Shown one piece after another: positions 1 through 64,000 of a stretch of DNA of 64,000 nucleotides. Both the position numbers and the translations under genes were made by a program. Location of the stretch: contig JAILMW010000024.1 of assembly GCA_024692235.1 (NCBI GenBank), positions 93,748 through 157,747 on the forward strand, given 5' to 3'. Numbering within the stretch: position 1 is the first letter of the stretch; each line of letters opens with the position of its first letter. Origin of the DNA: Saccharofermentans sp. (GTDB lineage: Bacteria; Bacillota; Clostridia; Saccharofermentanales; Saccharofermentanaceae). The notes beneath the pieces were generated by a model. It was given only the letters and a program-made list of their open reading frames with translations, ran no database searches and was not told the origin of the DNA.

Positions 1-288
1 GACGTTGAGAGCACCCTTAACAGGCAGGTCTTAGCTTACCTTAAGAAGGCAGCTGCAGAGCTTAAAGAAGCTGTAGAAGATACAAATTCCGTCAAGGCTT
101 TCGCAGAGCCTTCCAAAGACGACGATGGCACTTATACCGTATCCTTGTCCTCTACTAAGGGCGGACGTGATTTCCATGCATCCTTTAAGGTCTCAAGCCA
201 TGAGATGGCCGAAGCCGTATGCAGGAGCTGGAGGAACAGATCAGGCAGGATAAGCGGCGTCTTTATAGATGAATTGCTCAAAATGTAA
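1..288 (+). CDS. C-terminal fragment of a protein truncated by the window edge
   Basis: Frame 1 is open from base 1 to TAA at 286-288 (DVESTLNRQVLAYLKKAAAELKEAVED...FIDELLKM); no start in window. Confidence 0.6.
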   Translation, partial: DVESTLNRQVLAYLKKAAAELKEAVEDTNSVKAFAEPSKDDDGTYTVSLSSTKGGRDFHASFKVSSHEMAEAVCRSWRNRSGRISGVFIDELLKM

Positions 289-387
289 GGGCATTTCGCG
301 ACTAATTTATACTTATAACGTAAGTGCATCCCTTTAATATTCGCAATATAATGATTTTGTTATGAAGAAAATCAAAGGAGAACGATT

Positions 388-1161
388 ATGAAGAACATCT
401 TTATTAAGGCTGTCTCTGTCGCAATGATCGCATGCTTAGGTTTTGGTATCGCATCCTGCGGCAAGAAGGAAAAAGGATTAACGATTAACGAAGGCAAGCT
501 TGTTATGGCTACAAATGCTTTCTTCCCTCCTTATGAATACTATGACGGCGACACGATCGTCGGTATCGACGCTGAGATCGCCGCTGAAGTCGCTTCCAGA
601 CTTAACCTCGAGCTCGAGATCCAGGATGTTGAGTTCGATTCCATTATCGCAGGCGTACAGTCCGGCAAGTACGACATCGGATGTGCAGGCATGACAGTTA
701 CCGAAGAGAGAAAGCAATCCGTTAACTTTACATCTTCTTACGCTACGGGTATCCAGTCCATCATCGTTGCCGAAGGTTCCGAGATCACGGACATCGACAC
801 GCTTACATCCGGCGACTATATTGTAGGCGTTCAGCAGGGCACAACAGGCGATCTCTACATGACAGACGAAGTCGGAGACGACAGGATCGACCGCTACAAC
901 AAGGGTGCTGACGCTATCCTTGCTCTCCTGAACGGTAACGTAGATGCAGTAGTTATCGATAATCAGCCTGCTCAGGCATTCGTTGCCGCTAACGAAGGTC
1001 TTGTTATTCTCGATACACCTTATGCTGTCGAGGATTACGCTATGGCAGTAAATAAGGATAACGAAGAACTCTTAAACGAGATCAACAGAGTCCTTGCAGA
1101 GATGGAAGCTGACGGTACTATCGATGCCATCATTGAGAAGTACATCCCCACAGAGAGCTGA
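388..1161 (+). CDS. Amino acid ABC transporter substrate-binding lipoprotein
   Basis: Lipobox IASCG; SBP_bac_3-type motifs (MATNAFFPPYEYYDGDTIVGIDAEIAAEVA, GMTVTEERK); AGGAG RBS; followed by permease and ATPase. Confidence 0.93.
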   Translation: MKNIFIKAVSVAMIACLGFGIASCGKKEKGLTINEGKLVMATNAFFPPYEYYDGDTIVGIDAEIAAEVASRLNLELEIQDVEFDSIIAGVQSGKYDIGCAGMTVTEERKQSVNFTSSYATGIQSIIVAEGSEITDIDTLTSGDYIVGVQQGTTGDLYMTDEVGDDRIDRYNKGADAILALLNGNVDAVVIDNQPAQAFVAANEGLVILDTPYAVEDYAMAVNKDNEELLNEINRVLAEMEADGTIDAIIEKYIPTES

Positions 1162-1185
1162 TATAAACACCATTTGATAATTCCC

Positions 1186-1228
1186 AAAAGGGCGGAAATA
1201 CTCTTTATTTCCGCTCTTTTATTTTTTA
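1186..1228 (+). terminator. Rho-independent terminator or intercistronic attenuator after the substrate-binding protein
   Basis: AAAAGGGCGGAAATactctttATTTCCGCTCTTTT followed by a T-rich tract. Confidence 0.7.
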
Positions 1229-1261
1229 CAATGGGTACATACTTTATTCGCGGAGGATAAG

Positions 1262-2014
1262 ATGCCTTATTTATGCCTTGCCCTTCCCGCCTGGCTCAGT
1301 AAGTTGCGGGATGAGTTCATTCTTAACTTTGTAGATGACGACAGATACCAATATATATCTAAAGGACTTCTGGTAACGCTTGAAGTTACTTTCTTCGCCG
1401 TTATCCTCGGAATATTCCTCGGAATCATCGTCGCTATCATAAGATCCACTCACGATAAGCTCATAGGCGATATGAGACCCGGCTCAGGAAAGGCGCTCCT
1501 TCGCTTATTCAATGCGATCGCCAACGTCTACCTTACCGTTATCCGCGGTACCCCGGTAGTAGTGCAGCTCATGATCGCATACTTCATAATCTTCGCAACA
1601 TCCAATAACAAGGTGCTCGTAGCCGTTATCGCCTTCGGATTCAATTCCGGAGCATACGTGGCAGAGATCGTAAGATCCGGAATCATGAGCATCGACAACG
1701 GTCAGTTCGAGGCAGGCCGTTCTCTTGGTTTTAATTATGTTCAGACCATGATGTATATCATCATCCCTCAGGCATTCAAGAACATCCTCCCGGCACTTGC
1801 TAACGAGTTCATCGTCCTTATCAAGGAGACTTCCGTATCAGGTTACGTCGGACTTCAGGACATGACTAAGGGCGGCGATATCATAAGAAGCCGTACATAC
1901 TCCGCATTCATGCCCCTTATCGCGGTAGCTCTTATCTACCTTGTTATCGTAATGTTCTTCAGTAAGCTCGTATCACTTCTCGAGAGGAGGCTCAGGACAA
2001 GTGAAAGAAAGTAA
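1262..2014 (+). CDS. Amino acid ABC transporter permease (HisM/GlnP type)
   Basis: Multiple TM segments; [34 protein letters not shown]-like motif. Confidence 0.92.
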
Positions 2015-2753
2015 AAACGGACCTCTCATATCGATCAAGGATCTCAAGAAATACTATAACGGTGAAGAGATCAAGGCTTTAGACGATATAACTACGGATA
2101 TCTACCCAGGCGAAGTCGTTGCCATCATCGGCCCTTCCGGTTCAGGTAAGTCTACACTTCTTCGCTCTCTTAACCTTCTGGAACGTCCTACGGCTGGCAC
2201 TATAACTTTTGAAGGTGTCGATATCACTTCTCCCAAGACTGATATCAACAAGCTTCGTCAGAAGATGGGAATGGTGTTCCAGCACTTTAACCTCTTCCCC
2301 CACCTGACCATCCTGGATAACATGACACTTGCCCCGCGAAAGCTTCTCGGAATGAGCAAGGAAGATGCCGAAGCAAAAGCTCTCGAGCTTCTGGACAAGG
2401 TTGCTTTGAAGGACAGAGCCAATGCATATCCGAGTCAGCTCTCCGGCGGACAGAAGCAGCGTATCGCCATCGTGCGAGCACTTTGCATGTCACCTGACGT
2501 ACTCCTGTTCGATGAGCCGACATCCGCTCTCGACCCCGAGATGGTCGGAGAAGTATTAGATGTTATGAAGGACCTCGCAAGAGACGGTATGACCATGGCA
2601 GTCGTTACTCATGAGATGGGATTTGCACGTGAAGTTGCTTCTCGCGTTATCTTTATGGAAAGTGGTAAAATAGTAGTTGAAGGATCTCCCGTGGATATCT
2701 TCAATGATCCTGATAACGAGCGTCTCAAGACATTCCTTGCCAAGGTACTTTGA
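2001..2753 (+). CDS. Amino acid ABC transporter ATP-binding protein (GlnQ type)
   Basis: Walker [10 protein letters not shown], signature LSGGQKQR, Walker [18 protein letters not shown] start. Confidence 0.95.
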
Positions 2754-3739
2754 TGAAAGAATCACAGCTGAAGTTTCAGTCACTGATCGACATTCTCAGA
2801 GGACACGATACAGTGATCCAGACTCATAACTATCCTGACCCGGATGCGATCGCTTCGGCCTTCGCTCTAAGGTATCTGCTCGGCCTTCACGGCATAAATG
2901 CCAGATGCGTATACTGCGGCAAGATAGACAAGCTGTCCACTCAACTCATGATCAAAGAGCTTCATATAGATATCGCTTTGGCGGATTCCGTTCCTCCCAA
3001 GGATGAAGATTATATAATCACGGTAGACGGTCAGAGGAGCAATTCCAACTTTACCGACATACCGGGCGAGGAAGTCGCCTGCATAGATCACCATCCCTGG
3101 ACCACGTCATACGATTACAAGTTCGTAGATCACAGGTCCTACGGTGCATGTGCCACGATAATCGTCGACTATTTCCTGGATAACGATATAGATATCCCGA
3201 CAGATATCGCCACAGCTCTTCTCTACGCCATCAAGGTGGATACCAACAACTTCTGCCGTCGCGTTACGGAGGAGGATATCAAAGCTTTCTCCAAGCTCAA
3301 TTCCATAGCAGATCTTAAACTCATGACAAAACTCGGAAGCAATGAGCTTGAGCTTACTGATCTTCGTGCATACGGAGCTGCTATCCAGAATATCGTCGTA
3401 TACGATATCATCGGCTTCGTACATATCCCTTTCGACTGTCCTGACGGTCTTGTGGCAATGGTATCCGACTTTATCCTTTCGCTGGACAGCGTGGAGCTTG
3501 CCATAGTCTATGCAGACAGAGATGGCGGCTTCAAGTTCTCCGTAAGATCAGAGATGGAGGACGTCCCCGCAGGAACCATCACAAAGATGGCATTAGAAGG
3601 GATAGGAGACGGTGGAGGTCATGCGGAGATGGCAGGAGGAGTCATATACCCCAGCTTTGCTCATGAATCGGGACATAATATAGATGCTCCCATACGAGAC
3701 AGGTTCATGTCCGCCTACAAGAAGCTTCACAGATCATAA
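2753..3739 (+). CDS. DHH/DHHA1 family phosphoesterase (NrnA-like)
   Basis: NYPDPDAIASA and CIDHHPW motifs, C-terminal GGGHAEMAGG; ATGA overlap with the previous gene. Confidence 0.88.
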   Translation: MKESQLKFQSLIDILRGHDTVIQTHNYPDPDAIASAFALRYLLGLHGINARCVYCGKIDKLSTQLMIKELHIDIALADSVPPKDEDYIITVDGQRSNSNFTDIPGEEVACIDHHPWTTSYDYKFVDHRSYGACATIIVDYFLDNDIDIPTDIATALLYAIKVDTNNFCRRVTEEDIKAFSKLNSIADLKLMTKLGSNELELTDLRAYGAAIQNIVVYDIIGFVHIPFDCPDGLVAMVSDFILSLDSVELAIVYADRDGGFKFSVRSEMEDVPAGTITKMALEGIGDGGGHAEMAGGVIYPSFAHESGHNIDAPIRDRFMSAYKKLHRS

Positions 3740-6691
3740 TTCTGAAGATATCTCTATTACAATGAATTCACCGGCCTGAAGCGTGTGCCTTACGTCACTT
3801 CGCGACAGGCTTCTTGTGTTGAGAAGTTCTCCCGAAGCTGAATATCTTCTTATGGTGGCGCTGTCCATGGTAAGGTCAACACCGTCTATTATGAACTGCT
3901 GCTGTGTATCTGAATCATTGGCTACGATCAGGTACTTTACATTACCGCTCTCCAGCAGCGACACGGAACAATCGGAATTGAACTGAGTCGCGCTATAGAT
4001 CGAATTGCTGTCCAAAGGTTCCGTCACTTCGTAATAAAGAGAGTTTGCATGTCTTGTGAAGCGAAGCTGCGACAGTGTATTCAAGATAACAGACGGAGCC
4101 GTTCCTACGAATACGTCAGATGTCTCCGTATCAACGGGTCTCCTGCTGACATTAACATCGATCATTACCATCCTTACGGAATCATTGACCGCTACGGATG
4201 CTATCTGAGCAGCTGTCACCCTCGAAGTATCTCCGGCGATACTAAGCGATCTTATGAACTCACCGGATTCAGCGCCTCTTGAAGGGAATCTGGGAGCATC
4301 GTAGCCTATGGTATCGAAGGAGCTGCTTATAAGATCTCCGTATCCTGTCGTGTTATACGTAATGTCTATGGTCATGTCCATGGTGTGGTAATCGGCATTA
4401 GATATGACCGTTCCGCCTTCATAGAGCATGCCGTCAAGGAATACTATCTTATCCTTAACTTCAGAATAGTACTCGGAAGATGCGATAAGGCTCATAACAT
4501 GAGATACATACGCACCGCGCTGAAGATCAGTCTCGAAGATACCGTCAATATCAGATATCTCTATATAGATCGTGTCATATTGCCTGCTCCAGGGAAGCGC
4601 AGTTCCGTTATCGATCCTTATCTTTCCGTAATCGGACCTTACCGAACCGCAAAGATATCCGAGCCATGAATCTATTGAAGCCTGATCGGCATAAGAACCG
4701 ATGACAAACCACGGCAGGGACTCTGCGCCCTTTACAAGCTGCATTCCTGTCTCAAGGGAATCAGGACCCGTTCCGTAATAATCCTCGGAAGAGAATTCTG
4801 ACGTACAAAGGGGAATATTGGCAAGTCTTACTGTCGAAGGATGTCCTGCCTCGATCCCTTCCCTGTATTCATCAGGGATCGAATCTATATCGTATCTGTC
4901 CTCTCCTACATAGACGTTATCTATGTAGAGCGTACCTTCACCTTCAAATGAGATATTAAGCCTTATCGTCTCATCAGAGAGCATATTGCCTGTGACAGCA
5001 AAGACCGAGTAGAATTCCTGCATCTTACCGTTGACGCCGTCGGCACTAAGACCCACGTCACCGAACCGCTCACCGCTAAGCCACATCTTGACATTATATA
5101 CGGATCCGTCACAACGAACGTTAAGGCTCATGCGATAGAACGTGTCATCAGAGAAATTGTCAGTAGCATTGCCGTAAAGGACCTGCGATATTGCATGCAC
5201 ACCCTGACCTGCGCCGCTGATTCGACCTGAAGTAGCCGCAGGTCCTGACACCGTGGGATCGGTATATGAAGTAAGAGCCGTTCCTTCGCCTATTACCTCC
5301 CAATTACCGTAACCTGCCACGGAATAGTCTATGACGCAGGTATCACCCGCCAGGATGGAATCCTCCGGAACGGAAGCATTGACCTGTATTCCCGACAATA
5401 CCTTGACAAGATAAAGATTACTTTCCGTCGCCGTGATTATCTTATCCGATGCACCCTTGAATACGGCGTCTACGCTTCCGGCATTAGGCGTAAGGTCAGA
5501 TACACGACCGTCAGTATCAGAAATAAGGCATGCCTTACGATCGGAAGTGACTACAATGATACTTCCTTCGGAAGACAGAACCAGATCCACGGGATCTATA
5601 GAGGAGATATCTATATTCCTGACTTCAAGCTCTCCGTCTTCAGAAGCTTCCGCGATCACAATCTTTCCGTCACCTGTAAGAAAGCAAAACTTATCTTCGC
5701 AGCAATCGGCATCGATTATCACCGAATCCTCGCTTAAAACTCCGTCTGTATCTATCTGCGAGAAAATGTAGCCGTTGGATGTAACATAGAATCTGTTATC
5801 TGAAGTTACGGCAATAAGGCTGTTGTCGTTAGATATTATCCGCAGGTCATCAGTATCGAATGCGGGCGTCAGCTCGTAGAGGCTGCCTGCGCTATATATC
5901 TTGAGGCTGCCGTCAGAATAGCCCACCAGAACGGATCCGTTGACACAAGAGATCCTGGAAGCCTCGGAAGTATTGTCGGAAGAAGCCGTGAGATCGAAGT
6001 TACGACCGTCAATAGATGAATATAGCCTGCCGTCAACAGTCACGGCATATACGACAGTACCTGAGGAACAGATATCAGCAAATACAGCCGTATCGTCCTC
6101 GAAAGGCTTAACCAGCGGACCTGCCGTGATATCTGCTATAAGCTTACCGCTCTCAGTGAGTGCCACCACTACGTTATCAAGTGCAACCGTATTCACGATA
6201 TGGTCGTTGAGCCAGTTGCCTTCGCTGTCTTCAACTTCATTCAGAAGGCCGAACTTGGATTCCTCAAAGCCGCTTACGAATCCCGAGTATCTCATGCTCA
6301 TCACACCGTCCTCGTCAAGAGAGAGAACGCGTACTGCACTTCCTACGGGCACATCCTGTGATGTAAGTCCCTCATCGGTATCAAAGAAGATATAGTCCTC
6401 GGTAGCATCAACGATGGTAAAGGAGGAATAGGCGTCACTTAACACGAAGCCCGGGTCCTGCACCCTGTTTACGGTGGGAACTGACGTGATATTGATACCT
6501 GCACCGTCAAGATTTCTTCCGTTATCCGAGGAAGAGAGCTTGATCCTTACAAGTTCAGAACGACTTGAGAATATGCCGAGACCTGCCAGGACGGCAAGAG
6601 ACGCCGCGAAGACACAGCATGTGACAGCCAGCGTCCTTAATATCTTTCTCTTATGGATATTTCCGAAGCGGAACCGGTCAAGCCTGTTCAT
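3734..6691 (-). CDS. Large membrane-anchored extracellular protein: N-terminal TM, beta-propeller-like repeats, CBM-like beta-sandwich, glycoside hydrolase-like C-terminus
   Basis: N-terminal KRKILRTLAVTCCVFAASLAVLAGLG; repeated short propeller-like strands; SVYNVKMWLSGERFGDVG...LYIDNVYVGED; C-terminal region recalls arabinofuranosidase-like folds. Confidence 0.65.
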   Translation of the reverse strand: MNRLDRFRFGNIHKRKILRTLAVTCCVFAASLAVLAGLGIFSSRSELVRIKLSSSDNGRNLDGAGINITSVPTVNRVQDPGFVLSDAYSSFTIVDATEDYIFFDTDEGLTSQDVPVGSAVRVLSLDEDGVMSMRYSGFVSGFEESKFGLLNEVEDSEGNWLNDHIVNTVALDNVVVALTESGKLIADITAGPLVKPFEDDTAVFADICSSGTVVYAVTVDGRLYSSIDGRNFDLTASSDNTSEASRISCVNGSVLVGYSDGSLKIYSAGSLYELTPAFDTDDLRIISNDNSLIAVTSDNRFYVTSNGYIFSQIDTDGVLSEDSVIIDADCCEDKFCFLTGDGKIVIAEASEDGELEVRNIDISSIDPVDLVLSSEGSIIVVTSDRKACLISDTDGRVSDLTPNAGSVDAVFKGASDKIITATESNLYLVKVLSGIQVNASVPEDSILAGDTCVIDYSVAGYGNWEVIGEGTALTSYTDPTVSGPAATSGRISGAGQGVHAISQVLYGNATDNFSDDTFYRMSLNVRCDGSVYNVKMWLSGERFGDVGLSADGVNGKMQEFYSVFAVTGNMLSDETIRLNISFEGEGTLYIDNVYVGEDRYDIDSIPDEYREGIEAGHPSTVRLANIPLCTSEFSSEDYYGTGPDSLETGMQLVKGAESLPWFVIGSYADQASIDSWLGYLCGSVRSDYGKIRIDNGTALPWSRQYDTIYIEISDIDGIFETDLQRGAYVSHVMSLIASSEYYSEVKDKIVFLDGMLYEGGTVISNADYHTMDMTIDITYNTTGYGDLISSSFDTIGYDAPRFPSRGAESGEFIRSLSIAGDTSRVTAAQIASVAVNDSVRMVMIDVNVSRRPVDTETSDVFVGTAPSVILNTLSQLRFTRHANSLYYEVTEPLDSNSIYSATQFNSDCSVSLLESGNVKYLIVANDSDTQQQFIIDGVDLTMDSATIRRYSASGELLNTRSLSRSDVRHTLQAGEFIVIEISSEL

Positions 6692-7703
6692 CTTTCATCT
6701 CATCCTTGTCTTCTTTTGCGGGAGCAAAAGGAGACGGAGCATTCTCTTCTGGAACAAAAGATTCAAAAGGATCCTTATATTCAGGATCGTAAGTCGCCTC
6801 CGCCCTTGCAACCGTGTTTATGGTAAGAGAATTCTTATACATCGCTCTTAAGAAGAAGAAACATACGATCGCAGGGATCATAAGTGCAAATTCCAGAAGG
6901 AGGCTGAATGAAGAATAAGCATCGATCACCGCGGATGCATCACCGAATATGCCGCTGTCAAGGAGGGTCTGGATACCAGAGCCAAACAGATTAAACAGCA
7001 TATGCATGAGGACCGTAGACTTGATGCTCTTTGTATAGAAATACACCCAGCCCAGGAAAAATCCCGCGATAAGAGCGTAACCGATATGTATGGAGATGCC
7101 GTGAAGGCTTCCGAAGATAAATGCCGATATAAGTACTGCAGCAATGGGATGATATCTCTTAAGAAGTACATTCAGTACTCCTGCTCTGAAGGTCAGCTCC
7201 TCTGTTATGGGAACAAGAATACATACACCTATGAAGTTCAGTATGTGGTCGAACACGGGGATATCGGCTGCGGCGATCTCTGAATATCTGTCAACAGACT
7301 CGGAATACTTCTCCATCTCTCCTGCGACGGACTCAAAGAGTTCGGCAATGCCGTTGGCAGCTATGAGATATACGGTAACGATGCCCATAAGACCGAATGC
7401 CATGACAACTACAAATACGATCTGAGCCGTATTGAGCTTGTCGTTCATGAACATGGGCTTACCCCGGGGAGTTATGAGCTTCAGATAAAGGACAAGCAAA
7501 GGTATCGCCAGTATCGTATAGATAAACGTCGACGTACCGTCATAAGCATCAAGATCGAATCCCAAAAGCGCTACGCCGAATATGGCCATGACCTGTGCCA
7601 TCATCATGATGACCACTGCACCTATGGCTTTTATAAGATCGAGACCTCCGAGCGCTATCTTAAGCCCCAGAGGTTCATTTTTTACCTTTCCTTCTTCCTG
7701 CAT
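6678..7703 (-). CDS. CPBP family intramembrane glutamic endopeptidase
   Basis: EELTFRAGVL and later HMLFNLFG motifs, multiple TM; ORF can extend to 7736 but ATG at 7703 sits just after the upstream stop. Confidence 0.85.
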   Translation of the reverse strand: MQEEGKVKNEPLGLKIALGGLDLIKAIGAVVIMMMAQVMAIFGVALLGFDLDAYDGTSTFIYTILAIPLLVLYLKLITPRGKPMFMNDKLNTAQIVFVVVMAFGLMGIVTVYLIAANGIAELFESVAGEMEKYSESVDRYSEIAAADIPVFDHILNFIGVCILVPITEELTFRAGVLNVLLKRYHPIAAVLISAFIFGSLHGISIHIGYALIAGFFLGWVYFYTKSIKSTVLMHMLFNLFGSGIQTLLDSGIFGDASAVIDAYSSFSLLLEFALMIPAIVCFFFLRAMYKNSLTINTVARAEATYDPEYKDPFESFVPEENAPSPFAPAKEDKDEMKDEQA

Positions 7704-7707
7704 CCTG

Positions 7708-8106
7708 TCACCTGACGCCCAGCCTTGACTGTTCATCGGGAACAGAGGATCCGTAATACCTTCTCATAAACACGGAAAAAGCGACATCAAGCTCATTCTG
7801 ATCCTTGATGGAATAGAACAGCTGATCTCCTTTCTTGGTAAATTCGGTCCGCATTATCACCAGCTCGGGCTTATCGTGATTGCCGTCATCCGGCGCAAAG
7901 TTATACATCACGATATATTCTTTTTTTGAGTACACAAAAGTATCGACGATGGACAGGTAGTAATCCTTATTCGTGGATACATCACGGATAACTACCAGCT
8001 CGTCTTCACTTCCTGATTTCTTAGAAGTTACGCCGGAAGGATTGCCTCCTCCGGTCCTTACCTTGTTCTTGAACGGATTATTAAGCTTCCTCTGATTCGT
8101 CTTCAT
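7708..8106 (-). CDS. DUF1292-like protein
   Basis: MKTNQRKLNNPFKN... with DELVVIRDVSTNKDYYLSIVDTFVYSKKEYIVMY similar to the adjacent DUF1292 protein; internal ATG preferred over ORF start at 8193. Confidence 0.6.
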   Translation of the reverse strand: MKTNQRKLNNPFKNKVRTGGGNPSGVTSKKSGSEDELVVIRDVSTNKDYYLSIVDTFVYSKKEYIVMYNFAPDDGNHDKPELVIMRTEFTKKGDQLFYSIKDQNELDVAFSVFMRRYYGSSVPDEQSRLGVR

Positions 8107-8371
8107 CGTCGAAATACTCGTCACAAAGCTGATCGTAATAATCGTAGATCTCGTCCTCGATCTCCTCATCGATGGAAGCAAGGAGGATCTCACCGTTCTC
8201 TCCCTCTACCTCTTCCATGATCACCATCTCAGCTTCTTCCTCATTATCTGTAGCTGTAACGAGAACAGAATAGCTCTTATCCTTATAATCAAAACCGTCA
8301 ACAAGAGCAAATTCCATCTCTTCGCCTGTCTCTTCGTCAACGAGTGTTACGATGTTCATTTCTTCATCCAT
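8081..8371 (-). CDS. DUF1292 domain-containing protein
   Basis: VTLVDEETGEEMEFALVDGFDYKDKSYSVLV; acidic C-terminus; IreB-RuvX-DUF1292 gene order. Confidence 0.85.
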   Translation of the reverse strand: MDEEMNIVTLVDEETGEEMEFALVDGFDYKDKSYSVLVTATDNEEEAEMVIMEEVEGENGEILLASIDEEIEDEIYDYYDQLCDEYFDDEDESEEA

Positions 8372-8430
8372 TGTAAGAATCTCCCTTAATTAAAAGATAT
8401 ATGGATTGTACCACATCACTATATGAAACG

Positions 8431-8862
8431 TCATCTTGCAGCTTCAAGATATTCCCTTACTATGATCTCGGCCGCTACCTGGTCGATGATCTTCTTCTGC
8501 TTCTTAGACTTGATATTCGTATCGTGAAGCATCCTCGATGCTATGACGGTAGTATATCTCTCGTCCTTCATCACGGGCTTTATACCCGTAAGCTCCGTTA
8601 ATTTCTCACCGAATACAACTGCTTTCTTCTCAGTCTCGGATACGGTGCCGTCGGTCCTTGAAGGCTTACCCAGAACTATGACGGAGACATTCTTCTCCTT
8701 AACTATCGTTGCTATACGATCAAGAGCCCAGGAATCATCCTCTCCGTTCCAGTTGACTGTCTCAAATCCCGATGCCGTTATCCAGAGCTCGTCAGATAAG
8801 GCAACACCTATATGCCTCGTACCGAAATCTATTCCCATTACGCGTCCTTTTGACATAGACAC
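8431..8862 (-). CDS. ruvX: Holliday junction resolvase RuvX (YqgF)
   Basis: MGIDFGTRHIGVALSD, GKPSRTDGTVSE, DERYTTVIA motifs. Confidence 0.93.
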   Translation of the reverse strand: MSMSKGRVMGIDFGTRHIGVALSDELWITASGFETVNWNGEDDSWALDRIATIVKEKNVSVIVLGKPSRTDGTVSETEKKAVVFGEKLTELTGIKPVMKDERYTTVIASRMLHDTNIKSKKQKKIIDQVAAEIIVREYLEAAR

Positions 8863-8906
8863 CTCCGAATACTAATTACGTTCAATAGATGTTACCACAT
8901 AAAGAA

Positions 8907-8924
8907 GGGATCCCGAAGGATCCC
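8907..8924 (-). terminator. Hairpin terminator downstream of the 34-aa ORF
   Basis: Perfect inverted repeat GGGATCC-CGAA-GGATCCC with TTCTTTAT tail on the minus strand. Confidence 0.6.
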
Positions 8925-8958
8925 CGCCGAACATTACTTATTAAGTACCGCGCCGCAG

Positions 8959-9063
8959 TTACTGCTGAGCTACCAGTTCCTTCTCTGCGATCCTCTTCTG
9001 CTCTTCGTTCCACGCATTCTTCGCGGAACCTGCAAAATCCTTCAAACTGTCAAATAAACCCAT
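8959..9063 (-). CDS. 34-aa small protein, not in ORF track
   Basis: Hand translation MGLFDSLKDFAGSAKNAWNEEQKRIAEKELVAQQ*; GGAGGG Shine-Dalgarno upstream; terminator just downstream. Confidence 0.65.
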   Translation of the reverse strand: MGLFDSLKDFAGSAKNAWNEEQKRIAEKELVAQQ

Positions 9064-9127
9064 GACGCTTACCCTCCGCTCCATGTGATATTTATAATTA
9101 TACATCATTTTGCATATTCATGCACAT

Positions 9128-9155
9128 AAAAAGACGACCGCCAAAGCGATCGTCT
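9128..9155 (-). terminator. Terminator of ireB
   Basis: Minus strand GACGATCGCTTTGGCGGTCGTCTTTTT. Confidence 0.75.
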
Positions 9156-9179
9156 CAAACTCAATACTTCCTAACCCGA

Positions 9180-9437
9180 TCAGAGCTTAGAGCAATACTC
9201 CGAGATGATAACTTCAAGAAGCTCGTCTCTGTCGATCCTCTTGATAACACCTCTTGCTCCCTTGTAGCTGGTGATATAAGTGGGGTCACCTGAGATAAAG
9301 TAACCTACCAGCTGGTTGATCGGATTGTATCCCTTCTCCTTAAGAGCATTAAGGACATATGTCATTAGCTCACGGACATTATCTGATTTGTCTGTGGTAA
9401 AACTGAATCTGGTTGTCTCGGAGTTCAAATGACCCAC
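9180..9437 (-). CDS. IreB family regulatory phosphoprotein (UPF0297)
   Basis: TRFSFTTDKSDNVRELMTYVLNALKEKGYNPINQLVGYFISGDPTYITSYKGAR. Confidence 0.93.
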   Translation of the reverse strand: MGHLNSETTRFSFTTDKSDNVRELMTYVLNALKEKGYNPINQLVGYFISGDPTYITSYKGARGVIKRIDRDELLEVIISEYCSKL

Positions 9438-9559
9438 CCCCTGTGCTCTTGAAGTATAGATTTATTCTAACATACTATTCGCAAAAAAGATTAAGAAATC
9501 TTAAACATTATAATAAGGTTGACTTAAGCAGGTTTCCGTAATCGGAGAACTTAAGTCTA

Positions 9560-9997
9560 TCAGCCTATAAGCTTTGCTACTACCTCGTTTATGAGCTTTC
9601 CGTCTGCCTTGCCCTTAAGTTCAGGCATAACGCTCTTCATAAGAGCTCCCTTGTTGCCTTCTGCAAGAACATCAGAGAACTTCTCCTTGATAAAGCTCTC
9701 GATAGCTTCGGCAGACATCATCTCAGGCATGAATTCCATAAATATCTTGTAGCGTGCTTCATATTCAGCCTTAAGATCTTCTCTTCCTGCGGGGCAGCTG
9801 TCCACCTGCTCCTTAGCCATCTTGGTTTCTCTTGCGATGGCTGCATTTACCATATCCTCAGGGATATCATCTCTTAATCCCTTGTCGATCGCGTCTTTCT
9901 TAGCTGCGGCAACAAGAAGAGAGATGCTGTCCTTTCTGAACTTATCCTTATCCTTCATTGCTTTGATCATTTCTTTACGAAGTTCTTCAAACTGCAT
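9560..9997 (-). CDS. GatB/YqeY domain-containing protein
   Basis: YqeY family pattern: M.KAMKDKDKFRKDSISLLVAAAKK...KGALMKSVMPELKGKADGKLINEVV. Confidence 0.9.
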   Translation of the reverse strand: MQFEELRKEMIKAMKDKDKFRKDSISLLVAAAKKDAIDKGLRDDIPEDMVNAAIARETKMAKEQVDSCPAGREDLKAEYEARYKIFMEFMPEMMSAEAIESFIKEKFSDVLAEGNKGALMKSVMPELKGKADGKLINEVVAKLIG

Positions 9998-10046
9998 ATC
10001 ATGATCCTCCTTAATTTAGTCTATCGATATTATACGACTTTTTATC

Positions 10047-11363
10047 TCAGCCGTTCGCCATAAGCTCACAGATGATAGTATTCTCTTCCGCTCTTACGGC
10101 CTTTACGGATACTGTCTTCCCCTTAAGAGAATTATCTTCGGTCCTTACCTTTGCTCTTATGTACTCAAGAGTATAGCCTTCCGCATAACCGTCCTTAAAT
10201 GTTTCTATAAGAACCGAAGCAGCGGAGCCGACTTTCTTTGCCGCGAAGTTATTCTCGAGGTCTTTTGAGACGGCAATAAGACGCGAAGCTCTATCCTTTC
10301 GTACATTCACGGGGACCTGAGGCATCTTAGCTGCAACTGTCCCTTCTCTCTCCGAATAAGGGAAGGTGTGGACCTTGGTAAAACCTGCCTCTATTACAAA
10401 GTCACAAGTCTCTTTAAAGTCTTCTTCCGTCTCTTCCGGGAAACCGCAGATGATATCCGTAGTAAGAGACATGGAAGGATATATAGCGCGAAGCTTCCTG
10501 ACACGTTCAAGATACTCCTTGGACGTATAGTCACGGTTCATCTTAGATAAGATCTTGTCGCATCCGCTCTGAAGAGAGAGATGGAAATGGGGACAGAGCT
10601 TAGTTACGCCTTTAAGCCCTTCTATAAAGTCATCCGTAAGGGACATAGGCTCCAGCGAACCGAGCCTTATCCTGGAGATACCTTCTATGGCATCGATCTT
10701 CTTAAGAAGACGTACAAGCGCCAAGCTGTCCTCACCCCTGTCCTTACCGTATGAACAGACATGGATACCCGATACTATTACTTCACTGTAGCCTCTTGAT
10801 GCAAGATCTTGTGCCTCTTTCAGAACAGCGTCTTCAGCTCGGCTTGCAACTCTTCCTCTCGCGAAAGGGATTATGCAGTAAGTACAGAACTTATTACAGC
10901 CGTCTTCGACCTTGATAAAAGCCCTTGTGCCTTCGGGCGATAAGACCGTACCGAATTCATGGTAATCGTCTTTCTTCGTAACTTCGGGACGATGGTGCAT
11001 AACGCCTCTCGAAAGGCTCTCGCCACCGGACTTGCGCGAGATATACTCAAGTGTCTTCTCTACAACTGAAGTCTTATCCTTAGTGCCGCAGACGACGTCC
11101 GCATCTATAACGGCTTCAGCCATCTCCGTCATGCAGCCCATTGCCACGACTATGGTATCCGGATTGATCCTTGCCATGCGACGAAGCTGCTGACGTGATT
11201 TACGGTCAGCTTCACCCGTTACGGTGCAGGTATTGACTACGCATACATCCGCATCTTCGGCAGAATCCGCTATCTCGAATCCCGCCTTAATAAAAAGCTC
11301 GCGCGCCGCATCAGTCTCGTACTGATTGACGCGGCACCCGAGCGTATAGAAGTATACCTTCAT
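10047..11363 (-). CDS. mtaB: tRNA t6A37 methylthiotransferase MtaB
   Basis: Radical SAM KVEDGCNKFCTYCIIPFARG, N-terminal TLGCRVNQYETDA, C-terminal TRAM-like region. Confidence 0.92.
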   Translation of the reverse strand: MKVYFYTLGCRVNQYETDAARELFIKAGFEIADSAEDADVCVVNTCTVTGEADRKSRQQLRRMARINPDTIVVAMGCMTEMAEAVIDADVVCGTKDKTSVVEKTLEYISRKSGGESLSRGVMHHRPEVTKKDDYHEFGTVLSPEGTRAFIKVEDGCNKFCTYCIIPFARGRVASRAEDAVLKEAQDLASRGYSEVIVSGIHVCSYGKDRGEDSLALVRLLKKIDAIEGISRIRLGSLEPMSLTDDFIEGLKGVTKLCPHFHLSLQSGCDKILSKMNRDYTSKEYLERVRKLRAIYPSMSLTTDIICGFPEETEEDFKETCDFVIEAGFTKVHTFPYSEREGTVAAKMPQVPVNVRKDRASRLIAVSKDLENNFAAKKVGSAASVLIETFKDGYAEGYTLEYIRAKVRTEDNSLKGKTVSVKAVRAEENTIICELMANG

Positions 11364-11365
11364 TA

Positions 11366-13114
11366 TTACTGTCTTACCTTGATGTGAACTTCACGGAGCT
11401 GCTGCTCTGTAACTTCACCGGGAGCACCGCAGAGAAGATCCTGTGCGTTACCGTTCATGGGGAATGCGATAACCTCACGGATGGACTCTTCGTTCCTGAG
11501 GAGCATGATCATACGGTCAACACCGGGAGCCATACCTGCATGAGGCGGAGCACCGTAGGCGAATGCCGTATAAAGAGCACCGAACTTCTTCTGAAGATCC
11601 TCTTCGCTGTAGCCTGCGATCTCGAATGCCTTCTTCATGATCATGAGGTCATGGTTACGAACGGCACCGGATGAGAGCTCTACACCGTTACATACGATAT
11701 CGTACTGATAAGCAAGGATCTCTTCGGGCTTCTTGTTCTCAAGAGCCTCGAGTCCGCCCTGGGGCATGGAGAAAGGATTATGTGTGAAGATATAACCCTT
11801 AATATCCTTGTCGTACTCGTACATGGGGAAATCATTTACATAGCAGAAACGGTAAGCGTTCTTCTCGATAAGGTCGAGTCTTGCGCCAAGCTCATTCCTG
11901 ATCTGTCCTGCGAAGGAGTTAGCTCTTGCCTCCGTATCGGCAATGAAGAAGATGGTATCTCCTGCTGTAAGACCTGCAAGGTCACGGATCTCTGTCTTCA
12001 TGTCATCGGGGATGAACTTATCGATAGGTCCCTTGTAGGACATATCCTCGAGGACCTCAAGGTATCCGAGGCCGCCCATACCGATCTCCTGAGCAAACTT
12101 GAGCATCTTCTCATGCTGGCCCTTACTGAGCTTAGCGTGTACATTGATAGCTCTTACTGTCTTATCGTGGAAAGGCTTGAAGGAACATCTGGAGAAGAAC
12201 TCCGTAACATCAATGATCCTCAAGGGATTTCTGAGGTCGGGCTTATCGGAACCGAACTGAAGCATTGCATCCTTATAAGAGATTACGGGATAAGGTGCTG
12301 CAGTTACCTGTGCGCCCTCGGGAGCAAACTTCTCGAATGCAGCCGTAAGGATCTCCTCACCTGCTCTGAATACGTCTTCCTGAGTAGCGAAGCTCATCTC
12401 GAAGTCGAGCTGATAGAACTCTCCGGGAGATCTGTCTGCTCTTGCATCCTCGTCTCTGAAACAGGGAGCGATCTGGAAATACTTATCAAATCCCGATACC
12501 ATCAGGAGCTGCTTGAACTGCTGAGGTGCCTGGGGAAGAGCATAGAACTTGCCCTTATACTTTCTTGAAGGAACGATATAGTCACGAGCACCCTCGGGTG
12601 AAGAAGATGTAAGGATAGGAGTCTGGATCTCCAAAAATCCCATCTCAGTCATCTTCTGACGAAGGAAAGAGATGACCTTGGATCTGAATACGATATTGTC
12701 CTTGACCTTCTTATTACGAAGATCCAAATATCTGTACTTAAGTCTTACGTCCTCACGGATCTCCTTTGATGTCTGAACTTCAAAGGGAAGCTGTGCTCTT
12801 ACCTTACCCAGAACCTCTACGCTCTTGCAGTCGAGCTCGATCGTACCTGTCTCGATCTTGGGGTTATATGTCTCTTCGTCTCTGTGATCGATGATACCTT
12901 CAACGGAGATACAGTCTTCCTTAACAAGACCTTCAAGAAGAGTAGTGTCTCTCATTACAACCTGAAGGACTCCGTACATATCACGAAGGTCGATGAAGGA
13001 TACGCCGCCGTGGTCACGGATATTCTCGATCCAACCTGCTGCTCTTACATGAGATCCTACATCCTTCTCTGAGATCTCATTGATGACTTTGTCACGATAG
13101 ATGTTAGCTGCCAT
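11366..13114 (-). CDS. aspS: Aspartate--tRNA ligase
   Basis: Class II aaRS motifs (FLEIQTPILTSSSPEGARDYIVPSR, FRDEDARADRSPGEFYQLDFEMSF, GMAPGVDRMIMLL); start MAANIYRDKV, upstream extension is T-box leader. Confidence 0.96.
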   Translation of the reverse strand: MAANIYRDKVINEISEKDVGSHVRAAGWIENIRDHGGVSFIDLRDMYGVLQVVMRDTTLLEGLVKEDCISVEGIIDHRDEETYNPKIETGTIELDCKSVEVLGKVRAQLPFEVQTSKEIREDVRLKYRYLDLRNKKVKDNIVFRSKVISFLRQKMTEMGFLEIQTPILTSSSPEGARDYIVPSRKYKGKFYALPQAPQQFKQLLMVSGFDKYFQIAPCFRDEDARADRSPGEFYQLDFEMSFATQEDVFRAGEEILTAAFEKFAPEGAQVTAAPYPVISYKDAMLQFGSDKPDLRNPLRIIDVTEFFSRCSFKPFHDKTVRAINVHAKLSKGQHEKMLKFAQEIGMGGLGYLEVLEDMSYKGPIDKFIPDDMKTEIRDLAGLTAGDTIFFIADTEARANSFAGQIRNELGARLDLIEKNAYRFCYVNDFPMYEYDKDIKGYIFTHNPFSMPQGGLEALENKKPEEILAYQYDIVCNGVELSSGAVRNHDLMIMKKAFEIAGYSEEDLQKKFGALYTAFAYGAPPHAGMAPGVDRMIMLLRNEESIREVIAFPMNGNAQDLLCGAPGEVTEQQLREVHIKVRQ

Positions 13115-13124
13115 TATCTTTTCC

Positions 13125-13391
13125 TCCCGTAAATACAAAAATCGCCCCAAACGACTCTTCTTACTGTCGTTCAGGACGAACTTACATGTCCGCGGTACCA
13201 CCTGATTTACTGTTCAAATACAGTCTGCTCTGCTCCCTTATCGCGGGAAGTTACGGCTCGGCTAATAGCATTCGCGTTCACCTCGCTGCTGGTAAAGTGT
13301 TATTCGCTCCGATTCATTCCGCCGAACCTCTCACCTTATGTCGACTCTCTGTAATGCGATAATCGAAGTTACTTCTCTTCGTCATAGCGTC
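13125..13391 (-). promoter_or_regulatory. T-box riboswitch leader of aspS
   Basis: T-box core TGGTACCGCGG at 13190-13200; Stem I GAAGAGAAGTAA; terminator CGTCCTGAACGAC/GTCGTTTGGGGCG followed by ATTTTT. Confidence 0.92.
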
Positions 13392-13397
13392 TTGTGG

Positions 13398-13426
13398 ATG
13401 ATATAACAATCCCTGAGGGTTGTCAA
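13398..13426 (-). promoter_or_regulatory. SigA-type promoter of the aspS T-box transcript
   Basis: TTGACA (13421-13426), 17 nt spacer, TATCAT (13398-13403) on the minus strand. Confidence 0.75.
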
Positions 13427-15582
13427 TCACACGACACCGGAATACCGCCCGTATATCTTACGATATAAGGCACAGGGCCTCTGTCACCGTAATCGATATA
13501 TGTCTCGGGATCTTCGACACTTGCTATCCTGTACCCGGAGATCTCGCCTACGAAGGGGATCCCGTTGACTTTATAGTTGTCGGAAGTGATATTGGTACCG
13601 AACGTGGCATTAAAGTCTTCACAGTAATTATCCAGGTAAGTCTTGCCGGAAGTATCTTCATCACTGTCAGGATCAGCATAATAAGGATGATTCCTGAACC
13701 TTTGAGCCATATCATCACCCTGAGTCTGTACATCATCCGTAAAGCTGATGTTCGTAGCGTGGATGACCACGCCGTCACCCATATAGACCTCTATATGGTC
13801 ATGCCCCGCATGTCCGTTAACAGGAGTACAGTCAGGATTGATCACGATGATATCGCCTCTTTGAAGCTTTGTACAATCTCCGTCAAAGGGAACCTTTACG
13901 AAACCGTAGTCAGCCATCTGTGAAGCCATGTCAAAGACCGCGATGTTCCTGTGCTTGGATTTGTCGAGGCCGTAATTGATATCAAGTCCTCCGCCCTCAG
14001 CGAACATATAGACAGCAAAAGAAGCACAGTCATAATCCCCGTTATCACCCCAGCGGAGCACACTGTTATTGTAACCGTGAGAATCATCATTGGCCATGTT
14101 TACACCCAGCTTCAGCGCGCCGTCGATCACGGCCTCAGGCATATTCTCAACGGAGATCCTGAAGTTGCTGTCATTCGCAAGATAGTCATTGTAACCGTTA
14201 CCGGCCGCATTCAGAGAAGTCAGCCATCCGGGACACTCGCAGAGTCTTTCCAGGGCAGACTTTACCGCTTCGCTCTTCTCAACATCCTCAGCCATCAGGC
14301 ATCTCATATATCTGAGCGTCGCGCTCAAAGATCCGACAGTAATATCATTGCGGTTGAGCCTCTCGGAGAATGACGGATCATTGAGCAGTACATCTCTTAA
14401 CATCGATCTTCTGTTCTCGTTGACTGAACCGTCATCATTTATCAGGAAATGCTCCGTGAAGAAGACTGCGTCATCAGGGAGTCCTGCGTCTACCGCATTA
14501 TTGATACGGTCAAGTGTTACCGTATCGGAGCACAGCATATTCTGACCGGCGTTAACCCTCATAAGATCGCCGTATGCATCTATCTGGTCTATATCCTCCA
14601 ATTCACCCGAGACCCCGGGTCTTGAACCGTCTTCGATCTCCTTCAGAGCCGTCAGTTCACGACGTATACTGACGGCGAGCCTGTCAGTTGCACCTGAACA
14701 CTGATCATTCAGGGGCCTGAAATGCACCGATACATCGTCAGGTAAGGCCAGCTGTGATAGAGCGGTATTTACCTCGACAACATCTCCGCTTATCCTGTCG
14801 GCTCTGCTGCGAAGAGATAAGATGAGTTCCTCCAATTCACGCTCATCGACCTCGAATCTACCGTTCCCGATGCACGAAGCATATCCTTCGGCATACTCAT
14901 AGGAAGTCTGATACATGGAATATGCAATGTAAGAGACCGTGCGCATGATCCTTATATGCGTATTCTCGATATGCGCCTTAACAGCCTGAGCATACATCCC
15001 CTGAAATGCATCGGTACCGACAAATTCCGTAGCGGCATCGATAAAGACATCGATCAGGTCGATAGCCCTTCTAAGGGCATCAGCGACACTCCTTACACTC
15101 TCGATTTCCCGATCGGATACATGAAGATACTCATAGTCAAGATCAACATGCGTTATCGGTCTTTGAACGCCCATCGGCATCGGACCGCAAAATCCCGTAT
15201 TGGGAGAGCGTACGAATCCGTATGGTACCGGTCCCACAAAAGAGTCGGGAACACGAGGTCCGAACTCTTCAGAGTAAGGTCCCGCTTCAACGTGCGAGGC
15301 AGAGTCGAGCAGCTGATCGGCAAATGAAGCATCAAGTACCAGGAAGAAACGGGTACAGAATGAGATAAATCTCCAGTCATCGCTCATAGCATTAAGGCAC
15401 TGTCGTATCGAATCGAAGAAAAAGGAACAGGATTCGGCGATCTTGGTCGCTATCGATTCAGGATATCCCCTGCGGATCTCCCTGTTCAGGTGAGTCTTAA
15501 GATCACGGATACTGTCGATACATGAATTCATGATCCTGCAGAGTTCATCATGTGATACTACTATCTCGTCATATCTTGTCAT
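13423..15582 (-). CDS. 719-aa protein: long helical N-terminal region plus C-terminal NlpC/P60- or CHAP-like domain (paralog A)
   Basis: GDYDCASFAVYMFAEGGGL (Cys motif), LQRGDIIVINPD, GHDHIEVYMGDGVVIHATN (His motif); no signal peptide; paralogous to 15842..17905. Confidence 0.75.
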   Translation of the reverse strand: MTRYDEIVVSHDELCRIMNSCIDSIRDLKTHLNREIRRGYPESIATKIAESCSFFFDSIRQCLNAMSDDWRFISFCTRFFLVLDASFADQLLDSASHVEAGPYSEEFGPRVPDSFVGPVPYGFVRSPNTGFCGPMPMGVQRPITHVDLDYEYLHVSDREIESVRSVADALRRAIDLIDVFIDAATEFVGTDAFQGMYAQAVKAHIENTHIRIMRTVSYIAYSMYQTSYEYAEGYASCIGNGRFEVDERELEELILSLRSRADRISGDVVEVNTALSQLALPDDVSVHFRPLNDQCSGATDRLAVSIRRELTALKEIEDGSRPGVSGELEDIDQIDAYGDLMRVNAGQNMLCSDTVTLDRINNAVDAGLPDDAVFFTEHFLINDDGSVNENRRSMLRDVLLNDPSFSERLNRNDITVGSLSATLRYMRCLMAEDVEKSEAVKSALERLCECPGWLTSLNAAGNGYNDYLANDSNFRISVENMPEAVIDGALKLGVNMANDDSHGYNNSVLRWGDNGDYDCASFAVYMFAEGGGLDINYGLDKSKHRNIAVFDMASQMADYGFVKVPFDGDCTKLQRGDIIVINPDCTPVNGHAGHDHIEVYMGDGVVIHATNISFTDDVQTQGDDMAQRFRNHPYYADPDSDEDTSGKTYLDNYCEDFNATFGTNITSDNYKVNGIPFVGEISGYRIASVEDPETYIDYGDRGPVPYIVRYTGGIPVSCD

Positions 15583-15585
15583 ATC

Positions 15586-15822
15586 TTATTCCCCATGTTC
15601 CAAAACAGCCTGCTCGTTATATTCCATATCCTCGATCAGTCGGGAAAAGGAATTTGTCTCTTCATATTCCGCGAGAGCACGTTCAAGTGACGGTGTCGTT
15701 GATATAAGATCCCTTACGGCAGCTGCAGATTCGCTTATGCTCTGTCTTATGCTCTCGTCATGATGGTATAACTTAGTCGTATAGTAGACATCGTTAAAAA
15801 AATCGTTCAGACCTATTGCCAT
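15586..15822 (-). CDS. 78-aa helical small protein, putative partner of paralog A
   Basis: HHDESIRQSISESAAAVRDLISTTPSLERALAEYEETNSF resembles the 80-aa ORF at 17917; 4 nt upstream of paralog A. Confidence 0.75.
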   Translation of the reverse strand: MAIGLNDFFNDVYYTTKLYHHDESIRQSISESAAAVRDLISTTPSLERALAEYEETNSFSRLIEDMEYNEQAVLEHGE

Positions 15823-15841
15823 ATCCCCTTCTCCTATCGCT

Positions 15842-17905
15842 CTATATCCCGCCGGTGTATCTGATCACATAAGCAACTTCACCTCTGTTACCGGCGTCTA
15901 TATACTCGTTGCTTCCGGGCTTTGCTATCCTGTAACCAGTTATCTCACCGACGTACGGCAGTCCGTCCTGATCGGCATAATTCGTTTCCCTGATATTGGT
16001 ACCGAAAGTACCGTCAAAATACTCGCCCCAGTCATTAAGATCATAAAGGTGAGTCGCACCTTCCTTCCCCTCATTCGCCGCATTGACAGCGATATTATCT
16101 TCCAGTTTTCTTCGCTGCTGATCTCCGACAGCGGAATCGGCAGCATCATCAAAACTGGTAGCATGGATCGTCCTGCCGTCACCGATATAGACCTCGGCAT
16201 GGGCCGTTTTACCATCGGGATTTATCACCAGGATGTCACCTGGCTGCAATTTTGAACAGTCGTTATCAAAATGGACCTTCTCAAAACCGTAATCGCGCAG
16301 TTTATCATACATAGTACTGACAACGATAGGATCATCATTATTAGGTCCGTGAGGGATTGGCAACCCTGCTCCGTCCGCGAACATACAGACGGCAAATGAA
16401 GCGCAGTCATAGTCATAGGGACCCCAGCGTTTTTCCTCGATATACTTGTAGTATCCGTGAGAGTCATCCTTGGCGATCCTTATTCCCCAGTCGATAGCGT
16501 CCCTTATCACATCTTCAGGTCTGTGTTCTGCTGATCTGATGAGATTTTCAGGATTCGAAAGGTATGAATTGCCGGAATCCAGTGATCTACTGAGATCAGC
16601 CATCCACTCAGGACAATCGAACAACCTGTTCAGCGCAGTATTTGTCGCTTCATTCTGATCGATCCCTATCTGCAATAATGCAGCATAATACCGGATCATT
16701 CCTCGCATTGAATCGTCGGTGATCAGAGAAGAACTTAACCTTGAAGCAAGGTCGGGGACACTCTCAAGTTCACTCCTGAGCTCGTTCAGGTTATAATCGC
16801 TGATCGTTCCGCTATCCGTTATATCGGCTCCGGCGAAAAACACAGCCACATCATAGTTTCTCCTTGTCATTATCCTTGAAGACAATCCGCTGAGACGTGT
16901 TGTATTGCTCGTCATAAGTCCACGCCCGCAGTTTCTCCCGAACAGATCCGCATACTGGTACAGGATATCAAGATCATCCATATACTGTTGAAGATCTCTT
17001 CTGCCCCGACCTTCTATATACGTCAGATCATTCACTTCCTCTATGATCGATCTGACATACTGTGTCGTAGCTGAGGAAACATTATCTTCGAGCCTGACTA
17101 CAGGGATATTCTTCTCAGTAAGACGGTCGATGCACCGATCCGCTTCGTAGACATCCTGTGCGATATTCCTGTTATGTATCCTCAAAGTATCGATAAGAGT
17201 CTCAAGGCCCTGCTCATCTATCAGGAAATCATTACCGCCATACATTGAATCGTATTCACCGACATATGATGAAAAGCTCCGTGCCATTTCATACGCCAGA
17301 TCGGCGATACTTCTCATGATCCTCAAATGTGTAATACGGATATAGGTCTTGATCGCATTACCGTATCGTCCGAGGAGAGCAGGAGAAGCTATAAATATAT
17401 TTGAACGTTCAACATACTCATCAGCCGCCTGTCCGAGGGTTCTAAGTGAACCGATAACGTTGCGGACCGCCTCCAGATCAAGAGCAGTAACATAGAGCCT
17501 GTCGTAAGAAAGATCAATGCTATGGACCGTCACGTCAATGACCGGTACACGCATCCCCAACGGCCCTCTCACAGTTCTCGAATCAAAGGAGATCTGTCTC
17601 CACTCTTCAAAATTGCCGGTAGTCGGTATCCCGTTCTGTCGTATGAGACTTGCGTTCGTTGAATCAAGCTCTCTGAAGCAGCCAAGGCAGACACCGACAT
17701 ATGACCAATCATTTCGCATTGCATCGATGCATCGTAATACGGAAGCAATGAAGTACTCGGAGACCTCACACATCTTTGCAGCGATACATCTGCCATCAGT
17801 GACCGCGCAGCGTCTGTGAGTTATACCGCTGATAGTATCCAATGGATCTATACAGTTATCTATCAATCTCGTAAGAAGGGAATCATCTACTCTTATAACG
17901 CGCAT
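15842..17905 (-). CDS. 687-aa protein: long helical N-terminal region plus C-terminal NlpC/P60- or CHAP-like domain (paralog B)
   Basis: YDYDCASFAVCMFADGAGL, LQPGDILVINPDGKTAHAEVYIGDGRTIHATS, C-term VAYVIRYTGGI; no signal peptide. Confidence 0.75.
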   Translation of the reverse strand: MRVIRVDDSLLTRLIDNCIDPLDTISGITHRRCAVTDGRCIAAKMCEVSEYFIASVLRCIDAMRNDWSYVGVCLGCFRELDSTNASLIRQNGIPTTGNFEEWRQISFDSRTVRGPLGMRVPVIDVTVHSIDLSYDRLYVTALDLEAVRNVIGSLRTLGQAADEYVERSNIFIASPALLGRYGNAIKTYIRITHLRIMRSIADLAYEMARSFSSYVGEYDSMYGGNDFLIDEQGLETLIDTLRIHNRNIAQDVYEADRCIDRLTEKNIPVVRLEDNVSSATTQYVRSIIEEVNDLTYIEGRGRRDLQQYMDDLDILYQYADLFGRNCGRGLMTSNTTRLSGLSSRIMTRRNYDVAVFFAGADITDSGTISDYNLNELRSELESVPDLASRLSSSLITDDSMRGMIRYYAALLQIGIDQNEATNTALNRLFDCPEWMADLSRSLDSGNSYLSNPENLIRSAEHRPEDVIRDAIDWGIRIAKDDSHGYYKYIEEKRWGPYDYDCASFAVCMFADGAGLPIPHGPNNDDPIVVSTMYDKLRDYGFEKVHFDNDCSKLQPGDILVINPDGKTAHAEVYIGDGRTIHATSFDDAADSAVGDQQRRKLEDNIAVNAANEGKEGATHLYDLNDWGEYFDGTFGTNIRETNYADQDGLPYVGEITGYRIAKPGSNEYIDAGNRGEVAYVIRYTGGI

Positions 17906-17916
17906 GATACTCCACC

Positions 17917-18159
17917 TCAGAATTCCGCGTTCAACACGGCATTATCATTATCAGCGGTCCTCCGGTAAAGGATATCCATACAGGATGCCGCTTCATATTC
18001 CGATACCGCCCTGACAAGCTTCGGAGATGCGGAAACAGAAACGCGCACCGCGCTCTTTATCGCATTAATACTTTCTCTTATGGAATCATCACATTCAGTC
18101 ATCCGTTCCGCATACATCCTAAGATCGGATGCATCGTTGATCATATCTGATTCGTTCAT
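17917..18159 (-). CDS. 80-aa helical small protein, putative partner of paralog B
   Basis: MNESDMINDASDLRMYAERMTECDDSIRESINAIKSAVRVSVSASPKLVRAVSEYEAAS...; RBS GAAAGAGGAAGAGAT before the ATG at 18159. Confidence 0.75.
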   Translation of the reverse strand: MNESDMINDASDLRMYAERMTECDDSIRESINAIKSAVRVSVSASPKLVRAVSEYEAASCMDILYRRTADNDNAVLNAEF

Positions 18160-18208
18160 ATCTCTTCCTCTTTCCACAAAGGTCCGCTTCCGAATAAACC
18201 TGTCAAAT

Positions 18209-18237
18209 AGTTTATATTTCTCTCGGTTTTTTGTCAA
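18209..18237 (-). promoter_or_regulatory. SigA-type promoter of the duplicated module
   Basis: TTGACA (18232-18237), 17 nt spacer, TAAACT (18209-18214) on the minus strand. Confidence 0.7.
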
Positions 18238-18335
18238 TTTCCAGGATATTTGTTCAAGGTCAGATATCATATATCGCCGGATTTATGGTAAGGTAATATA
18301 TATTTTTGGCGGAATTGCCGCCCAGTGAGGGAATA

Positions 18336-19532
18336 ATGAAAAAACTAGGATTTGTAGTGCCGTGGTATGGTGACAAGATACCGGGCGGAGCAGAGATGGA
18401 GCTTCGCGGAATAAGCAAGCACCTGAAGGCATCAGGTCTTGACGTAGAGATATTAACCACTTGCATCGAGAAGTTCACGGCAGACTGGAACAAGGATCAC
18501 TATAAGCCCGGAGTGACCGAAGAAGGCGGCCTTACCATCAGAAGGTTCAAGGTAAGGAAGAGAGATACCGCAGGATTCGATGCCATCAACCTTAAGCTCA
18601 TGAACGATCAGAAGATCACTCCCGAAGAAGAGAAATACTTCATTCAGGAGATGGTCAACAGCACTGATCTTTACGATTATATAAAAGAGCACAAGGACGA
18701 CTACGATCTTTTTGTATTCATCCCTTATATGTTCGGTACGACTTTCTACGGAATAAAGGCATGCCCCGAGAAGGCAGTCCTTATCCCCTGTCTTCACGAC
18801 GAGTCCTATGCTTATATGGATATCTACAAGGAAGCCTTCGAGAACATGGCGGGAGCCATATACCACGCCAAGAACGAATACCTCCTTGCAAATAAGATCT
18901 ACGATCTTTCCAAGGTCGAGCAGGCAGTATTAGGCGAAGGTATCGACACTGAATTCGAGTACGACGCCGACCGCTTCAGGAAGACTACCGGCATAGAAGA
19001 TCCCTTTATCCTCTACGCAGGGCGTAAGGATGCAGGTAAGAATATCTATCTCCTTATAGATTATTTCAGAGAATATAAGCACCGTCATAAGGACAGCGAC
19101 CTCAAGCTTGTACTTATCGGCGGAGGCGAAGTAGATATCCCCGACGATATCAAGGATCAGGTCATCGACTTGGGCTTTGTAGACAAGCAGGTAAAGTACG
19201 ACGGTTGTGCAGCAGCTCTTACTCTCTGTCAGCCTTCCATCCACGAGAGCTTCTCTCTTGTACTTATGGAGAGCTGGCTTTGCGAGCGTCCCGCACTTGT
19301 ACATGCCGACTGCGACGTCACCAGAGGCTTTGCACAGGAATCCAACTCAGCTCTCTACTTCAAGGACTACTACGAATTCGAAGGCTGTATCGATTACTAC
19401 ATAAGCCACGAAGATATAGCAAGCCGCATGGGAAAGACCGGAAGAGAATTCGTACTTTCCAACTTCAAGTGGGACATAATCGTCGAAAGATATACAGAAT
19501 TCTTCAAAAAGGTTGCTGACAAGACAAAGTGA
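18336..19532 (+). CDS. Glycosyltransferase family 4 protein
   Basis: FVVPWYGDKIPGGAEMELRGISKHL, FILYAGRKDAGKN, CQPSIHESFSLVLMESWLCERPALVH. Confidence 0.9.
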   Translation: MKKLGFVVPWYGDKIPGGAEMELRGISKHLKASGLDVEILTTCIEKFTADWNKDHYKPGVTEEGGLTIRRFKVRKRDTAGFDAINLKLMNDQKITPEEEKYFIQEMVNSTDLYDYIKEHKDDYDLFVFIPYMFGTTFYGIKACPEKAVLIPCLHDESYAYMDIYKEAFENMAGAIYHAKNEYLLANKIYDLSKVEQAVLGEGIDTEFEYDADRFRKTTGIEDPFILYAGRKDAGKNIYLLIDYFREYKHRHKDSDLKLVLIGGGEVDIPDDIKDQVIDLGFVDKQVKYDGCAAALTLCQPSIHESFSLVLMESWLCERPALVHADCDVTRGFAQESNSALYFKDYYEFEGCIDYYISHEDIASRMGKTGREFVLSNFKWDIIVERYTEFFKKVADKTK

Positions 19533-19665
19533 CATAAAGCACAAAAGACTAAGACATCGACCATATAAAAACTGTCATAGAATCAGCACCTGTATTACTC
19601 AAATGAGATATAATAGGAGCAGGCAAACAAAGATTTTTGAAGAAAGATAAGATGGAGGAATGATT

Positions 19666-19896
19666 ATGACATCCGTAAAAGTTAAGTTGATGGAAATAAA
19701 CGATGTTAAGGATTTTGTGGCAGCTGCAAGCCTTTGCGCTTTTGATGTAGACCTCATCTCCGGAAGATATACGGTAGATGCAAAGAGCCTTATGGGTATC
19801 TTCAGTATCGTTCCTTCCGACAGTCTCGAGTGCAATATCTACAGCGACAACTGTGATGAGTTCTTGAACGATATCAAGAAGTTCATCGTAGAATAA
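19666..19896 (+). CDS. HPr-like (possibly Crh-like) protein lacking histidine
   Basis: HPr-like TVDAKSLMGIFSI around the Ser46 position; no His anywhere in the protein; GGAGG RBS. Confidence 0.7.
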   Translation: MTSVKVKLMEINDVKDFVAAASLCAFDVDLISGRYTVDAKSLMGIFSIVPSDSLECNIYSDNCDEFLNDIKKFIVE

Positions 19897-19916
19897 GATC
19901 TTACATTCAGCAATAA

Positions 19917-19944
19917 AAAGGCCTGTGGGATCTGCAGGCCTTTT
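19917..19944 (+). terminator. Terminator of the HPr-like gene
   Basis: AAAAGGCCTGtgggatctgCAGGCCTTTT. Confidence 0.8.
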
Positions 19945-19977
19945 ATGTTGTCCTTATCTTCTATATTCTTATCAGCC

Positions 19978-20520
19978 TCAGTAATGAGGAAGTCCCGCGA
20001 ACAGAGGCTCGATATCAAAGTTGCCCTTGAGCATGGATCCTATCCTTATAAGTTCCATACTGTTCATTACGTCGTATATAGCTTCGACAGGATCGTAGAC
20101 TCCCGTATATCCGCTCTCTGTATAGTATCTGATGCAGATACGATCATCTTCGAGGAAGAACTCGGGCTCGCGTCCGTTGTCGTCAAGCTGCAGGAATACA
20201 GTCAGAAGTGTATATCCCTTTACTGTCTCTATGACATCTTCGATACCGTATGTCATACCGGAATCGGAACCCTTGAAGTATAGCATCTGCTCGCGCTCAA
20301 GAACATATCCGCCGATAAGATCCAATACTTCATTAAAGGACCTGAAAGAAAGATCGAGGATAGAAGGATCTTCATAAGATGAAATATAGTTCCAGGCTCC
20401 CGCTACATACTGATAAGCGAGCTTAGAAGCCGCAGGATCGCTACCCAACGAATCAAACAGGGTCAGGAAGCTGTCCTGAAGTCTCATCATATCATAAGAA
20501 CTGTTATTGTTGTGATCCAT
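19978..20520 (-). CDS. Hypothetical protein
   Basis: ORF with GGGGAGG RBS before ATG at 20520 (MDHNNNSSYDMMRLQDSF...); ORF-track start at 20667 lacks a comparable RBS. Confidence 0.65.
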   Translation of the reverse strand: MDHNNNSSYDMMRLQDSFLTLFDSLGSDPAASKLAYQYVAGAWNYISSYEDPSILDLSFRSFNEVLDLIGGYVLEREQMLYFKGSDSGMTYGIEDVIETVKGYTLLTVFLQLDDNGREPEFFLEDDRICIRYYTESGYTGVYDPVEAIYDVMNSMELIRIGSMLKGNFDIEPLFAGLPHY

Positions 20521-20690
20521 CCGGGTCACCTCCCCCCGTTTACACTTTCTTAAAGTGTCTGAAACACCCTGTTTACAAGGGTTTTCAGCTAATTCGATTA
20601 TAGCATCACGGACATAGGAACGCTCGTTAAAACGGCAAGTTTCTTCGTTTGTTTTCTTCGTGTTCAACTCCCGTTAATATATGAACAAGA

Positions 20691-20724
20691 AAAGAGGATG
20701 CCTCAACAGATGAGACATCCTCCG
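20691..20724 (-). terminator. Terminator of coaX
   Basis: Minus strand GGAGGATGTCTCATCTGTTGAGGCATCCTCTTTTCTT. Confidence 0.75.
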
Positions 20725-20746
20725 GTTATTGCATTTCGAACAGAAT

Positions 20747-21520
20747 TCAGTTCTTACCCTTGTTCTTCTCGTAGAGAAGGTTCAATCCGTCGATTATTAT
20801 GTCAGGCTCCAAGTGGAACTTCCTGTTGCAGTAAGGAGCGACCAGAGGGCTTACACCACCTGTAAGAACTGCCGTGACGGAAGTACCCATCTCCTTCTCT
20901 ATCCTGTCGATTATGCCGTCGAGCATAGATGCGCAACCTATAAGAGAACCTGAACGCATGCAGTCAACGGTATTGGTACCGATGAGCTTACAGTTACCCG
21001 TAAGGTCGATATAAGGAAGCTGAGCTGCTATGGATGAGAGGGCATTGATAGATACCCAGAGACCCGGGATGATCATGCCGCCTAAGTAGGAGCCGTCTTC
21101 ATTGATAACTGACACAGTTGTAGCAGTACCCATATCGACTATTGCGATAGGAAGCTTGAACTTAGCCTTAGCAGCTACCGCAGCAACGATAAGGTCTGAT
21201 CCCACCGCAGCGGGGTTATCAGTCCTGATATCAAGTCCTGTCTTGATGCCGGGGCCTACTACCATTATGTCTATTCCCGTAAGGATCTTAACTGCCTGAG
21301 GAAGGACCGTCTGCAGATAAGGAACAACGGAAGATATTATTCCGCCTTCGATATCGGCAACGTCCACCTGATAAAGAGCCAGGATGCCCTGGATATCAAG
21401 TGCGTACTGATCGGCTGTCTTATTACGATCTGTGGCGATCCTTACCGAGAAGAACTCTTCACCGTTCCTTATTCCGCCAAGTACGATATTCGTATTACCT
21501 ACATCGATAGCCAGGATCAT
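20747..21520 (-). CDS. coaX: Type III pantothenate kinase
   Basis: MILAIDVGNTNIVLGG, DMGTATTVSVI, GGMIIPGLWVSINALSSIAAQLPYID, TGG motif. Confidence 0.95.
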   Translation of the reverse strand: MILAIDVGNTNIVLGGIRNGEEFFSVRIATDRNKTADQYALDIQGILALYQVDVADIEGGIISSVVPYLQTVLPQAVKILTGIDIMVVGPGIKTGLDIRTDNPAAVGSDLIVAAVAAKAKFKLPIAIVDMGTATTVSVINEDGSYLGGMIIPGLWVSINALSSIAAQLPYIDLTGNCKLIGTNTVDCMRSGSLIGCASMLDGIIDRIEKEMGTSVTAVLTGGVSPLVAPYCNRKFHLEPDIIIDGLNLLYEKNKGKN

Positions 21521-21535
21521 AAATGATTCTCCTTA

Positions 21536-22147
21536 TTATTTGTCTCTCTTAAGAGCTGCTGCGACACCCTTTGCAACAGATCCGCCTATTACAAGTCCGG
21601 TTGCCCACTCGATAAGGCCCTGAACACCTACGAGCAAGATAACGAACATCAAAGCATTGCTTGCACCCTTGGATTCAACAAGGCCCTGAATGAATTCCGT
21701 GTGATAAAAGAACAATACGATATAGCCCATGAAAAGGATCGTATTTAACATGGGCGCCATAAGGCCGCCTGCAAAGTAGCACCAGATCTTCTTTCTGTCG
21801 ATCTTCTTAAACACGAGGAATAATAAACCTGTAAGGAATCCTACAAGTGTACGTGTTACTACGCAAAGGATAAATGTGTGAACAGGGCTTGTCTGGAAGA
21901 AGAATCCGGTCATTCCGGATGCACCCGTTATGGCATCGTAAAAGCTCATAAAGCCGTAGACGCATCCGAGGATAGCACCTGCGACAGGTCCTAAGAGCAT
22001 AGCGCCGATAGCTATGGGAACCATGGTAAGTGTCATTACGAGGGGACCTACAGGGATCGAAGATAACCCTGTGAGCTTCATCACGATGATGACTGCGATA
22101 AAGATGGCGATCTCCACCATCTTCAAGATCTTTTGTCTGTTATTCAT
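21536..22147 (-). CDS. ECF transporter S component, probable pantothenate transporter (PanT-like)
   Basis: Hydrophobic S-component pattern; directly upstream of coaX and divergent from coaBC. Confidence 0.8.
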   Translation of the reverse strand: MNNRQKILKMVEIAIFIAVIIVMKLTGLSSIPVGPLVMTLTMVPIAIGAMLLGPVAGAILGCVYGFMSFYDAITGASGMTGFFFQTSPVHTFILCVVTRTLVGFLTGLLFLVFKKIDRKKIWCYFAGGLMAPMLNTILFMGYIVLFFYHTEFIQGLVESKGASNALMFVILLVGVQGLIEWATGLVIGGSVAKGVAAALKRDK

Positions 22148-22405
22148 ATGTACCTCCTTGCTCGTGCTCCGTTAGTCCGGATACACCGCTAAAAGAATAA
22201 CGACTGACGTTCTTGCCTCATGTTATCCTCCCGCCCCTTACGGGTACGAGGGACTAAGACTTCACATCGTCGTCTCGATTATACCCTACTTTTTTCTTTT
22301 GCAACAACAAATTCCCTTTTGTCAGTTTGCACCATGTTTCTTGCATTACATGCCTTTTGTGTTACAGTATGAGCAACTGACAGTTTTACATGGAGGGTTT
22401 CTTCT

Positions 22406-23596
22406 ATGCTCAAGGGAAAGAATATCTTACTCGGAGTTACAGGCGGTATCGCATGCTATAAGGCATGTGAGCTTACTTCGCTTCTTATAAAGCAGCACGC
22501 AAACGTTCAGGTCATAATGACGGAGAATGCCACTAAGTTCGTGTCACCTGTTACTTTCGAGCAGCTTTCCGGCAACAAAGCTCTTGTCGATACTTTTGAC
22601 AGGAACTTTCAGCACAATGTAGAGCACATATCCGTAGCAGACAAGACGGACATGGTCATCATCGCTCCTGCTACCGCCAATGTCATAGCTAAGCTTGCCA
22701 ACGGACTTGCCGACGACATGCTTACGACAACGGTCCTTGCATGCAGATGTCCCAAGGCTATAGCTCCCGCCATGAATACGGCCATGTATGAGAATCCGGT
22801 TACGCAGGATAACATCGCTAAGCTCGTTCACTACGGCTGGGAGATAATCGAGCCCGATTCAGGACGTCTTGCCTGCGGCGCGGTAGGCAAAGGCAAGCTC
22901 CCCGATCCTTCAAGGCTCCTTGAAGCCGTACTTCATACAGCAGCATCTAAGAAGGATATGACAGGACTTAATGTACTTGTTACCGCAGGTCCTACAAGAG
23001 AAGCTTTAGATCCCGTAAGATATCTTACGAACCATTCTTCAGGTAAGATGGGTTATGCCATCGCCAAAGCAGCTTCCAACCGCGGTGCAAACGTTACTCT
23101 GGTATCAGGCCCCACTAACCTTACTAAGCCTTCTTATATCGACGTAGTAGACATAGAGTCCGCCAAGGATATGTACGAAGCCGTATCTTCAAGAGCGGAT
23201 AAGATGGACATAATCATCAAGGCTGCTGCAGTAGCAGACTACAGGCCCGCAACTGTTGCCGACAACAAGATAAAGAAGAGTGATGATGATCTCTCCATAC
23301 CTCTTGAGAGGACTACGGATATCCTCAAGACATTAGGCGCGAACAAGAAGCCCGGTCAGTTCCTCTGCGGGTTCTCCATGGAGACGGAGAATATGATCGA
23401 GAACAGCAAGGCAAAGCTTACCAAGAAGAACCTTGATATGATCGCGGCAAATAACGTCAAGGTAGACGGAGCCGGATTCGGAGTAGATACCAACGTATTG
23501 ACGCTTATAACTTCCGACTCGTGCACCGAGTTGCCGCTTATGAGCAAAGCGCAAGCCGCAGACGCGCTGTTAGATGAGATACTTAAGAGAAGATAA
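22406..23596 (+). CDS. coaBC: Bifunctional phosphopantothenoylcysteine decarboxylase/phosphopantothenate--cysteine ligase
   Basis: LLGVTGGIACYKACELTSLL, PAMNTAMYENPVTQ, TAGPTREALDPVRYLTNHSSGKMGYA. Confidence 0.95.
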   Translation: MLKGKNILLGVTGGIACYKACELTSLLIKQHANVQVIMTENATKFVSPVTFEQLSGNKALVDTFDRNFQHNVEHISVADKTDMVIIAPATANVIAKLANGLADDMLTTTVLACRCPKAIAPAMNTAMYENPVTQDNIAKLVHYGWEIIEPDSGRLACGAVGKGKLPDPSRLLEAVLHTAASKKDMTGLNVLVTAGPTREALDPVRYLTNHSSGKMGYAIAKAASNRGANVTLVSGPTNLTKPSYIDVVDIESAKDMYEAVSSRADKMDIIIKAAAVADYRPATVADNKIKKSDDDLSIPLERTTDILKTLGANKKPGQFLCGFSMETENMIENSKAKLTKKNLDMIAANNVKVDGAGFGVDTNVLTLITSDSCTELPLMSKAQAADALLDEILKRR

Positions 23597-23602
23597 GGGA
23601 AA

Positions 23603-23630
23603 GGCTCTGTGATGACCACAGAGCCTTCTT
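23603..23630 (+). terminator. Terminator of coaBC
   Basis: AGGCTCTGTGatgaCCACAGAGCCTTCTT followed by a T-rich tract. Confidence 0.8.
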
Positions 23631-23631
23631 A

Positions 23632-23736
23632 TTATTTTTTATTTCTTTCTGTTCTTACATATGCGATATATCTTACCGCGCCTATCAGAAGAATACCCGC
23701 ACAAAATGCCACTCCTATTACATTTCCCATATCCAT
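23632..23736 (-). CDS. 34-aa single-TM small protein, not in ORF track
   Basis: Hand translation MDMGNVIGVAFCAGILLIGAVRYIAYVRTERNKK*; GGAGG 10 nt upstream of the ATG. Confidence 0.55.
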   Translation of the reverse strand: MDMGNVIGVAFCAGILLIGAVRYIAYVRTERNKK

Positions 23737-23853
23737 CTTATCCTGCCTCCTTTATCTTTATGACCATATCTTAACAGTCGAAGTTCAAGCAAGAGCAAAA
23801 ACAAGATCAAGAAATATTAAAGAAGGTAACGGGCGAACCGCAACAGTAATATA

Positions 23854-24513
23854 TCAAAGATAGGAGAAGTCTCTTTGCATGTCGGTAACAAGTTCCGGTG
23901 AATCTTTCTTCATGAGCTCGATAAGGCGCTCTGTATTAGAGCTTTCCTTGCGGATAGCTTCAAGCTCCGACTGTGTGATACCGACAAGCTGAAGGAAGTC
24001 GACTCTTCCGTGTACCGTATCCTGACCGGAAGCGGTAGTATCCTCTACTACAAGAAGTGCCGTTATAAGAGAAGGCGTTCCTTCATGGATAGAAGAACCG
24101 TTACCTCCGATATGATCGCCTGCTACAAAATACTTCTCACTCTTGTATGTGTATCTTGCGAGGTTGCTTAAGACATTTATGGCCCACATGCAATCGGAAG
24201 GCTCCTTCTCCTTAAGCTTCATTGTCATCTCATATCCCCAGCGGCTGTATTCTTCGCCGAAGGAATCGGGCTCACAATAAAGTTCCGTCATACCGAATGT
24301 AACTATATGAAGATACCCTGCTTCGTTCTTATAGACAGAGAAACCGTCTAAGTATTCTTCTCCTCCGAATATCGCTCTCTTGGGCATGAGCGTCCCGTAG
24401 TGGGAAGGTTCCTGCCCCGGGTATAATCTAGAGAACTCTCCTTCGATCGCGTCCCATCCGGGAGCCCAATCATCATCGGAATTCATCTTCTCTATATATT
24501 CTTCTTTGGTCAT
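23854..24513 (-). CDS. Suppressor of fused (SUFU)-domain protein
   Basis: GYLHIVTFGMTELYCEPDSFGEEYSRWGYEMTMKL pattern. Confidence 0.75.
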   Translation of the reverse strand: MTKEEYIEKMNSDDDWAPGWDAIEGEFSRLYPGQEPSHYGTLMPKRAIFGGEEYLDGFSVYKNEAGYLHIVTFGMTELYCEPDSFGEEYSRWGYEMTMKLKEKEPSDCMWAINVLSNLARYTYKSEKYFVAGDHIGGNGSSIHEGTPSLITALLVVEDTTASGQDTVHGRVDFLQLVGITQSELEAIRKESSNTERLIELMKKDSPELVTDMQRDFSYL

Positions 24514-24649
24514 AGTCTGTCCCTCTCCTTAAAAAGTATCTGCTAAGATTATAACGCAAGGATAGTTCAAAAGTTCAGAACAATATGCGCTTACGATACT
24601 GCTCGAAATGCCATAAAATCTACAACATACTACGACAGGAGAATACGTT

Positions 24650-25666
24650 ATGAGCCTTAAGACAGCATTCGGATCAAGATTTAAGATCGGCGCCGCAATA
24701 TCAAGAAAGAATCTTAATACAAAACAAAGGACTGACCTCCTTCTCAAGGAATTCAACAGCTTCACCTGCGAGAATGACATGAAGCCGATGTTCTTCCTGG
24801 ACGAAGAAGAGAATCTAAAAGATGCTGCTAAGTACAACCTGTCTCCTAAGCTCAGGTTCGATATAGCTGTTCCCTATCTGGAATTTGCAAAGAAGAATGA
24901 TATTGCCATGAGAGGTCATACTCTGGTATGGCATAACCAGACACCCAAATGGTTCTTCTACGAAGACTACGACGAGAATAAGAACTTCGCATCAAGAGAT
25001 GTTATGCTCTCAAGACTCGAGAATTATATAAAGGGTGTTCTTACATTCGTACAGGATGAATACCCCGATATCATCTACGCCTGGGATGTAGTTAACGAGA
25101 TAATAGAAGAGGGCGATTACCGAAGATCCTTATGGACAAAAGTCGTAGGCGAAGACTTCTTCATAAAAGCTTTTGAATATGCAAGGAAGTATGCAGACAA
25201 GAATGTAAAACTCTTCTATAACGACTACAATACTTTCGAAGAAGAAAAGAGAGATCTTATCTTAGAGAAAGTCTTAAAGCCTCTTATGAACAAGGGTCTT
25301 GTAGACGGTATGGGAATGCAGTCTCATCTTGTCTTAGGCGAGCACGACTTAGATCTCTACTCCAAGGCACTTGATATATACGGCAAGACGGGACTTGAGA
25401 TACAGATAACGGAACTTGATATCCATATAGCAGATAACAGCGATGAAGCTATGGATAAACTTGCAGACATGTATGAGAAACTCTTCAAGATCTTAGTAAG
25501 TGCTAAGGACGACAGAAGAGCCGATATCACATCAGTAACTTTCTGGAATCTTCAAGATGAAGATTCGTGGCTCACTTCATTCAGGAAAGAGACAAGTTAT
25601 CCGCTTCTGTTCCATAATGAAGGCGAATACAAAAAAGCATACTACAGCGTTATAAAGACTGCATAA
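24650..25666 (+). CDS. GH10 endo-1,4-beta-xylanase, apparently intracellular
   Basis: RGHTLVWHNQTPKWFF, AWDVVNEII (acid/base), ITELDIHI (nucleophile); no signal peptide. Confidence 0.93.
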   Translation: MSLKTAFGSRFKIGAAISRKNLNTKQRTDLLLKEFNSFTCENDMKPMFFLDEEENLKDAAKYNLSPKLRFDIAVPYLEFAKKNDIAMRGHTLVWHNQTPKWFFYEDYDENKNFASRDVMLSRLENYIKGVLTFVQDEYPDIIYAWDVVNEIIEEGDYRRSLWTKVVGEDFFIKAFEYARKYADKNVKLFYNDYNTFEEEKRDLILEKVLKPLMNKGLVDGMGMQSHLVLGEHDLDLYSKALDIYGKTGLEIQITELDIHIADNSDEAMDKLADMYEKLFKILVSAKDDRRADITSVTFWNLQDEDSWLTSFRKETSYPLLFHNEGEYKKAYYSVIKTA

Positions 25667-25671
25667 CAAAA

Positions 25672-25703
25672 AGGAGGATAGCTTGTAACTATCCTCCTTT
25701 ATC
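25672..25703. terminator. Bidirectional terminator
   Basis: AAAGGAGGATAGcttgtaaCTATCCTCCTTT between convergent genes. Confidence 0.75.
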
Positions 25704-25722
25704 GTTATCGGTATATTATTGA

Positions 25723-26142
25723 TCAGTAAAGATCTACGGAACCTGTTACTCCGCCGTTAACAACGTAGTAAGCCTTGTTCTCCTCAGACTTAACATAGAT
25801 CTCAAGAGACTTGATAGTATCCTTGTAAGCCTTGTTGACCTTCTTAACGATATCTGTGTAAGATATGCTCTGATCAGCGGAATTCTGAATGATGAACTTC
25901 TTGGGCTCAACGATCTTAGCGGGAGCTGCCTTCTTAGCAGAAGCCTTCTTTGCAGCGGGCTTCTTAGCTGCAGCCTTCTTAGCGGGTGCCTTAGCAGCTG
26001 TCTTAGCAGCGGCCTTCTTTGCAGGAGCTGCCTTCTTAGCTGCAGCCTTCTTTGCGGGAGCTGCCTTCTTAACCTCTGCCTTGGGAGCTTCTGCCTTTAC
26101 CTCTGTTGCTGCGGGAGCAACAATCTTTTTTTCTTCTGCCAT
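25723..26142 (-). CDS. Ala/Lys-rich (histone H1-like tail) protein with C-terminal DUF6465-like domain
   Basis: Repeated KKAAAKKAAPAKK; C-term FIIQNSADQSISYTDIVKKVNKAYKDTIKSLEIYVKSEENKAYYVVNGGVTGSVDLY. Confidence 0.75.
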   Translation of the reverse strand: MAEEKKIVAPAATEVKAEAPKAEVKKAAPAKKAAAKKAAPAKKAAAKTAAKAPAKKAAAKKPAAKKASAKKAAPAKIVEPKKFIIQNSADQSISYTDIVKKVNKAYKDTIKSLEIYVKSEENKAYYVVNGGVTGSVDLY

Positions 26143-26384
26143 AACCTCTTATCCTCCGTTGTTATGTTAGATTTGGTTATACTAGTTCCAATGTGCCCAT
26201 TTTATAACCCACGTTAATATCAGTCAATAAATTTAGAGGTTTGCGTTTTATAATTCATAAAATATTCATAATATCAGGCAAGGAAACTACGATATTTTTC
26301 ATCACTTATAAACTATCTGATCCCACTTAAAAAACTATATGTTTTCTGTTATGGTTTCCATGTGTTACGGCTATGTTATTACTG

Positions 26385-27677
26385 TTAAAGAGGAAGCAGA
26401 ACTTTGAATGTTATCGAGTAGTCTTTTCTTTTTTCCGCAGTGATCTTTCCCTTGTGAGAATCAACGATCGCCCTTGCTATCGACAGTCCGATACCGTGTC
26501 CTCCGGTCTCCGAATTATGCGAAGAATCAGTTCTGAAAAATCTGTCAAAAAGATGCTTTAAACTTTCTTCTTTTATGTCTTCTTTTGTATCGTTTGTTAT
26601 CTCCAATATCGCATGCTTCTGATCGTGGATAAGCTTGATATCAATACTTTTATGATCAGGACAGTACTTCACTGCGTTATCCATAAGGATCGATACCAGT
26701 TGAGTGAGCATCTTCGTATCTCCCTTTACGACAGTATCTTCTGCATCAACTTTCATCTCGACATCGCACGATTCTGCGACAGCTTTGAAAGATCTTGATT
26801 GTTCCTCCACAACATCATGCAGATCTACAGTCTCCATAACGCTTGAAAGATGTGTTTCTTCCATCTTAGAAAGCAATATAAGATTATTGGTAAGTTCGTT
26901 CATTCGCATCGTCTGTTTTCTTATATCAGATACCCATTCGTTTCCATCCCCTATATCCATCTCGAGAGCATCAGCATCAGCACGTATTATCGTTAAAGGT
27001 GTCTTAAGTTCGTGTCCTGCATCGGTTATAAATCTCTTCTGTTTTTCATAACTATCGACTATAGGTCTTATAGCTTTGTCAGACACAAAATACAGGATAA
27101 CGGATAAGATAAGAAGGCCTGTCGCCGATACACCGATACTTATCTTAAGAAAGTTACTGTAGTTATGAATACTTTCCGACACGTCATAACACATTACGAA
27201 ATAACCGTTATCCCCGTCGCTTTCCACCTTGAATCTGAAGTCACCGACAAAACCTCGCTCCCTGCCGCTTTGGATCGCCTCGGTCGCAAATGTTCTATAG
27301 TCTTCATTTGTATAACCAAACAGCGTGGAATTAAGTCCCAACATATTCATATCGCCATCCAGATGAGCATAAAAAGTTCTGCTCGCAGTAAGCATCAGAA
27401 TAAACGATGCGGAGGGATCTTTTTCGGATATAAGCTCAGCATCTCCTAAGATTATCGAACTGCTGTATCCGGCAATCACTCCATGTTCTTCGTCGTCATC
27501 AAGTGATCCGGACACGCTGATAATTCCGTTATCGCCTCCGTCCAGAACACTGTCGCTGTCCTTAATAAGCTTTCTGTAATTAATGATATTCATCGCAGAG
27601 ATCAATACTACAAGAGCAATAAAAACAGACAGCACAGATATGAGCATGAATCTCTTCTTAAGTCTTTTAACCATCAT
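26385..27677 (-). CDS. Sensor histidine kinase
   Basis: Two TM, H-box FITDAGHELKTPLTIIRAD, N/G boxes, GGHGIGLSIARAIVDSHKGKI. Confidence 0.93.
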   Translation of the reverse strand: MMVKRLKKRFMLISVLSVFIALVVLISAMNIINYRKLIKDSDSVLDGGDNGIISVSGSLDDDEEHGVIAGYSSSIILGDAELISEKDPSASFILMLTASRTFYAHLDGDMNMLGLNSTLFGYTNEDYRTFATEAIQSGRERGFVGDFRFKVESDGDNGYFVMCYDVSESIHNYSNFLKISIGVSATGLLILSVILYFVSDKAIRPIVDSYEKQKRFITDAGHELKTPLTIIRADADALEMDIGDGNEWVSDIRKQTMRMNELTNNLILLSKMEETHLSSVMETVDLHDVVEEQSRSFKAVAESCDVEMKVDAEDTVVKGDTKMLTQLVSILMDNAVKYCPDHKSIDIKLIHDQKHAILEITNDTKEDIKEESLKHLFDRFFRTDSSHNSETGGHGIGLSIARAIVDSHKGKITAEKRKDYSITFKVLLPL

Positions 27678-28345
27678 TCTACCTCCAGGGTATAACCGGC
27701 ATTGCGAGTCGCTTTGATCTTCACGTTAGAACCGATCTGAGTAAGCTTTTTTCTGAGGTATGAGAGATTCGTAAAAAGGATACTGCTGTCGCCGTCATAA
27801 TCTAATCCCCATATCTTATCCATAAAGCGTTCGGAAGATATGAGTACACCCCTGTTAAGCATAAGATATTCAAGTATCTGGTACTCCTTAGATGCGAGCG
27901 TAACAGATGATGAAGGTGAAGAGAGTTCGAAGTTATTTCTGTTTAAAGTAATATTGCCGCACGTAAGTATGTTGTCAGCTGAAGCGACAGCATTTCGAGT
28001 AATGGCTCTTATCCTTGCCATAAGCTCCTTGCTGTCGAAAGGCTTTGTCACATAATCGTTGGCACCAAGATCTAACCCTTCCACTTTATCATCTATCTGC
28101 GACTTGGCTGTAAGCATTATTATCGGTGTAGTGATGCCTTTCTTTCTCACTTTACGAAGTACTTCAAAGCCGTCCTGGCAAGGCATCATAACATCTAAGA
28201 TCACACAGTCATAATCTCCCGTCACGATATAGGATTCGGCTTCATCGCCGTCGAACACGGTGTCAACTGAATAGTTATTCTTTGTAAGGATAGAAGAAAG
28301 CGCTTTAGATAATGACTTCTCATCTTCCGCCAACAGTAATCTCAT
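27674..28345 (-). CDS. OmpR-family response regulator
   Basis: Receiver CVILDVMMPCQDGFEV, winged-helix C-terminus; ATGA overlap with the kinase. Confidence 0.94.
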   Translation of the reverse strand: MRLLLAEDEKSLSKALSSILTKNNYSVDTVFDGDEAESYIVTGDYDCVILDVMMPCQDGFEVLRKVRKKGITTPIIMLTAKSQIDDKVEGLDLGANDYVTKPFDSKELMARIRAITRNAVASADNILTCGNITLNRNNFELSSPSSSVTLASKEYQILEYLMLNRGVLISSERFMDKIWGLDYDGDSSILFTNLSYLRKKLTQIGSNVKIKATRNAGYTLEVE

Positions 28346-28381
28346 ATATCGTATCCCCGAACTTTTTCTTATATTATCTCA

Positions 28382-28639
28382 TTATTCTTCGGAGATCATA
28401 TGAAAACTTATTTCATTGTTACCGACCATGTATGTATACTCACCATCACCGGAATCCGATACCTTAACACTGTCATCCAGGAAACATACGACTTCCACAT
28501 CATTACCGTTTTCATCTTCAAATTCGATATGGTATTCTCCCGTAGTGACAGTTTTCTTCTGGTCTGCATCCTTGATCTTATGACCGCATGAAGATGTTAC
28601 TAATCCGAATAATATTCCAAGTACAATGATCTTTCTCAT
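28382..28639 (-). CDS. Small lipoprotein upstream of the two-component system
   Basis: Signal peptide with lipobox VTSSCG; AAAGGAGA RBS. Confidence 0.7.
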   Translation of the reverse strand: MRKIIVLGILFGLVTSSCGHKIKDADQKKTVTTGEYHIEFEDENGNDVEVVCFLDDSVKVSDSGDGEYTYMVGNNEISFHMISEE

Positions 28640-28707
28640 GTTATTATCTCCTTTCTGATCATTACGATGTCAGTCTAAAGGAGCTACCTTAATTCAACCT
28701 TAAGGCA

Positions 28708-28749
28708 AAAAAATAACGGACACGATCTCTTAAGATCGCATCCGTTAAA
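28708..28749 (-). terminator. Terminator of the Gfo/Idh/MocA gene
   Basis: Minus strand AACGGATGCGATCTTAAGAGATCGTGTCCGTTATTTTTTT. Confidence 0.75.
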
Positions 28750-28767
28750 GCATATGGTTTCCTTATA

Positions 28768-29742
28768 TCAATAGCCTATCTTAGTAAGGACTTCTTCTAT
28801 AAGCTTCATGTTCTTCAAGGAGAACTCGGGCGTTATATGAGGTTTGGATATTCCGTTTATGGCATTACACATATCCTGTACTTCAAGAGAATAGTTAGAA
28901 GGTGCCTCGACCGTTCTTGTTATAACTTCATCTCCCTTGAAGATCCTGTAAGATAAAGTCCCCTCCTGGTTATATTCAACTTCGGATCTTATGGAGCCTT
29001 TACTTCCGTGAACATAGAGTCTGTCGAACCTTGAATTGGAAGTCATATCCAGGATCATTCCGATATTAAAGGAAGCTCTTGAACCGTTTTTGAACTTGAG
29101 CATAACTGCAGTCATAAGATCTACTCCGAGATCCGAGAATTCAGCCTGAGCCCATACATCGGAAGGATCTGAATCTATAAGAGATAAGATCATCGTCGTA
29201 CAGTAGCAGCCGAGGTCATACATGGCACCGCCGCCCTGCTCCTTATGAAGTCTGAAGTCCTCTTCATATCCCTGAGTTATGAATGCACTCTCGATATAAT
29301 CAACATTACCTATAATTCCGCTTTTTACATCCTCTATAAGGCTTAATACATAGGGGCTGTGAAGGTAAGCATATGCTTCCATAAGAATGACGTTATTCTC
29401 TTTAGCTGTAGCATACATCTCTTCTGCTTCCTTAAGGTCAAGTGCCAGAGGCTTCTCGCAGAGAACATGCTTACCTGCGTTAAGAGCAGCCTTAACCCAC
29501 TTTAAGTGAAGATCGTTAGGAAGAGGGATATAGACAGCTTCAACTTCCTTATCGGCAATAAGCTCGTCATAAGAGCCGTAAGCTACTTCAAATCCGTATT
29601 CTTCCTTGAACTTTGTTGCCTTCTCAATGCTTCTTCCTGCAATAGCATAGAGCTCACAATCCTGTGCCTTCTGCATGCCGGGTATAGTGCACCACTTAGC
29701 GATATTTGCCGTTCCCAATACTCCCCACTTGATCTTGCTCAT
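28768..29742 (-). CDS. Gfo/Idh/MocA family oxidoreductase
   Basis: WGVLGTANIAKW and EKPLALDLKEAEEM motifs. Confidence 0.9.
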   Translation of the reverse strand: MSKIKWGVLGTANIAKWCTIPGMQKAQDCELYAIAGRSIEKATKFKEEYGFEVAYGSYDELIADKEVEAVYIPLPNDLHLKWVKAALNAGKHVLCEKPLALDLKEAEEMYATAKENNVILMEAYAYLHSPYVLSLIEDVKSGIIGNVDYIESAFITQGYEEDFRLHKEQGGGAMYDLGCYCTTMILSLIDSDPSDVWAQAEFSDLGVDLMTAVMLKFKNGSRASFNIGMILDMTSNSRFDRLYVHGSKGSIRSEVEYNQEGTLSYRIFKGDEVITRTVEAPSNYSLEVQDMCNAINGISKPHITPEFSLKNMKLIEEVLTKIGY

Positions 29743-29828
29743 AACAGATATCCTTTCGCAAAAAGTTTATATTATCGCGATTTTATCACTTATTCTATGC
29801 ACTATGGTGCTCAACTTTTGACCTATAT

Positions 29829-30470
29829 TCAAGGGCTTGTGAAAGTACCTGAGATCCTTCCGTAAGAGACGATGTTACCGGTATTGCCTTCTGCGTCCGT
29901 ATCTACACCCGTAAGGAAATTAATGAAGTTGGGATTAGCCGAATCCACACTTCCGCTCAAGTGATCTACGGGAGCTTTAAGAGCTACTACATATATATCG
30001 TAGTGATGTGTGCTTCCTGACGGAGGATACGGACCTTCGTAATCTACGGATTCAGCCCACCCTTGAGGAAGTATAGTCTCCGTGATGCCGTCAGACTTCC
30101 AATGGATCCAGAAGCCTGCATCGGGATCTACCATGTAGATAATATAAAGGTCAGCTCCCTCTACAGCTTCCCATGACAACTGAGGAGATACATTGTCGCC
30201 GCAGTCCTTGGAGATAACATCGGACCATACACCGTCAATAAGATCTTCCGACGTCACTTCGAAAGTATCGTATCCTTCAAGGTAATCTTCCGTTCCTTCC
30301 TCCTCAGAAGTTTCTGTAACTGATTCCGAGGTCTCAGAAGTTTCTTCTGTCGCAGTTACTGCCGTTGTTGTAGTTACCGCAGTTGTCTCATCCGCAGTCT
30401 GAGAGCATCCTGCGACACTTCCCATGATCGAAAGACTTAAAAGTACTGACACTATCTTTTCCTTATTCAT
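29829..30470 (-). CDS. YbhB/YbcL (PEBP/RKIP-like) lipoprotein
   Basis: Lipobox SVAGCS; Thr/Glu-rich linker; CGDNVSPQLSWEAVEGADLYIIYMVDPDAG ... W. Confidence 0.85.
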   Translation of the reverse strand: MNKEKIVSVLLSLSIMGSVAGCSQTADETTAVTTTTAVTATEETSETSESVTETSEEEGTEDYLEGYDTFEVTSEDLIDGVWSDVISKDCGDNVSPQLSWEAVEGADLYIIYMVDPDAGFWIHWKSDGITETILPQGWAESVDYEGPYPPSGSTHHYDIYVVALKAPVDHLSGSVDSANPNFINFLTGVDTDAEGNTGNIVSYGRISGTFTSP

Positions 30471-30482
30471 ACTATCCTCCCC

Positions 30483-30965
30483 TTACAGCTTATCCGTGAA
30501 TTCAATAAGCCTATTCTCATTCTCTTCCGAAGGTCTTGCCTTGGGATCTATGAAGACAGCATCAGCTGCAAAAGCATCAATCCCCAGAAGTTCCCTGAGC
30601 TTATCCATTGCCTTGGGGGCACCGTTCCCGGACTGACACGCAAAAACACATATCCTCTTTCCCGTAAGTTTATCTTTATTCTCATTGACAAATGTTCTTA
30701 TTGGCGGCGTTATCGTACTTGCCCATACCGGGAATCCGATGATCACCTCATCGATCTTATCCAGGTCGATATCATACGGTTCGAGTTCGGGAGCCTCAGC
30801 CATGACCGCACTCTTGCCGCCCCACAGGAACTTGGCAAATCCCTTATCCTTATAAGCCTTCTTAGGGATCAACTTGAGCTTATCGCATCCGATCTTCTCA
30901 CAGATCTTGTCAGCTATATATTCCGTATTACCTTCAAGTGAATAGAAAACTACGAGTTTTCCCAT
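30483..30965 (-). CDS. Flavodoxin
   Basis: VVFYSLEGNTEYIADKI; IGFPVWASTITPPIRTFV. Confidence 0.88.
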   Translation of the reverse strand: MGKLVVFYSLEGNTEYIADKICEKIGCDKLKLIPKKAYKDKGFAKFLWGGKSAVMAEAPELEPYDIDLDKIDEVIIGFPVWASTITPPIRTFVNENKDKLTGKRICVFACQSGNGAPKAMDKLRELLGIDAFAADAVFIDPKARPSEENENRLIEFTDKL

Positions 30966-31182
30966 AATAAAGACCTCCGATTGTCATCTCGTATGAGATT
31001 ATACCATCCCGAAAACATGAGTTTCCATTAATACGTATACGCACGCATCTGAGGACTACGATATTCGCCATTCGACAATTATAGCGTCCGAGTAATTATT
31101 TAAAGTTTTACTTTAAATTTATATTGACATACTTTAAGCAGGATGTTATATTCAAGTCACAAAGCAAAGGGAGGATAGTAAG

Positions 31183-31641
31183 ATGGATAACAGAGCATCA
31201 GCACTTAACAAGAGACTTAATACGGATAGGGTGATAACACTCATAGTCGCATTCTTGATGATATTTGTCGCCGCTATGCAGTTCATCACATTTGCAAGGA
31301 ATAACGATATACTTGCGGTGCGAAGAGGCATTCATTCGGTATTCTCGGCGATCGCACTTATACTGCTGTATCTTGGTCTTAACAGGATCTCAGCTACAGG
31401 CAAGCCCTTCGACTCCAAGATGATCGGTCTCTTAAGAGCCATAGCCGTCACGATCATGATAGGAGGATTTCTTCCTCCCTTTGTCGAAGGTTTTATCAAT
31501 ATCACACAGGGTAAAGAGTTCGTTCTCATTTTCGGCGACATCGATATCTTTATCCCGATGGCAGGTGTCATCGTAGGCATCCTCTCCGAGATCTTTGCAT
31601 ACGGCAATGAGCTTCAGGAAGATAATGATCTTATCGCGTGA
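31183..31641 (+). CDS. DUF2975-like membrane protein
   Basis: Four hydrophobic segments; paired with a small Xre regulator as is typical of this family. Confidence 0.65.
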   Translation: MDNRASALNKRLNTDRVITLIVAFLMIFVAAMQFITFARNNDILAVRRGIHSVFSAIALILLYLGLNRISATGKPFDSKMIGLLRAIAVTIMIGGFLPPFVEGFINITQGKEFVLIFGDIDIFIPMAGVIVGILSEIFAYGNELQEDNDLIA

Positions 31642-31653
31642 GGAGAAACGGAT

Positions 31654-31857
31654 ATGGGAATCATTATAAGACTTGACCGAATGATGGCAGACCGCAAGAT
31701 GTCACTTAATGAACTGGCAGAGAAAGTCGGCATGACCAATGTAAACTTATCTAACCTTAAGACAGGCAAGATGAAGGGCATAAGATTCGAGACATTAGAC
31801 GCCATATGCGATGCTCTCGACTGTCAGCCGGGTGATATATTAGAGCACACAAAGTAA
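31654..31857 (+). CDS. Small Xre-family transcriptional regulator
   Basis: MIIIRLDRMMADRKMSLNELAEKVGMTNVNLSNLKTGK-type HTH (YozG-like) ending in CQPGDILEHTK. Confidence 0.9.
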   Translation: MGIIIRLDRMMADRKMSLNELAEKVGMTNVNLSNLKTGKMKGIRFETLDAICDALDCQPGDILEHTK

Positions 31858-31882
31858 GAGGAGATCACAAGATCTCCTCTTT
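31858..31882 (+). terminator. Terminator of the DUF2975/Xre operon
   Basis: GAGGAGATCacaaGATCTCCTCTTTATT. Confidence 0.75.
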
Positions 31883-31887
31883 ATTAT

Positions 31888-33891
31888 TCACAGACCTATG
31901 AATACGCTCATCTCGCCTTCACCTCTGTTGGCCCACAGCCGGTAAGGAATGAGGCGGATATCAATATCCTCAGAATCACCTTTCTTGTAAGTCCTGTAAA
32001 GAGATGATACATATTCTCCTTCCGATACGGATATCTTCCTATATCCTGAAGCCAGAAGTGCCACTGTCGGAAGTCCGAATTCCGAAGTTATCGCTTCTTC
32101 AAAAGATGTATCAGGATCTATATAGATATCTCGCAGTGACTTGCCGTTATCTTTCTCTTCCATACAGTAGACAACAGGGCCTCTTACGACAGCACATCTT
32201 CCCTTATCTTCAGTTACCTTGTTATCTGCAACAACGATCATAGGCTTCATAGAGAACTCGATATCGATAATGATCTCACCTTCAAATCCTCTAAGATATA
32301 AATATCCGTCACGAACAGAACTTGTAAGATCCCTGCTCATTTTGATCTCATACTTATCACCGCACCAGGAAGGTATCCTCAAGGCAAGGACAACATCACT
32401 ATTACCTTCCGTCTTGGCAATGACCTTTACCTTTCCCGAATTAGGAATATCGCTCTCGAACTTAAAGTCCGTATCCTTATGAGAGATCTCAGACCCCATG
32501 TAAAGGTGAGTATATAAAGTGTCCTCATCTGTCGTATATGCATATGTTCCGATAGAAGATACGAGCCTTGCAAGATTAGGCGGACAGCAAGCGCATCCGA
32601 ACCACTTCTGCCTTACGGGCTTAATGTGCCACTTTCTCTCGTCCTTCTTTACCGCTTCAGGGATCACCTCAAGAGGATTAACGTAGAAGAAGCTCTTACC
32701 GTCCAATGCGATACCGCTTAAGATACCATTGAACAGCGCTAGCTCCATAACATCCGAATACTTTCTGTCAGCCTTTATCTGAAGCATCCTTCTTGCAAAG
32801 AATACAAGACCTATGGAAGCACATGTCTCTGCATAGTCAGTATCGTTAGGAAGGTCAAAAGGGAACGAGAATGCTTCTCCCAAGTGAGTCGCACCTATAC
32901 CTCCGGTTATATACATCTTCTCTTTTGTAATGCTGTCCCAGAGCTTCTCGCATGCTTCAAGAAGTCTCTTATCACCTGTAAGCCTTGCCATATCAGCCAT
33001 GCCGCTATAGAGGTATACCGCACGCACTGCATGACCGACAGCCTCTGTCTGCTCTCTTACGGGGATATGAGCCTGATGGTAATAGTCGATCTTATAAGGC
33101 TGTCCCTTGGGAGTAGGATGCTCCATATCGAAGTACAAAGGCGCCTGTCCTCTCTCGTCTATAAAGTACTCTGCGAGCTTCTTATATCTCTCTACGCCTG
33201 TAGTCTCATAAAGCCTGAAGAGCGCCATCTCCGCTATCTCATGTCCGGGATAACCTTTGATCTTGCCTTCTTCGTATCCGAATACGGAATCGACATAGTC
33301 TGCGAACCTGCAGGCAGCCTTAAGAAGTTTATCCTTACCGGTAGCTTCGAAGTAGGATATGGCACCCTCTATAAGATGACCGAGGCAATAGAGCTCGTGG
33401 TGATCACGAAGGTCCTTAAAGCTTCGATCCATTCCGTTGATGATGTAATACGTATCGAGATAGCCGTTAGGCAGCTGTGCATCACATACAATGTCGATGG
33501 CACCGTCTGCGACCTCTTCTAATTCCTTATCGGGATGTGTCGCAAGACTGTATCCTACCGCTTCTATCCACTTAGAGAAGTCACTGTCCTGGAATACGAA
33601 GCCGTAGAACTCATCTTCCTTGGGATTCTTCGGATCATCGGGAAGAGCTTCGAATCCCCTGAAAGTATATACAGGCTCACGAAAGGCACTGCCCAGGACT
33701 TCCCTGTTCTTATTAAGCCTCCCTGCTGCCTTGAAGTTATGCATACAATAGCTGGGAGCTGCTTCAGGTACTCTGTCGTTTAATATCTCCCACTGATAAG
33801 GAAGTACTTCCTTACGGATAAGCTCCTGCTTGGAAGACCAGAACTTATCGTCTATCTTTACTTTCTTTATGTCTGCGTGTTGTCCGTTCAT
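31888..33891 (-). CDS. GH127 beta-L-arabinofuranosidase-like enzyme
   Basis: GHAVRAVYLYSGMADMARLTGD, GCACCPPNLARLVSSIGTYAYT (metal/nucleophile Cys region). Confidence 0.88.
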   Translation of the reverse strand: MNGQHADIKKVKIDDKFWSSKQELIRKEVLPYQWEILNDRVPEAAPSYCMHNFKAAGRLNKNREVLGSAFREPVYTFRGFEALPDDPKNPKEDEFYGFVFQDSDFSKWIEAVGYSLATHPDKELEEVADGAIDIVCDAQLPNGYLDTYYIINGMDRSFKDLRDHHELYCLGHLIEGAISYFEATGKDKLLKAACRFADYVDSVFGYEEGKIKGYPGHEIAEMALFRLYETTGVERYKKLAEYFIDERGQAPLYFDMEHPTPKGQPYKIDYYHQAHIPVREQTEAVGHAVRAVYLYSGMADMARLTGDKRLLEACEKLWDSITKEKMYITGGIGATHLGEAFSFPFDLPNDTDYAETCASIGLVFFARRMLQIKADRKYSDVMELALFNGILSGIALDGKSFFYVNPLEVIPEAVKKDERKWHIKPVRQKWFGCACCPPNLARLVSSIGTYAYTTDEDTLYTHLYMGSEISHKDTDFKFESDIPNSGKVKVIAKTEGNSDVVLALRIPSWCGDKYEIKMSRDLTSSVRDGYLYLRGFEGEIIIDIEFSMKPMIVVADNKVTEDKGRCAVVRGPVVYCMEEKDNGKSLRDIYIDPDTSFEEAITSEFGLPTVALLASGYRKISVSEGEYVSSLYRTYKKGDSEDIDIRLIPYRLWANRGEGEMSVFIGL

Positions 33892-33902
33892 GTTATCCTC
33901 TT

Positions 33903-34595
33903 TCAGGTCTCATCAAGACCTATCTCTATATCTTCTATCTCGAGACCTTCAATGGTCTTATATGATTCCGATCCTCTTACATATTCGAAGAAATCGATCT
34001 TCATGTCTTCGTTCCATATGGATTCATGAAGATTCTTGAATTCTTCCTTAGCTTCGAACTTAAGTCTCATATAGACTTGAAAGTACTCACCCTCTCCGTC
34101 CGGATACTGTCTTGTAAGCGAGAAGATATAAGAATCACCTTCCGTCATATATATACCGCTCTCAAAAAGCAGCATATCTTCCCTGATGGAATCTTCCGTC
34201 TTACACATCTCTTCGAATGCATTTACACACTCGACCACATTACTGTTCTTATCTATCCTCTTCTTAAGGAAATACTCACATACTCTTCCTGCAGTCGAAT
34301 GAAGGTTGGAAGTGAACTCATCCATACCGTATTCGGGGCTGTTCTCATCCAGAGCCTTCTTCAGATCCTGCATAACGGGATGATCAGACTTCTTCAATGC
34401 ACGGAAACATCTTATCGTCTCGATCGAGGATACGATAATGTCAAAGATGATAAGAGCCGCTCCGTAATATCCCAGAGAAGGATATCGGGTCGCAAGTACC
34501 AACAGGACGATACCCGCGGCAAGGAAAAATCCCATCCTCAGAAGAAATGTTGAAAGAAATAAAGATATTGCTAATTTGGATTTAAATGACTTCAT
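33903..34595 (-). CDS. Hypothetical membrane protein
   Basis: Two hydrophobic segments near the N-terminus; internal ATG (MKSFKSKLAISLFL) preferred. Confidence 0.6.
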   Translation of the reverse strand: MKSFKSKLAISLFLSTFLLRMGFFLAAGIVLLVLATRYPSLGYYGAALIIFDIIVSSIETIRCFRALKKSDHPVMQDLKKALDENSPEYGMDEFTSNLHSTAGRVCEYFLKKRIDKNSNVVECVNAFEEMCKTEDSIREDMLLFESGIYMTEGDSYIFSLTRQYPDGEGEYFQVYMRLKFEAKEEFKNLHESIWNEDMKIDFFEYVRGSESYKTIEGLEIEDIEIGLDET

Positions 34596-34721
34596 GTATA
34601 CTCCCTTTATCCATACACTGACATTATCGCTCATAAAGCCTTAGAATCCAATACTTGCAGAGCATTAATACTGCAATATTTCAAAGACAGGACATAATCG
34701 ATCAATATAGGTATAAGAAGC

Positions 34722-35114
34722 TTAGATATCCACAAGAAATATACTTACCGCAATCTTGGTAAATGACCCCTTTTTCTCTATCTTGGTTATCACTGCAGAA
34801 AGATGCTTACCGGCATCCATGAGCCTTGCAAAAATGACATTATCCTTCTCGGGAACATATCCGATCTTCTTACCCGACGGAGCATAAAGAAGAATGGCAT
34901 TGGAATCGAACTTATTATCTTCTCTGATGAGTGTCAGTTTATCTCCGACACGGATCTCATCAAGGACAGACTTATCCGTTAAATGCGATGTTCCCGCCAC
35001 ATAGGAATCGAAGAGATGTATCTCCTTTATCAGGGGTTTTAAGACATCTCCCATTCCGCCTTCTCACACTTTCTTTACAAGCCCGGACTCCAAAGGCGAT
35101 AATTCATTGCTCAT
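34722..35114 (-). pseudogene. HIRAN-domain protein gene interrupted by an in-frame TGA at 35064-35066 (intact downstream ORF 34722..35054)
   Basis: MSNELSPLESGLVKKV-TGA-EGGMGDVLKPLIKEIHLFDSYVAGTSHL in one continuous frame; GGAGGG SD precedes the 35114 start; HIRAN motifs DNKFDSNAILLY, GKKIGYVPEKDN. Confidence 0.65.
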
Positions 35115-35429
35115 AGCTGCCCTCCGATCATGTTCATCATGATCTTCTGAAGATCATCCTTATACGAGGTCATCTCACGGTCCACCTGCCTTGATATCTT
35201 ATCCATATCGAAAGGCTCACCCCTGTTTACCGCGATCTGACAATAGGTGATCTTTTTTCTTCAAAGAGATACACTCGATCTTCAGTCTGAATATATCCAG
35301 GATATAAGACCCGAACTTTCTTAAATAAGCGGCGTTATATTGCTCCGCTTCCTTTCTGATCTTATCTCTCTTCAAGAGAAGTTCTTCGTATCTCGGATAG
35401 TCACCGAGCGATATCTTGATATATTCCAT
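35111..35429 (-). pseudogene. About 105-aa conserved-looking protein with a homopolymer (A6) frameshift
   Basis: MEYIKISLGDYPRYEELLLKRDKIRKEAEQYNAAYLRKFGSYILDIFRLKIECISLKK continues after a 1-nt shift as KITYCQIAVNRGEPFDMDKISRQVDREMTSYKDDLQKIMMNMIGGQL*, whose stop overlaps the next start (ATGA). Confidence 0.65.
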
Positions 35430-35439
35430 AAGAACCTCC

Positions 35440-35550
35440 TTATGACTTGAGCTCGAAGTCGTCGAGTTCTGCGTTAACTTCCGTCAGGAGCTTATCTTTG
35501 ATCTTAGCTTTCTTGAAGAAGTCATCCTTGCTTATATACCACTTACTCAT
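35440..35550 (-). CDS. 36-aa small protein, not in ORF track
   Basis: MSKWYISKDDFFKKAKIKDKLLTEVNAELDDFELKS*; ATG overlaps the stop of the preceding ORF; AAGGAGG of the next gene follows its stop. Confidence 0.55.
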   Translation of the reverse strand: MSKWYISKDDFFKKAKIKDKLLTEVNAELDDFELKS

Positions 35551-35617
35551 CGTCTTCGTTATGGATCTGACTGTCCCAAAAAGAATCGATCATACGATAT
35601 GCTTCATCGACGGTCAT
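35543..35617 (-). CDS. 24-aa small ORF, not in ORF track
   Basis: MTVDEAYRMIDSFWDSQIHNEDDE*; AGAGGAGA upstream; overlaps the next ORF (ATGAGTAA). Confidence 0.45.
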   Translation of the reverse strand: MTVDEAYRMIDSFWDSQIHNEDDE

Positions 35618-35668
35618 ATAAAATCTCCTCTTATCATCCGGTAATGGGCGGAGTATCAAGATATTCCC

Positions 35669-35830
35669 TTATCTGCGGTGCTTCTTATTCATGTCTGATA
35701 CCATGTAGAACGGAAGTATGATCGGTGTCAGAATAACCGATAAGAACAGGCCGAATATACAACCAATCACGAACGTAACGGGATGAAATCTATAACTGTT
35801 CTTTATCCTTATCGTGCGCGGTATCCTCAC
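35669..35830 (-). CDS. 53-aa single-TM small protein (GTG start), not in ORF track
   Basis: VRIPRTIRIKNSYRFHPVTFVIGCIFGLFLSVILTPIILPFYMVSDMNKKHRR*; AAGGAGG 8 nt upstream of GTG. Confidence 0.6.
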   Translation of the reverse strand: MRIPRTIRIKNSYRFHPVTFVIGCIFGLFLSVILTPIILPFYMVSDMNKKHRR

Positions 35831-36092
35831 GGTGATCACCTCCTTCTGCTATCGTTTACAACTTGATTCTACTCCCCGGATATGACCATTAAATGTACAC
35901 TTTGCGAATTAAGGGGTGATATTGATGCTGTTGATGCTATTTTCTTATTCTGTTAACACTCATATAACATACTGACAGGATTTGTAAATTAAGTGATAAC
36001 ATGCCCTTTTACGGGAATTAAGCCTGATTTATACATGCTATAATTCACTTATCGGTCGTAAACCCATGAATGTCATTTAGGAGCATTCTTAT

Positions 36093-39000
36093 ATGCACAA
36101 GAGGATGAGATTGGCATTATTGGCAGGTCAGGTCGATGAGACCAGACAGAGCCGCTTCGTAAACGGTTTTTTGCAGCAGGCATTTTCCGACGATTTCGAT
36201 GTGTGCATTTTTTCCATGTACAGAAAGTATCAGTCTTCCTCCGTAAGAGAACAGGCTGAGATGAATATTTATAACCTCTTTAACCCTGCCCTCTTTGACG
36301 GAATAGTCATCCTTAAGGACAGTATCCAGACAGTCCCTTCATCTAATCCCATAGAGGAGCGGATCCACGAGACATATACCGGTCCTGTCATTGTAATAGA
36401 CAGAGAGAGCGAATTCTTCGATAACATATTTGAAGATGATTACTACGGCATGACCCTTGTTGTAAAGCATATGATCGAGGAGCACGGATATAAGGATATC
36501 GCCTATATATCTGGCCGTAAGGGGCATATGCACTCTACGAGCAGGCTTCAGGCTTTCAAAGATACCATGAAGGCTCAAGGTATTCCCGTAAAAGAGGAAA
36601 GGATATTCTACGGCGATTACTGGTACAGCAGCGGCGAGCTCGCGGTTAAAGAGATGGCCGCAAGTGACGACGGACTTCCCGAAGCATTCGTATGTGCCAA
36701 CGACGAGATGGCTATAGGTGTCGCGAGCGAACTTAATGCCATGGGACTTAAGATCCCCGAGGACGTAGCGGTAGCAGGCTTTGATACGTCTAGTGAAGGT
36801 CGTCTGTCTCCCCAGTGCATCACATCCTGTGATATCCCCTATGAAGAGATGGGACGCTATGCGATCACATACTTAAGAGAAATATTGAACGGCCGTAATC
36901 CCGGTCACTTCACCGCCAAGCCCGTCCTTATGACAGGCGAGACATGCGGATGCAACAGTCCCGATCTTACGCACTTTGATCCGAGAAGAGGTTCCTGGGC
37001 TACAGACAGGATGAACGAGAGCATAGATGACGTCTACAATATGCTGACCAAGGATATAATGACTCCGACAACTCTTGAAGAGTTCTTCGGTATAGTCTAT
37101 TCCTACGCATATCAGATCAATGGCGCCGAGAGTTTCTCTCTTTGCTTATCTTCCCCGTGGAAGGACCTTGCCACTACTCCGAATATGTCAGTCAAGCATA
37201 ACGGATATCCTCCGAGGATGATAAGAGCCATTCACTACAGCAGCAAGTCCGGTACGGGCACCGTAGATCTTGAGGACACATTCAGTACCAGATATCTTAT
37301 CCCGGACCTCGGAGAAGAAAGAGATTATCCTACGGCATTTTGTTTCACTCCGTTCTACTGTGAGGACCAGTGCTTCGGCTATGCCGCGGTAAGCTACGGA
37401 ACTTCCCCCGTAAGCCACGACGGGACTTACAGAAGATGGATGGAATATGTATCCGCAGGATTCGAGCTTCTTCGAAGGACGATGTCGATGAACAACTACA
37501 AGGCATTCATCGACAATATGAAAGGCAATAAATACGCCATAAGGCTTAATCCATACGATACTTTAAGCTCCGACGAGAAGAGAGAATGCGAACTTGTATT
37601 GAAGATCCTTGACGAGAATCTCATTACATATGCTTTCCAGCCGATAGTAAGAGCCGATGACGGTGAGATATTCGCTTACGAAGCACTTATGAGGACTATG
37701 ACGGAAGAGAGGATCTCCCCTCTTACGGTGATCAAGTACGCCGGATTCCTCGGCAGGATGGCAGATGTCGAATATGCCACCTTTAAGAACGTAATGGCAA
37801 CTCTGGATTCAAGGATCGACGAATTCGGTGACGCCAAGATATTCATCAACAGTATCCCCGGAGTCCGGGTAAGCACAGAACAATTCTCCGTCATCGACGA
37901 ACTGCTCAGGCGCTTCTCCTCTAAGATCATAGTGGAGATAACCGAGGAAGCCGAACTTGATGACGATTCCCTTCAGCGGATCAAGAATCATCTTAATAAG
38001 TACGGCATACAGATCGCCATCGACGACTTCGGCACGGGATATTCGAATATCAATAACCTTCTGAGGTATATGCCTAACTACGTAAAGATAGACAGAGCTC
38101 TTCTTACCGGTATAGACAAAGCTCCGCAGAAGCAGCATTTCGTGCAGGAGATAATAAAGTTCTGCAAGGATAACGGTATCCTTTCTCTTGCAGAAGGCAT
38201 AGAGACTTCAGAAGAACTTACCACCGTAATACACATGGGTGTAGATCTCATTCAGGGATACTATACGGCTAAGCCTGCATTCGATCTCATAAGAAAGCTC
38301 GATAAGAGCATAAGGCACGAGATTGCCATATGCGCTCAGGAGAAGGAAGACGGCGTACAAAAGCAGATATATGCTGCAGGAAGCTCCAACCGCGTATCTT
38401 TGTCACTTCTTTCCAAGTACAACTGTACGGATATAATCGTGGGCAACAAAGATGCCGTATATAAGAACCTTTCTCTTATTGGCGCTCCTAACCTTAAGAC
38501 TGACATGCATCTTAAGATCCTTTCCGGATATCAGGGAGAGATAACATTGGAGAATGCATTCTTCTCCAATATCAAGAGCCGCCCCTGCATAGAGATAGAG
38601 GAAGGTTGTAACGTAGTCCTTATCTTCAAGGGTAATAACACATTAAACGGTATAGGCATAAAGGTTGCGCCCAATTCAACTCTTACTACACAAGGTGACG
38701 GTAACCTCAATATCGAATGTAACGACGCACACTTCTACGGTATCGGAAATACCTTCGAGTCCAAACACGGCGACCTTATCTTCGCACATAACGGTACGCT
38801 TCGTATCGACGGTAATGGCAAGGAAGGCATCTGCATCGGATCCGGCCTTGGCGGAAAGATCGAGACAAAGAGCGGTCAGTTCGACATAAGAGGCAACGGT
38901 ACCAGATGTGTCGGCATAGGCGCATTGACATCTGACAGCGTAGTAAAGCTCGTCAATTGTAATCTCGAGATGGACTTTAACTCCAACAGAGGCGTCGGAA

Positions 39001-39449
39001 TAGGTTCTATCGACAGCGGAAGTGACATCTACATCACAAGATCTTCCGTAAAGGTATTGGGAAGCGGTAATTATCTATCCGGTATAGGAAGTCTGAGCAA
39101 GATGATCTCCGTTATCGATCTGTTCGATGCAAGCGTAGAAGTAAGCCTCAGGTCAAACGAATCCACTTGCCTCGGTTCCCTTGAAGGTTTTACGGAGCTT
39201 AAGACGCAGAACGTCGGCCTTAAGGTCGAGAATGCAGGCAAGAACGCACTTGCCGTAGGCGGTAAGGAATGCGAGACTTCCATAAAGCTTAACAGCACCG
39301 ATATCAGAGTAGAGGTCCACAACAGTCTCGGACGTGATACATACGCCGCCGAAGATAATATCTCCATAGTTAACGGCCGCGTCAAGTTCATGGTCAACGA
39401 CCAGAATGTCGACCGTCAGCTTGAATTCACTCACTGGGAAGAGACTTAA
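36093..39449 (+). CDS. LacI/PBP1-type ligand-binding domain + GAF-like region + EAL c-di-GMP phosphodiesterase + C-terminal beta-helix-like domain
   Basis: PBP1-like FVCANDEMAIGVASELNAMGLKIPEDVAVAGFDT without HTH; EAL motifs YEALMRT, FINS, EITEEAEL, DDFGTGYSN, KIDRALL, EGIET; repeated GIG-type strands at the C-terminus. Confidence 0.85.
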   Translation: MHKRMRLALLAGQVDETRQSRFVNGFLQQAFSDDFDVCIFSMYRKYQSSSVREQAEMNIYNLFNPALFDGIVILKDSIQTVPSSNPIEERIHETYTGPVIVIDRESEFFDNIFEDDYYGMTLVVKHMIEEHGYKDIAYISGRKGHMHSTSRLQAFKDTMKAQGIPVKEERIFYGDYWYSSGELAVKEMAASDDGLPEAFVCANDEMAIGVASELNAMGLKIPEDVAVAGFDTSSEGRLSPQCITSCDIPYEEMGRYAITYLREILNGRNPGHFTAKPVLMTGETCGCNSPDLTHFDPRRGSWATDRMNESIDDVYNMLTKDIMTPTTLEEFFGIVYSYAYQINGAESFSLCLSSPWKDLATTPNMSVKHNGYPPRMIRAIHYSSKSGTGTVDLEDTFSTRYLIPDLGEERDYPTAFCFTPFYCEDQCFGYAAVSYGTSPVSHDGTYRRWMEYVSAGFELLRRTMSMNNYKAFIDNMKGNKYAIRLNPYDTLSSDEKRECELVLKILDENLITYAFQPIVRADDGEIFAYEALMRTMTEERISPLTVIKYAGFLGRMADVEYATFKNVMATLDSRIDEFGDAKIFINSIPGVRVSTEQFSVIDELLRRFSSKIIVEITEEAELDDDSLQRIKNHLNKYGIQIAIDDFGTGYSNINNLLRYMPNYVKIDRALLTGIDKAPQKQHFVQEIIKFCKDNGILSLAEGIETSEELTTVIHMGVDLIQGYYTAKPAFDLIRKLDKSIRHEIAICAQEKEDGVQKQIYAAGSSNRVSLSLLSKYNCTDIIVGNKDAVYKNLSLIGAPNLKTDMHLKILSGYQGEITLENAFFSNIKSRPCIEIEEGCNVVLIFKGNNTLNGIGIKVAPNSTLTTQGDGNLNIECNDAHFYGIGNTFESKHGDLIFAHNGTLRIDGNGKEGICIGSGLGGKIETKSGQFDIRGNGTRCVGIGALTSDSVVKLVNCNLEMDFNSNRGVGIGSIDSGSDIYITRSSVKVLGSGNYLSGIGSLSKMISVIDLFDASVEVSLRSNESTCLGSLEGFTELKTQNVGLKVENAGKNALAVGGKECETSIKLNSTDIRVEVHNSLGRDTYAAEDNISIVNGRVKFMVNDQNVDRQLEFTHWEET

Positions 39450-39613
39450 ACGAATACATCCGCCAGTCTCTCTGCGATCAGGAGCAGGAAAGCCGCTAAT
39501 ATAGTGCGATCATCCCTGATGAAGAGCCCTCCTGTCAGCACCAGAAGAGAAGTCATCCGTAAAGATCTGCTGAGAATCGTAAATACCTTGTTCTTTATTC
39601 TTTTCATATTCAT
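39446..39613 (-). CDS. 55-aa single-TM small protein, not in ORF track
   Basis: MNMKRIKNKVFTILSRSLRMTSLLVLTGGLFIRDDRTILAAFLLLIAERLADVFV*; tail-to-tail overlap with the EAL gene. Confidence 0.45.
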   Translation of the reverse strand: MNMKRIKNKVFTILSRSLRMTSLLVLTGGLFIRDDRTILAAFLLLIAERLADVFV

Positions 39614-39712
39614 TTCCCTTATTCGATACCATCTTATCAGTTCCGGGTTAACGCATCTTAAATGAGATATAAAAAATATCTAAAGAAATTGAGGTATTAT
39701 TCTCACAATGCA

Positions 39713-39747
39713 AAGACCGAAGGTCAATTACGAGCCTTCGGTCCTTG
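39713..39747 (-). terminator. Terminator of the eda-kdgK operon
   Basis: Minus strand GACCGAAGGctcgtaattgaCCTTCGGTCTTTG. Confidence 0.7.
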
Positions 39748-39776
39748 CAGAGTTGGGTTAAATGTGTTGGCGATCA

Positions 39777-40802
39777 TCAGCGCTGCACTCTTCCCGATCC
39801 GTCACCTTTCATGAGTGTCTCGACTTCCTTGACGCTAACGCGGTTGAAGTCACCGGGAATGGTATGCTTAAGGCAGCTTGCGGCTACTGCGAACTCAAGT
39901 GCTTCAGAATCCGAAGCATATGTATTAAGACCGTAGATAAGTCCGCCTGCGAAGGAATCTCCGCCGCCTACTCTGTCTACGATATCAGTGATCTCGTACT
40001 TCTTGCTTACGAAGAATTCGCTTCCGTTATTGATGCATGCTCTCCATCCGTTATAGTCGGCACTGTGGCTCTCACGAAGCGTAACAGCGATCTTCTTGAC
40101 ATTAGGGAAAGAAGAAAGGACCTTATCGGTAAGAGCCTTGTACTTAGCCTCGTCGATGGAACCCGAGCTTACATCTACGTCAGTAGTGATACCGAGGGAC
40201 TTCTGACAGTCTTCCTCGTTAGCGATAACTACGTCAGTGTACCTTGTTATCTCAGTCATGATCTCCTTGGCATCCACGCCGTACTTCCAGAGGTTCTTTC
40301 TGTAGTTAAGGTCACAGGATACCGTGATATCTCTCTTCTTAGCTTCCTTTACTGCTGCTATTGCAACATCGGCACCGTTCTGAGAGATAGCAGGCGTGAT
40401 ACCTGTTATATGAAGCCAAGTGGAACCGTCAAAGATCTTATCCCAGTCATACTTATCAACTGAGGTGATGGCGATAGAAGATCCTGCTCTGTCGTAGATG
40501 ACCTTACTGGGTCTTTGATTAGCACCTGTCTCCAGGAAGTAGATACCTACTCTTCCTTCAGAGGTGATTATATTCTTCGTACCTACGCCAAAGCCTCTGA
40601 GCTGTCTTACGATCTCCTCAGCTATCGCATTATCGGGAAGTACCGTTACAAAGTCCGTCTCCATGCCGTAGTTAGCAAGTGATACGGATACGTTAGCCTC
40701 ACCGCCTCCGAATGTTGCTTCGAGGGAAGGACTTTGAAAGAATCTCTCATTGGCAGGTGACTTCAAGCGGAGCATTATCTCTCCTAATGTTGTTATCTTC
40801 AT
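39777..40802 (-). CDS. kdgK: PfkB-family sugar kinase, probable 2-dehydro-3-deoxygluconokinase
   Basis: [33 protein letters not shown]; operon with eda. Confidence 0.88.
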
Positions 40803-41443
40803 TTCTGATTCTCCTTGATCTGCCTTATGATATTTACCGCTGAAGCAGCCTTTTCCGTAATGCCTTCATAATCTCCTCTAAGAAGATCCTTGGAAGAACA
40901 TACGAAGCTTCCGCCCACTGCAGTTATATAAGGCTCCGACACATATTCTGCCATATTGGAAAGATTGATTCCACCCGTGGGGAGGAACTTGATACCTCTG
41001 AACACGGAAGCAAGTCCCTTTATAGTCTTCATGCCGCCGAATACATCTGCCGGGAAGAACTTGACCGTATCAAGTCCCATGGCCATGGCAGCCATTATCT
41101 CGGTAGGAGTAACGCATCCCGGGATTATGGGCGTGTTGTTATCCTGGCAGTATTTGACCGTCTCTTCGGAAAATCCGGGAGATACTATAAACTTAGCTCC
41201 GGAATCTATCGCTTTCTTAGCACCTTCGACATTTAAGACGGTGCCTGCGCCAACGATCATATCGGGAACTTCCTTCGATACCATCCTTATTGCATCAAGA
41301 GCGCAAGGCGTTCTTAAAGTTATCTCCATGAAGTTGATACCGCCTGCAAGTAAAGCCTTAGCGGCAGGTACTGCCTCATCCTTATTATTCAATACTATAA
41401 CGGGGATCATTCCCGTCTCATGTGCCTTTGCTGTAAGATCCAT
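40799..41443 (-). CDS. eda: KDPG/KHG aldolase
   Basis: [52 protein letters not shown]. Confidence 0.94.
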
Positions 41444-41472
41444 ACGATCCTCTCTTGATCCATAACTTTTAT

Positions 41473-41486
41473 ACTAACATTCTAGC
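41473..41486. promoter_or_regulatory. Putative operator between eda and uxaC
   Basis: ACTAACATTCTAGC; matches the 14-bp element at 47861, 49538 and 50693; next to TATAAA on the minus strand. Confidence 0.55.
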
Positions 41487-41557
41487 ACGTTTCAACTTGT
41501 TTTCAAGAAGATTTTGTAGTATTTTTTACATATAAAAACATCAGTCAGAGGTATCTT

Positions 41558-42964
41558 ATGTCCGATTTTATAAATGATTCCTTTCTTCTTAACAGCGACA
41601 AGGCTCAGCACCTTTACGATACGTACGCTAAAGACCTTCCTATCGTCGACTATCACTGCCACTTAAGTCCCGAAGAGATAGCAAAAGACGTAAGATTCGA
41701 TAACATCACTTCGCTATGGCTTGGCGGCGATCACTATAAGTGGCGCCTCATGAGAGCCTGCGGAATAGAAGAAAGATATATAACCGGTGATGCTCCCGAT
41801 AAGGAGAAATTCTTCGCCTGGGCAAAGGCCATTGGCAACGCATGGGGCAATCCTCTCTACCACTGGACATGCCTTGAGCTCGCCCGATACTTCGATATAT
41901 ATGAGCCTTTAACCGAAGATAATGCGCAGGAAGTATGGGATAAGACATCCAAAGTCTTATCCGAGAACAACATGACTCCCTCCTACTTCTTCTCCAAGTC
42001 CAAGGTGGAGCTAGTATGTACCACTGACGATCCCTGTGACGACCTTAAGTGGCATAAGAAGATAAGAGAGGACGGTAAGATAAGCACCAAGGTCCTTCCT
42101 ACATTCCGCCCCGATCCCGCATATGAGACAGCTTCTTCAGGATTCGTATCCTATGTAAAGAAGTTAGGCAAAGTATCCGGTATTGATATAGATTCTCTCG
42201 ATTATCTTAAGTCAGCTCTAAGCTTAAGGATGGATCATTTCGCTTCTATGGGATGCCTTCTTGCAGACCACGGTACAGAGCATATCCCCTATAAGATAAT
42301 GGATAAAGATACTCTTGATAAGGCATTTGTATCTCTTATTGGCGGTAAGGATATAACCCCAGACGAAAAGCTTGCATTAAAGACAGATATCTTCATGTTC
42401 TGCGCAAGAGAATATGCAAGAAGAGGCTGGACCATGCAGCTTCATTTCGGATGCAGAAGAGACAACAACAAGGCAATGTTTGATGCTATGGGAGTAAACA
42501 TAGGCTGCGATACTATTGCAGGTTCATTCGATGTCATTACTCCCCTTGCATCCATGATGAGCGACCTGGAAAGAGACGATTCTCTTCCCAAGATGATCCT
42601 CTACAGCCTCGATCCCGCATGCAATGCTCAGCTTGATACTCTTATCGGATGCTTCCAGAAAGGCCCCTCCGTCATGAAGATACAGCACGGTGCGGCATGG
42701 TGGTTCAACGACAATATCAAGGGAATGCAGGATCAGATGACTCATCTTGCCCTTCAAAGCTACTTCCCCGGATTCATAGGAATGCTCACGGACTCAAGAA
42801 GCTTCCTGTCTTATCCCAGGCACGAATACTTCAGAAGGATACTCTGCGATATGCTTGCGGAATCAGTAAATAAAGGCCTCTTCCCTGACGATGAGAAGAG
42901 GCTTGGAATGATCATAAGAAATGTCTGCCACGACAATGCGGCTAGTTACTTTATAAAGGGATAA
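41558..42964 (+). CDS. uxaC: Glucuronate isomerase
   Basis: LPIVDYHCHLSPEEIAKD, CTTDDPCDDLKWH, MQLHFGCRRDNNKAMFDAMG, RHEYFRRILCDMLAESV. Confidence 0.95.
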   Translation: MSDFINDSFLLNSDKAQHLYDTYAKDLPIVDYHCHLSPEEIAKDVRFDNITSLWLGGDHYKWRLMRACGIEERYITGDAPDKEKFFAWAKAIGNAWGNPLYHWTCLELARYFDIYEPLTEDNAQEVWDKTSKVLSENNMTPSYFFSKSKVELVCTTDDPCDDLKWHKKIREDGKISTKVLPTFRPDPAYETASSGFVSYVKKLGKVSGIDIDSLDYLKSALSLRMDHFASMGCLLADHGTEHIPYKIMDKDTLDKAFVSLIGGKDITPDEKLALKTDIFMFCAREYARRGWTMQLHFGCRRDNNKAMFDAMGVNIGCDTIAGSFDVITPLASMMSDLERDDSLPKMILYSLDPACNAQLDTLIGCFQKGPSVMKIQHGAAWWFNDNIKGMQDQMTHLALQSYFPGFIGMLTDSRSFLSYPRHEYFRRILCDMLAESVNKGLFPDDEKRLGMIIRNVCHDNAASYFIKG

Positions 42965-43397
42965 TACCTGTAATGCAGCATATAACGAGAGTAGATAATA
43001 ATCCCGCGAAGGCAACCGATTCCGAAGCATTTATAAGGTTACGGCGAAGAAGTCTCGATACGAAAGGATCGTAGACAGCTATGGGAGAAGATGGATCTAT
43101 CATGATCTTTACCCTGCTGCCTTCCTTAGGAGAATCGCCTTCAAGATTACCGTATACGGCACTCTCGTACTTTCTTGCACGGCCGTTAAGCATCACCTCG
43201 TAGACACCCTTTATCTTCGTACCTGTCTTCTTGAATGAGATGAGTGTGGCATCAGCTTCGCATATGCAGCTTTTTCTGATCTTAAGGAGAGTCATCGTAT
43301 CCTTCAATACGATAAGCGCGAGGCACAAAAGCAACACGACGAAACCGGCACTGATCCAGAAGATAAGATTCATGCTGAGAGTCTCAGGTAATTGCAT
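42951..43397 (-). CDS. DUF3592-like membrane protein
   Basis: N- and C-terminal TM with ATLISFKKTGTKIKGVYEVMLNGRARKYESAVYG...GSRVKIMIDPSSP; overlaps the uxaC end. Confidence 0.55.
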   Translation of the reverse strand: MQLPETLSMNLIFWISAGFVVLLLCLALIVLKDTMTLLKIRKSCICEADATLISFKKTGTKIKGVYEVMLNGRARKYESAVYGNLEGDSPKEGSRVKIMIDPSSPIAVYDPFVSRLLRRNLINASESVAFAGLLSTLVICCITGIIPL

Positions 43398-43493
43398 ATG
43401 TCAGGCACCGCCTTTCCTATTGATCTCTATACTTCGATTATATCTCAAAAATCCGTGATACAATGGGTAAAATGCAAAAAAGAGGAAACTTTT

Positions 43494-44033
43494 ATGGTAA
43501 AAGTCTATTGTTATCCCAAATGCTCCACCTGCAGGAAGGCAATAAAGTACTTAAGTGAGCAACTGATCGACTTCACTCTCATAGATATAAAGGAAGATAA
43601 TCCCGATAAAAAGACACTTAAGAAAGCCATAGATATCAGCGGTCTCCCGATAAGAAAGCTCTTCAACACCAGCGGTAATCTCTATAAGGAGATGAATCTT
43701 TCGACAAAACTTCCTTCAATGACCGAAGAAGAGATGATCGAGATTCTTTCTTCTGACGGAATGCTTGTTAAGCGTCCCCTGTTAATAACAGATGAATATG
43801 TACTTGTAGGATTCAAAGAAGACAGTTGGGAAGATATCATCAGGATCTTAAGGATAAAGCAGATGGAAGAAAGATTCGACAGAAGGTCCGAAGAAGATAA
43901 GAAGATATTATCTTTCTACAACGAGACCTTATGGAAAGATGACTTCGAAGCAGACGAGAAAGGACTTATCCCCAAGGATATGAAGCGAGGTGTCCTGTCA
44001 GAGGACGGACTTTATAACCTGCTTCAGCAGTAA
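43494..44033 (+). CDS. ArsC/Spx-family protein with C-terminal DUF4298-like extension
   Basis: MVKVYCYPKCSTCRKAIKYL, RPLLITDEYVLVGF; tail LWKDDFEADEKGLIPKDMKRGVLSEDGLYNLLQQ. Confidence 0.8.
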   Translation: MVKVYCYPKCSTCRKAIKYLSEQLIDFTLIDIKEDNPDKKTLKKAIDISGLPIRKLFNTSGNLYKEMNLSTKLPSMTEEEMIEILSSDGMLVKRPLLITDEYVLVGFKEDSWEDIIRILRIKQMEERFDRRSEEDKKILSFYNETLWKDDFEADEKGLIPKDMKRGVLSEDGLYNLLQQ

Positions 44034-44068
44034 ATGATATCTCATTATTAATTATGTACAGAAAGAGT

Positions 44069-44096
44069 GAGGGCCCTCCCTGATGGGAGAGCCCTC
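44069..44096. terminator. Terminator-like hairpin between convergent genes
   Basis: GAGGGCCCTCCCtgatGGGAGAGCCCTC; weak T tract. Confidence 0.55.
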
Positions 44097-44126
44097 GATA
44101 CATGAAACTAACTTCCGAAAACGGGA

Positions 44127-45866
44127 TCAGCCGTTATAGATGTCGTTGTACTGTGTAACAAGTCCGTCGCAGTTAAGAGCCTCACAGGAAGCAACATATT
44201 CTTCCCACTGAGTATCGATATCTGCCTGGCCTGTAATGAACATAAGTGTCCAGGTATTTACGTTGTCTACAAGAGGAGTAGCTATGAGGTTCATGTCCTC
44301 ACTCTCTTCAGCTGTAGGAACGATCGGAGGTGCAAGAGGAGGTGTCTCTCTGTACTCGATATTTCTGTTAACGTAATCTGCAACATCGGGGATGTAGTTA
44401 TCTGTCATCTCTTCAACAGTACCTGCATAGTAGTAGTTACCGCCGGCATAACCCCACTGAAGTCTGATATCTACATCGTCATCGCTCTGAGCAGCATAGC
44501 CAAGTCCGCCGCAGCAGAAGCCGGGAAGAAGTTCCTTGGAACCGTCGTCATTGTACTGGAATGTCTCACCTTCAACACCCCACTTTGTGAGGATATAAGC
44601 CTCATCGGAGTAGAAGAGCCAGTCAACGAATCTGAGCATTTCGATGAAGCCGTCTTCGCCAAGCTCATCGAGAGCGTTCTGGGAGATCATGACACCGTTC
44701 TCAAGTCTCTCAGCACCTGCTGTAGAGTAGTTTGTTGTTCCCTGAGGAGGTGTAACGATATATGTTTCCCAGTTACCTGCGCCGAGCTGCTCGTCGAGGT
44801 TTGTGTAGTAGTTAGCAACCTGGCTCTGGTTAACGGAGATGATAACTGTCTCACCGTTGTAGAACTTGTTTGTTGCTGTTGTATCGTCCTGTGTGAATGT
44901 CTCGGGATCAAGGATTCCCTCTTCTACAAAGCGGTTAGCTGCCGTAAGCATAGCTCTGTAGTTGTCGCATGTGGGTGAGAAATAGAACTCGTCATTCTCA
45001 GGATCGTATCTCATACCGTTACCGATACCCCAACCTGCGTTAACGTCAAATGTCTGACCCATAACCTTGAGGAGGTTACCGCCGTTACCCTGACCGGATT
45101 CATTACCGCACCAGAGGTCGGACCAGATGTAGTCGTCTTCAGAGCACATGCCCTGCTCTACCATGTATGCCTTTACCTGTACAAGTGCGTCACAAAGATC
45201 GTCCCATGTCCAGTTCTCCTCAAGGGATGCAACATCAACACCTGCTGCCTCGAAGATATCACTTCTGATCATGAAGGAATAGTTGAGGAGAGGCTGCTCG
45301 AGCATACCGGGAAGTCTGTAGTAGTTACCGTCTGCTCTTGTGATGGTACGAAGATCATCAGCCATGTCATATGTGTTATAGAAATCCGTGAAATAGGGCA
45401 TGTACTGAACGTACTGTGAGATAGGTACGATAGCGCCGCCGTCAACGAATGAAGAATCATCGTAGATCTTGGGGATGATGTATGCAGAAGAACCCGAGTT
45501 GATCTCAAGAGTGATGTTCTGCATGTAGTCGTTACTGTCGTAGGAGATGAGCTCAAGGTGAACATTGGTAAGCTCTTCGATCTTTGCGAAGATACCTTCT
45601 GTCTCCCAAGTCTCTACCATCGGATACCAGCTTGCATCACTGAAGTACATGGTGTAAGTAACGGGCTCGTCTGCGTGGAATGTCTCGCCAAGACCGTAAG
45701 TATAAGGAAGGTCTTCTTCAGCGTCGGTGTTCTGAGTCTCGATAACATCACCGAGTGTGGTTACCGCAGAGCTTTCTGTCGAACCGGTAGAGGAACAAGC
45801 AGTTCCCATTACCATGGACATTACCAACGAGGCGCTGACAAACGCTTTAAGTTTGCTCTTTTTCAT
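44127..45866 (-). CDS. Extracellular solute-binding lipoprotein (LplA-like carbohydrate transporter)
   Basis: Lipobox MGTACSS; operon with two CUT1-type permeases. Confidence 0.9.
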   Translation of the reverse strand: MKKSKLKAFVSASLVMSMVMGTACSSTGSTESSAVTTLGDVIETQNTDAEEDLPYTYGLGETFHADEPVTYTMYFSDASWYPMVETWETEGIFAKIEELTNVHLELISYDSNDYMQNITLEINSGSSAYIIPKIYDDSSFVDGGAIVPISQYVQYMPYFTDFYNTYDMADDLRTITRADGNYYRLPGMLEQPLLNYSFMIRSDIFEAAGVDVASLEENWTWDDLCDALVQVKAYMVEQGMCSEDDYIWSDLWCGNESGQGNGGNLLKVMGQTFDVNAGWGIGNGMRYDPENDEFYFSPTCDNYRAMLTAANRFVEEGILDPETFTQDDTTATNKFYNGETVIISVNQSQVANYYTNLDEQLGAGNWETYIVTPPQGTTNYSTAGAERLENGVMISQNALDELGEDGFIEMLRFVDWLFYSDEAYILTKWGVEGETFQYNDDGSKELLPGFCCGGLGYAAQSDDDVDIRLQWGYAGGNYYYAGTVEEMTDNYIPDVADYVNRNIEYRETPPLAPPIVPTAEESEDMNLIATPLVDNVNTWTLMFITGQADIDTQWEEYVASCEALNCDGLVTQYNDIYNG

Positions 45867-45944
45867 AGTTTTCCTCCGTTGTTGTAACTTTTTATTTTGA
45901 TGTCGGCTATGGCCGATAGCATCCGATAGTTATAAGAGGAGTTA

Positions 45945-46841
45945 TTACTCCTTGACGCCTCCGAGCATCATACCCTGTACGTAATACTTCTGAACGAAAG
46001 GATATACGAGGATGATGGGAAGGACCGTAAGGACCATGGCACAGGACTTGATGTTAAGCGACACGGATACTGCGTCCGGATCGTTGGCACCCTGGCCTCT
46101 GATGATGGTCTGAAGATAGTAAGCAACGGGCCACTTATTCTTATCCTGGAGATAAAGGAAAGCGTTGAACCAGTTGTTCCAGTACATTACTGAGTAGAAA
46201 AGTGTCATTGTAGCCATGATGGGCTTTGACAGAGGAAGTGCGATCCTCCAGAATACGCCGAACTTACTAAGACCGTCCATCTCACCTGCTTCCTCAAGAT
46301 CCTTGGGGATACTCTGGAAGAAAGACTTCATGAGGAGTACATAGTAAGTACTGATCATCATGGGAAGGATGAAGCCGCCCATCGTATTCTTGATACCGAT
46401 CCTGTCTACCAGGATGTAGTTTGCGATAAGTCCGCCTCCGAAATACATCGTGAATACGATGAAAGGAGTAAGTACTCTGTTGAACTTAAGCTCCGTCTTG
46501 GACATGGGATATGCCAGCATAGCGGAGAAAAGAAGTGACGATACCGTTCCTATAAGTGTGTAGATAATAGTGTTCTTGTAGAACATCAGGAACTCGCCCT
46601 TAGCGAGGATGTACTTATATGTATCTAAGTTGAATCCTTCGGGGATAAGGCTCGTATGACCTGCAATGATCGCTTTATCGGATGTAAATGACTGAGATAC
46701 CAGATAAAGGAACGGATAAAGAGTCGCTGCCGATATAAGGATCATGATGATGGTATTTACTACCGTGAAGACCTGATAGCCTGTGGACTCCTTGATCCTG
46801 TTCTTTCTGCTGTGTGCTTTAAGGTTATTAGTATTGATCAT
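45945..46841 (-). CDS. Carbohydrate ABC transporter permease (YtcP/LplC-like)
   Basis: EAGEMDGLSKFGVFWRIALPLSKP EAA loop; QKYYVQGMMLGGVKE C-terminus. Confidence 0.93.
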   Translation of the reverse strand: MINTNNLKAHSRKNRIKESTGYQVFTVVNTIIMILISAATLYPFLYLVSQSFTSDKAIIAGHTSLIPEGFNLDTYKYILAKGEFLMFYKNTIIYTLIGTVSSLLFSAMLAYPMSKTELKFNRVLTPFIVFTMYFGGGLIANYILVDRIGIKNTMGGFILPMMISTYYVLLMKSFFQSIPKDLEEAGEMDGLSKFGVFWRIALPLSKPIMATMTLFYSVMYWNNWFNAFLYLQDKNKWPVAYYLQTIIRGQGANDPDAVSVSLNIKSCAMVLTVLPIILVYPFVQKYYVQGMMLGGVKE

Positions 46842-46862
46842 TTGTTATTACCTGCCTTCGTA

Positions 46863-47828
46863 TCACCACAAGCTGCTGTCTGATACTTTCTTGGATATCT
46901 TGTTTGCGATCGTCAGAAGGACGAGATTGATCAAGCCTTCGAAGAGACCGACCGCAGTAGCGTATGAGAAGTTACCGCCGGTGTTGGAACCGATACCCAT
47001 TCGGTATACATAAGTGGAGATGATATCTGCCGTCTTATATGTCATGGGGTTATAAAGGAGGAATACCTTCTCGAATGCTCCGCCGGATCCTACAAGACCA
47101 CCGATATCGAGGATAAGAAGTGTCGTGATCGTAGGAAGGATACAGGGGATCGTAACGTGCCATACTCTCTGGAAGTGATTAGCACCGTCAACTGATGCTG
47201 CTTCATAAAGTGAAGGATTGATACCCGACATAGCAGCGAGGTAAAGTATGGTACCCCAACCAAGTGACTGCCAAAGACCTGATACGATGAATATCGTCCT
47301 GAACCATTCGGCAAGAGCTATGAAGTTGATCTTCTCATTGCCCATACCTGCAAGAGCTGCATTGATAGGACCTGATGTGGAAAGAAGTTCCTTGATCATA
47401 CCTGCAACGATAACCATGGAGATAAAGTGAGGAAGATAGGATACTGTCTGTACGAACTTCTTCCAGTGAAGATTCCTGATCTCGTTGATAAGAAGTGCAA
47501 AGATAAGTGTCAGAGGGAATCTAACAAGAAGGTATCCGATATTGAGGATAAGAGTATTGGCGAATGCCTTCCAGAAAGTGTGATCCTTCATGAACTGCTT
47601 GAAGTAACGAAGTCCGCTCCACTCCTGACCGAAGATATTACCGCCTGCTCTGTACTTACGGAAGGCGATGATGTTACCGAACATCGGAATGTACCTGAAG
47701 ATGATGTAATAGATGACCGGGATTACTACCATCAGGTACAACTGCCAATAACGACTTAAGTTCCTGCGAACCTTCTCTGAATTGGAAAGATCACGCGGAG
47801 TATAACTGACTGATTGCTCATTACGCAT
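46863..47828 (-). CDS. Carbohydrate ABC transporter permease (LplB-like)
   Basis: YEAASVDGANHFQRVWHVTIPCILPT EAA loop. Confidence 0.93.
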   Translation of the reverse strand: MRNEQSVSYTPRDLSNSEKVRRNLSRYWQLYLMVVIPVIYYIIFRYIPMFGNIIAFRKYRAGGNIFGQEWSGLRYFKQFMKDHTFWKAFANTLILNIGYLLVRFPLTLIFALLINEIRNLHWKKFVQTVSYLPHFISMVIVAGMIKELLSTSGPINAALAGMGNEKINFIALAEWFRTIFIVSGLWQSLGWGTILYLAAMSGINPSLYEAASVDGANHFQRVWHVTIPCILPTITTLLILDIGGLVGSGGAFEKVFLLYNPMTYKTADIISTYVYRMGIGSNTGGNFSYATAVGLFEGLINLVLLTIANKISKKVSDSSLW

Positions 47829-47860
47829 ATAGAAAACACCCTTCTATGTATATTAATTTT

Positions 47861-47874
47861 ACTAGTATGCTAGT
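47861..47874. promoter_or_regulatory. Putative operator upstream of the sugar ABC operon
   Basis: ACTAGTATGCTAGT, palindromic 14-mer about 33 bp upstream of the permease start. Confidence 0.6.
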
Positions 47875-47948
47875 CCGCTTGTGTCCTCATGTTATCAACT
47901 CATTTGTGATATGTCAATAGTAGAAAAGATGTTTTGAGGGTAAAAAAA

Positions 47949-47985
47949 TAACACATTGCACAAAGGCAATGTGTCAGATTTTCTT
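47949..47985 (-). terminator. Terminator of the acetylesterase gene
   Basis: Minus strand ACACATTGCctttgtGCAATGTGTTATTTTTTT. Confidence 0.8.
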
Positions 47986-48011
47986 GGTTTCTTTGCTTCT
48001 ATATATAATAA

Positions 48012-49526
48012 TCAGTATATAAAATCTTCTACAATAATAGCTGCCCTAGCGCCCAGTTCCGACTTTCTCGGGCTGTGGATCTCGAACATGTCACCTAAGT
48101 CCCTTGCAGGCACGCAGCGAAGACCGGGAATAAGGGTTTCCGCCTCAAGTTGCTGCTTCTGTATGGACCTCCACCCATCGGGCACTTTTGATGTATCCTC
48201 TGATTGAGGATCTATAAAGTCTGTAAGTTCCGTTATTATAAAAGGAATATCCTCACCTAAGATCTTTCTCCAGCTTTGAACCATTGCCTTGAACTTAAGG
48301 TCATAGCCTTCCGGTTCTTCGGCATTGGATTCACCCTGATACCACATGACAGCCTTTATGGATACCTTCTCCAAAGTAGTGATCATGGACTTATAGAGGA
48401 TCGACGGGAAGAATACCAGCATCATGCCTGCGGTAAACCGCTCACAGCTCTTCTCAGTTACCATCTTCCACTCGCCTTCAAGTGATATCTTCTTGTCATT
48501 AAGCCTTATATAGTACTGATGGAAAGGAACGCCTCCTCCGGACTCTCTCTCAGTTATAAGTCTTAATGCGATGAGGTTCTTGCCCTTATGAAGGATCTTC
48601 GCGTCAAAGGGATACTTTCTGGGAGGATACTGATACTCGGTCCTTCCCACTTCTACACCGTTTATATATGTAACATCCGCATCGATCCACTGTCCGCAGT
48701 AAAGGAATGCATCCGTTACGTCCTCTTCTACCTCGAACTCCTTGTATACCCAGATACTTCCCGTAATGCCCTTAACGATACCGGGAACTTCAAAAGGCAC
48801 CGCTTCCTCAGGGATGCTCTTGGAATATACTTCAGGATCAAATACCTTAGTTGCTTCTCGCCACTCTATGCATCTTCTCTCGTGAAGCTTCAGGTAATCG
48901 GCAAGATCGTCTTTACCGCTGAACTCTTCGATATAGTGGTAGTCATTTGTCATGGACTTAACGTCTTCTTCCGTCATCCAGCCTTCAAGCTTGGATCCGC
49001 CCTGAGCGTTAAGGATAAGACCGACGGGGATATTCTTCTTATCGTAGATCCTCTTAAATGTATAAAAGCCGTAAGCACTCATCTCCTCGATCTGACCCTG
49101 AACGGCACTTACCCACTTGGACTCGGGAAGCGAATATTCACTGTCGTCCTTATATACAGGTTCGGGAGCCATCCTGTACTGTCTAATGTAAGGATAGTTC
49201 GCACTCTTTGCTTCCTCCTCGGAAGCATCGTAGGACCTGTATACCGGAAGCTCCATATTGGACTGTCCTGAGAGGAGGATAACATCACCAAAGCAGACTT
49301 CATGAAGTGTTATCTTCTCTGATCCTTCTATAGTCACGTCTATATCAAAGCATGCCTTATGAGGAGGAATGACTACGTCGAACTTACCGTCCTTTACCTC
49401 ACCGGTGACAGTTATATCACCTACTGTTACCTTGACCTCGGATGTGCCTTCGTCAGTACCGAAGATGTGGTTCTCACGGTCTCTTTGTAAGATCATCCTG
49501 TCGCCGAATATACCTGCTAATCTCAT
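48012..49526 (-). CDS. Sialate O-acetylesterase / SGNH-type carbohydrate esterase
   Basis: GQSNMELPV, LILNAQGGSKLEGWM, MWYQGESNAEE. Confidence 0.9.
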   Translation of the reverse strand: MRLAGIFGDRMILQRDRENHIFGTDEGTSEVKVTVGDITVTGEVKDGKFDVVIPPHKACFDIDVTIEGSEKITLHEVCFGDVILLSGQSNMELPVYRSYDASEEEAKSANYPYIRQYRMAPEPVYKDDSEYSLPESKWVSAVQGQIEEMSAYGFYTFKRIYDKKNIPVGLILNAQGGSKLEGWMTEEDVKSMTNDYHYIEEFSGKDDLADYLKLHERRCIEWREATKVFDPEVYSKSIPEEAVPFEVPGIVKGITGSIWVYKEFEVEEDVTDAFLYCGQWIDADVTYINGVEVGRTEYQYPPRKYPFDAKILHKGKNLIALRLITERESGGGVPFHQYYIRLNDKKISLEGEWKMVTEKSCERFTAGMMLVFFPSILYKSMITTLEKVSIKAVMWYQGESNAEEPEGYDLKFKAMVQSWRKILGEDIPFIITELTDFIDPQSEDTSKVPDGWRSIQKQQLEAETLIPGLRCVPARDLGDMFEIHSPRKSELGARAAIIVEDFIY

Positions 49527-49537
49527 ATCTACACCTC

Positions 49538-49551
49538 ACTAACATTCTAGG
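49538..49551. promoter_or_regulatory. Putative operator upstream of the acetylesterase and divergent YesL-like gene
   Basis: ACTAACATTCTAGG, 13/14 identical to the element at 41473. Confidence 0.55.
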
Positions 49552-49640
49552 ATAGTAGTTGTTGTCTTCCAATCTATCTTAGTTTATAATCGGGGCAGGT
49601 GCAACACAAAAATACCGCATGTTGAAGAAAGAGATCAGGC

Positions 49641-50303
49641 ATGGAACCTTCATTCGACAAGATCACAAGATCAAAGCTCTACGAGATAGGAAGCGTACTG
49701 TGGGATATAGTTGCGCTGTCTCTTATTTGGCTTATCTTTTCCATTCCGATCATAACTTCAGGTGCATCTTCCGCGGCACTTTACTTCGCTCTTTATAAAA
49801 GAGTAAAGAAAGAGTCGGATGCAGCTATCCCCGACTTTATGAGAAGCTTTAAGTCCAATATAAGACAGAGTATTCCTTTAAGTCTTCTCTACACTATATT
49901 CGCAGTAATTATCGTCATTAATATTCATATAGCAAGATTCGGTCTTAACGGGATAATGCTCCCCGCGTGGTATCTGCCTTTTGCGATACTTATTATCGTT
50001 CCTTTTGTTATCTTATATCCTTTCGCTTATCCGTATCTTGCCAGGTTTTCTACTGACACGAAGCATATCATTATGAATTCGGCTGCGATATCATCCATGA
50101 ATTTCGGTAAGGCATTCCTGCTCTTTATAATAAGCTTCGTATCAATAACCCTCATGGTCCTCTTTCCTCCCTGCGTACTTATAGTGCCTTTCGTAGCTTC
50201 ATATCTTCGAGTTATGGTGGCAGAGAAGATCTTCGAGGCAGCAATAGAACAGGAAAAGCACAGAACTGAAGCTTCCGAAGATGAAGAAGGAGAAGCAGAA
50301 TGA
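49641..50303 (+). CDS. YesL family (DUF624) membrane protein
   Basis: GSVLWDIVALSLIWLIFSIPIITSGASSAALYFALYKRVK. Confidence 0.85.
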   Translation: MEPSFDKITRSKLYEIGSVLWDIVALSLIWLIFSIPIITSGASSAALYFALYKRVKKESDAAIPDFMRSFKSNIRQSIPLSLLYTIFAVIIVINIHIARFGLNGIMLPAWYLPFAILIIVPFVILYPFAYPYLARFSTDTKHIIMNSAAISSMNFGKAFLLFIISFVSITLMVLFPPCVLIVPFVASYLRVMVAEKIFEAAIEQEKHRTEASEDEEGEAE

Positions 50304-50647
50304 TCAACTATATCCAGCTTGCATTGGGTCTTTCTTCCGTAGCATGTATATTCATAGGACTTGTGACTACTTTACGCTGCCTTGACAGGAACGACAGTTC
50401 GAAGGATATTCCGAGAGATAAGATCATCAAGTCCACGCTTCTTATAGTACTTGCACTTCTTCTTTTTTCCGGAGTAAAGACATGTTCCAACCTGACTAGT
50501 GCCGAGGCTGCTGATTATGACATCACCGTCGTATACCTGGCTTCGGTAGTAGAAGTTGCAAAGATCTTCGGTTTTCTGGTATTTATACCGCTCCTTATAA
50601 AGGTGCTCAGGCCCCGCCACATCAACACAGACAAAAAAGATCAGTAA
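50300..50647 (+). CDS. Hypothetical membrane protein
   Basis: ATGA overlap with the YesL-like gene; three hydrophobic segments. Confidence 0.6.
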   Translation: MINYIQLALGLSSVACIFIGLVTTLRCLDRNDSSKDIPRDKIIKSTLLIVLALLLFSGVKTCSNLTSAEAADYDITVVYLASVVEVAKIFGFLVFIPLLIKVLRPRHINTDKKDQ

Positions 50648-50692
50648 ATGTACGTTATAATCAATACGTAAGCATTGACTTAGAACTAATCG

Positions 50693-50706
50693 TCTAGTAT
50701 TCTAGT
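50693..50706. promoter_or_regulatory. Putative operator at the uxuA promoter
   Basis: TCTAGTATTCTAGT immediately upstream of TATAAT (50709-50714). Confidence 0.6.
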
Positions 50707-50740
50707 GCTATAATTCATTGGTTGTGAGAGAATAAGTATT

Positions 50741-51814
50741 ATGAAGATGATATTAAGATGGTTCCCTAACGGGGACGACACAGTCACCCTACAGCAGATA
50801 AGACAGATCCCCGGAGTATCGGGCGTAGCGACATTCCTGTCGGATATCCCCGCAGGCGAGATCTGGCCTATGGAAAGGATCCTTGCAGTAAGGGATGAAG
50901 TAAATGAAGCAGGACTCGAGATGGAAGTCATCGAGAGCATCAATGTACATGAGGACATAAAGAAGGGTCTTCCTACCAAGGACATGTACATCGACAACTA
51001 TATAAAGACAATGAAGAACTTAGCTGACGCAGGAGTCAAGTGCGTATGCTATAACTTCATGCCCGTTCTCGACTGGTACAGATCAGATCTTTATCTTCCC
51101 ATCGAAGACGGAAGCCTTGCAATGAGCTATTCACATGACTTTGCAAAGACTCTTACTCTTGAGTCCATGACAGAGTCCATGATCAACGGTTCCAATAACT
51201 TCACGCTCCCCGGCTGGGAGCCCGAGAGATTCGGCAAGATGGCCGAGGATATAGCATTCTATCAGAACGTATCCCAGGAAGAGTACTTCAAGAACATCAA
51301 GTACTTCCTTGATGCCATCATCCCCGCAGCTGAAGAGTACGATCTGGACTTCGGCGTTCATCCCGACGATCCGCCGTTTCCTCTCTTCAACCTGCCTAAG
51401 GTAGTAAACAACCAGGAGTCTATAAGGACTTACTTACAGCTTCACGACAGTAAGAGGAACGGACTTACTCTTTGCACAGGAAGCCTCGGTGCAAACAAGA
51501 ATAACGACGTTCCCGCTATCGCAGCAGAGTTCGCAGCTGAAGGAAAGGTGCCTTTCGTACATCTTCGTAACGTTAAGCATACTTCCGATACGGATTTCCA
51601 CGAGAGTGCTCATCCTTCCGCATGCGGCGACCTCGACATGTATGCCATCATCAAGGCTTTGCAGGACAACGGCTTTGACGGATATATAAGGCCCGACCAC
51701 GGAAGAGCCATCTGGGGTGAGAAAGGCAGACCCGGCTACGGTCTTTACGACAGAGCTTTGGGTGCTACCTACCTTGAAGGTCTCTGGGAAGCCTGCCAAA
51801 AATCACGTAAATAA
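50741..51814 (+). CDS. uxuA: Mannonate dehydratase
   Basis: MILRWFPNGDDTVTLQQIRQIPGVSGVATFLSDIPAGEIWP; YIRPDHGRAIWGEKGRPGYGLYDRALGATYLEGL. Confidence 0.96.
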   Translation: MKMILRWFPNGDDTVTLQQIRQIPGVSGVATFLSDIPAGEIWPMERILAVRDEVNEAGLEMEVIESINVHEDIKKGLPTKDMYIDNYIKTMKNLADAGVKCVCYNFMPVLDWYRSDLYLPIEDGSLAMSYSHDFAKTLTLESMTESMINGSNNFTLPGWEPERFGKMAEDIAFYQNVSQEEYFKNIKYFLDAIIPAAEEYDLDFGVHPDDPPFPLFNLPKVVNNQESIRTYLQLHDSKRNGLTLCTGSLGANKNNDVPAIAAEFAAEGKVPFVHLRNVKHTSDTDFHESAHPSACGDLDMYAIIKALQDNGFDGYIRPDHGRAIWGEKGRPGYGLYDRALGATYLEGLWEACQKSRK

Positions 51815-51838
51815 TCAGTTCATTCGGAGGGAACAGCA

Positions 51839-53449
51839 ATGGCTAAGTTAACACTTGATACTCTTTTGAAAGGAGGATTCGAGAACACGCCTGTGAAGGT
51901 CCCTTCCTACGACATAGACAAGATGCGGAAGTTAACTCGCGAGAAGCCCTGCTGGCTTCACTTCGGTGCGGGTAATATCTTCCGTATTTTTATTGCCAGA
52001 CTGGACCATGAGCTCCTTACCAAAGGTATCTTTGACAGAGGAGTCATCGCAGCGGATACATTCGACGGAGAGATCATAGAGAAGATCTACGCTCCTCATG
52101 ACAACCTTACACTCGCGGCTGATATGAGAAGCGACGGAAATATCGCATTCGAGGTAGTATCTTCCGTAGCGGAAGCTATCAACGCTTCCGTTAAGGATAA
52201 CGGTTCAGATGAGAGACTTAAGGAGATCTGTGCCTCCCCTTCCCTTCAGATGATAAGCTTCACGCTTACCGAGAAGGGTTATGCTCTGAAGGATATGTCC
52301 GGTAATTACCTTGGAATAGTAGAAGCCGATATAAAGAACGGTCCCGATAACTGCGTTCATGCCATGAGCCGTGTCTGTGCTCTTCTCCTGCACAGATTTA
52401 AAAGCGGCAAGGCTCCTATCGCCCTTGTGAGCATGGATAACTGCAGCCATAACGGTGAGAAGCTAAGAGGAAGTATCCTGGAGATGGCTAATAACTGGCA
52501 AAGCGCCGGCTTTGTAGATCAGGACTTTATCGATTGGATAAGCGACGAGTCTGTTGTCGCCTTCCCCTGGAGTATGATTGATAAGATCACTCCCCGCCCC
52601 GATAAGACTGTCGAAGAGAAGGCAGTCGAGGCAGGACTTGAAGATATAGCTCCCATTACGACATCCAAGGGTACGTTCATTGCTCCTTTTGTAAATGCGG
52701 AGATCCCTCAGTACCTTGTGATCGAAGATAACTTCCCTGCAGGAAGACCTCCCCTTGAAGACGCGGGTGTATACATGACCGACAGAGATACCGTAAATAA
52801 GGTAGAGAAGATGAAGGTCACGACATGTCTTAACCCTCTTCACACCTCCCTGGCGGTATTCGGATGTCTTCTTGGATATACCAGGATCTCAGACGAGATG
52901 AAGGATGATGACCTGAATACACTCGTACATAAGCTCGGCTACGACGAAGCCATGAAGGTAGTAACCGATCCCGGCATTATAAGACCCAAGGCATTTATCG
53001 ACGAAGTCATAGAAGAAAGACTTCCCAATCCCTATATCCCCGATGCACCTCAGAGGATCGCTACCGATACTTCCCTTAAGATGCCCATCAGATTCGGCGA
53101 GACAATAAAGTCTTACATTGCATCCGATACGCTCGATGTATCTTCATTGGTATATGTTCCTCTTACTATCGCCGGATGGCTCAGATATCTTCTTGCCGTA
53201 GACGATAAAGGAGAAGCTTTCTCACCCAGTTCCGATCCCATGTTGGCAACACTGCAATCCTTCCTCAAAGATGTTGCTTGGAATGATCCTTCAACCCTGG
53301 GCGACAGCGTAGATCCGATCCTTAGGAACGAAGTAATCTTCGGAACGGATCTTGTCGCCTGCGGGCTGTCGGATAAAATAAAAGAATTTTTACTTCAGAT
53401 GCTGCAAGGAGAAGGAAGCGTCAGGCGCACTATCCAAAAATCACTTTAA
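51839..53449 (+). CDS. uxuB: Mannitol dehydrogenase family protein, probable fructuronate reductase
   Basis: WLHFGAGNIFRIFIARLDHELL; VSMDNCSHNGEKL; FPWSMIDKITPRP; downstream of uxuA. Confidence 0.9.
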   Translation: MAKLTLDTLLKGGFENTPVKVPSYDIDKMRKLTREKPCWLHFGAGNIFRIFIARLDHELLTKGIFDRGVIAADTFDGEIIEKIYAPHDNLTLAADMRSDGNIAFEVVSSVAEAINASVKDNGSDERLKEICASPSLQMISFTLTEKGYALKDMSGNYLGIVEADIKNGPDNCVHAMSRVCALLLHRFKSGKAPIALVSMDNCSHNGEKLRGSILEMANNWQSAGFVDQDFIDWISDESVVAFPWSMIDKITPRPDKTVEEKAVEAGLEDIAPITTSKGTFIAPFVNAEIPQYLVIEDNFPAGRPPLEDAGVYMTDRDTVNKVEKMKVTTCLNPLHTSLAVFGCLLGYTRISDEMKDDDLNTLVHKLGYDEAMKVVTDPGIIRPKAFIDEVIEERLPNPYIPDAPQRIATDTSLKMPIRFGETIKSYIASDTLDVSSLVYVPLTIAGWLRYLLAVDDKGEAFSPSSDPMLATLQSFLKDVAWNDPSTLGDSVDPILRNEVIFGTDLVACGLSDKIKEFLLQMLQGEGSVRRTIQKSL

Positions 53450-53509
53450 TTATTTATTCTCTACGTATATTATAATATTGGCTTATAACTAAGATAAGGA
53501 GTCTTGCGT

Positions 53510-54184
53510 ATGATAATCACCCCCAAGACAAGAGTGGAATCCAACAGAGATTATGCCTTAAGGATAATAAGGGACAATATTGTAAATATGGAGATCGAAC
53601 CCGGTTCGCTGATCGGCGAGCAGGAGATAGCAAGTCAGATAGGCTGTTCAAGAACACCCGTACACGAAGCTTTCCTGGAACTTTCCAAGTCCAGGATCTT
53701 AGATGTCCTCCCTCAGAAGGGATGCCGCGTAGCCATGATCGACTACGCCCTCATAACAGAGGCGAGGTTCCTTCGTAAGGTAATAGAGACTGCTCTTGCA
53801 GAAGAAGCATGCGATGCTGCTACATCTAAGGATATCGATGACCTTGAGGTCAACGTTAATCTTCAGAAGTTCTATATGAACAACGATAATGCTAAGCTCA
53901 TGACTCTCGACAACGAATTCCACGAGATCATATATCGCGCCTGCAATAAGCTTCAGTGCCACTACATGGTATCTCTTATGAGCATCCACTTCGACAGAGT
54001 AAGAAAGCTCAGCCTTGAGTCAGTTAAGGATTCCAAGATCGTATCCGATCACGAAGCTATACTTAATGCCATCAAGAATAAGGACAAAGCAGCCGCAAGA
54101 GCTGCCGTAGAGAAGCACATGGCACGCTTCGATATGGACTGGGAAGTAATAAAGAAAGAATACGGCGAATATATAGAAGACTGA
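53510..54184 (+). CDS. GntR family (FCD/FadR-type) transcriptional regulator
   Basis: LIGEQEIASQIGCSRTPVHEAFLELSKSRILDVLPQKGCRV; helical C-terminus with FHEIIYRACN. Confidence 0.92.
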   Translation: MIITPKTRVESNRDYALRIIRDNIVNMEIEPGSLIGEQEIASQIGCSRTPVHEAFLELSKSRILDVLPQKGCRVAMIDYALITEARFLRKVIETALAEEACDAATSKDIDDLEVNVNLQKFYMNNDNAKLMTLDNEFHEIIYRACNKLQCHYMVSLMSIHFDRVRKLSLESVKDSKIVSDHEAILNAIKNKDKAAARAAVEKHMARFDMDWEVIKKEYGEYIED

Positions 54185-54214
54185 TATCTTCAGTAATATA
54201 CCGGATAAGAAATG

Positions 54215-54250
54215 ATAAGGATCAGGCAGCTCAGCTGTCCTGATCCTTAT
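54215..54250. terminator. Bidirectional terminator
   Basis: ATAAGGATCAGG-cagctcagctgt-CCTGATCCTTAT. Confidence 0.8.
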
Positions 54251-55355
54251 TCTTTGCTCTCTCTTGAAATGCCAGCTGATCCGGATTATCGTCCGCCGCG
54301 TTAAATCCCTGAAGGAGCAGCTCATCAGGCATATACTCATGTATATCAAGATCCAGGAAATAATTACAGAAGCAGATCATCACGTAAGTGATAGTTCCGT
54401 CCTGATCCTCAGGGACCATGGCATAGACAAATCCGTTATAGCTGTCGCTGTCCATCGCCACAAGATCGTATCCTGACGGCTCATCAGTTACGGAATAGAT
54501 CCCTTTATATTCTTCAACTCCTATCCCCTCCAGACGGGCGATCTCATCCTCGTATGATGAGTCATCGTACTTTACGGTCATATGGAGGATATACTGAGCA
54601 TCCCAGGGATTATAGTAAGTATACTGATAATCCGTGACATCCTCCTCACTTATATCGTAAGGCAATACCTCAGTCATGTCGCTTATGGGAAGATGATACT
54701 CGGTATCCGGATCCTGCCTGTATTTTTCATATTCAGATACATCTGTCATCACGACGATCTTGCTCATAAGAGAGATAGCCAGTACCAATCCGAATGCCGC
54801 GATCATCTTGAGGATCTGCACGACGCCTATGACCAACATGACTATCGTTACTATCTTTGCAGTCTTAACGAATCTCTTATGCTTGGCTATCCTTTCGATT
54901 ATGCCCGTAACATAAAGGGTAATGATCCCCATTATCACAAAGCCTATAAAGGAAGCCAGTATCGCTAATGCCCTCTTAAGGTCAGGCTGGTAGGATATAA
55001 CCTGCAATATAAGGGAGATAAGCGTTCCGAATACTCCTAATACTCCCACTATCTGGATAAATCGCAGAAGCTTATTCTTCTCACTTCCCGCATAATCCGC
55101 CATCTTGTCCGCGACTTCACGCACTTCACTGTCCATCATGTCCGTTATCCTTTCGCCGTCGATCAGCTCTCTGACGTCTACATCGTAGAAATCAGCAAGA
55201 TCTACAAGCAGGGAGATATCGGGAAGACTGCTTCCGGTCTCCCATCTCGATACGGATCTGGATGTTGTATGGAAGTGAGTAGCCAGCTGTTCCTGAGTAA
55301 GGCCTTTCTCGTTACGTAATGTCTTCAGGAACCTGCCTATCTTCTTTTGATCCAT
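54231..55355 (-). CDS. Xre-type regulator with C-terminal membrane and extracytoplasmic region
   Basis: MDQKKIGRFLKTLRNEKGLTQEQLATHFHTTSRSVSRWETGSSLPD HTH; several TM segments. Confidence 0.85.
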   Translation of the reverse strand: MDQKKIGRFLKTLRNEKGLTQEQLATHFHTTSRSVSRWETGSSLPDISLLVDLADFYDVDVRELIDGERITDMMDSEVREVADKMADYAGSEKNKLLRFIQIVGVLGVFGTLISLILQVISYQPDLKRALAILASFIGFVIMGIITLYVTGIIERIAKHKRFVKTAKIVTIVMLVIGVVQILKMIAAFGLVLAISLMSKIVVMTDVSEYEKYRQDPDTEYHLPISDMTEVLPYDISEEDVTDYQYTYYNPWDAQYILHMTVKYDDSSYEDEIARLEGIGVEEYKGIYSVTDEPSGYDLVAMDSDSYNGFVYAMVPEDQDGTITYVMICFCNYFLDLDIHEYMPDELLLQGFNAADDNPDQLAFQERAKNKDQDS

Positions 55356-55474
55356 TGGTCGGATACCCCCTTGCCTTGTTACGGCTCCAAGATAGCGGAA
55401 AATGCACCTTAAGAACACGACACGTCGCGAGAGTTGCCGTATTCAGGGCAAAAAGACACGTCATGTCCTGCCGG

Positions 55475-57463
55475 TCAGAATGATCTTCTGGACCTCTTTC
55501 CCCTCTTCTTGGCAAGGGTCTTGGCCTTACGCCTGCCTACGGGCGCCTTATGCTCATTGCTCTCACGGGAACGGTTACCGCTGCCCTCAAAGCCTTCGTC
55601 AAAGACAAAGTCGATCCTGTGCATATCGGTATCCACGGCTGCCACCACTACGGGAGCGTCCATACCTATCGTGAGCTTTCTTCCCGTCCTGGTTCCGATA
55701 GCCCTGTAGGAACGCTCATCGAAGAGATAATGGTCTGACATCGTCCTGAAAGGAACGAAGCCTTCTACGGTATTGGGAAGCATTACAAAGACGCCTGCGC
55801 CTATTATGGATGTGATCTTGCCCATGTAGTGCTCGCCTACCTTATCAGCCATGAACTCAGCCATCTTGACTGCATCTGAAGCTCTCTCCGCCTCTACGGA
55901 GTTGCGCTCCATATCGGAGGAGTGATCCGAGACATTGGATACGAGGCCCGCGAAATGCCTCCTCTTCTTCTCTTCGTGTATATAGCTCTTTATTATCCTG
56001 TGTATATAAAGATCGGGATATCTTCTTATGGGGCTCGTAAAGTGACAGTAGAACTTAGAAGCAAGTCCGAAATGCCCCAGGTTATCGGGAGCATACCTTG
56101 CCTTCGCCATACAGCGGAGAAGTACGGTATCGAGCATAGGACGAGCCTCGTCGTCCCTTATGGTAGACATGTACTCCGAGATCATGAGAGGAGTTATCTT
56201 GCCCGACAGTCTTCCCGTGGCGCCGAAGTTCCTTGCCACATTACAGAACTTTGCTATCTTAAGCGCATCAGGATCCTCGTGAACCCTGTATACAAAAGGA
56301 TAGTTCATAGTAGCAAACCTCTCAGCCACGAACTCGTTAGCGCAGATCATGAACTGCTCAATGATGCCGTTACAGAAATTGATGGGATACGGCATGATGT
56401 CCTTGACGGAACCGTCATCGTTAAGGATGACTTTGGGCTCGGGGAAGTCAAAGTTAATAGCTCCCTTACCGTCTCTCATTCTCTTTAATATCTCTGCTAA
56501 TATCTTCATCTCCGAGAGCATGGGGACGATGGGACCGTATTCCTCCGCGTCGCTGTCCTTGGGTTCTGTAAGGATACGATAAGTCTCCTTATAGCTCATC
56601 CTTCGATCGCTTCTTATGACACTCTCATAGATGCTGCCGTCATATGTAATGCCGTTATCGTCAATAAGCATCTCTGCTGTCATTGTAAGCCTGTCCACAT
56701 TGGGATTAAGGCTGCAAAGACCGTTACTCAGCTTAGGAGGCAGCATGGGTATTACCCTGTCTACGAGATATACGGAAGTAGCTCTCAAGAAAGCCTCATT
56801 GTCGAGAGCCGTATTCTCCTTTACATAATTCGATACATCCGCGATATGTACATAGAGCTTATAGTTACCGCCCGGTAAACGCTCTATGGAGATAGCATCG
56901 TCAAGATCCTTAGCTTCCTCACCGTCAATAGTGATAGTAAGAAGTTCTCTAAGGTCATGTCTTCCTCCCTCTATCTCCTTCTCGATGACTTCGGGATCGG
57001 GATTAACGGGAAGGTCCTTAACCTCATCCATAACGACATCGGGGAATGCCGACGCCAGACCGAACTGTCTCATGACTGCGAGCATCTTGACATCGTTATT
57101 GCCCATATCACCCAGGACTTCTACGATCTTGCCCCTGTAGTCGCGATTCTCCGAAGCGGGATTTAATATCTCACATACGACAGTCATCTTAAAAGGCGCA
57201 CCGTTCAAGTTATTCTTCTCGATCCTTACGGGTCCGAAGTTAGTCTCCTTAAAGGAAGGATCCGGCATTACTATACCGCCTTCGCCGTTCTCGAGAAGCA
57301 CGCCGATGACCTGATTCTTGACACCCTGAGGGCCTCTGGGAGCTATATCCGCATAGCACTTAGGAGCATCGAGATCCAAAGGTCTCATGGCACCGTTCCT
57401 CTCCTGCTGTCTTATACTCATATTTACTGAAGATCTGCTCTTCTTACTGCTGTACTTAGCCAT
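55475..57463 (-). CDS. Ribonuclease R-like RNB-family exoribonuclease
   Basis: LLTITIDGEEAKDLDDAISIERLPGGNYKLYVHIADVSNYV; FYCHFTSPIRRYPDLYIHRIIKS; S1-like C-terminus, basic tail. Confidence 0.93.
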   Translation of the reverse strand: MAKYSSKKSRSSVNMSIRQQERNGAMRPLDLDAPKCYADIAPRGPQGVKNQVIGVLLENGEGGIVMPDPSFKETNFGPVRIEKNNLNGAPFKMTVVCEILNPASENRDYRGKIVEVLGDMGNNDVKMLAVMRQFGLASAFPDVVMDEVKDLPVNPDPEVIEKEIEGGRHDLRELLTITIDGEEAKDLDDAISIERLPGGNYKLYVHIADVSNYVKENTALDNEAFLRATSVYLVDRVIPMLPPKLSNGLCSLNPNVDRLTMTAEMLIDDNGITYDGSIYESVIRSDRRMSYKETYRILTEPKDSDAEEYGPIVPMLSEMKILAEILKRMRDGKGAINFDFPEPKVILNDDGSVKDIMPYPINFCNGIIEQFMICANEFVAERFATMNYPFVYRVHEDPDALKIAKFCNVARNFGATGRLSGKITPLMISEYMSTIRDDEARPMLDTVLLRCMAKARYAPDNLGHFGLASKFYCHFTSPIRRYPDLYIHRIIKSYIHEEKKRRHFAGLVSNVSDHSSDMERNSVEAERASDAVKMAEFMADKVGEHYMGKITSIIGAGVFVMLPNTVEGFVPFRTMSDHYLFDERSYRAIGTRTGRKLTIGMDAPVVVAAVDTDMHRIDFVFDEGFEGSGNRSRESNEHKAPVGRRKAKTLAKKRGKRSRRSF

Positions 57464-57488
57464 AATAATCACCTCTTATATCAATTAA

Positions 57489-57521
57489 ATAAAAAAAGAC
57501 CGTCTTATGCAAGACGGTCTT
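57489..57521 (-). terminator. Terminator-like hairpin between secG and the RNase R-like gene
   Basis: Minus strand AAGACCGTCTtgcataAGACGGTCTTTTTTT. Confidence 0.75.
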
Positions 57522-57544
57522 GGATGATCAACTCATCAGTTCTC

Positions 57545-57808
57545 TTAGAATCCCCAGGACTTTGTGATAGCCAGATAAAGACAAACAGAAACGATCGCGA
57601 AGATGACCGCCGTTACCTTGGTAGCGAACTTAAGTCGCTCCTCAAGAGATCTGCCCTTTGTCTTACTGTAGTAAGAGTCCATCGTATTAGTAGCACCGGA
57701 AACAACGCCCATACCGCGGTCATTACCTTCCTGAACAAGGAAGAGACCTACCATGATGATTCCGGATAATATATCCAAGATCGAAAGAATTATTGTTAAT
57801 CCGTTCAT
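57545..57808 (-). CDS. secG: Preprotein translocase subunit SecG
   Basis: GIIMVGLFLVQEGNDRGMGVVSGATNTMDSYYSKTKGRSLEERLKFATKVTAVIFAI; upstream of RNase R. Confidence 0.9.
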   Translation of the reverse strand: MNGLTIILSILDILSGIIMVGLFLVQEGNDRGMGVVSGATNTMDSYYSKTKGRSLEERLKFATKVTAVIFAIVSVCLYLAITKSWGF

Positions 57809-58088
57809 TATATACGCCTCCAAACCGAATTATCAGCCGAATTATAATAACATATGCGTCTGATATATGCAAATATCAGATCTTCGGCATTTTTTGCGAA
57901 ACGATTTTTACTTGATGCGGTATCCTTAAAAGTTTACGAATCATCTATTTTCTATTGTCACTTTATCAATATTTGGGATCGTAAACATATATGCACCGTT
58001 AAATATATGCATTTAGAATAGTAAATAGGAATTGTGTCTGTCAGCTGTATACATGTGCGACCTTAGCATAAGAAAGCGAGGGAACATT

Positions 58089-60752
58089 ATGAGACAGAAG
58101 ACAAGAATGCGTCTTAGAAGAGTTGCCGTACTTATCGTAAGCGCGCTGCTCATCATTAACCTGGGTTCTTGGGTCACCGAGAGCAAAGTCCTGGCCGACA
58201 GCACGGACCTTACGGCTGTAGCGACCATGGAACTTCTGGACCTGTACAAGAAGGATGCGGCTAATCAGAATGTATCCCTTCTCGGGAACAACCCGGCCGG
58301 TCTTAACTATGGAGAGACTTTATACGGGCAGCTTAAATGGACTTTCCCTGATGCCCCTCAAGGTACGGTAACTCCCGGGCAGGAATATACCTATGCCCTC
58401 CCTACCGGAATAACATTCTCCTCCATGAGCGGCAATCTCCTTAAAGGCAGCAATCCCGTAGGCACATACAATATCTCGGGTACATCCATAACTATCATCT
58501 ATTCCGATGATAGCCTAGGACAGGAGTTCTGCAACGGAACCAACAGATGGAGCGATCTTACATTCTCGGGTAAGATCACCAAAGAAGATACGGAAGGTCA
58601 GTTCCTCACTTCCACTACAGTGAACTTCAGCGGAATAGGCGAAAGAACGATCGGCCTTGTACCTCCTGCTGCACCGACATCTCTTGACGTCAATAAAGAT
58701 ACGAGAGAAGATATCAGCACTACCGCCGAACACAGGTATCGTTATACGGCTTATGTAATATCCCACGGACAGAATGATAATGTAGTTATCAATGACTGGA
58801 CTTCACAGGGTCTTTATATGCAGGAAAATACGATCAGCCTGTATAGCGATGCTGCATGTACGATCCCTTATACCGGTGCTTCTCAGAACTGGGCTGACTC
58901 TACGGGATTTAAATATACGATCCCCTCAATGTCCGACGGTCAGACCATATATATAAGATATGAAGTAGTGATCGATAACGCCCTTTACGACCGCAATACT
59001 GCCGAGACGAATTTTCAGGGATACCACGGCAACGTCACCAATACCATAGAGGCAGTAAGCGATACCTCTTCAAGGGTGGTCGATTATAACGATATCGGTA
59101 CGTACAGTGTATATATGAATAAATATCACGGAGTAGATACCGTGATCGACGGCACTATCAACTGGGAGATATATCTTTATGAGATCCCCGATTCATTTAA
59201 CTGCGGATATATAATCGATACCATACCTGCGAATACAGAATATGTAGACGGATCTCTCTATGTTAATTACTGGGGAGATGACCATACCGAAGCGGTAACG
59301 GTCGAGAGGATATCCGATACTCAGATCAAGTTCAATATAAACGATCCCGATCTTCTCAATTATCTTAAAAATGTCAGCGGAGCCAACTGCCAGATAACCT
59401 ATAAAGTGCGCATCATTCGCCAGTTGACTTCCTATGCGGTATACGATAACAGCGCAGTACTGTATTTCGACGGTAATATAGTGGATACGGCAAGAGCAGA
59501 TGCAGGATATACCATGCCTCCGATCCTCGAGAAGACCGGCCTTTATGACGATGCCACGGCTCCCAATGCCTGCTTCGAGGTAACGGTAAACCCGTTGTCG
59601 CTCGACATAGATCAGGGACAGGATACATTGACACTATCCGATACATTACCTGATGTATACGATCTTCAGGTATCCTCTGTAGTGATAACAAGAAGTGACG
59701 GTCAGCCGCTCACCTCAGAATCCTATTCCTACGATGAAGCCACAAGAGAGCTTACGCTCAACATCCTTGACGGGAAAGCATATACCATCACTTACAGAGC
59801 TACTGTCAACAGAAGGATCGGTACACCGCTTGACGAGAACAACAGTACCAATACCATATCCGTAAGCGGTGTAACGCCTGTTGTATCAGGAGCAACTCAT
59901 TTCAGCTGTCAGGTCGTAAGAAGCTCGGGATCCGCTTCTTCCTACAACCCGAACATCGCAAATCTCAATGTCATCAAACACGAGACCGGTGATACGACGG
60001 CGGTAATAAGCGGAGCACAATTCACATTAACGGAGATGAACATTTCGAACGGCAATACCGTAACAGCAGGGGATGATGTCATTAAGACGACAAATGCAAA
60101 CGGTATAGCTTCTTTTGAAGTCGAAAGAGAGAAGATCTACATGCTTACGGAGACTCTGGCTCCGTCAGGATACGAGCTCGACGAGACTATTTACTTCTAC
60201 GCATTTGCGGATACTAACAGCAGCTTACCTTCTACGGTCACATATAACGGGCAGACATATACCGTCACCGTTATAGATTCTGACAGAGTAAGCCGTGATG
60301 TATACTTTGCCAATGACAGAGCAGCAGCCGTGATAATCGATCCGGCAACTCCGACGGAACCTGCTGCCACTACCGTTCCGGCTTCGACCGAACCCGCTCA
60401 GACTACACCGACCGCAACAGCGGCTGCGGCGGTCACCACACCCACTGAGCCGTCTTCCGAGCCTTCAGCCACCACGACAACTCAAGATGCGGTAACTGCT
60501 ACGGAACCTGCGACTTCCGGGATCGATCCCAATGACGTCAACGGTGCAGGAAGAGATCTCGGAAGCGAACACCAGACGGAAGCAGCAACAAATGCGGCGG
60601 CAGTCACTTCTGTAGCTTCCACAGGTGAGATATCAAGCTCCGCAAGGATCCTAGGTGTCATCTATATCTTCGTAGCCTTCCAGATGCTGTCTCTCATTCG
60701 TTATGAGCGCAAGCACGGTATGCTCCCTACAGAAAATGATAAACAGGGATAA
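58089..60752 (+). CDS. Cell-wall-anchored surface protein with adhesin-like repeats and a Cna-B/SpaA-type domain
   Basis: Signal peptide; LNVIKHETGDTTAVISGAQFTLTEMN...YMLTETLAPSGYELDE; Thr/Pro linker; C-terminal ASTGE-TM-RYERKHG. Confidence 0.85.
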   Translation: MRQKTRMRLRRVAVLIVSALLIINLGSWVTESKVLADSTDLTAVATMELLDLYKKDAANQNVSLLGNNPAGLNYGETLYGQLKWTFPDAPQGTVTPGQEYTYALPTGITFSSMSGNLLKGSNPVGTYNISGTSITIIYSDDSLGQEFCNGTNRWSDLTFSGKITKEDTEGQFLTSTTVNFSGIGERTIGLVPPAAPTSLDVNKDTREDISTTAEHRYRYTAYVISHGQNDNVVINDWTSQGLYMQENTISLYSDAACTIPYTGASQNWADSTGFKYTIPSMSDGQTIYIRYEVVIDNALYDRNTAETNFQGYHGNVTNTIEAVSDTSSRVVDYNDIGTYSVYMNKYHGVDTVIDGTINWEIYLYEIPDSFNCGYIIDTIPANTEYVDGSLYVNYWGDDHTEAVTVERISDTQIKFNINDPDLLNYLKNVSGANCQITYKVRIIRQLTSYAVYDNSAVLYFDGNIVDTARADAGYTMPPILEKTGLYDDATAPNACFEVTVNPLSLDIDQGQDTLTLSDTLPDVYDLQVSSVVITRSDGQPLTSESYSYDEATRELTLNILDGKAYTITYRATVNRRIGTPLDENNSTNTISVSGVTPVVSGATHFSCQVVRSSGSASSYNPNIANLNVIKHETGDTTAVISGAQFTLTEMNISNGNTVTAGDDVIKTTNANGIASFEVEREKIYMLTETLAPSGYELDETIYFYAFADTNSSLPSTVTYNGQTYTVTVIDSDRVSRDVYFANDRAAAVIIDPATPTEPAATTVPASTEPAQTTPTATAAAAVTTPTEPSSEPSATTTTQDAVTATEPATSGIDPNDVNGAGRDLGSEHQTEAATNAAAVTSVASTGEISSSARILGVIYIFVAFQMLSLIRYERKHGMLPTENDKQG

Positions 60753-60776
60753 ATGAGATATATCATCTTCAGATAC

Positions 60777-60809
60777 AAGAAGGGTCACCCGCGAGGGTGA
60801 CCCTTCTGT
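60777..60809. terminator. Bidirectional terminator
   Basis: AGAAGGGTCACCCgcgaGGGTGACCCTTCT. Confidence 0.8.
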
Positions 60810-60833
60810 TATGTAATAGATCCGATGATCAGA

Positions 60834-63587
60834 TCATCTTCTGCTCTTTATAGCCTTATATACTTCACTTGCAGTGAAAGGAATAAGAGCCAGAGGGATG
60901 ATAACGAGCCATGCCTGAGGATTCAAAGGTACATTGTCGAAGATCTTGTTAACTCCGGGAATGTAGATAACAGCCAGGAGCATTGCGATAGAAAGACCGA
61001 CAGCCGTATTCATCATCTTATTGGTGAACAGGCCGATCTTAAATACCGACATCCTCTCGGATCTTGCAGCGAATGCTCTGAAGAGCTCGGCAAGGATCAA
61101 TGTAGCGAAAGCCATCGTTCTTGCACCTGTGATATTCTCAACGGAAGTGCTGAAGAAGAATCCGGTCAAATTAGTAAGAGATGTAAGGAAAGCAGTTGCT
61201 ACACATACAAAGATAGCGATAGCCTGAACTGCGATACTTATCTTCATGGAACCGTTGATGATAGGCTCACCCTTCTTTCTGGGAGGAAGCTTCATGATAC
61301 CGGGCTCACCCTTTTCACGGCCGAGAGCCAGAGCGGGGAACGAGTCAGTAACAAGGTTCAACCAGAGAAGCTGGATAGCTGTCAGAGGAGCAGCGATACC
61401 TGGAACGACCGTATTGGGGATAAGAGATATAAGGAAGATAACAAGTATCTCACCTACGTTACAGGAAAGAAGGAAGCTTACGAACTTTCTTATATTCGCA
61501 TAGATAACTCTTCCCTGCTCTACAGCCTTAACGATAGTAGCGAAGTTATCGTCCATAAGGATCATGTCAGCTGCGTTCTTGGATACGTCGGTACCTGTGA
61601 TACCCATGGCAACACCGATGTCGGCAGCCTTGAGTGCAGGTGCGTCGTTAACACCGTCACCTGTCATGGAAGCGATGTGGTTATTGTCACGAAGAGCAGT
61701 TACGATCCTTACCTTGTGCTCAGGAGATACACGAGCATATACATTCGTCGTCTCACATGCAACACGAAGATCTTCCTCGCTCATCTTGTCAAGCTCGGAA
61801 CCGGACAGAGCGCCTGCTCCGTCACCCATCATGTTGAGGTTATTACCGATGGCAACAGCGGAATCCTTGAAGTCACCCGTGATCATTACTGTTCTGATGC
61901 CGGCTTCCTTACATACCGCGATAGCTGCCTTAGCTTCTTCTCTCTCGGGATCGATCATACCGATAAGACCGATAAATACCATATCCTTCTCATGAGAGAA
62001 ATCAGGCTCTACATCAAGGTCATCGTGCTTTCTGTAAGCGAATGCCAGAACACGGATAGCCTTGCTTGCGAACTCGTGATTCTGCTTTGTGATCCTGTCC
62101 ATGAACTCGGGGGTCATGGGATGCTCTCCGTCCTTATCGGCATAGAAAGCACATCTGCTCAAGACGATATCGGGAGCACCCTTAGTAAAGCTTATAAGCT
62201 TTCCTTCCTCGATACCTGCGTTATATGTTGTCATCATCTTACGATCGGAATCGAAAGGTAGCTCCTTAACTCTCTTGAAGCGATTCATCATCTCTTCTCT
62301 GAGCATTCCGCACTTGGAACCGAGTGTAGTAAGAGAACCCTCTGTAGGGTCACCGATACAGGAGTAAGAACCGTCATCTCCCTTTACGATAGATGCGTCA
62401 TTACAAAGCACTGCTGCACGGCAGAGCATTTCGCCTACGCCCTCGGGTGTATATACCTTACCGTCAGGTCCTAAGATACGTCCGTCGGGAGCATAACCGT
62501 TGCCCTCAACGTCATATACATGAAGGCCGTCGTAGATGACCTTTACCGTCATCTGGTTCTGTGTAAGCGTACCTGTCTTATCGGAGCAGATAACGTCTAC
62601 GCAGCCCAATGTCTCTACTGCAAGAAGTCTCTTTACTACCGCATTGCTCTCTGCCATCTTTGTCATACCGATGGAAAGAACGATGGTAACTACGGCTGCA
62701 AGTCCCTCGGGGATAGCAGCAACTGCAAGAGATACGGCTGTCATAAGAGCATCCATTACTGTCTGCTTCTGAACGAAGATATCAACGAGGAATACGATGA
62801 TGCACACGACGATGCAGACTACTGCGAGGATCTTACCTAATGCGTTAAGACCCTTCTGAAGGGGAGTAGTCTCATTCTCGATGCTCGTAAGCTTGTCTGC
62901 TATCTTACCGAGCTCTGTATTACGACCGGTGCCTACAACAACACCCTTGGCACGACCGTATGTTACGGCTGTACCCATAAAGAGCATGTTCTTACGGTCA
63001 CCGATGGAGCAATCCTCATCAAGGACTGCCTTAGCATCCTTATCAACAGGAACGGACTCACCTGTAAGAGATGACTCCTCTGCCTGAAGTGAATTGGAAT
63101 CGATAAGTCTGATATCGGCTGCGATAGCATCACCTGCATCGATGGATACGATATCACCTTCAACAAGTCTCTCGGAATCGACCATAACGAGCTCGCCGTT
63201 ACGGATTACCTTACTCTGAGAAGAGCTCATCTTCTTAAGCGCTGCAAGAGCCTGATCGGCCTTACCTTCCTGGTAAACACCGAGGACAGCGTTAAGGATA
63301 ACGATGGCAATGATGACAAATACATCGATCCATCCCTCAAATCCGTTATTTTCCTTGATTGCCATGACTGCAGAAAGAGCTGCTGCCACGATAAGGATTA
63401 TTACCATCGCGTCTGCGAACTGGAGAAGGAACTTCTTCCACAAAGGAACCTTCTTCTCCTCGCCCAAAGAGTTAGGGCCGAATTTTTCAAGTCGCTCGCC
63501 GGCTTCGGTCGAAGTAAGACCCTTCTCGGTATCTGTACCGAGCTTGCTCAAGACCTCTTCAATACTGCCAACAAAAGGCTTTTCCAT
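60834..63587 (-). CDS. Calcium-translocating P-type ATPase (SERCA/PMCA-like)
   Basis: CSDKTGTLTQNQM, TGDGVNDAPALKAADIGVAMG, PEGLAAVVTIVLSIG. Confidence 0.95.
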   Translation of the reverse strand: MEKPFVGSIEEVLSKLGTDTEKGLTSTEAGERLEKFGPNSLGEEKKVPLWKKFLLQFADAMVIILIVAAALSAVMAIKENNGFEGWIDVFVIIAIVILNAVLGVYQEGKADQALAALKKMSSSQSKVIRNGELVMVDSERLVEGDIVSIDAGDAIAADIRLIDSNSLQAEESSLTGESVPVDKDAKAVLDEDCSIGDRKNMLFMGTAVTYGRAKGVVVGTGRNTELGKIADKLTSIENETTPLQKGLNALGKILAVVCIVVCIIVFLVDIFVQKQTVMDALMTAVSLAVAAIPEGLAAVVTIVLSIGMTKMAESNAVVKRLLAVETLGCVDVICSDKTGTLTQNQMTVKVIYDGLHVYDVEGNGYAPDGRILGPDGKVYTPEGVGEMLCRAAVLCNDASIVKGDDGSYSCIGDPTEGSLTTLGSKCGMLREEMMNRFKRVKELPFDSDRKMMTTYNAGIEEGKLISFTKGAPDIVLSRCAFYADKDGEHPMTPEFMDRITKQNHEFASKAIRVLAFAYRKHDDLDVEPDFSHEKDMVFIGLIGMIDPEREEAKAAIAVCKEAGIRTVMITGDFKDSAVAIGNNLNMMGDGAGALSGSELDKMSEEDLRVACETTNVYARVSPEHKVRIVTALRDNNHIASMTGDGVNDAPALKAADIGVAMGITGTDVSKNAADMILMDDNFATIVKAVEQGRVIYANIRKFVSFLLSCNVGEILVIFLISLIPNTVVPGIAAPLTAIQLLWLNLVTDSFPALALGREKGEPGIMKLPPRKKGEPIINGSMKISIAVQAIAIFVCVATAFLTSLTNLTGFFFSTSVENITGARTMAFATLILAELFRAFAARSERMSVFKIGLFTNKMMNTAVGLSIAMLLAVIYIPGVNKIFDNVPLNPQAWLVIIPLALIPFTASEVYKAIKSRR

Positions 63588-63730
63588 TTTTATACATTAA
63601 TCTCCCTCTGTCTTGCCAAAATATAGGAAGCAAAACAGAATTATTATATATCTTCGTGAAATTCTTTTAAATACAAAGAAGTAAAATCTTTTTGCTCTTC
63701 AGAGCCCCCGAATTATGCAACTTATATATC

Positions 63731-63967
63731 TCAATATTCGACGGGGAGATCTTCGATATCGTAGAGTTTCTTGAACTCCTCTTCATCCGCCTTATTCCTG
63801 ATGAACATGACATCCGTAAAGTGTCCGTCTTCGCGGTTCTTGAACCCTGCTACCTTCTCTCCGGTGCAGATGGAGCTCCTTATAACGGGGTATTCTCTTG
63901 AGGGATCGTAAGGGTATCTTCCCTTATCCTTCCCGGCTCCTGCAAATAAACGATCAAAGAACTTCAT
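63731..63967 (-). CDS. Hypothetical protein
   Basis: 78-aa ORF (MKFFDRLFAGAGKDKGRYPYDPSREYPVIRSSICTGEKVAGFKN...) with GGGGGTGAC upstream. Confidence 0.6.
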   Translation of the reverse strand: MKFFDRLFAGAGKDKGRYPYDPSREYPVIRSSICTGEKVAGFKNREDGHFTDVMFIRNKADEEEFKKLYDIEDLPVEY

Positions 63968-64000
63968 ACGGTCACCCCCGATACCTGAAGTATACCACTC

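What the first reader, a model, noticed from the sequence alone, without database searches (positions are those of the whole stretch)
13423..18159. Tandem-duplicated two-gene module: about 80-aa helical protein plus about 700-aa protein with NlpC/P60-like tail
Seen directly: the order small-large-small-large on one strand with gaps of 3-19 nt. The small proteins share SIR(Q/E)SI and (A/V)xEYE; the large ones share CIxAMxxDW, THIRIMR, a CPxW segment, DDSHGY, DYDCASFAV, LQxGDIxVINPD, a His-containing strand and an IRYTGGI C-terminus. Knowledge: LXG/WXG100 type VII effectors pair small helical partners with long helical domains and a C-terminal enzymatic domain. Inference: this may be an effector or peptidoglycan-remodelling system with dedicated partners. 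No YxxxD/E or canonical LXG motif was recognised, so it may be a new family.
Basis: partly seen in the sequence, partly recalled or inferred. Interest (0 to 1): 0.72.

Follow-up and report, generated by a model that had tools for sequence, protein, structure and literature searches.

The report
Tandem LXG cell-wall-cutting toxin pairs
A Ruminococcaceae-type bacterium carries two copies of a small-plus-large gene pair whose large protein joins the export domain of a known family of bacterial weapons (LXG, type VII secretion) to a peptidoglycan-cutting enzyme, so these are probably secreted wall-cutting toxins aimed at neighbouring bacteria, a cargo type I did not find described for that family.

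Summary
In detail: S2-L2-S1-L1 is a four-gene minus-strand operon (13423-18159; gaps 11, 19, 3 nt). L1/L2 are paralogues (37%, E 6e-113), and so are S1/S2 (36%, E 3e-10).

Relatives pass the Pfam LXG cut-off, and the family profile matches a solved LXG domain (8gmh) with L-x-G in register (L2: L177-L-G179). The C-terminus is an NlpC/P60 endopeptidase with its catalytic residues (L2: C501, H569, H581).

In all 85 held genomes of the genus, full-length relatives occur in four; three of these are the only genomes with T7SSb protein EssB (Fisher p 4e-5). In one, two such pairs sit directly before WXG100-EsaA-EsaB-EssB-EssC. The window's own assembly lacks T7SS genes, but both flanks of its sister's T7SS locus lie at contig ends, so an assembly gap is likely.

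Relatives behave like polymorphic toxins: swapped C-termini (NlpC/P60 or CHAP), downstream lipoproteins, and one locus where the pair is deleted but the lipoproteins remain. The window pairs have no adjacent immunity gene.

Verdict: T7SSb LXG effectors with peptidoglycan-endopeptidase cargo and one small partner each; a new variant of a known kind.

The parts
18209..18237 (-). promoter-like sequence TTGACA-17 nt-TAAACT before S2
   Evidence: read in the sequence; not tested
17917..18159 (-). S2, 80-aa small partner of L2
   Evidence: ORF; homologous to S1 (E 2.6e-10); no Pfam or NCBIfam match
15842..17905 (-). L2, 687-aa LXG protein with NlpC/P60 endopeptidase domain
17081..17503 (-). LXG domain of L2 (about aa 135-275; L-L-G at 177-179)
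   Evidence: Pfam LXG E 0.0027, under cut-off; family profile against 8gmh_B E 9.5e-5
16157..16429 (-). NlpC/P60 domain of L2 (aa 493-583; C501, H569, H581)
   Evidence: Pfam NLPC_P60 E 7e-8, over cut-off; invariant Cys and His
16200..16950 (-). segment of L2 (end of LXG part, linker and most of NlpC/P60) exchanged relative to the sister species
   Evidence: 79-91% identity inside a 98-100% tract; dS 0.46 and 0.14 against 0.00-0.02 in the rest of L2
15586..15822 (-). S1, 78-aa small partner of L1; predicted all-helical
   Evidence: ORF; AlphaFold2 pLDDT 76
13423..15582 (-). L1, 719-aa LXG protein with NlpC/P60 endopeptidase domain
14713..15135 (-). LXG domain of L1 (about aa 150-290, F-Q-G in place of L-x-G)
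   Evidence: by alignment to L2 and relatives; no direct Pfam LXG match
13753..14055 (-). NlpC/P60 domain of L1 (aa 510-610; C519, H596, H608)
   Evidence: Pfam E 2.5e-4, 21.4 bits, just under the 23-bit cut-off; catalytic residues

Best explanation
L1 and L2 are LXG-family substrates of a type VIIb secretion system that carry a C-terminal NlpC/P60 peptidoglycan endopeptidase (by family, cutting the stem peptide, typically at D-Glu-mDAP). Each is made together with its own small helical partner (S1, S2), which binds the N-terminal helical/LXG part and brings it to the secretion ATPase EssC, as Lap proteins do for Streptococcus LXG toxins. After export the endopeptidase cuts the wall of neighbouring bacteria. 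Shown by sequence: domains, operon, pairing, genetic link to T7SSb, C-terminal domain swapping, and deletion of a related pair with its lipoproteins kept. Inferred: binding, export, cut site, antibacterial purpose.
For: LXG: Pfam over cut-off in relatives (37.3, 28.5, 34.1 bits; 36.7 bits in another own-genome pair); solved LXG domain 8gmh_B matched with L-x-G in register. NlpC/P60: Pfam and solved enzymes. Partner upstream in all 11 readable pairs, -16 to +17 nt. T7SSb link: two pairs directly before WXG100-EsaA-EsaB-EssB-EssC in G017; in 85 genomes of the genus EssB occurs in three, all among the four with full-length relatives (Fisher p 4e-5). Own genome: both flanks of the sister's T7SS locus lie at contig ends. 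Polymorphic-toxin behaviour: NlpC/P60 or CHAP on one shared N-terminus, lipoproteins directly downstream in two loci, small and large gene deleted with lipoproteins kept in the sister species, exchanged catalytic segment in L2.
Against: No immunity gene next to the window pairs, nor next to the G017 pairs or the C28 pair. No T7SS gene in the own assembly. L1 alone reaches no LXG match and L2 only a sub-threshold one. The small proteins belong to no known Lap family and lack a conserved export motif. The whole-protein structure model failed.
Confidence: 0.62

Rival explanations
1. Self-directed wall hydrolases: T7SSb-exported NlpC/P60 enzymes that open the producer's own peptidoglycan so that the secretion apparatus can cross it, as EssH does in Staphylococcus aureus.
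For: No immunity gene beside the window pairs or the G017 pairs. Two G017 pairs head the T7SSb operon itself. A dedicated hydrolase for T7SSb assembly has a precedent, EssH (PMC13059805).
Against: Five NlpC/P60 or CHAP members or so per genome are more than a helper needs; C-termini are swapped between NlpC/P60 and CHAP; relatives have lipoproteins that outlive the enzyme gene; proteins at the same site are only 24-29% identical between species while aspS is 97%. G001 has other LXG-like genes, not an NlpC pair, at the head of its T7SSb operon.
Confidence: 0.22
2. Orphan relics in this genome: the species has lost its T7SSb, so the pairs are expressed but not exported, or decay.
For: No EssC, EssB or other T7SSb gene in an assembly rated 99.5% complete.
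Against: The assembly breaks exactly at the place of the sister's T7SS locus, on both sides. All four frames are open, catalytic residues are kept, and the cassette was recently shared with a species that has T7SSb.
Confidence: 0.09
3. Phage-derived lysis or tail proteins with no link to secretion.
For: The nearest catalytic domains outside the family are in short endolysin-like proteins beside phage-like genes (G063, G091), and some members match Pfam ELLD, 'endolysin-like domain'.
Against: No phage genes around the window pairs, which lie between aspS and a glycosyltransferase gene in three species. No full-length relative in the phage, viral-contig or plasmid collections. The LXG domain is not a phage lysin part.
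Confidence: 0.03

Closest known systems
LXG polymorphic toxins of T7SSb (TelA-TelD of Streptococcus intermedius; PMC5555719, PMC9600955)
   Same: N-terminal LXG domain, variable C-terminal enzyme, small helical partner encoded directly upstream, association with T7SSb
   Different: about 130 aa of extra helical sequence before the LXG domain, one partner instead of the Lap1-Lap2 pair, partner of no known Lap family, peptidoglycan endopeptidase as cargo, no adjacent immunity gene at the window pairs
TelC, the LXG lipid II phosphatase
   Same: LXG effector that acts on the cell wall from outside the membrane
   Different: TelC attacks the precursor lipid II and has another fold; here the predicted target is peptidoglycan itself
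EssH, the CHAP hydrolase of the S. aureus T7SSb (PMC13059805)
   Same: T7SSb-linked peptidoglycan hydrolase
   Different: EssH is a separate CHAP protein serving machine assembly, not fused to LXG and not paired with a small partner (literature)
Tox-NLPC/P60 of polymorphic toxins (PMC3482391)
   Same: NlpC/P60 domain as the C-terminal toxin of a polymorphic toxin
   Different: that catalogue lists it in Bacteroidetes and deltaproteobacteria with T6SS, PVC and TcdB/TcaC, not with LXG/T7SS
Phage endolysins with NlpC/P60 (ELLD-like) domain
   Same: catalytic domain with the same motifs (DDSHGYD, DCSS)
   Different: no LXG domain, no small partner, phage context

Membership tests
LXG polymorphic toxin family | LXG domain (PF04740) over the Pfam cut-off in the window proteins themselves | tested here: not met
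   L2 18.1 bits against cut-off 26.5; L1 no match
LXG polymorphic toxin family | LXG domain recognised in full-length homologues or by profile | tested here: met
   37.3, 34.1 and 28.5 bits in G017 proteins, 36.7 in the own-genome C28 protein; profile against 8gmh_B E 9.5e-5
LXG polymorphic toxin family | L-x-G motif in register | tested here: met
   L-L-G in L2, F-Q-G in L1; Gly invariant
LXG polymorphic toxin family | variable C-terminal toxin domain on a shared N-terminus | tested here: met
   NlpC/P60 or CHAP on N-termini 33% identical
LXG polymorphic toxin family | T7SSb in the same genome | tested here: inconclusive
   present in G001, G017, G093; own genome broken at that locus
LXG polymorphic toxin family | adjacent immunity gene | tested here: not met
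   none beside the window pairs; lipoprotein genes follow two related large genes
LXG polymorphic toxin family | export through T7SSb and toxicity to bacteria | not testable with these tools
   needs experiment
Lap1/Lap2 targeting factors (DUF3130, DUF3958) | match to a known Lap family | tested here: not met
   no such Pfam or NCBIfam match for S1 or S2 at E up to 10
Lap1/Lap2 targeting factors (DUF3130, DUF3958) | small helical protein encoded directly before the LXG gene | tested here: met
   11 of 11 readable pairs; S1 all-helical, pLDDT 76
Lap1/Lap2 targeting factors (DUF3130, DUF3958) | FxxxD (or YxxxD/E) export motif | tested here: not met
   not conserved among the small proteins
NlpC/P60 peptidases | catalytic Cys-His-polar residue in the family fold | tested here: met
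   C501, H569, H581 in L2; C519, H596, H608 in L1; Pfam and PDB profile matches
NlpC/P60 peptidases | cleaves peptidoglycan stem peptides | not testable with these tools
   needs a muropeptide assay
EssH-type T7SSb assembly hydrolase | stand-alone CHAP protein | tested here: not met
   window enzymes are NlpC/P60 and fused to an LXG domain
EssH-type T7SSb assembly hydrolase | required for T7SSb secretion by the producer | not testable with these tools
   needs a deletion mutant

The most novel reading that the evidence does not exclude
A lineage of LXG effectors whose cargo is mainly peptidoglycan hydrolases (NlpC/P60, CHAP), with the second targeting factor built into the extra N-terminal helical region so that one small partner suffices, and with surface lipoproteins as immunity that act in trans, so that some pairs need no adjacent immunity gene.
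Probability: 0.3. Interest if true: 0.62.

Novelty: new variant of a known kind. Interest (0 to 1): 0.5.

Why it matters
How T7SSb toxins cross the wall of the producer and of the target cell is listed as an open question in a recent review (PMC10765036). LXG proteins that themselves carry a wall-cutting enzyme would be direct antibacterial weapons or door-openers for other toxins. The sister species that lost one such pair but kept its lipoproteins makes the toxin-immunity reading directly testable in a cultured strain.

Tried and rejected
AlphaFold2 of L2 with four sequences gave pLDDT 34 and was not used. The S1 model was usable, but Foldseek against the PDB found nothing. Viral-contig scans and the plasmid search gave no relative; the phage search gave one weak catalytic-domain hit. 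A class-wide profile search of 392 genomes returned only catalytic-domain matches outside the genus, but it scored only two candidates per genome, so it does not show that LXG relatives are absent there. Missing T7SS genes in the own genome were considered as evidence against and set aside, because the sister's T7SS flanks both fall at contig ends. The hits of 50-116 bits with the EssC model in the own genome are FtsK-like proteins, not EssC. No paper was found for 8GMH with LXG. Rfam found nothing in the window.

Full report
Observation. The window holds four minus-strand ORFs in the order S2-L2-S1-L1 (17917-18159, 15842-17905, 15586-15822, 13423-15582) with gaps of 11, 19 and 3 nt. L1 and L2 are 37% identical over their length, S1 and S2 36% over 72 aa. 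The cassette is flanked by aspS and mtaB on one side and a divergent glycosyltransferase gene on the other (names from reading the products). A promoter-like TTGACA-17-TAAACT stands before S2 (inspection).

Domains. Pfam gives NlpC/P60 in both large proteins (over cut-off in L2, just under in L1) and a sub-threshold LXG match in L2. Diverse relatives make the assignment firm: LXG passes its cut-off in three G017 proteins and in another own-genome protein on contig C28, and the family profile matches the solved LXG domain 8gmh_B and solved NlpC/P60 enzymes. In that alignment the L-T-G of the solved LXG domain falls on L177-L178-G179 of L2, and the Gly is invariant in the family. The layout is: about 130 aa of extra, largely helical sequence with an invariant M..DW, the LXG domain, a linker, the NlpC/P60 domain, and a short C-terminal tail. 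Cys501 and His569 are invariant; His581 is kept in L1 and L2 but is Ser in some relatives.

Small partners. All 11 readable pairs have the small gene directly upstream, from a 16-nt overlap to a 17-nt gap. S1 is predicted all-helical (pLDDT 76). The small proteins match no known Lap family and share no YxxxD/E or FxxxD motif.

Link to T7SSb. In G017 two pairs lie directly upstream of a WXG100 protein, an EsaA-like protein, a small membrane protein, a YukD-like protein, EssB (YukC, 256 bits) and EssC (1293 aa). Behind EssC follows an LXG-operon-like set: DUF4176, a YwqH-like protein, a 96-aa protein and a 547-aa protein with a colicin-DNase-like tail. The sister species G001 (strain KHP2) has the same machinery, with a DUF4176 protein, a 135-aa protein and an LXG-like 592-aa protein in front. 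Across all 85 held genomes of the genus, full-length relatives occur in G000, G001, G017 and G093, and EssB only in G001, G017 and G093; Fisher p 4e-5 (it ignores shared descent). G093 also has a 1419-aa EssC. More distant EssC proteins in G066, G031 and G071 (32-34% identical) come without EssB and without this family.

Own genome. No EssC or EssB is found. The upstream flank of the sister's T7SS locus matches G000 contig C28 up to 442 bases before its end, and a stretch downstream of the locus matches C19 up to 470 bases before its end. The locus therefore most likely falls between two contigs. The own genome holds three further pairs: C28 (97 aa + 748 aa, NlpC/P60), C31 (88 aa + 713 aa, CHAP, + two lipoproteins) and C31 (182 aa + 615 aa, C-terminus unassigned).

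Signs of a polymorphic toxin system. The G001-C7 NlpC/P60 protein and the G000-C31 CHAP protein share their first 354 aa (33%) but not their C-termini and group together at 100/99. Both are followed at once by lipoproteins that are homologous to each other. In the sister genome the C31 locus is syntenic, but the small gene and the CHAP gene are gone except for about 35 residues of the large protein's start, fused in frame to the first of the two retained lipoproteins. Elsewhere on C31 a short NlpC/P60-like fragment (57% over 21 aa, E 0.002) precedes two lipoproteins, one homologous to the G001-C7 lipoprotein (E 8e-36). Toxin lost with immunity kept is what an antibacterial system would leave; that the lipoproteins are immunity proteins is inference. 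None of this is seen at the window pairs themselves, which have no adjacent lipoprotein.

Evolution of the window cassette. Compared with the sister species, about 13.05-19.45 kb is 95-100% identical, mostly 98% or more, while the sequence on both sides is mostly 80-95%. Inside this tract 16200-16950, the end of the L2 LXG part, the linker and most of the catalytic domain, falls to 79-91%. Synonymous divergence is 0.00-0.03 in S1, S2, L1 and most of L2, 0.46 and 0.14 in the L2 linker and NlpC/P60 part, and 0.06-0.9 in the neighbours. This fits recent transfer of the cassette between the two species plus a separate exchange inside L2. Against G017 the site is the same (aspS 97% identical), while the module proteins are only 24-29% identical. 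The four large proteins at this site form one clade (100/99); whether the duplication is older than the species split is not resolved.

Mechanism. Best supported: S binds the N-terminal part of L, the complex is exported by T7SSb, and the NlpC/P60 domain cuts peptidoglycan of a neighbouring cell. Shown by sequence: domains, pairing, T7SSb association. Inferred: binding, export, cut site, target. I put T7SSb export at about 0.9, peptidoglycan endopeptidase activity at about 0.85, and an antibacterial rather than a self-directed purpose at about 0.7. The main rival is a self-directed, EssH-like role: missing immunity genes speak for it; copy number, domain swapping, divergence at a fixed site and orphan lipoproteins speak against it.

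Novelty. The kind (LXG effector with partner) is known. Peptidoglycan-endopeptidase cargo on LXG is not in the catalogue read (Tox-NLPC/P60 listed with T6SS, PVC and Tc only) and did not appear in the T7SSb review searched. The library is incomplete, so earlier mention elsewhere is possible. I rate it a new variant of a known kind.

Noticed in passing
L121:5501-7717 (G001 contig C7) compared with L075:4789-9424 (G000 contig C31): The sister species lost a small gene plus an LXG-CHAP gene but kept two tandem lipoproteins, the first fused to about 35 residues of the lost large protein: a scar that looks like toxin loss with immunity kept.
   Followed up: yes
L122:3442-5851 (G000 contig C31): A short NlpC/P60-like fragment followed by two lipoprotein genes, one of them homologous to the lipoprotein that follows the NlpC/P60 pair of G001 contig C7; probably a broken pair with kept immunity genes.
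   Followed up: partly
window 13050-19450: A tract of 95-100% identity to the sister species within a mostly 80-95% background; it includes the glycosyltransferase gene, so the transfer was wider than the cassette.
   Followed up: partly
L026:12337-15021 (G017): An LXG-operon-like set (DUF4176, YwqH-like, 96-aa, 547-aa with colicin-DNase-like tail, then a 240-aa gene) behind EssC; the 547-aa protein has no Pfam LXG match.
   Followed up: no
G066 C17 (L049), G031 C235 (L050), G071 C15 (L051): Distant EssC proteins without EssB, next to PP2C-type or kinase-like genes and, in G066, a repeated set of 105-aa, 86-aa and about 610-aa proteins; another type VII-like system in the same genus.
   Followed up: no
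L080:2747-3457 (G063) and L081:7121-7846 (G091): Endolysin-like proteins whose catalytic domain shares the DDSHGYD/DCSS motifs of L1 and L2, beside phage-like genes; the toxin domain and phage endolysins look related.
   Followed up: partly
window 58032-60752: A 906-aa protein with a signal-like start, a Thr/Pro-rich stretch and a hydrophobic C-terminal segment, perhaps a surface protein; not examined.
   Followed up: no
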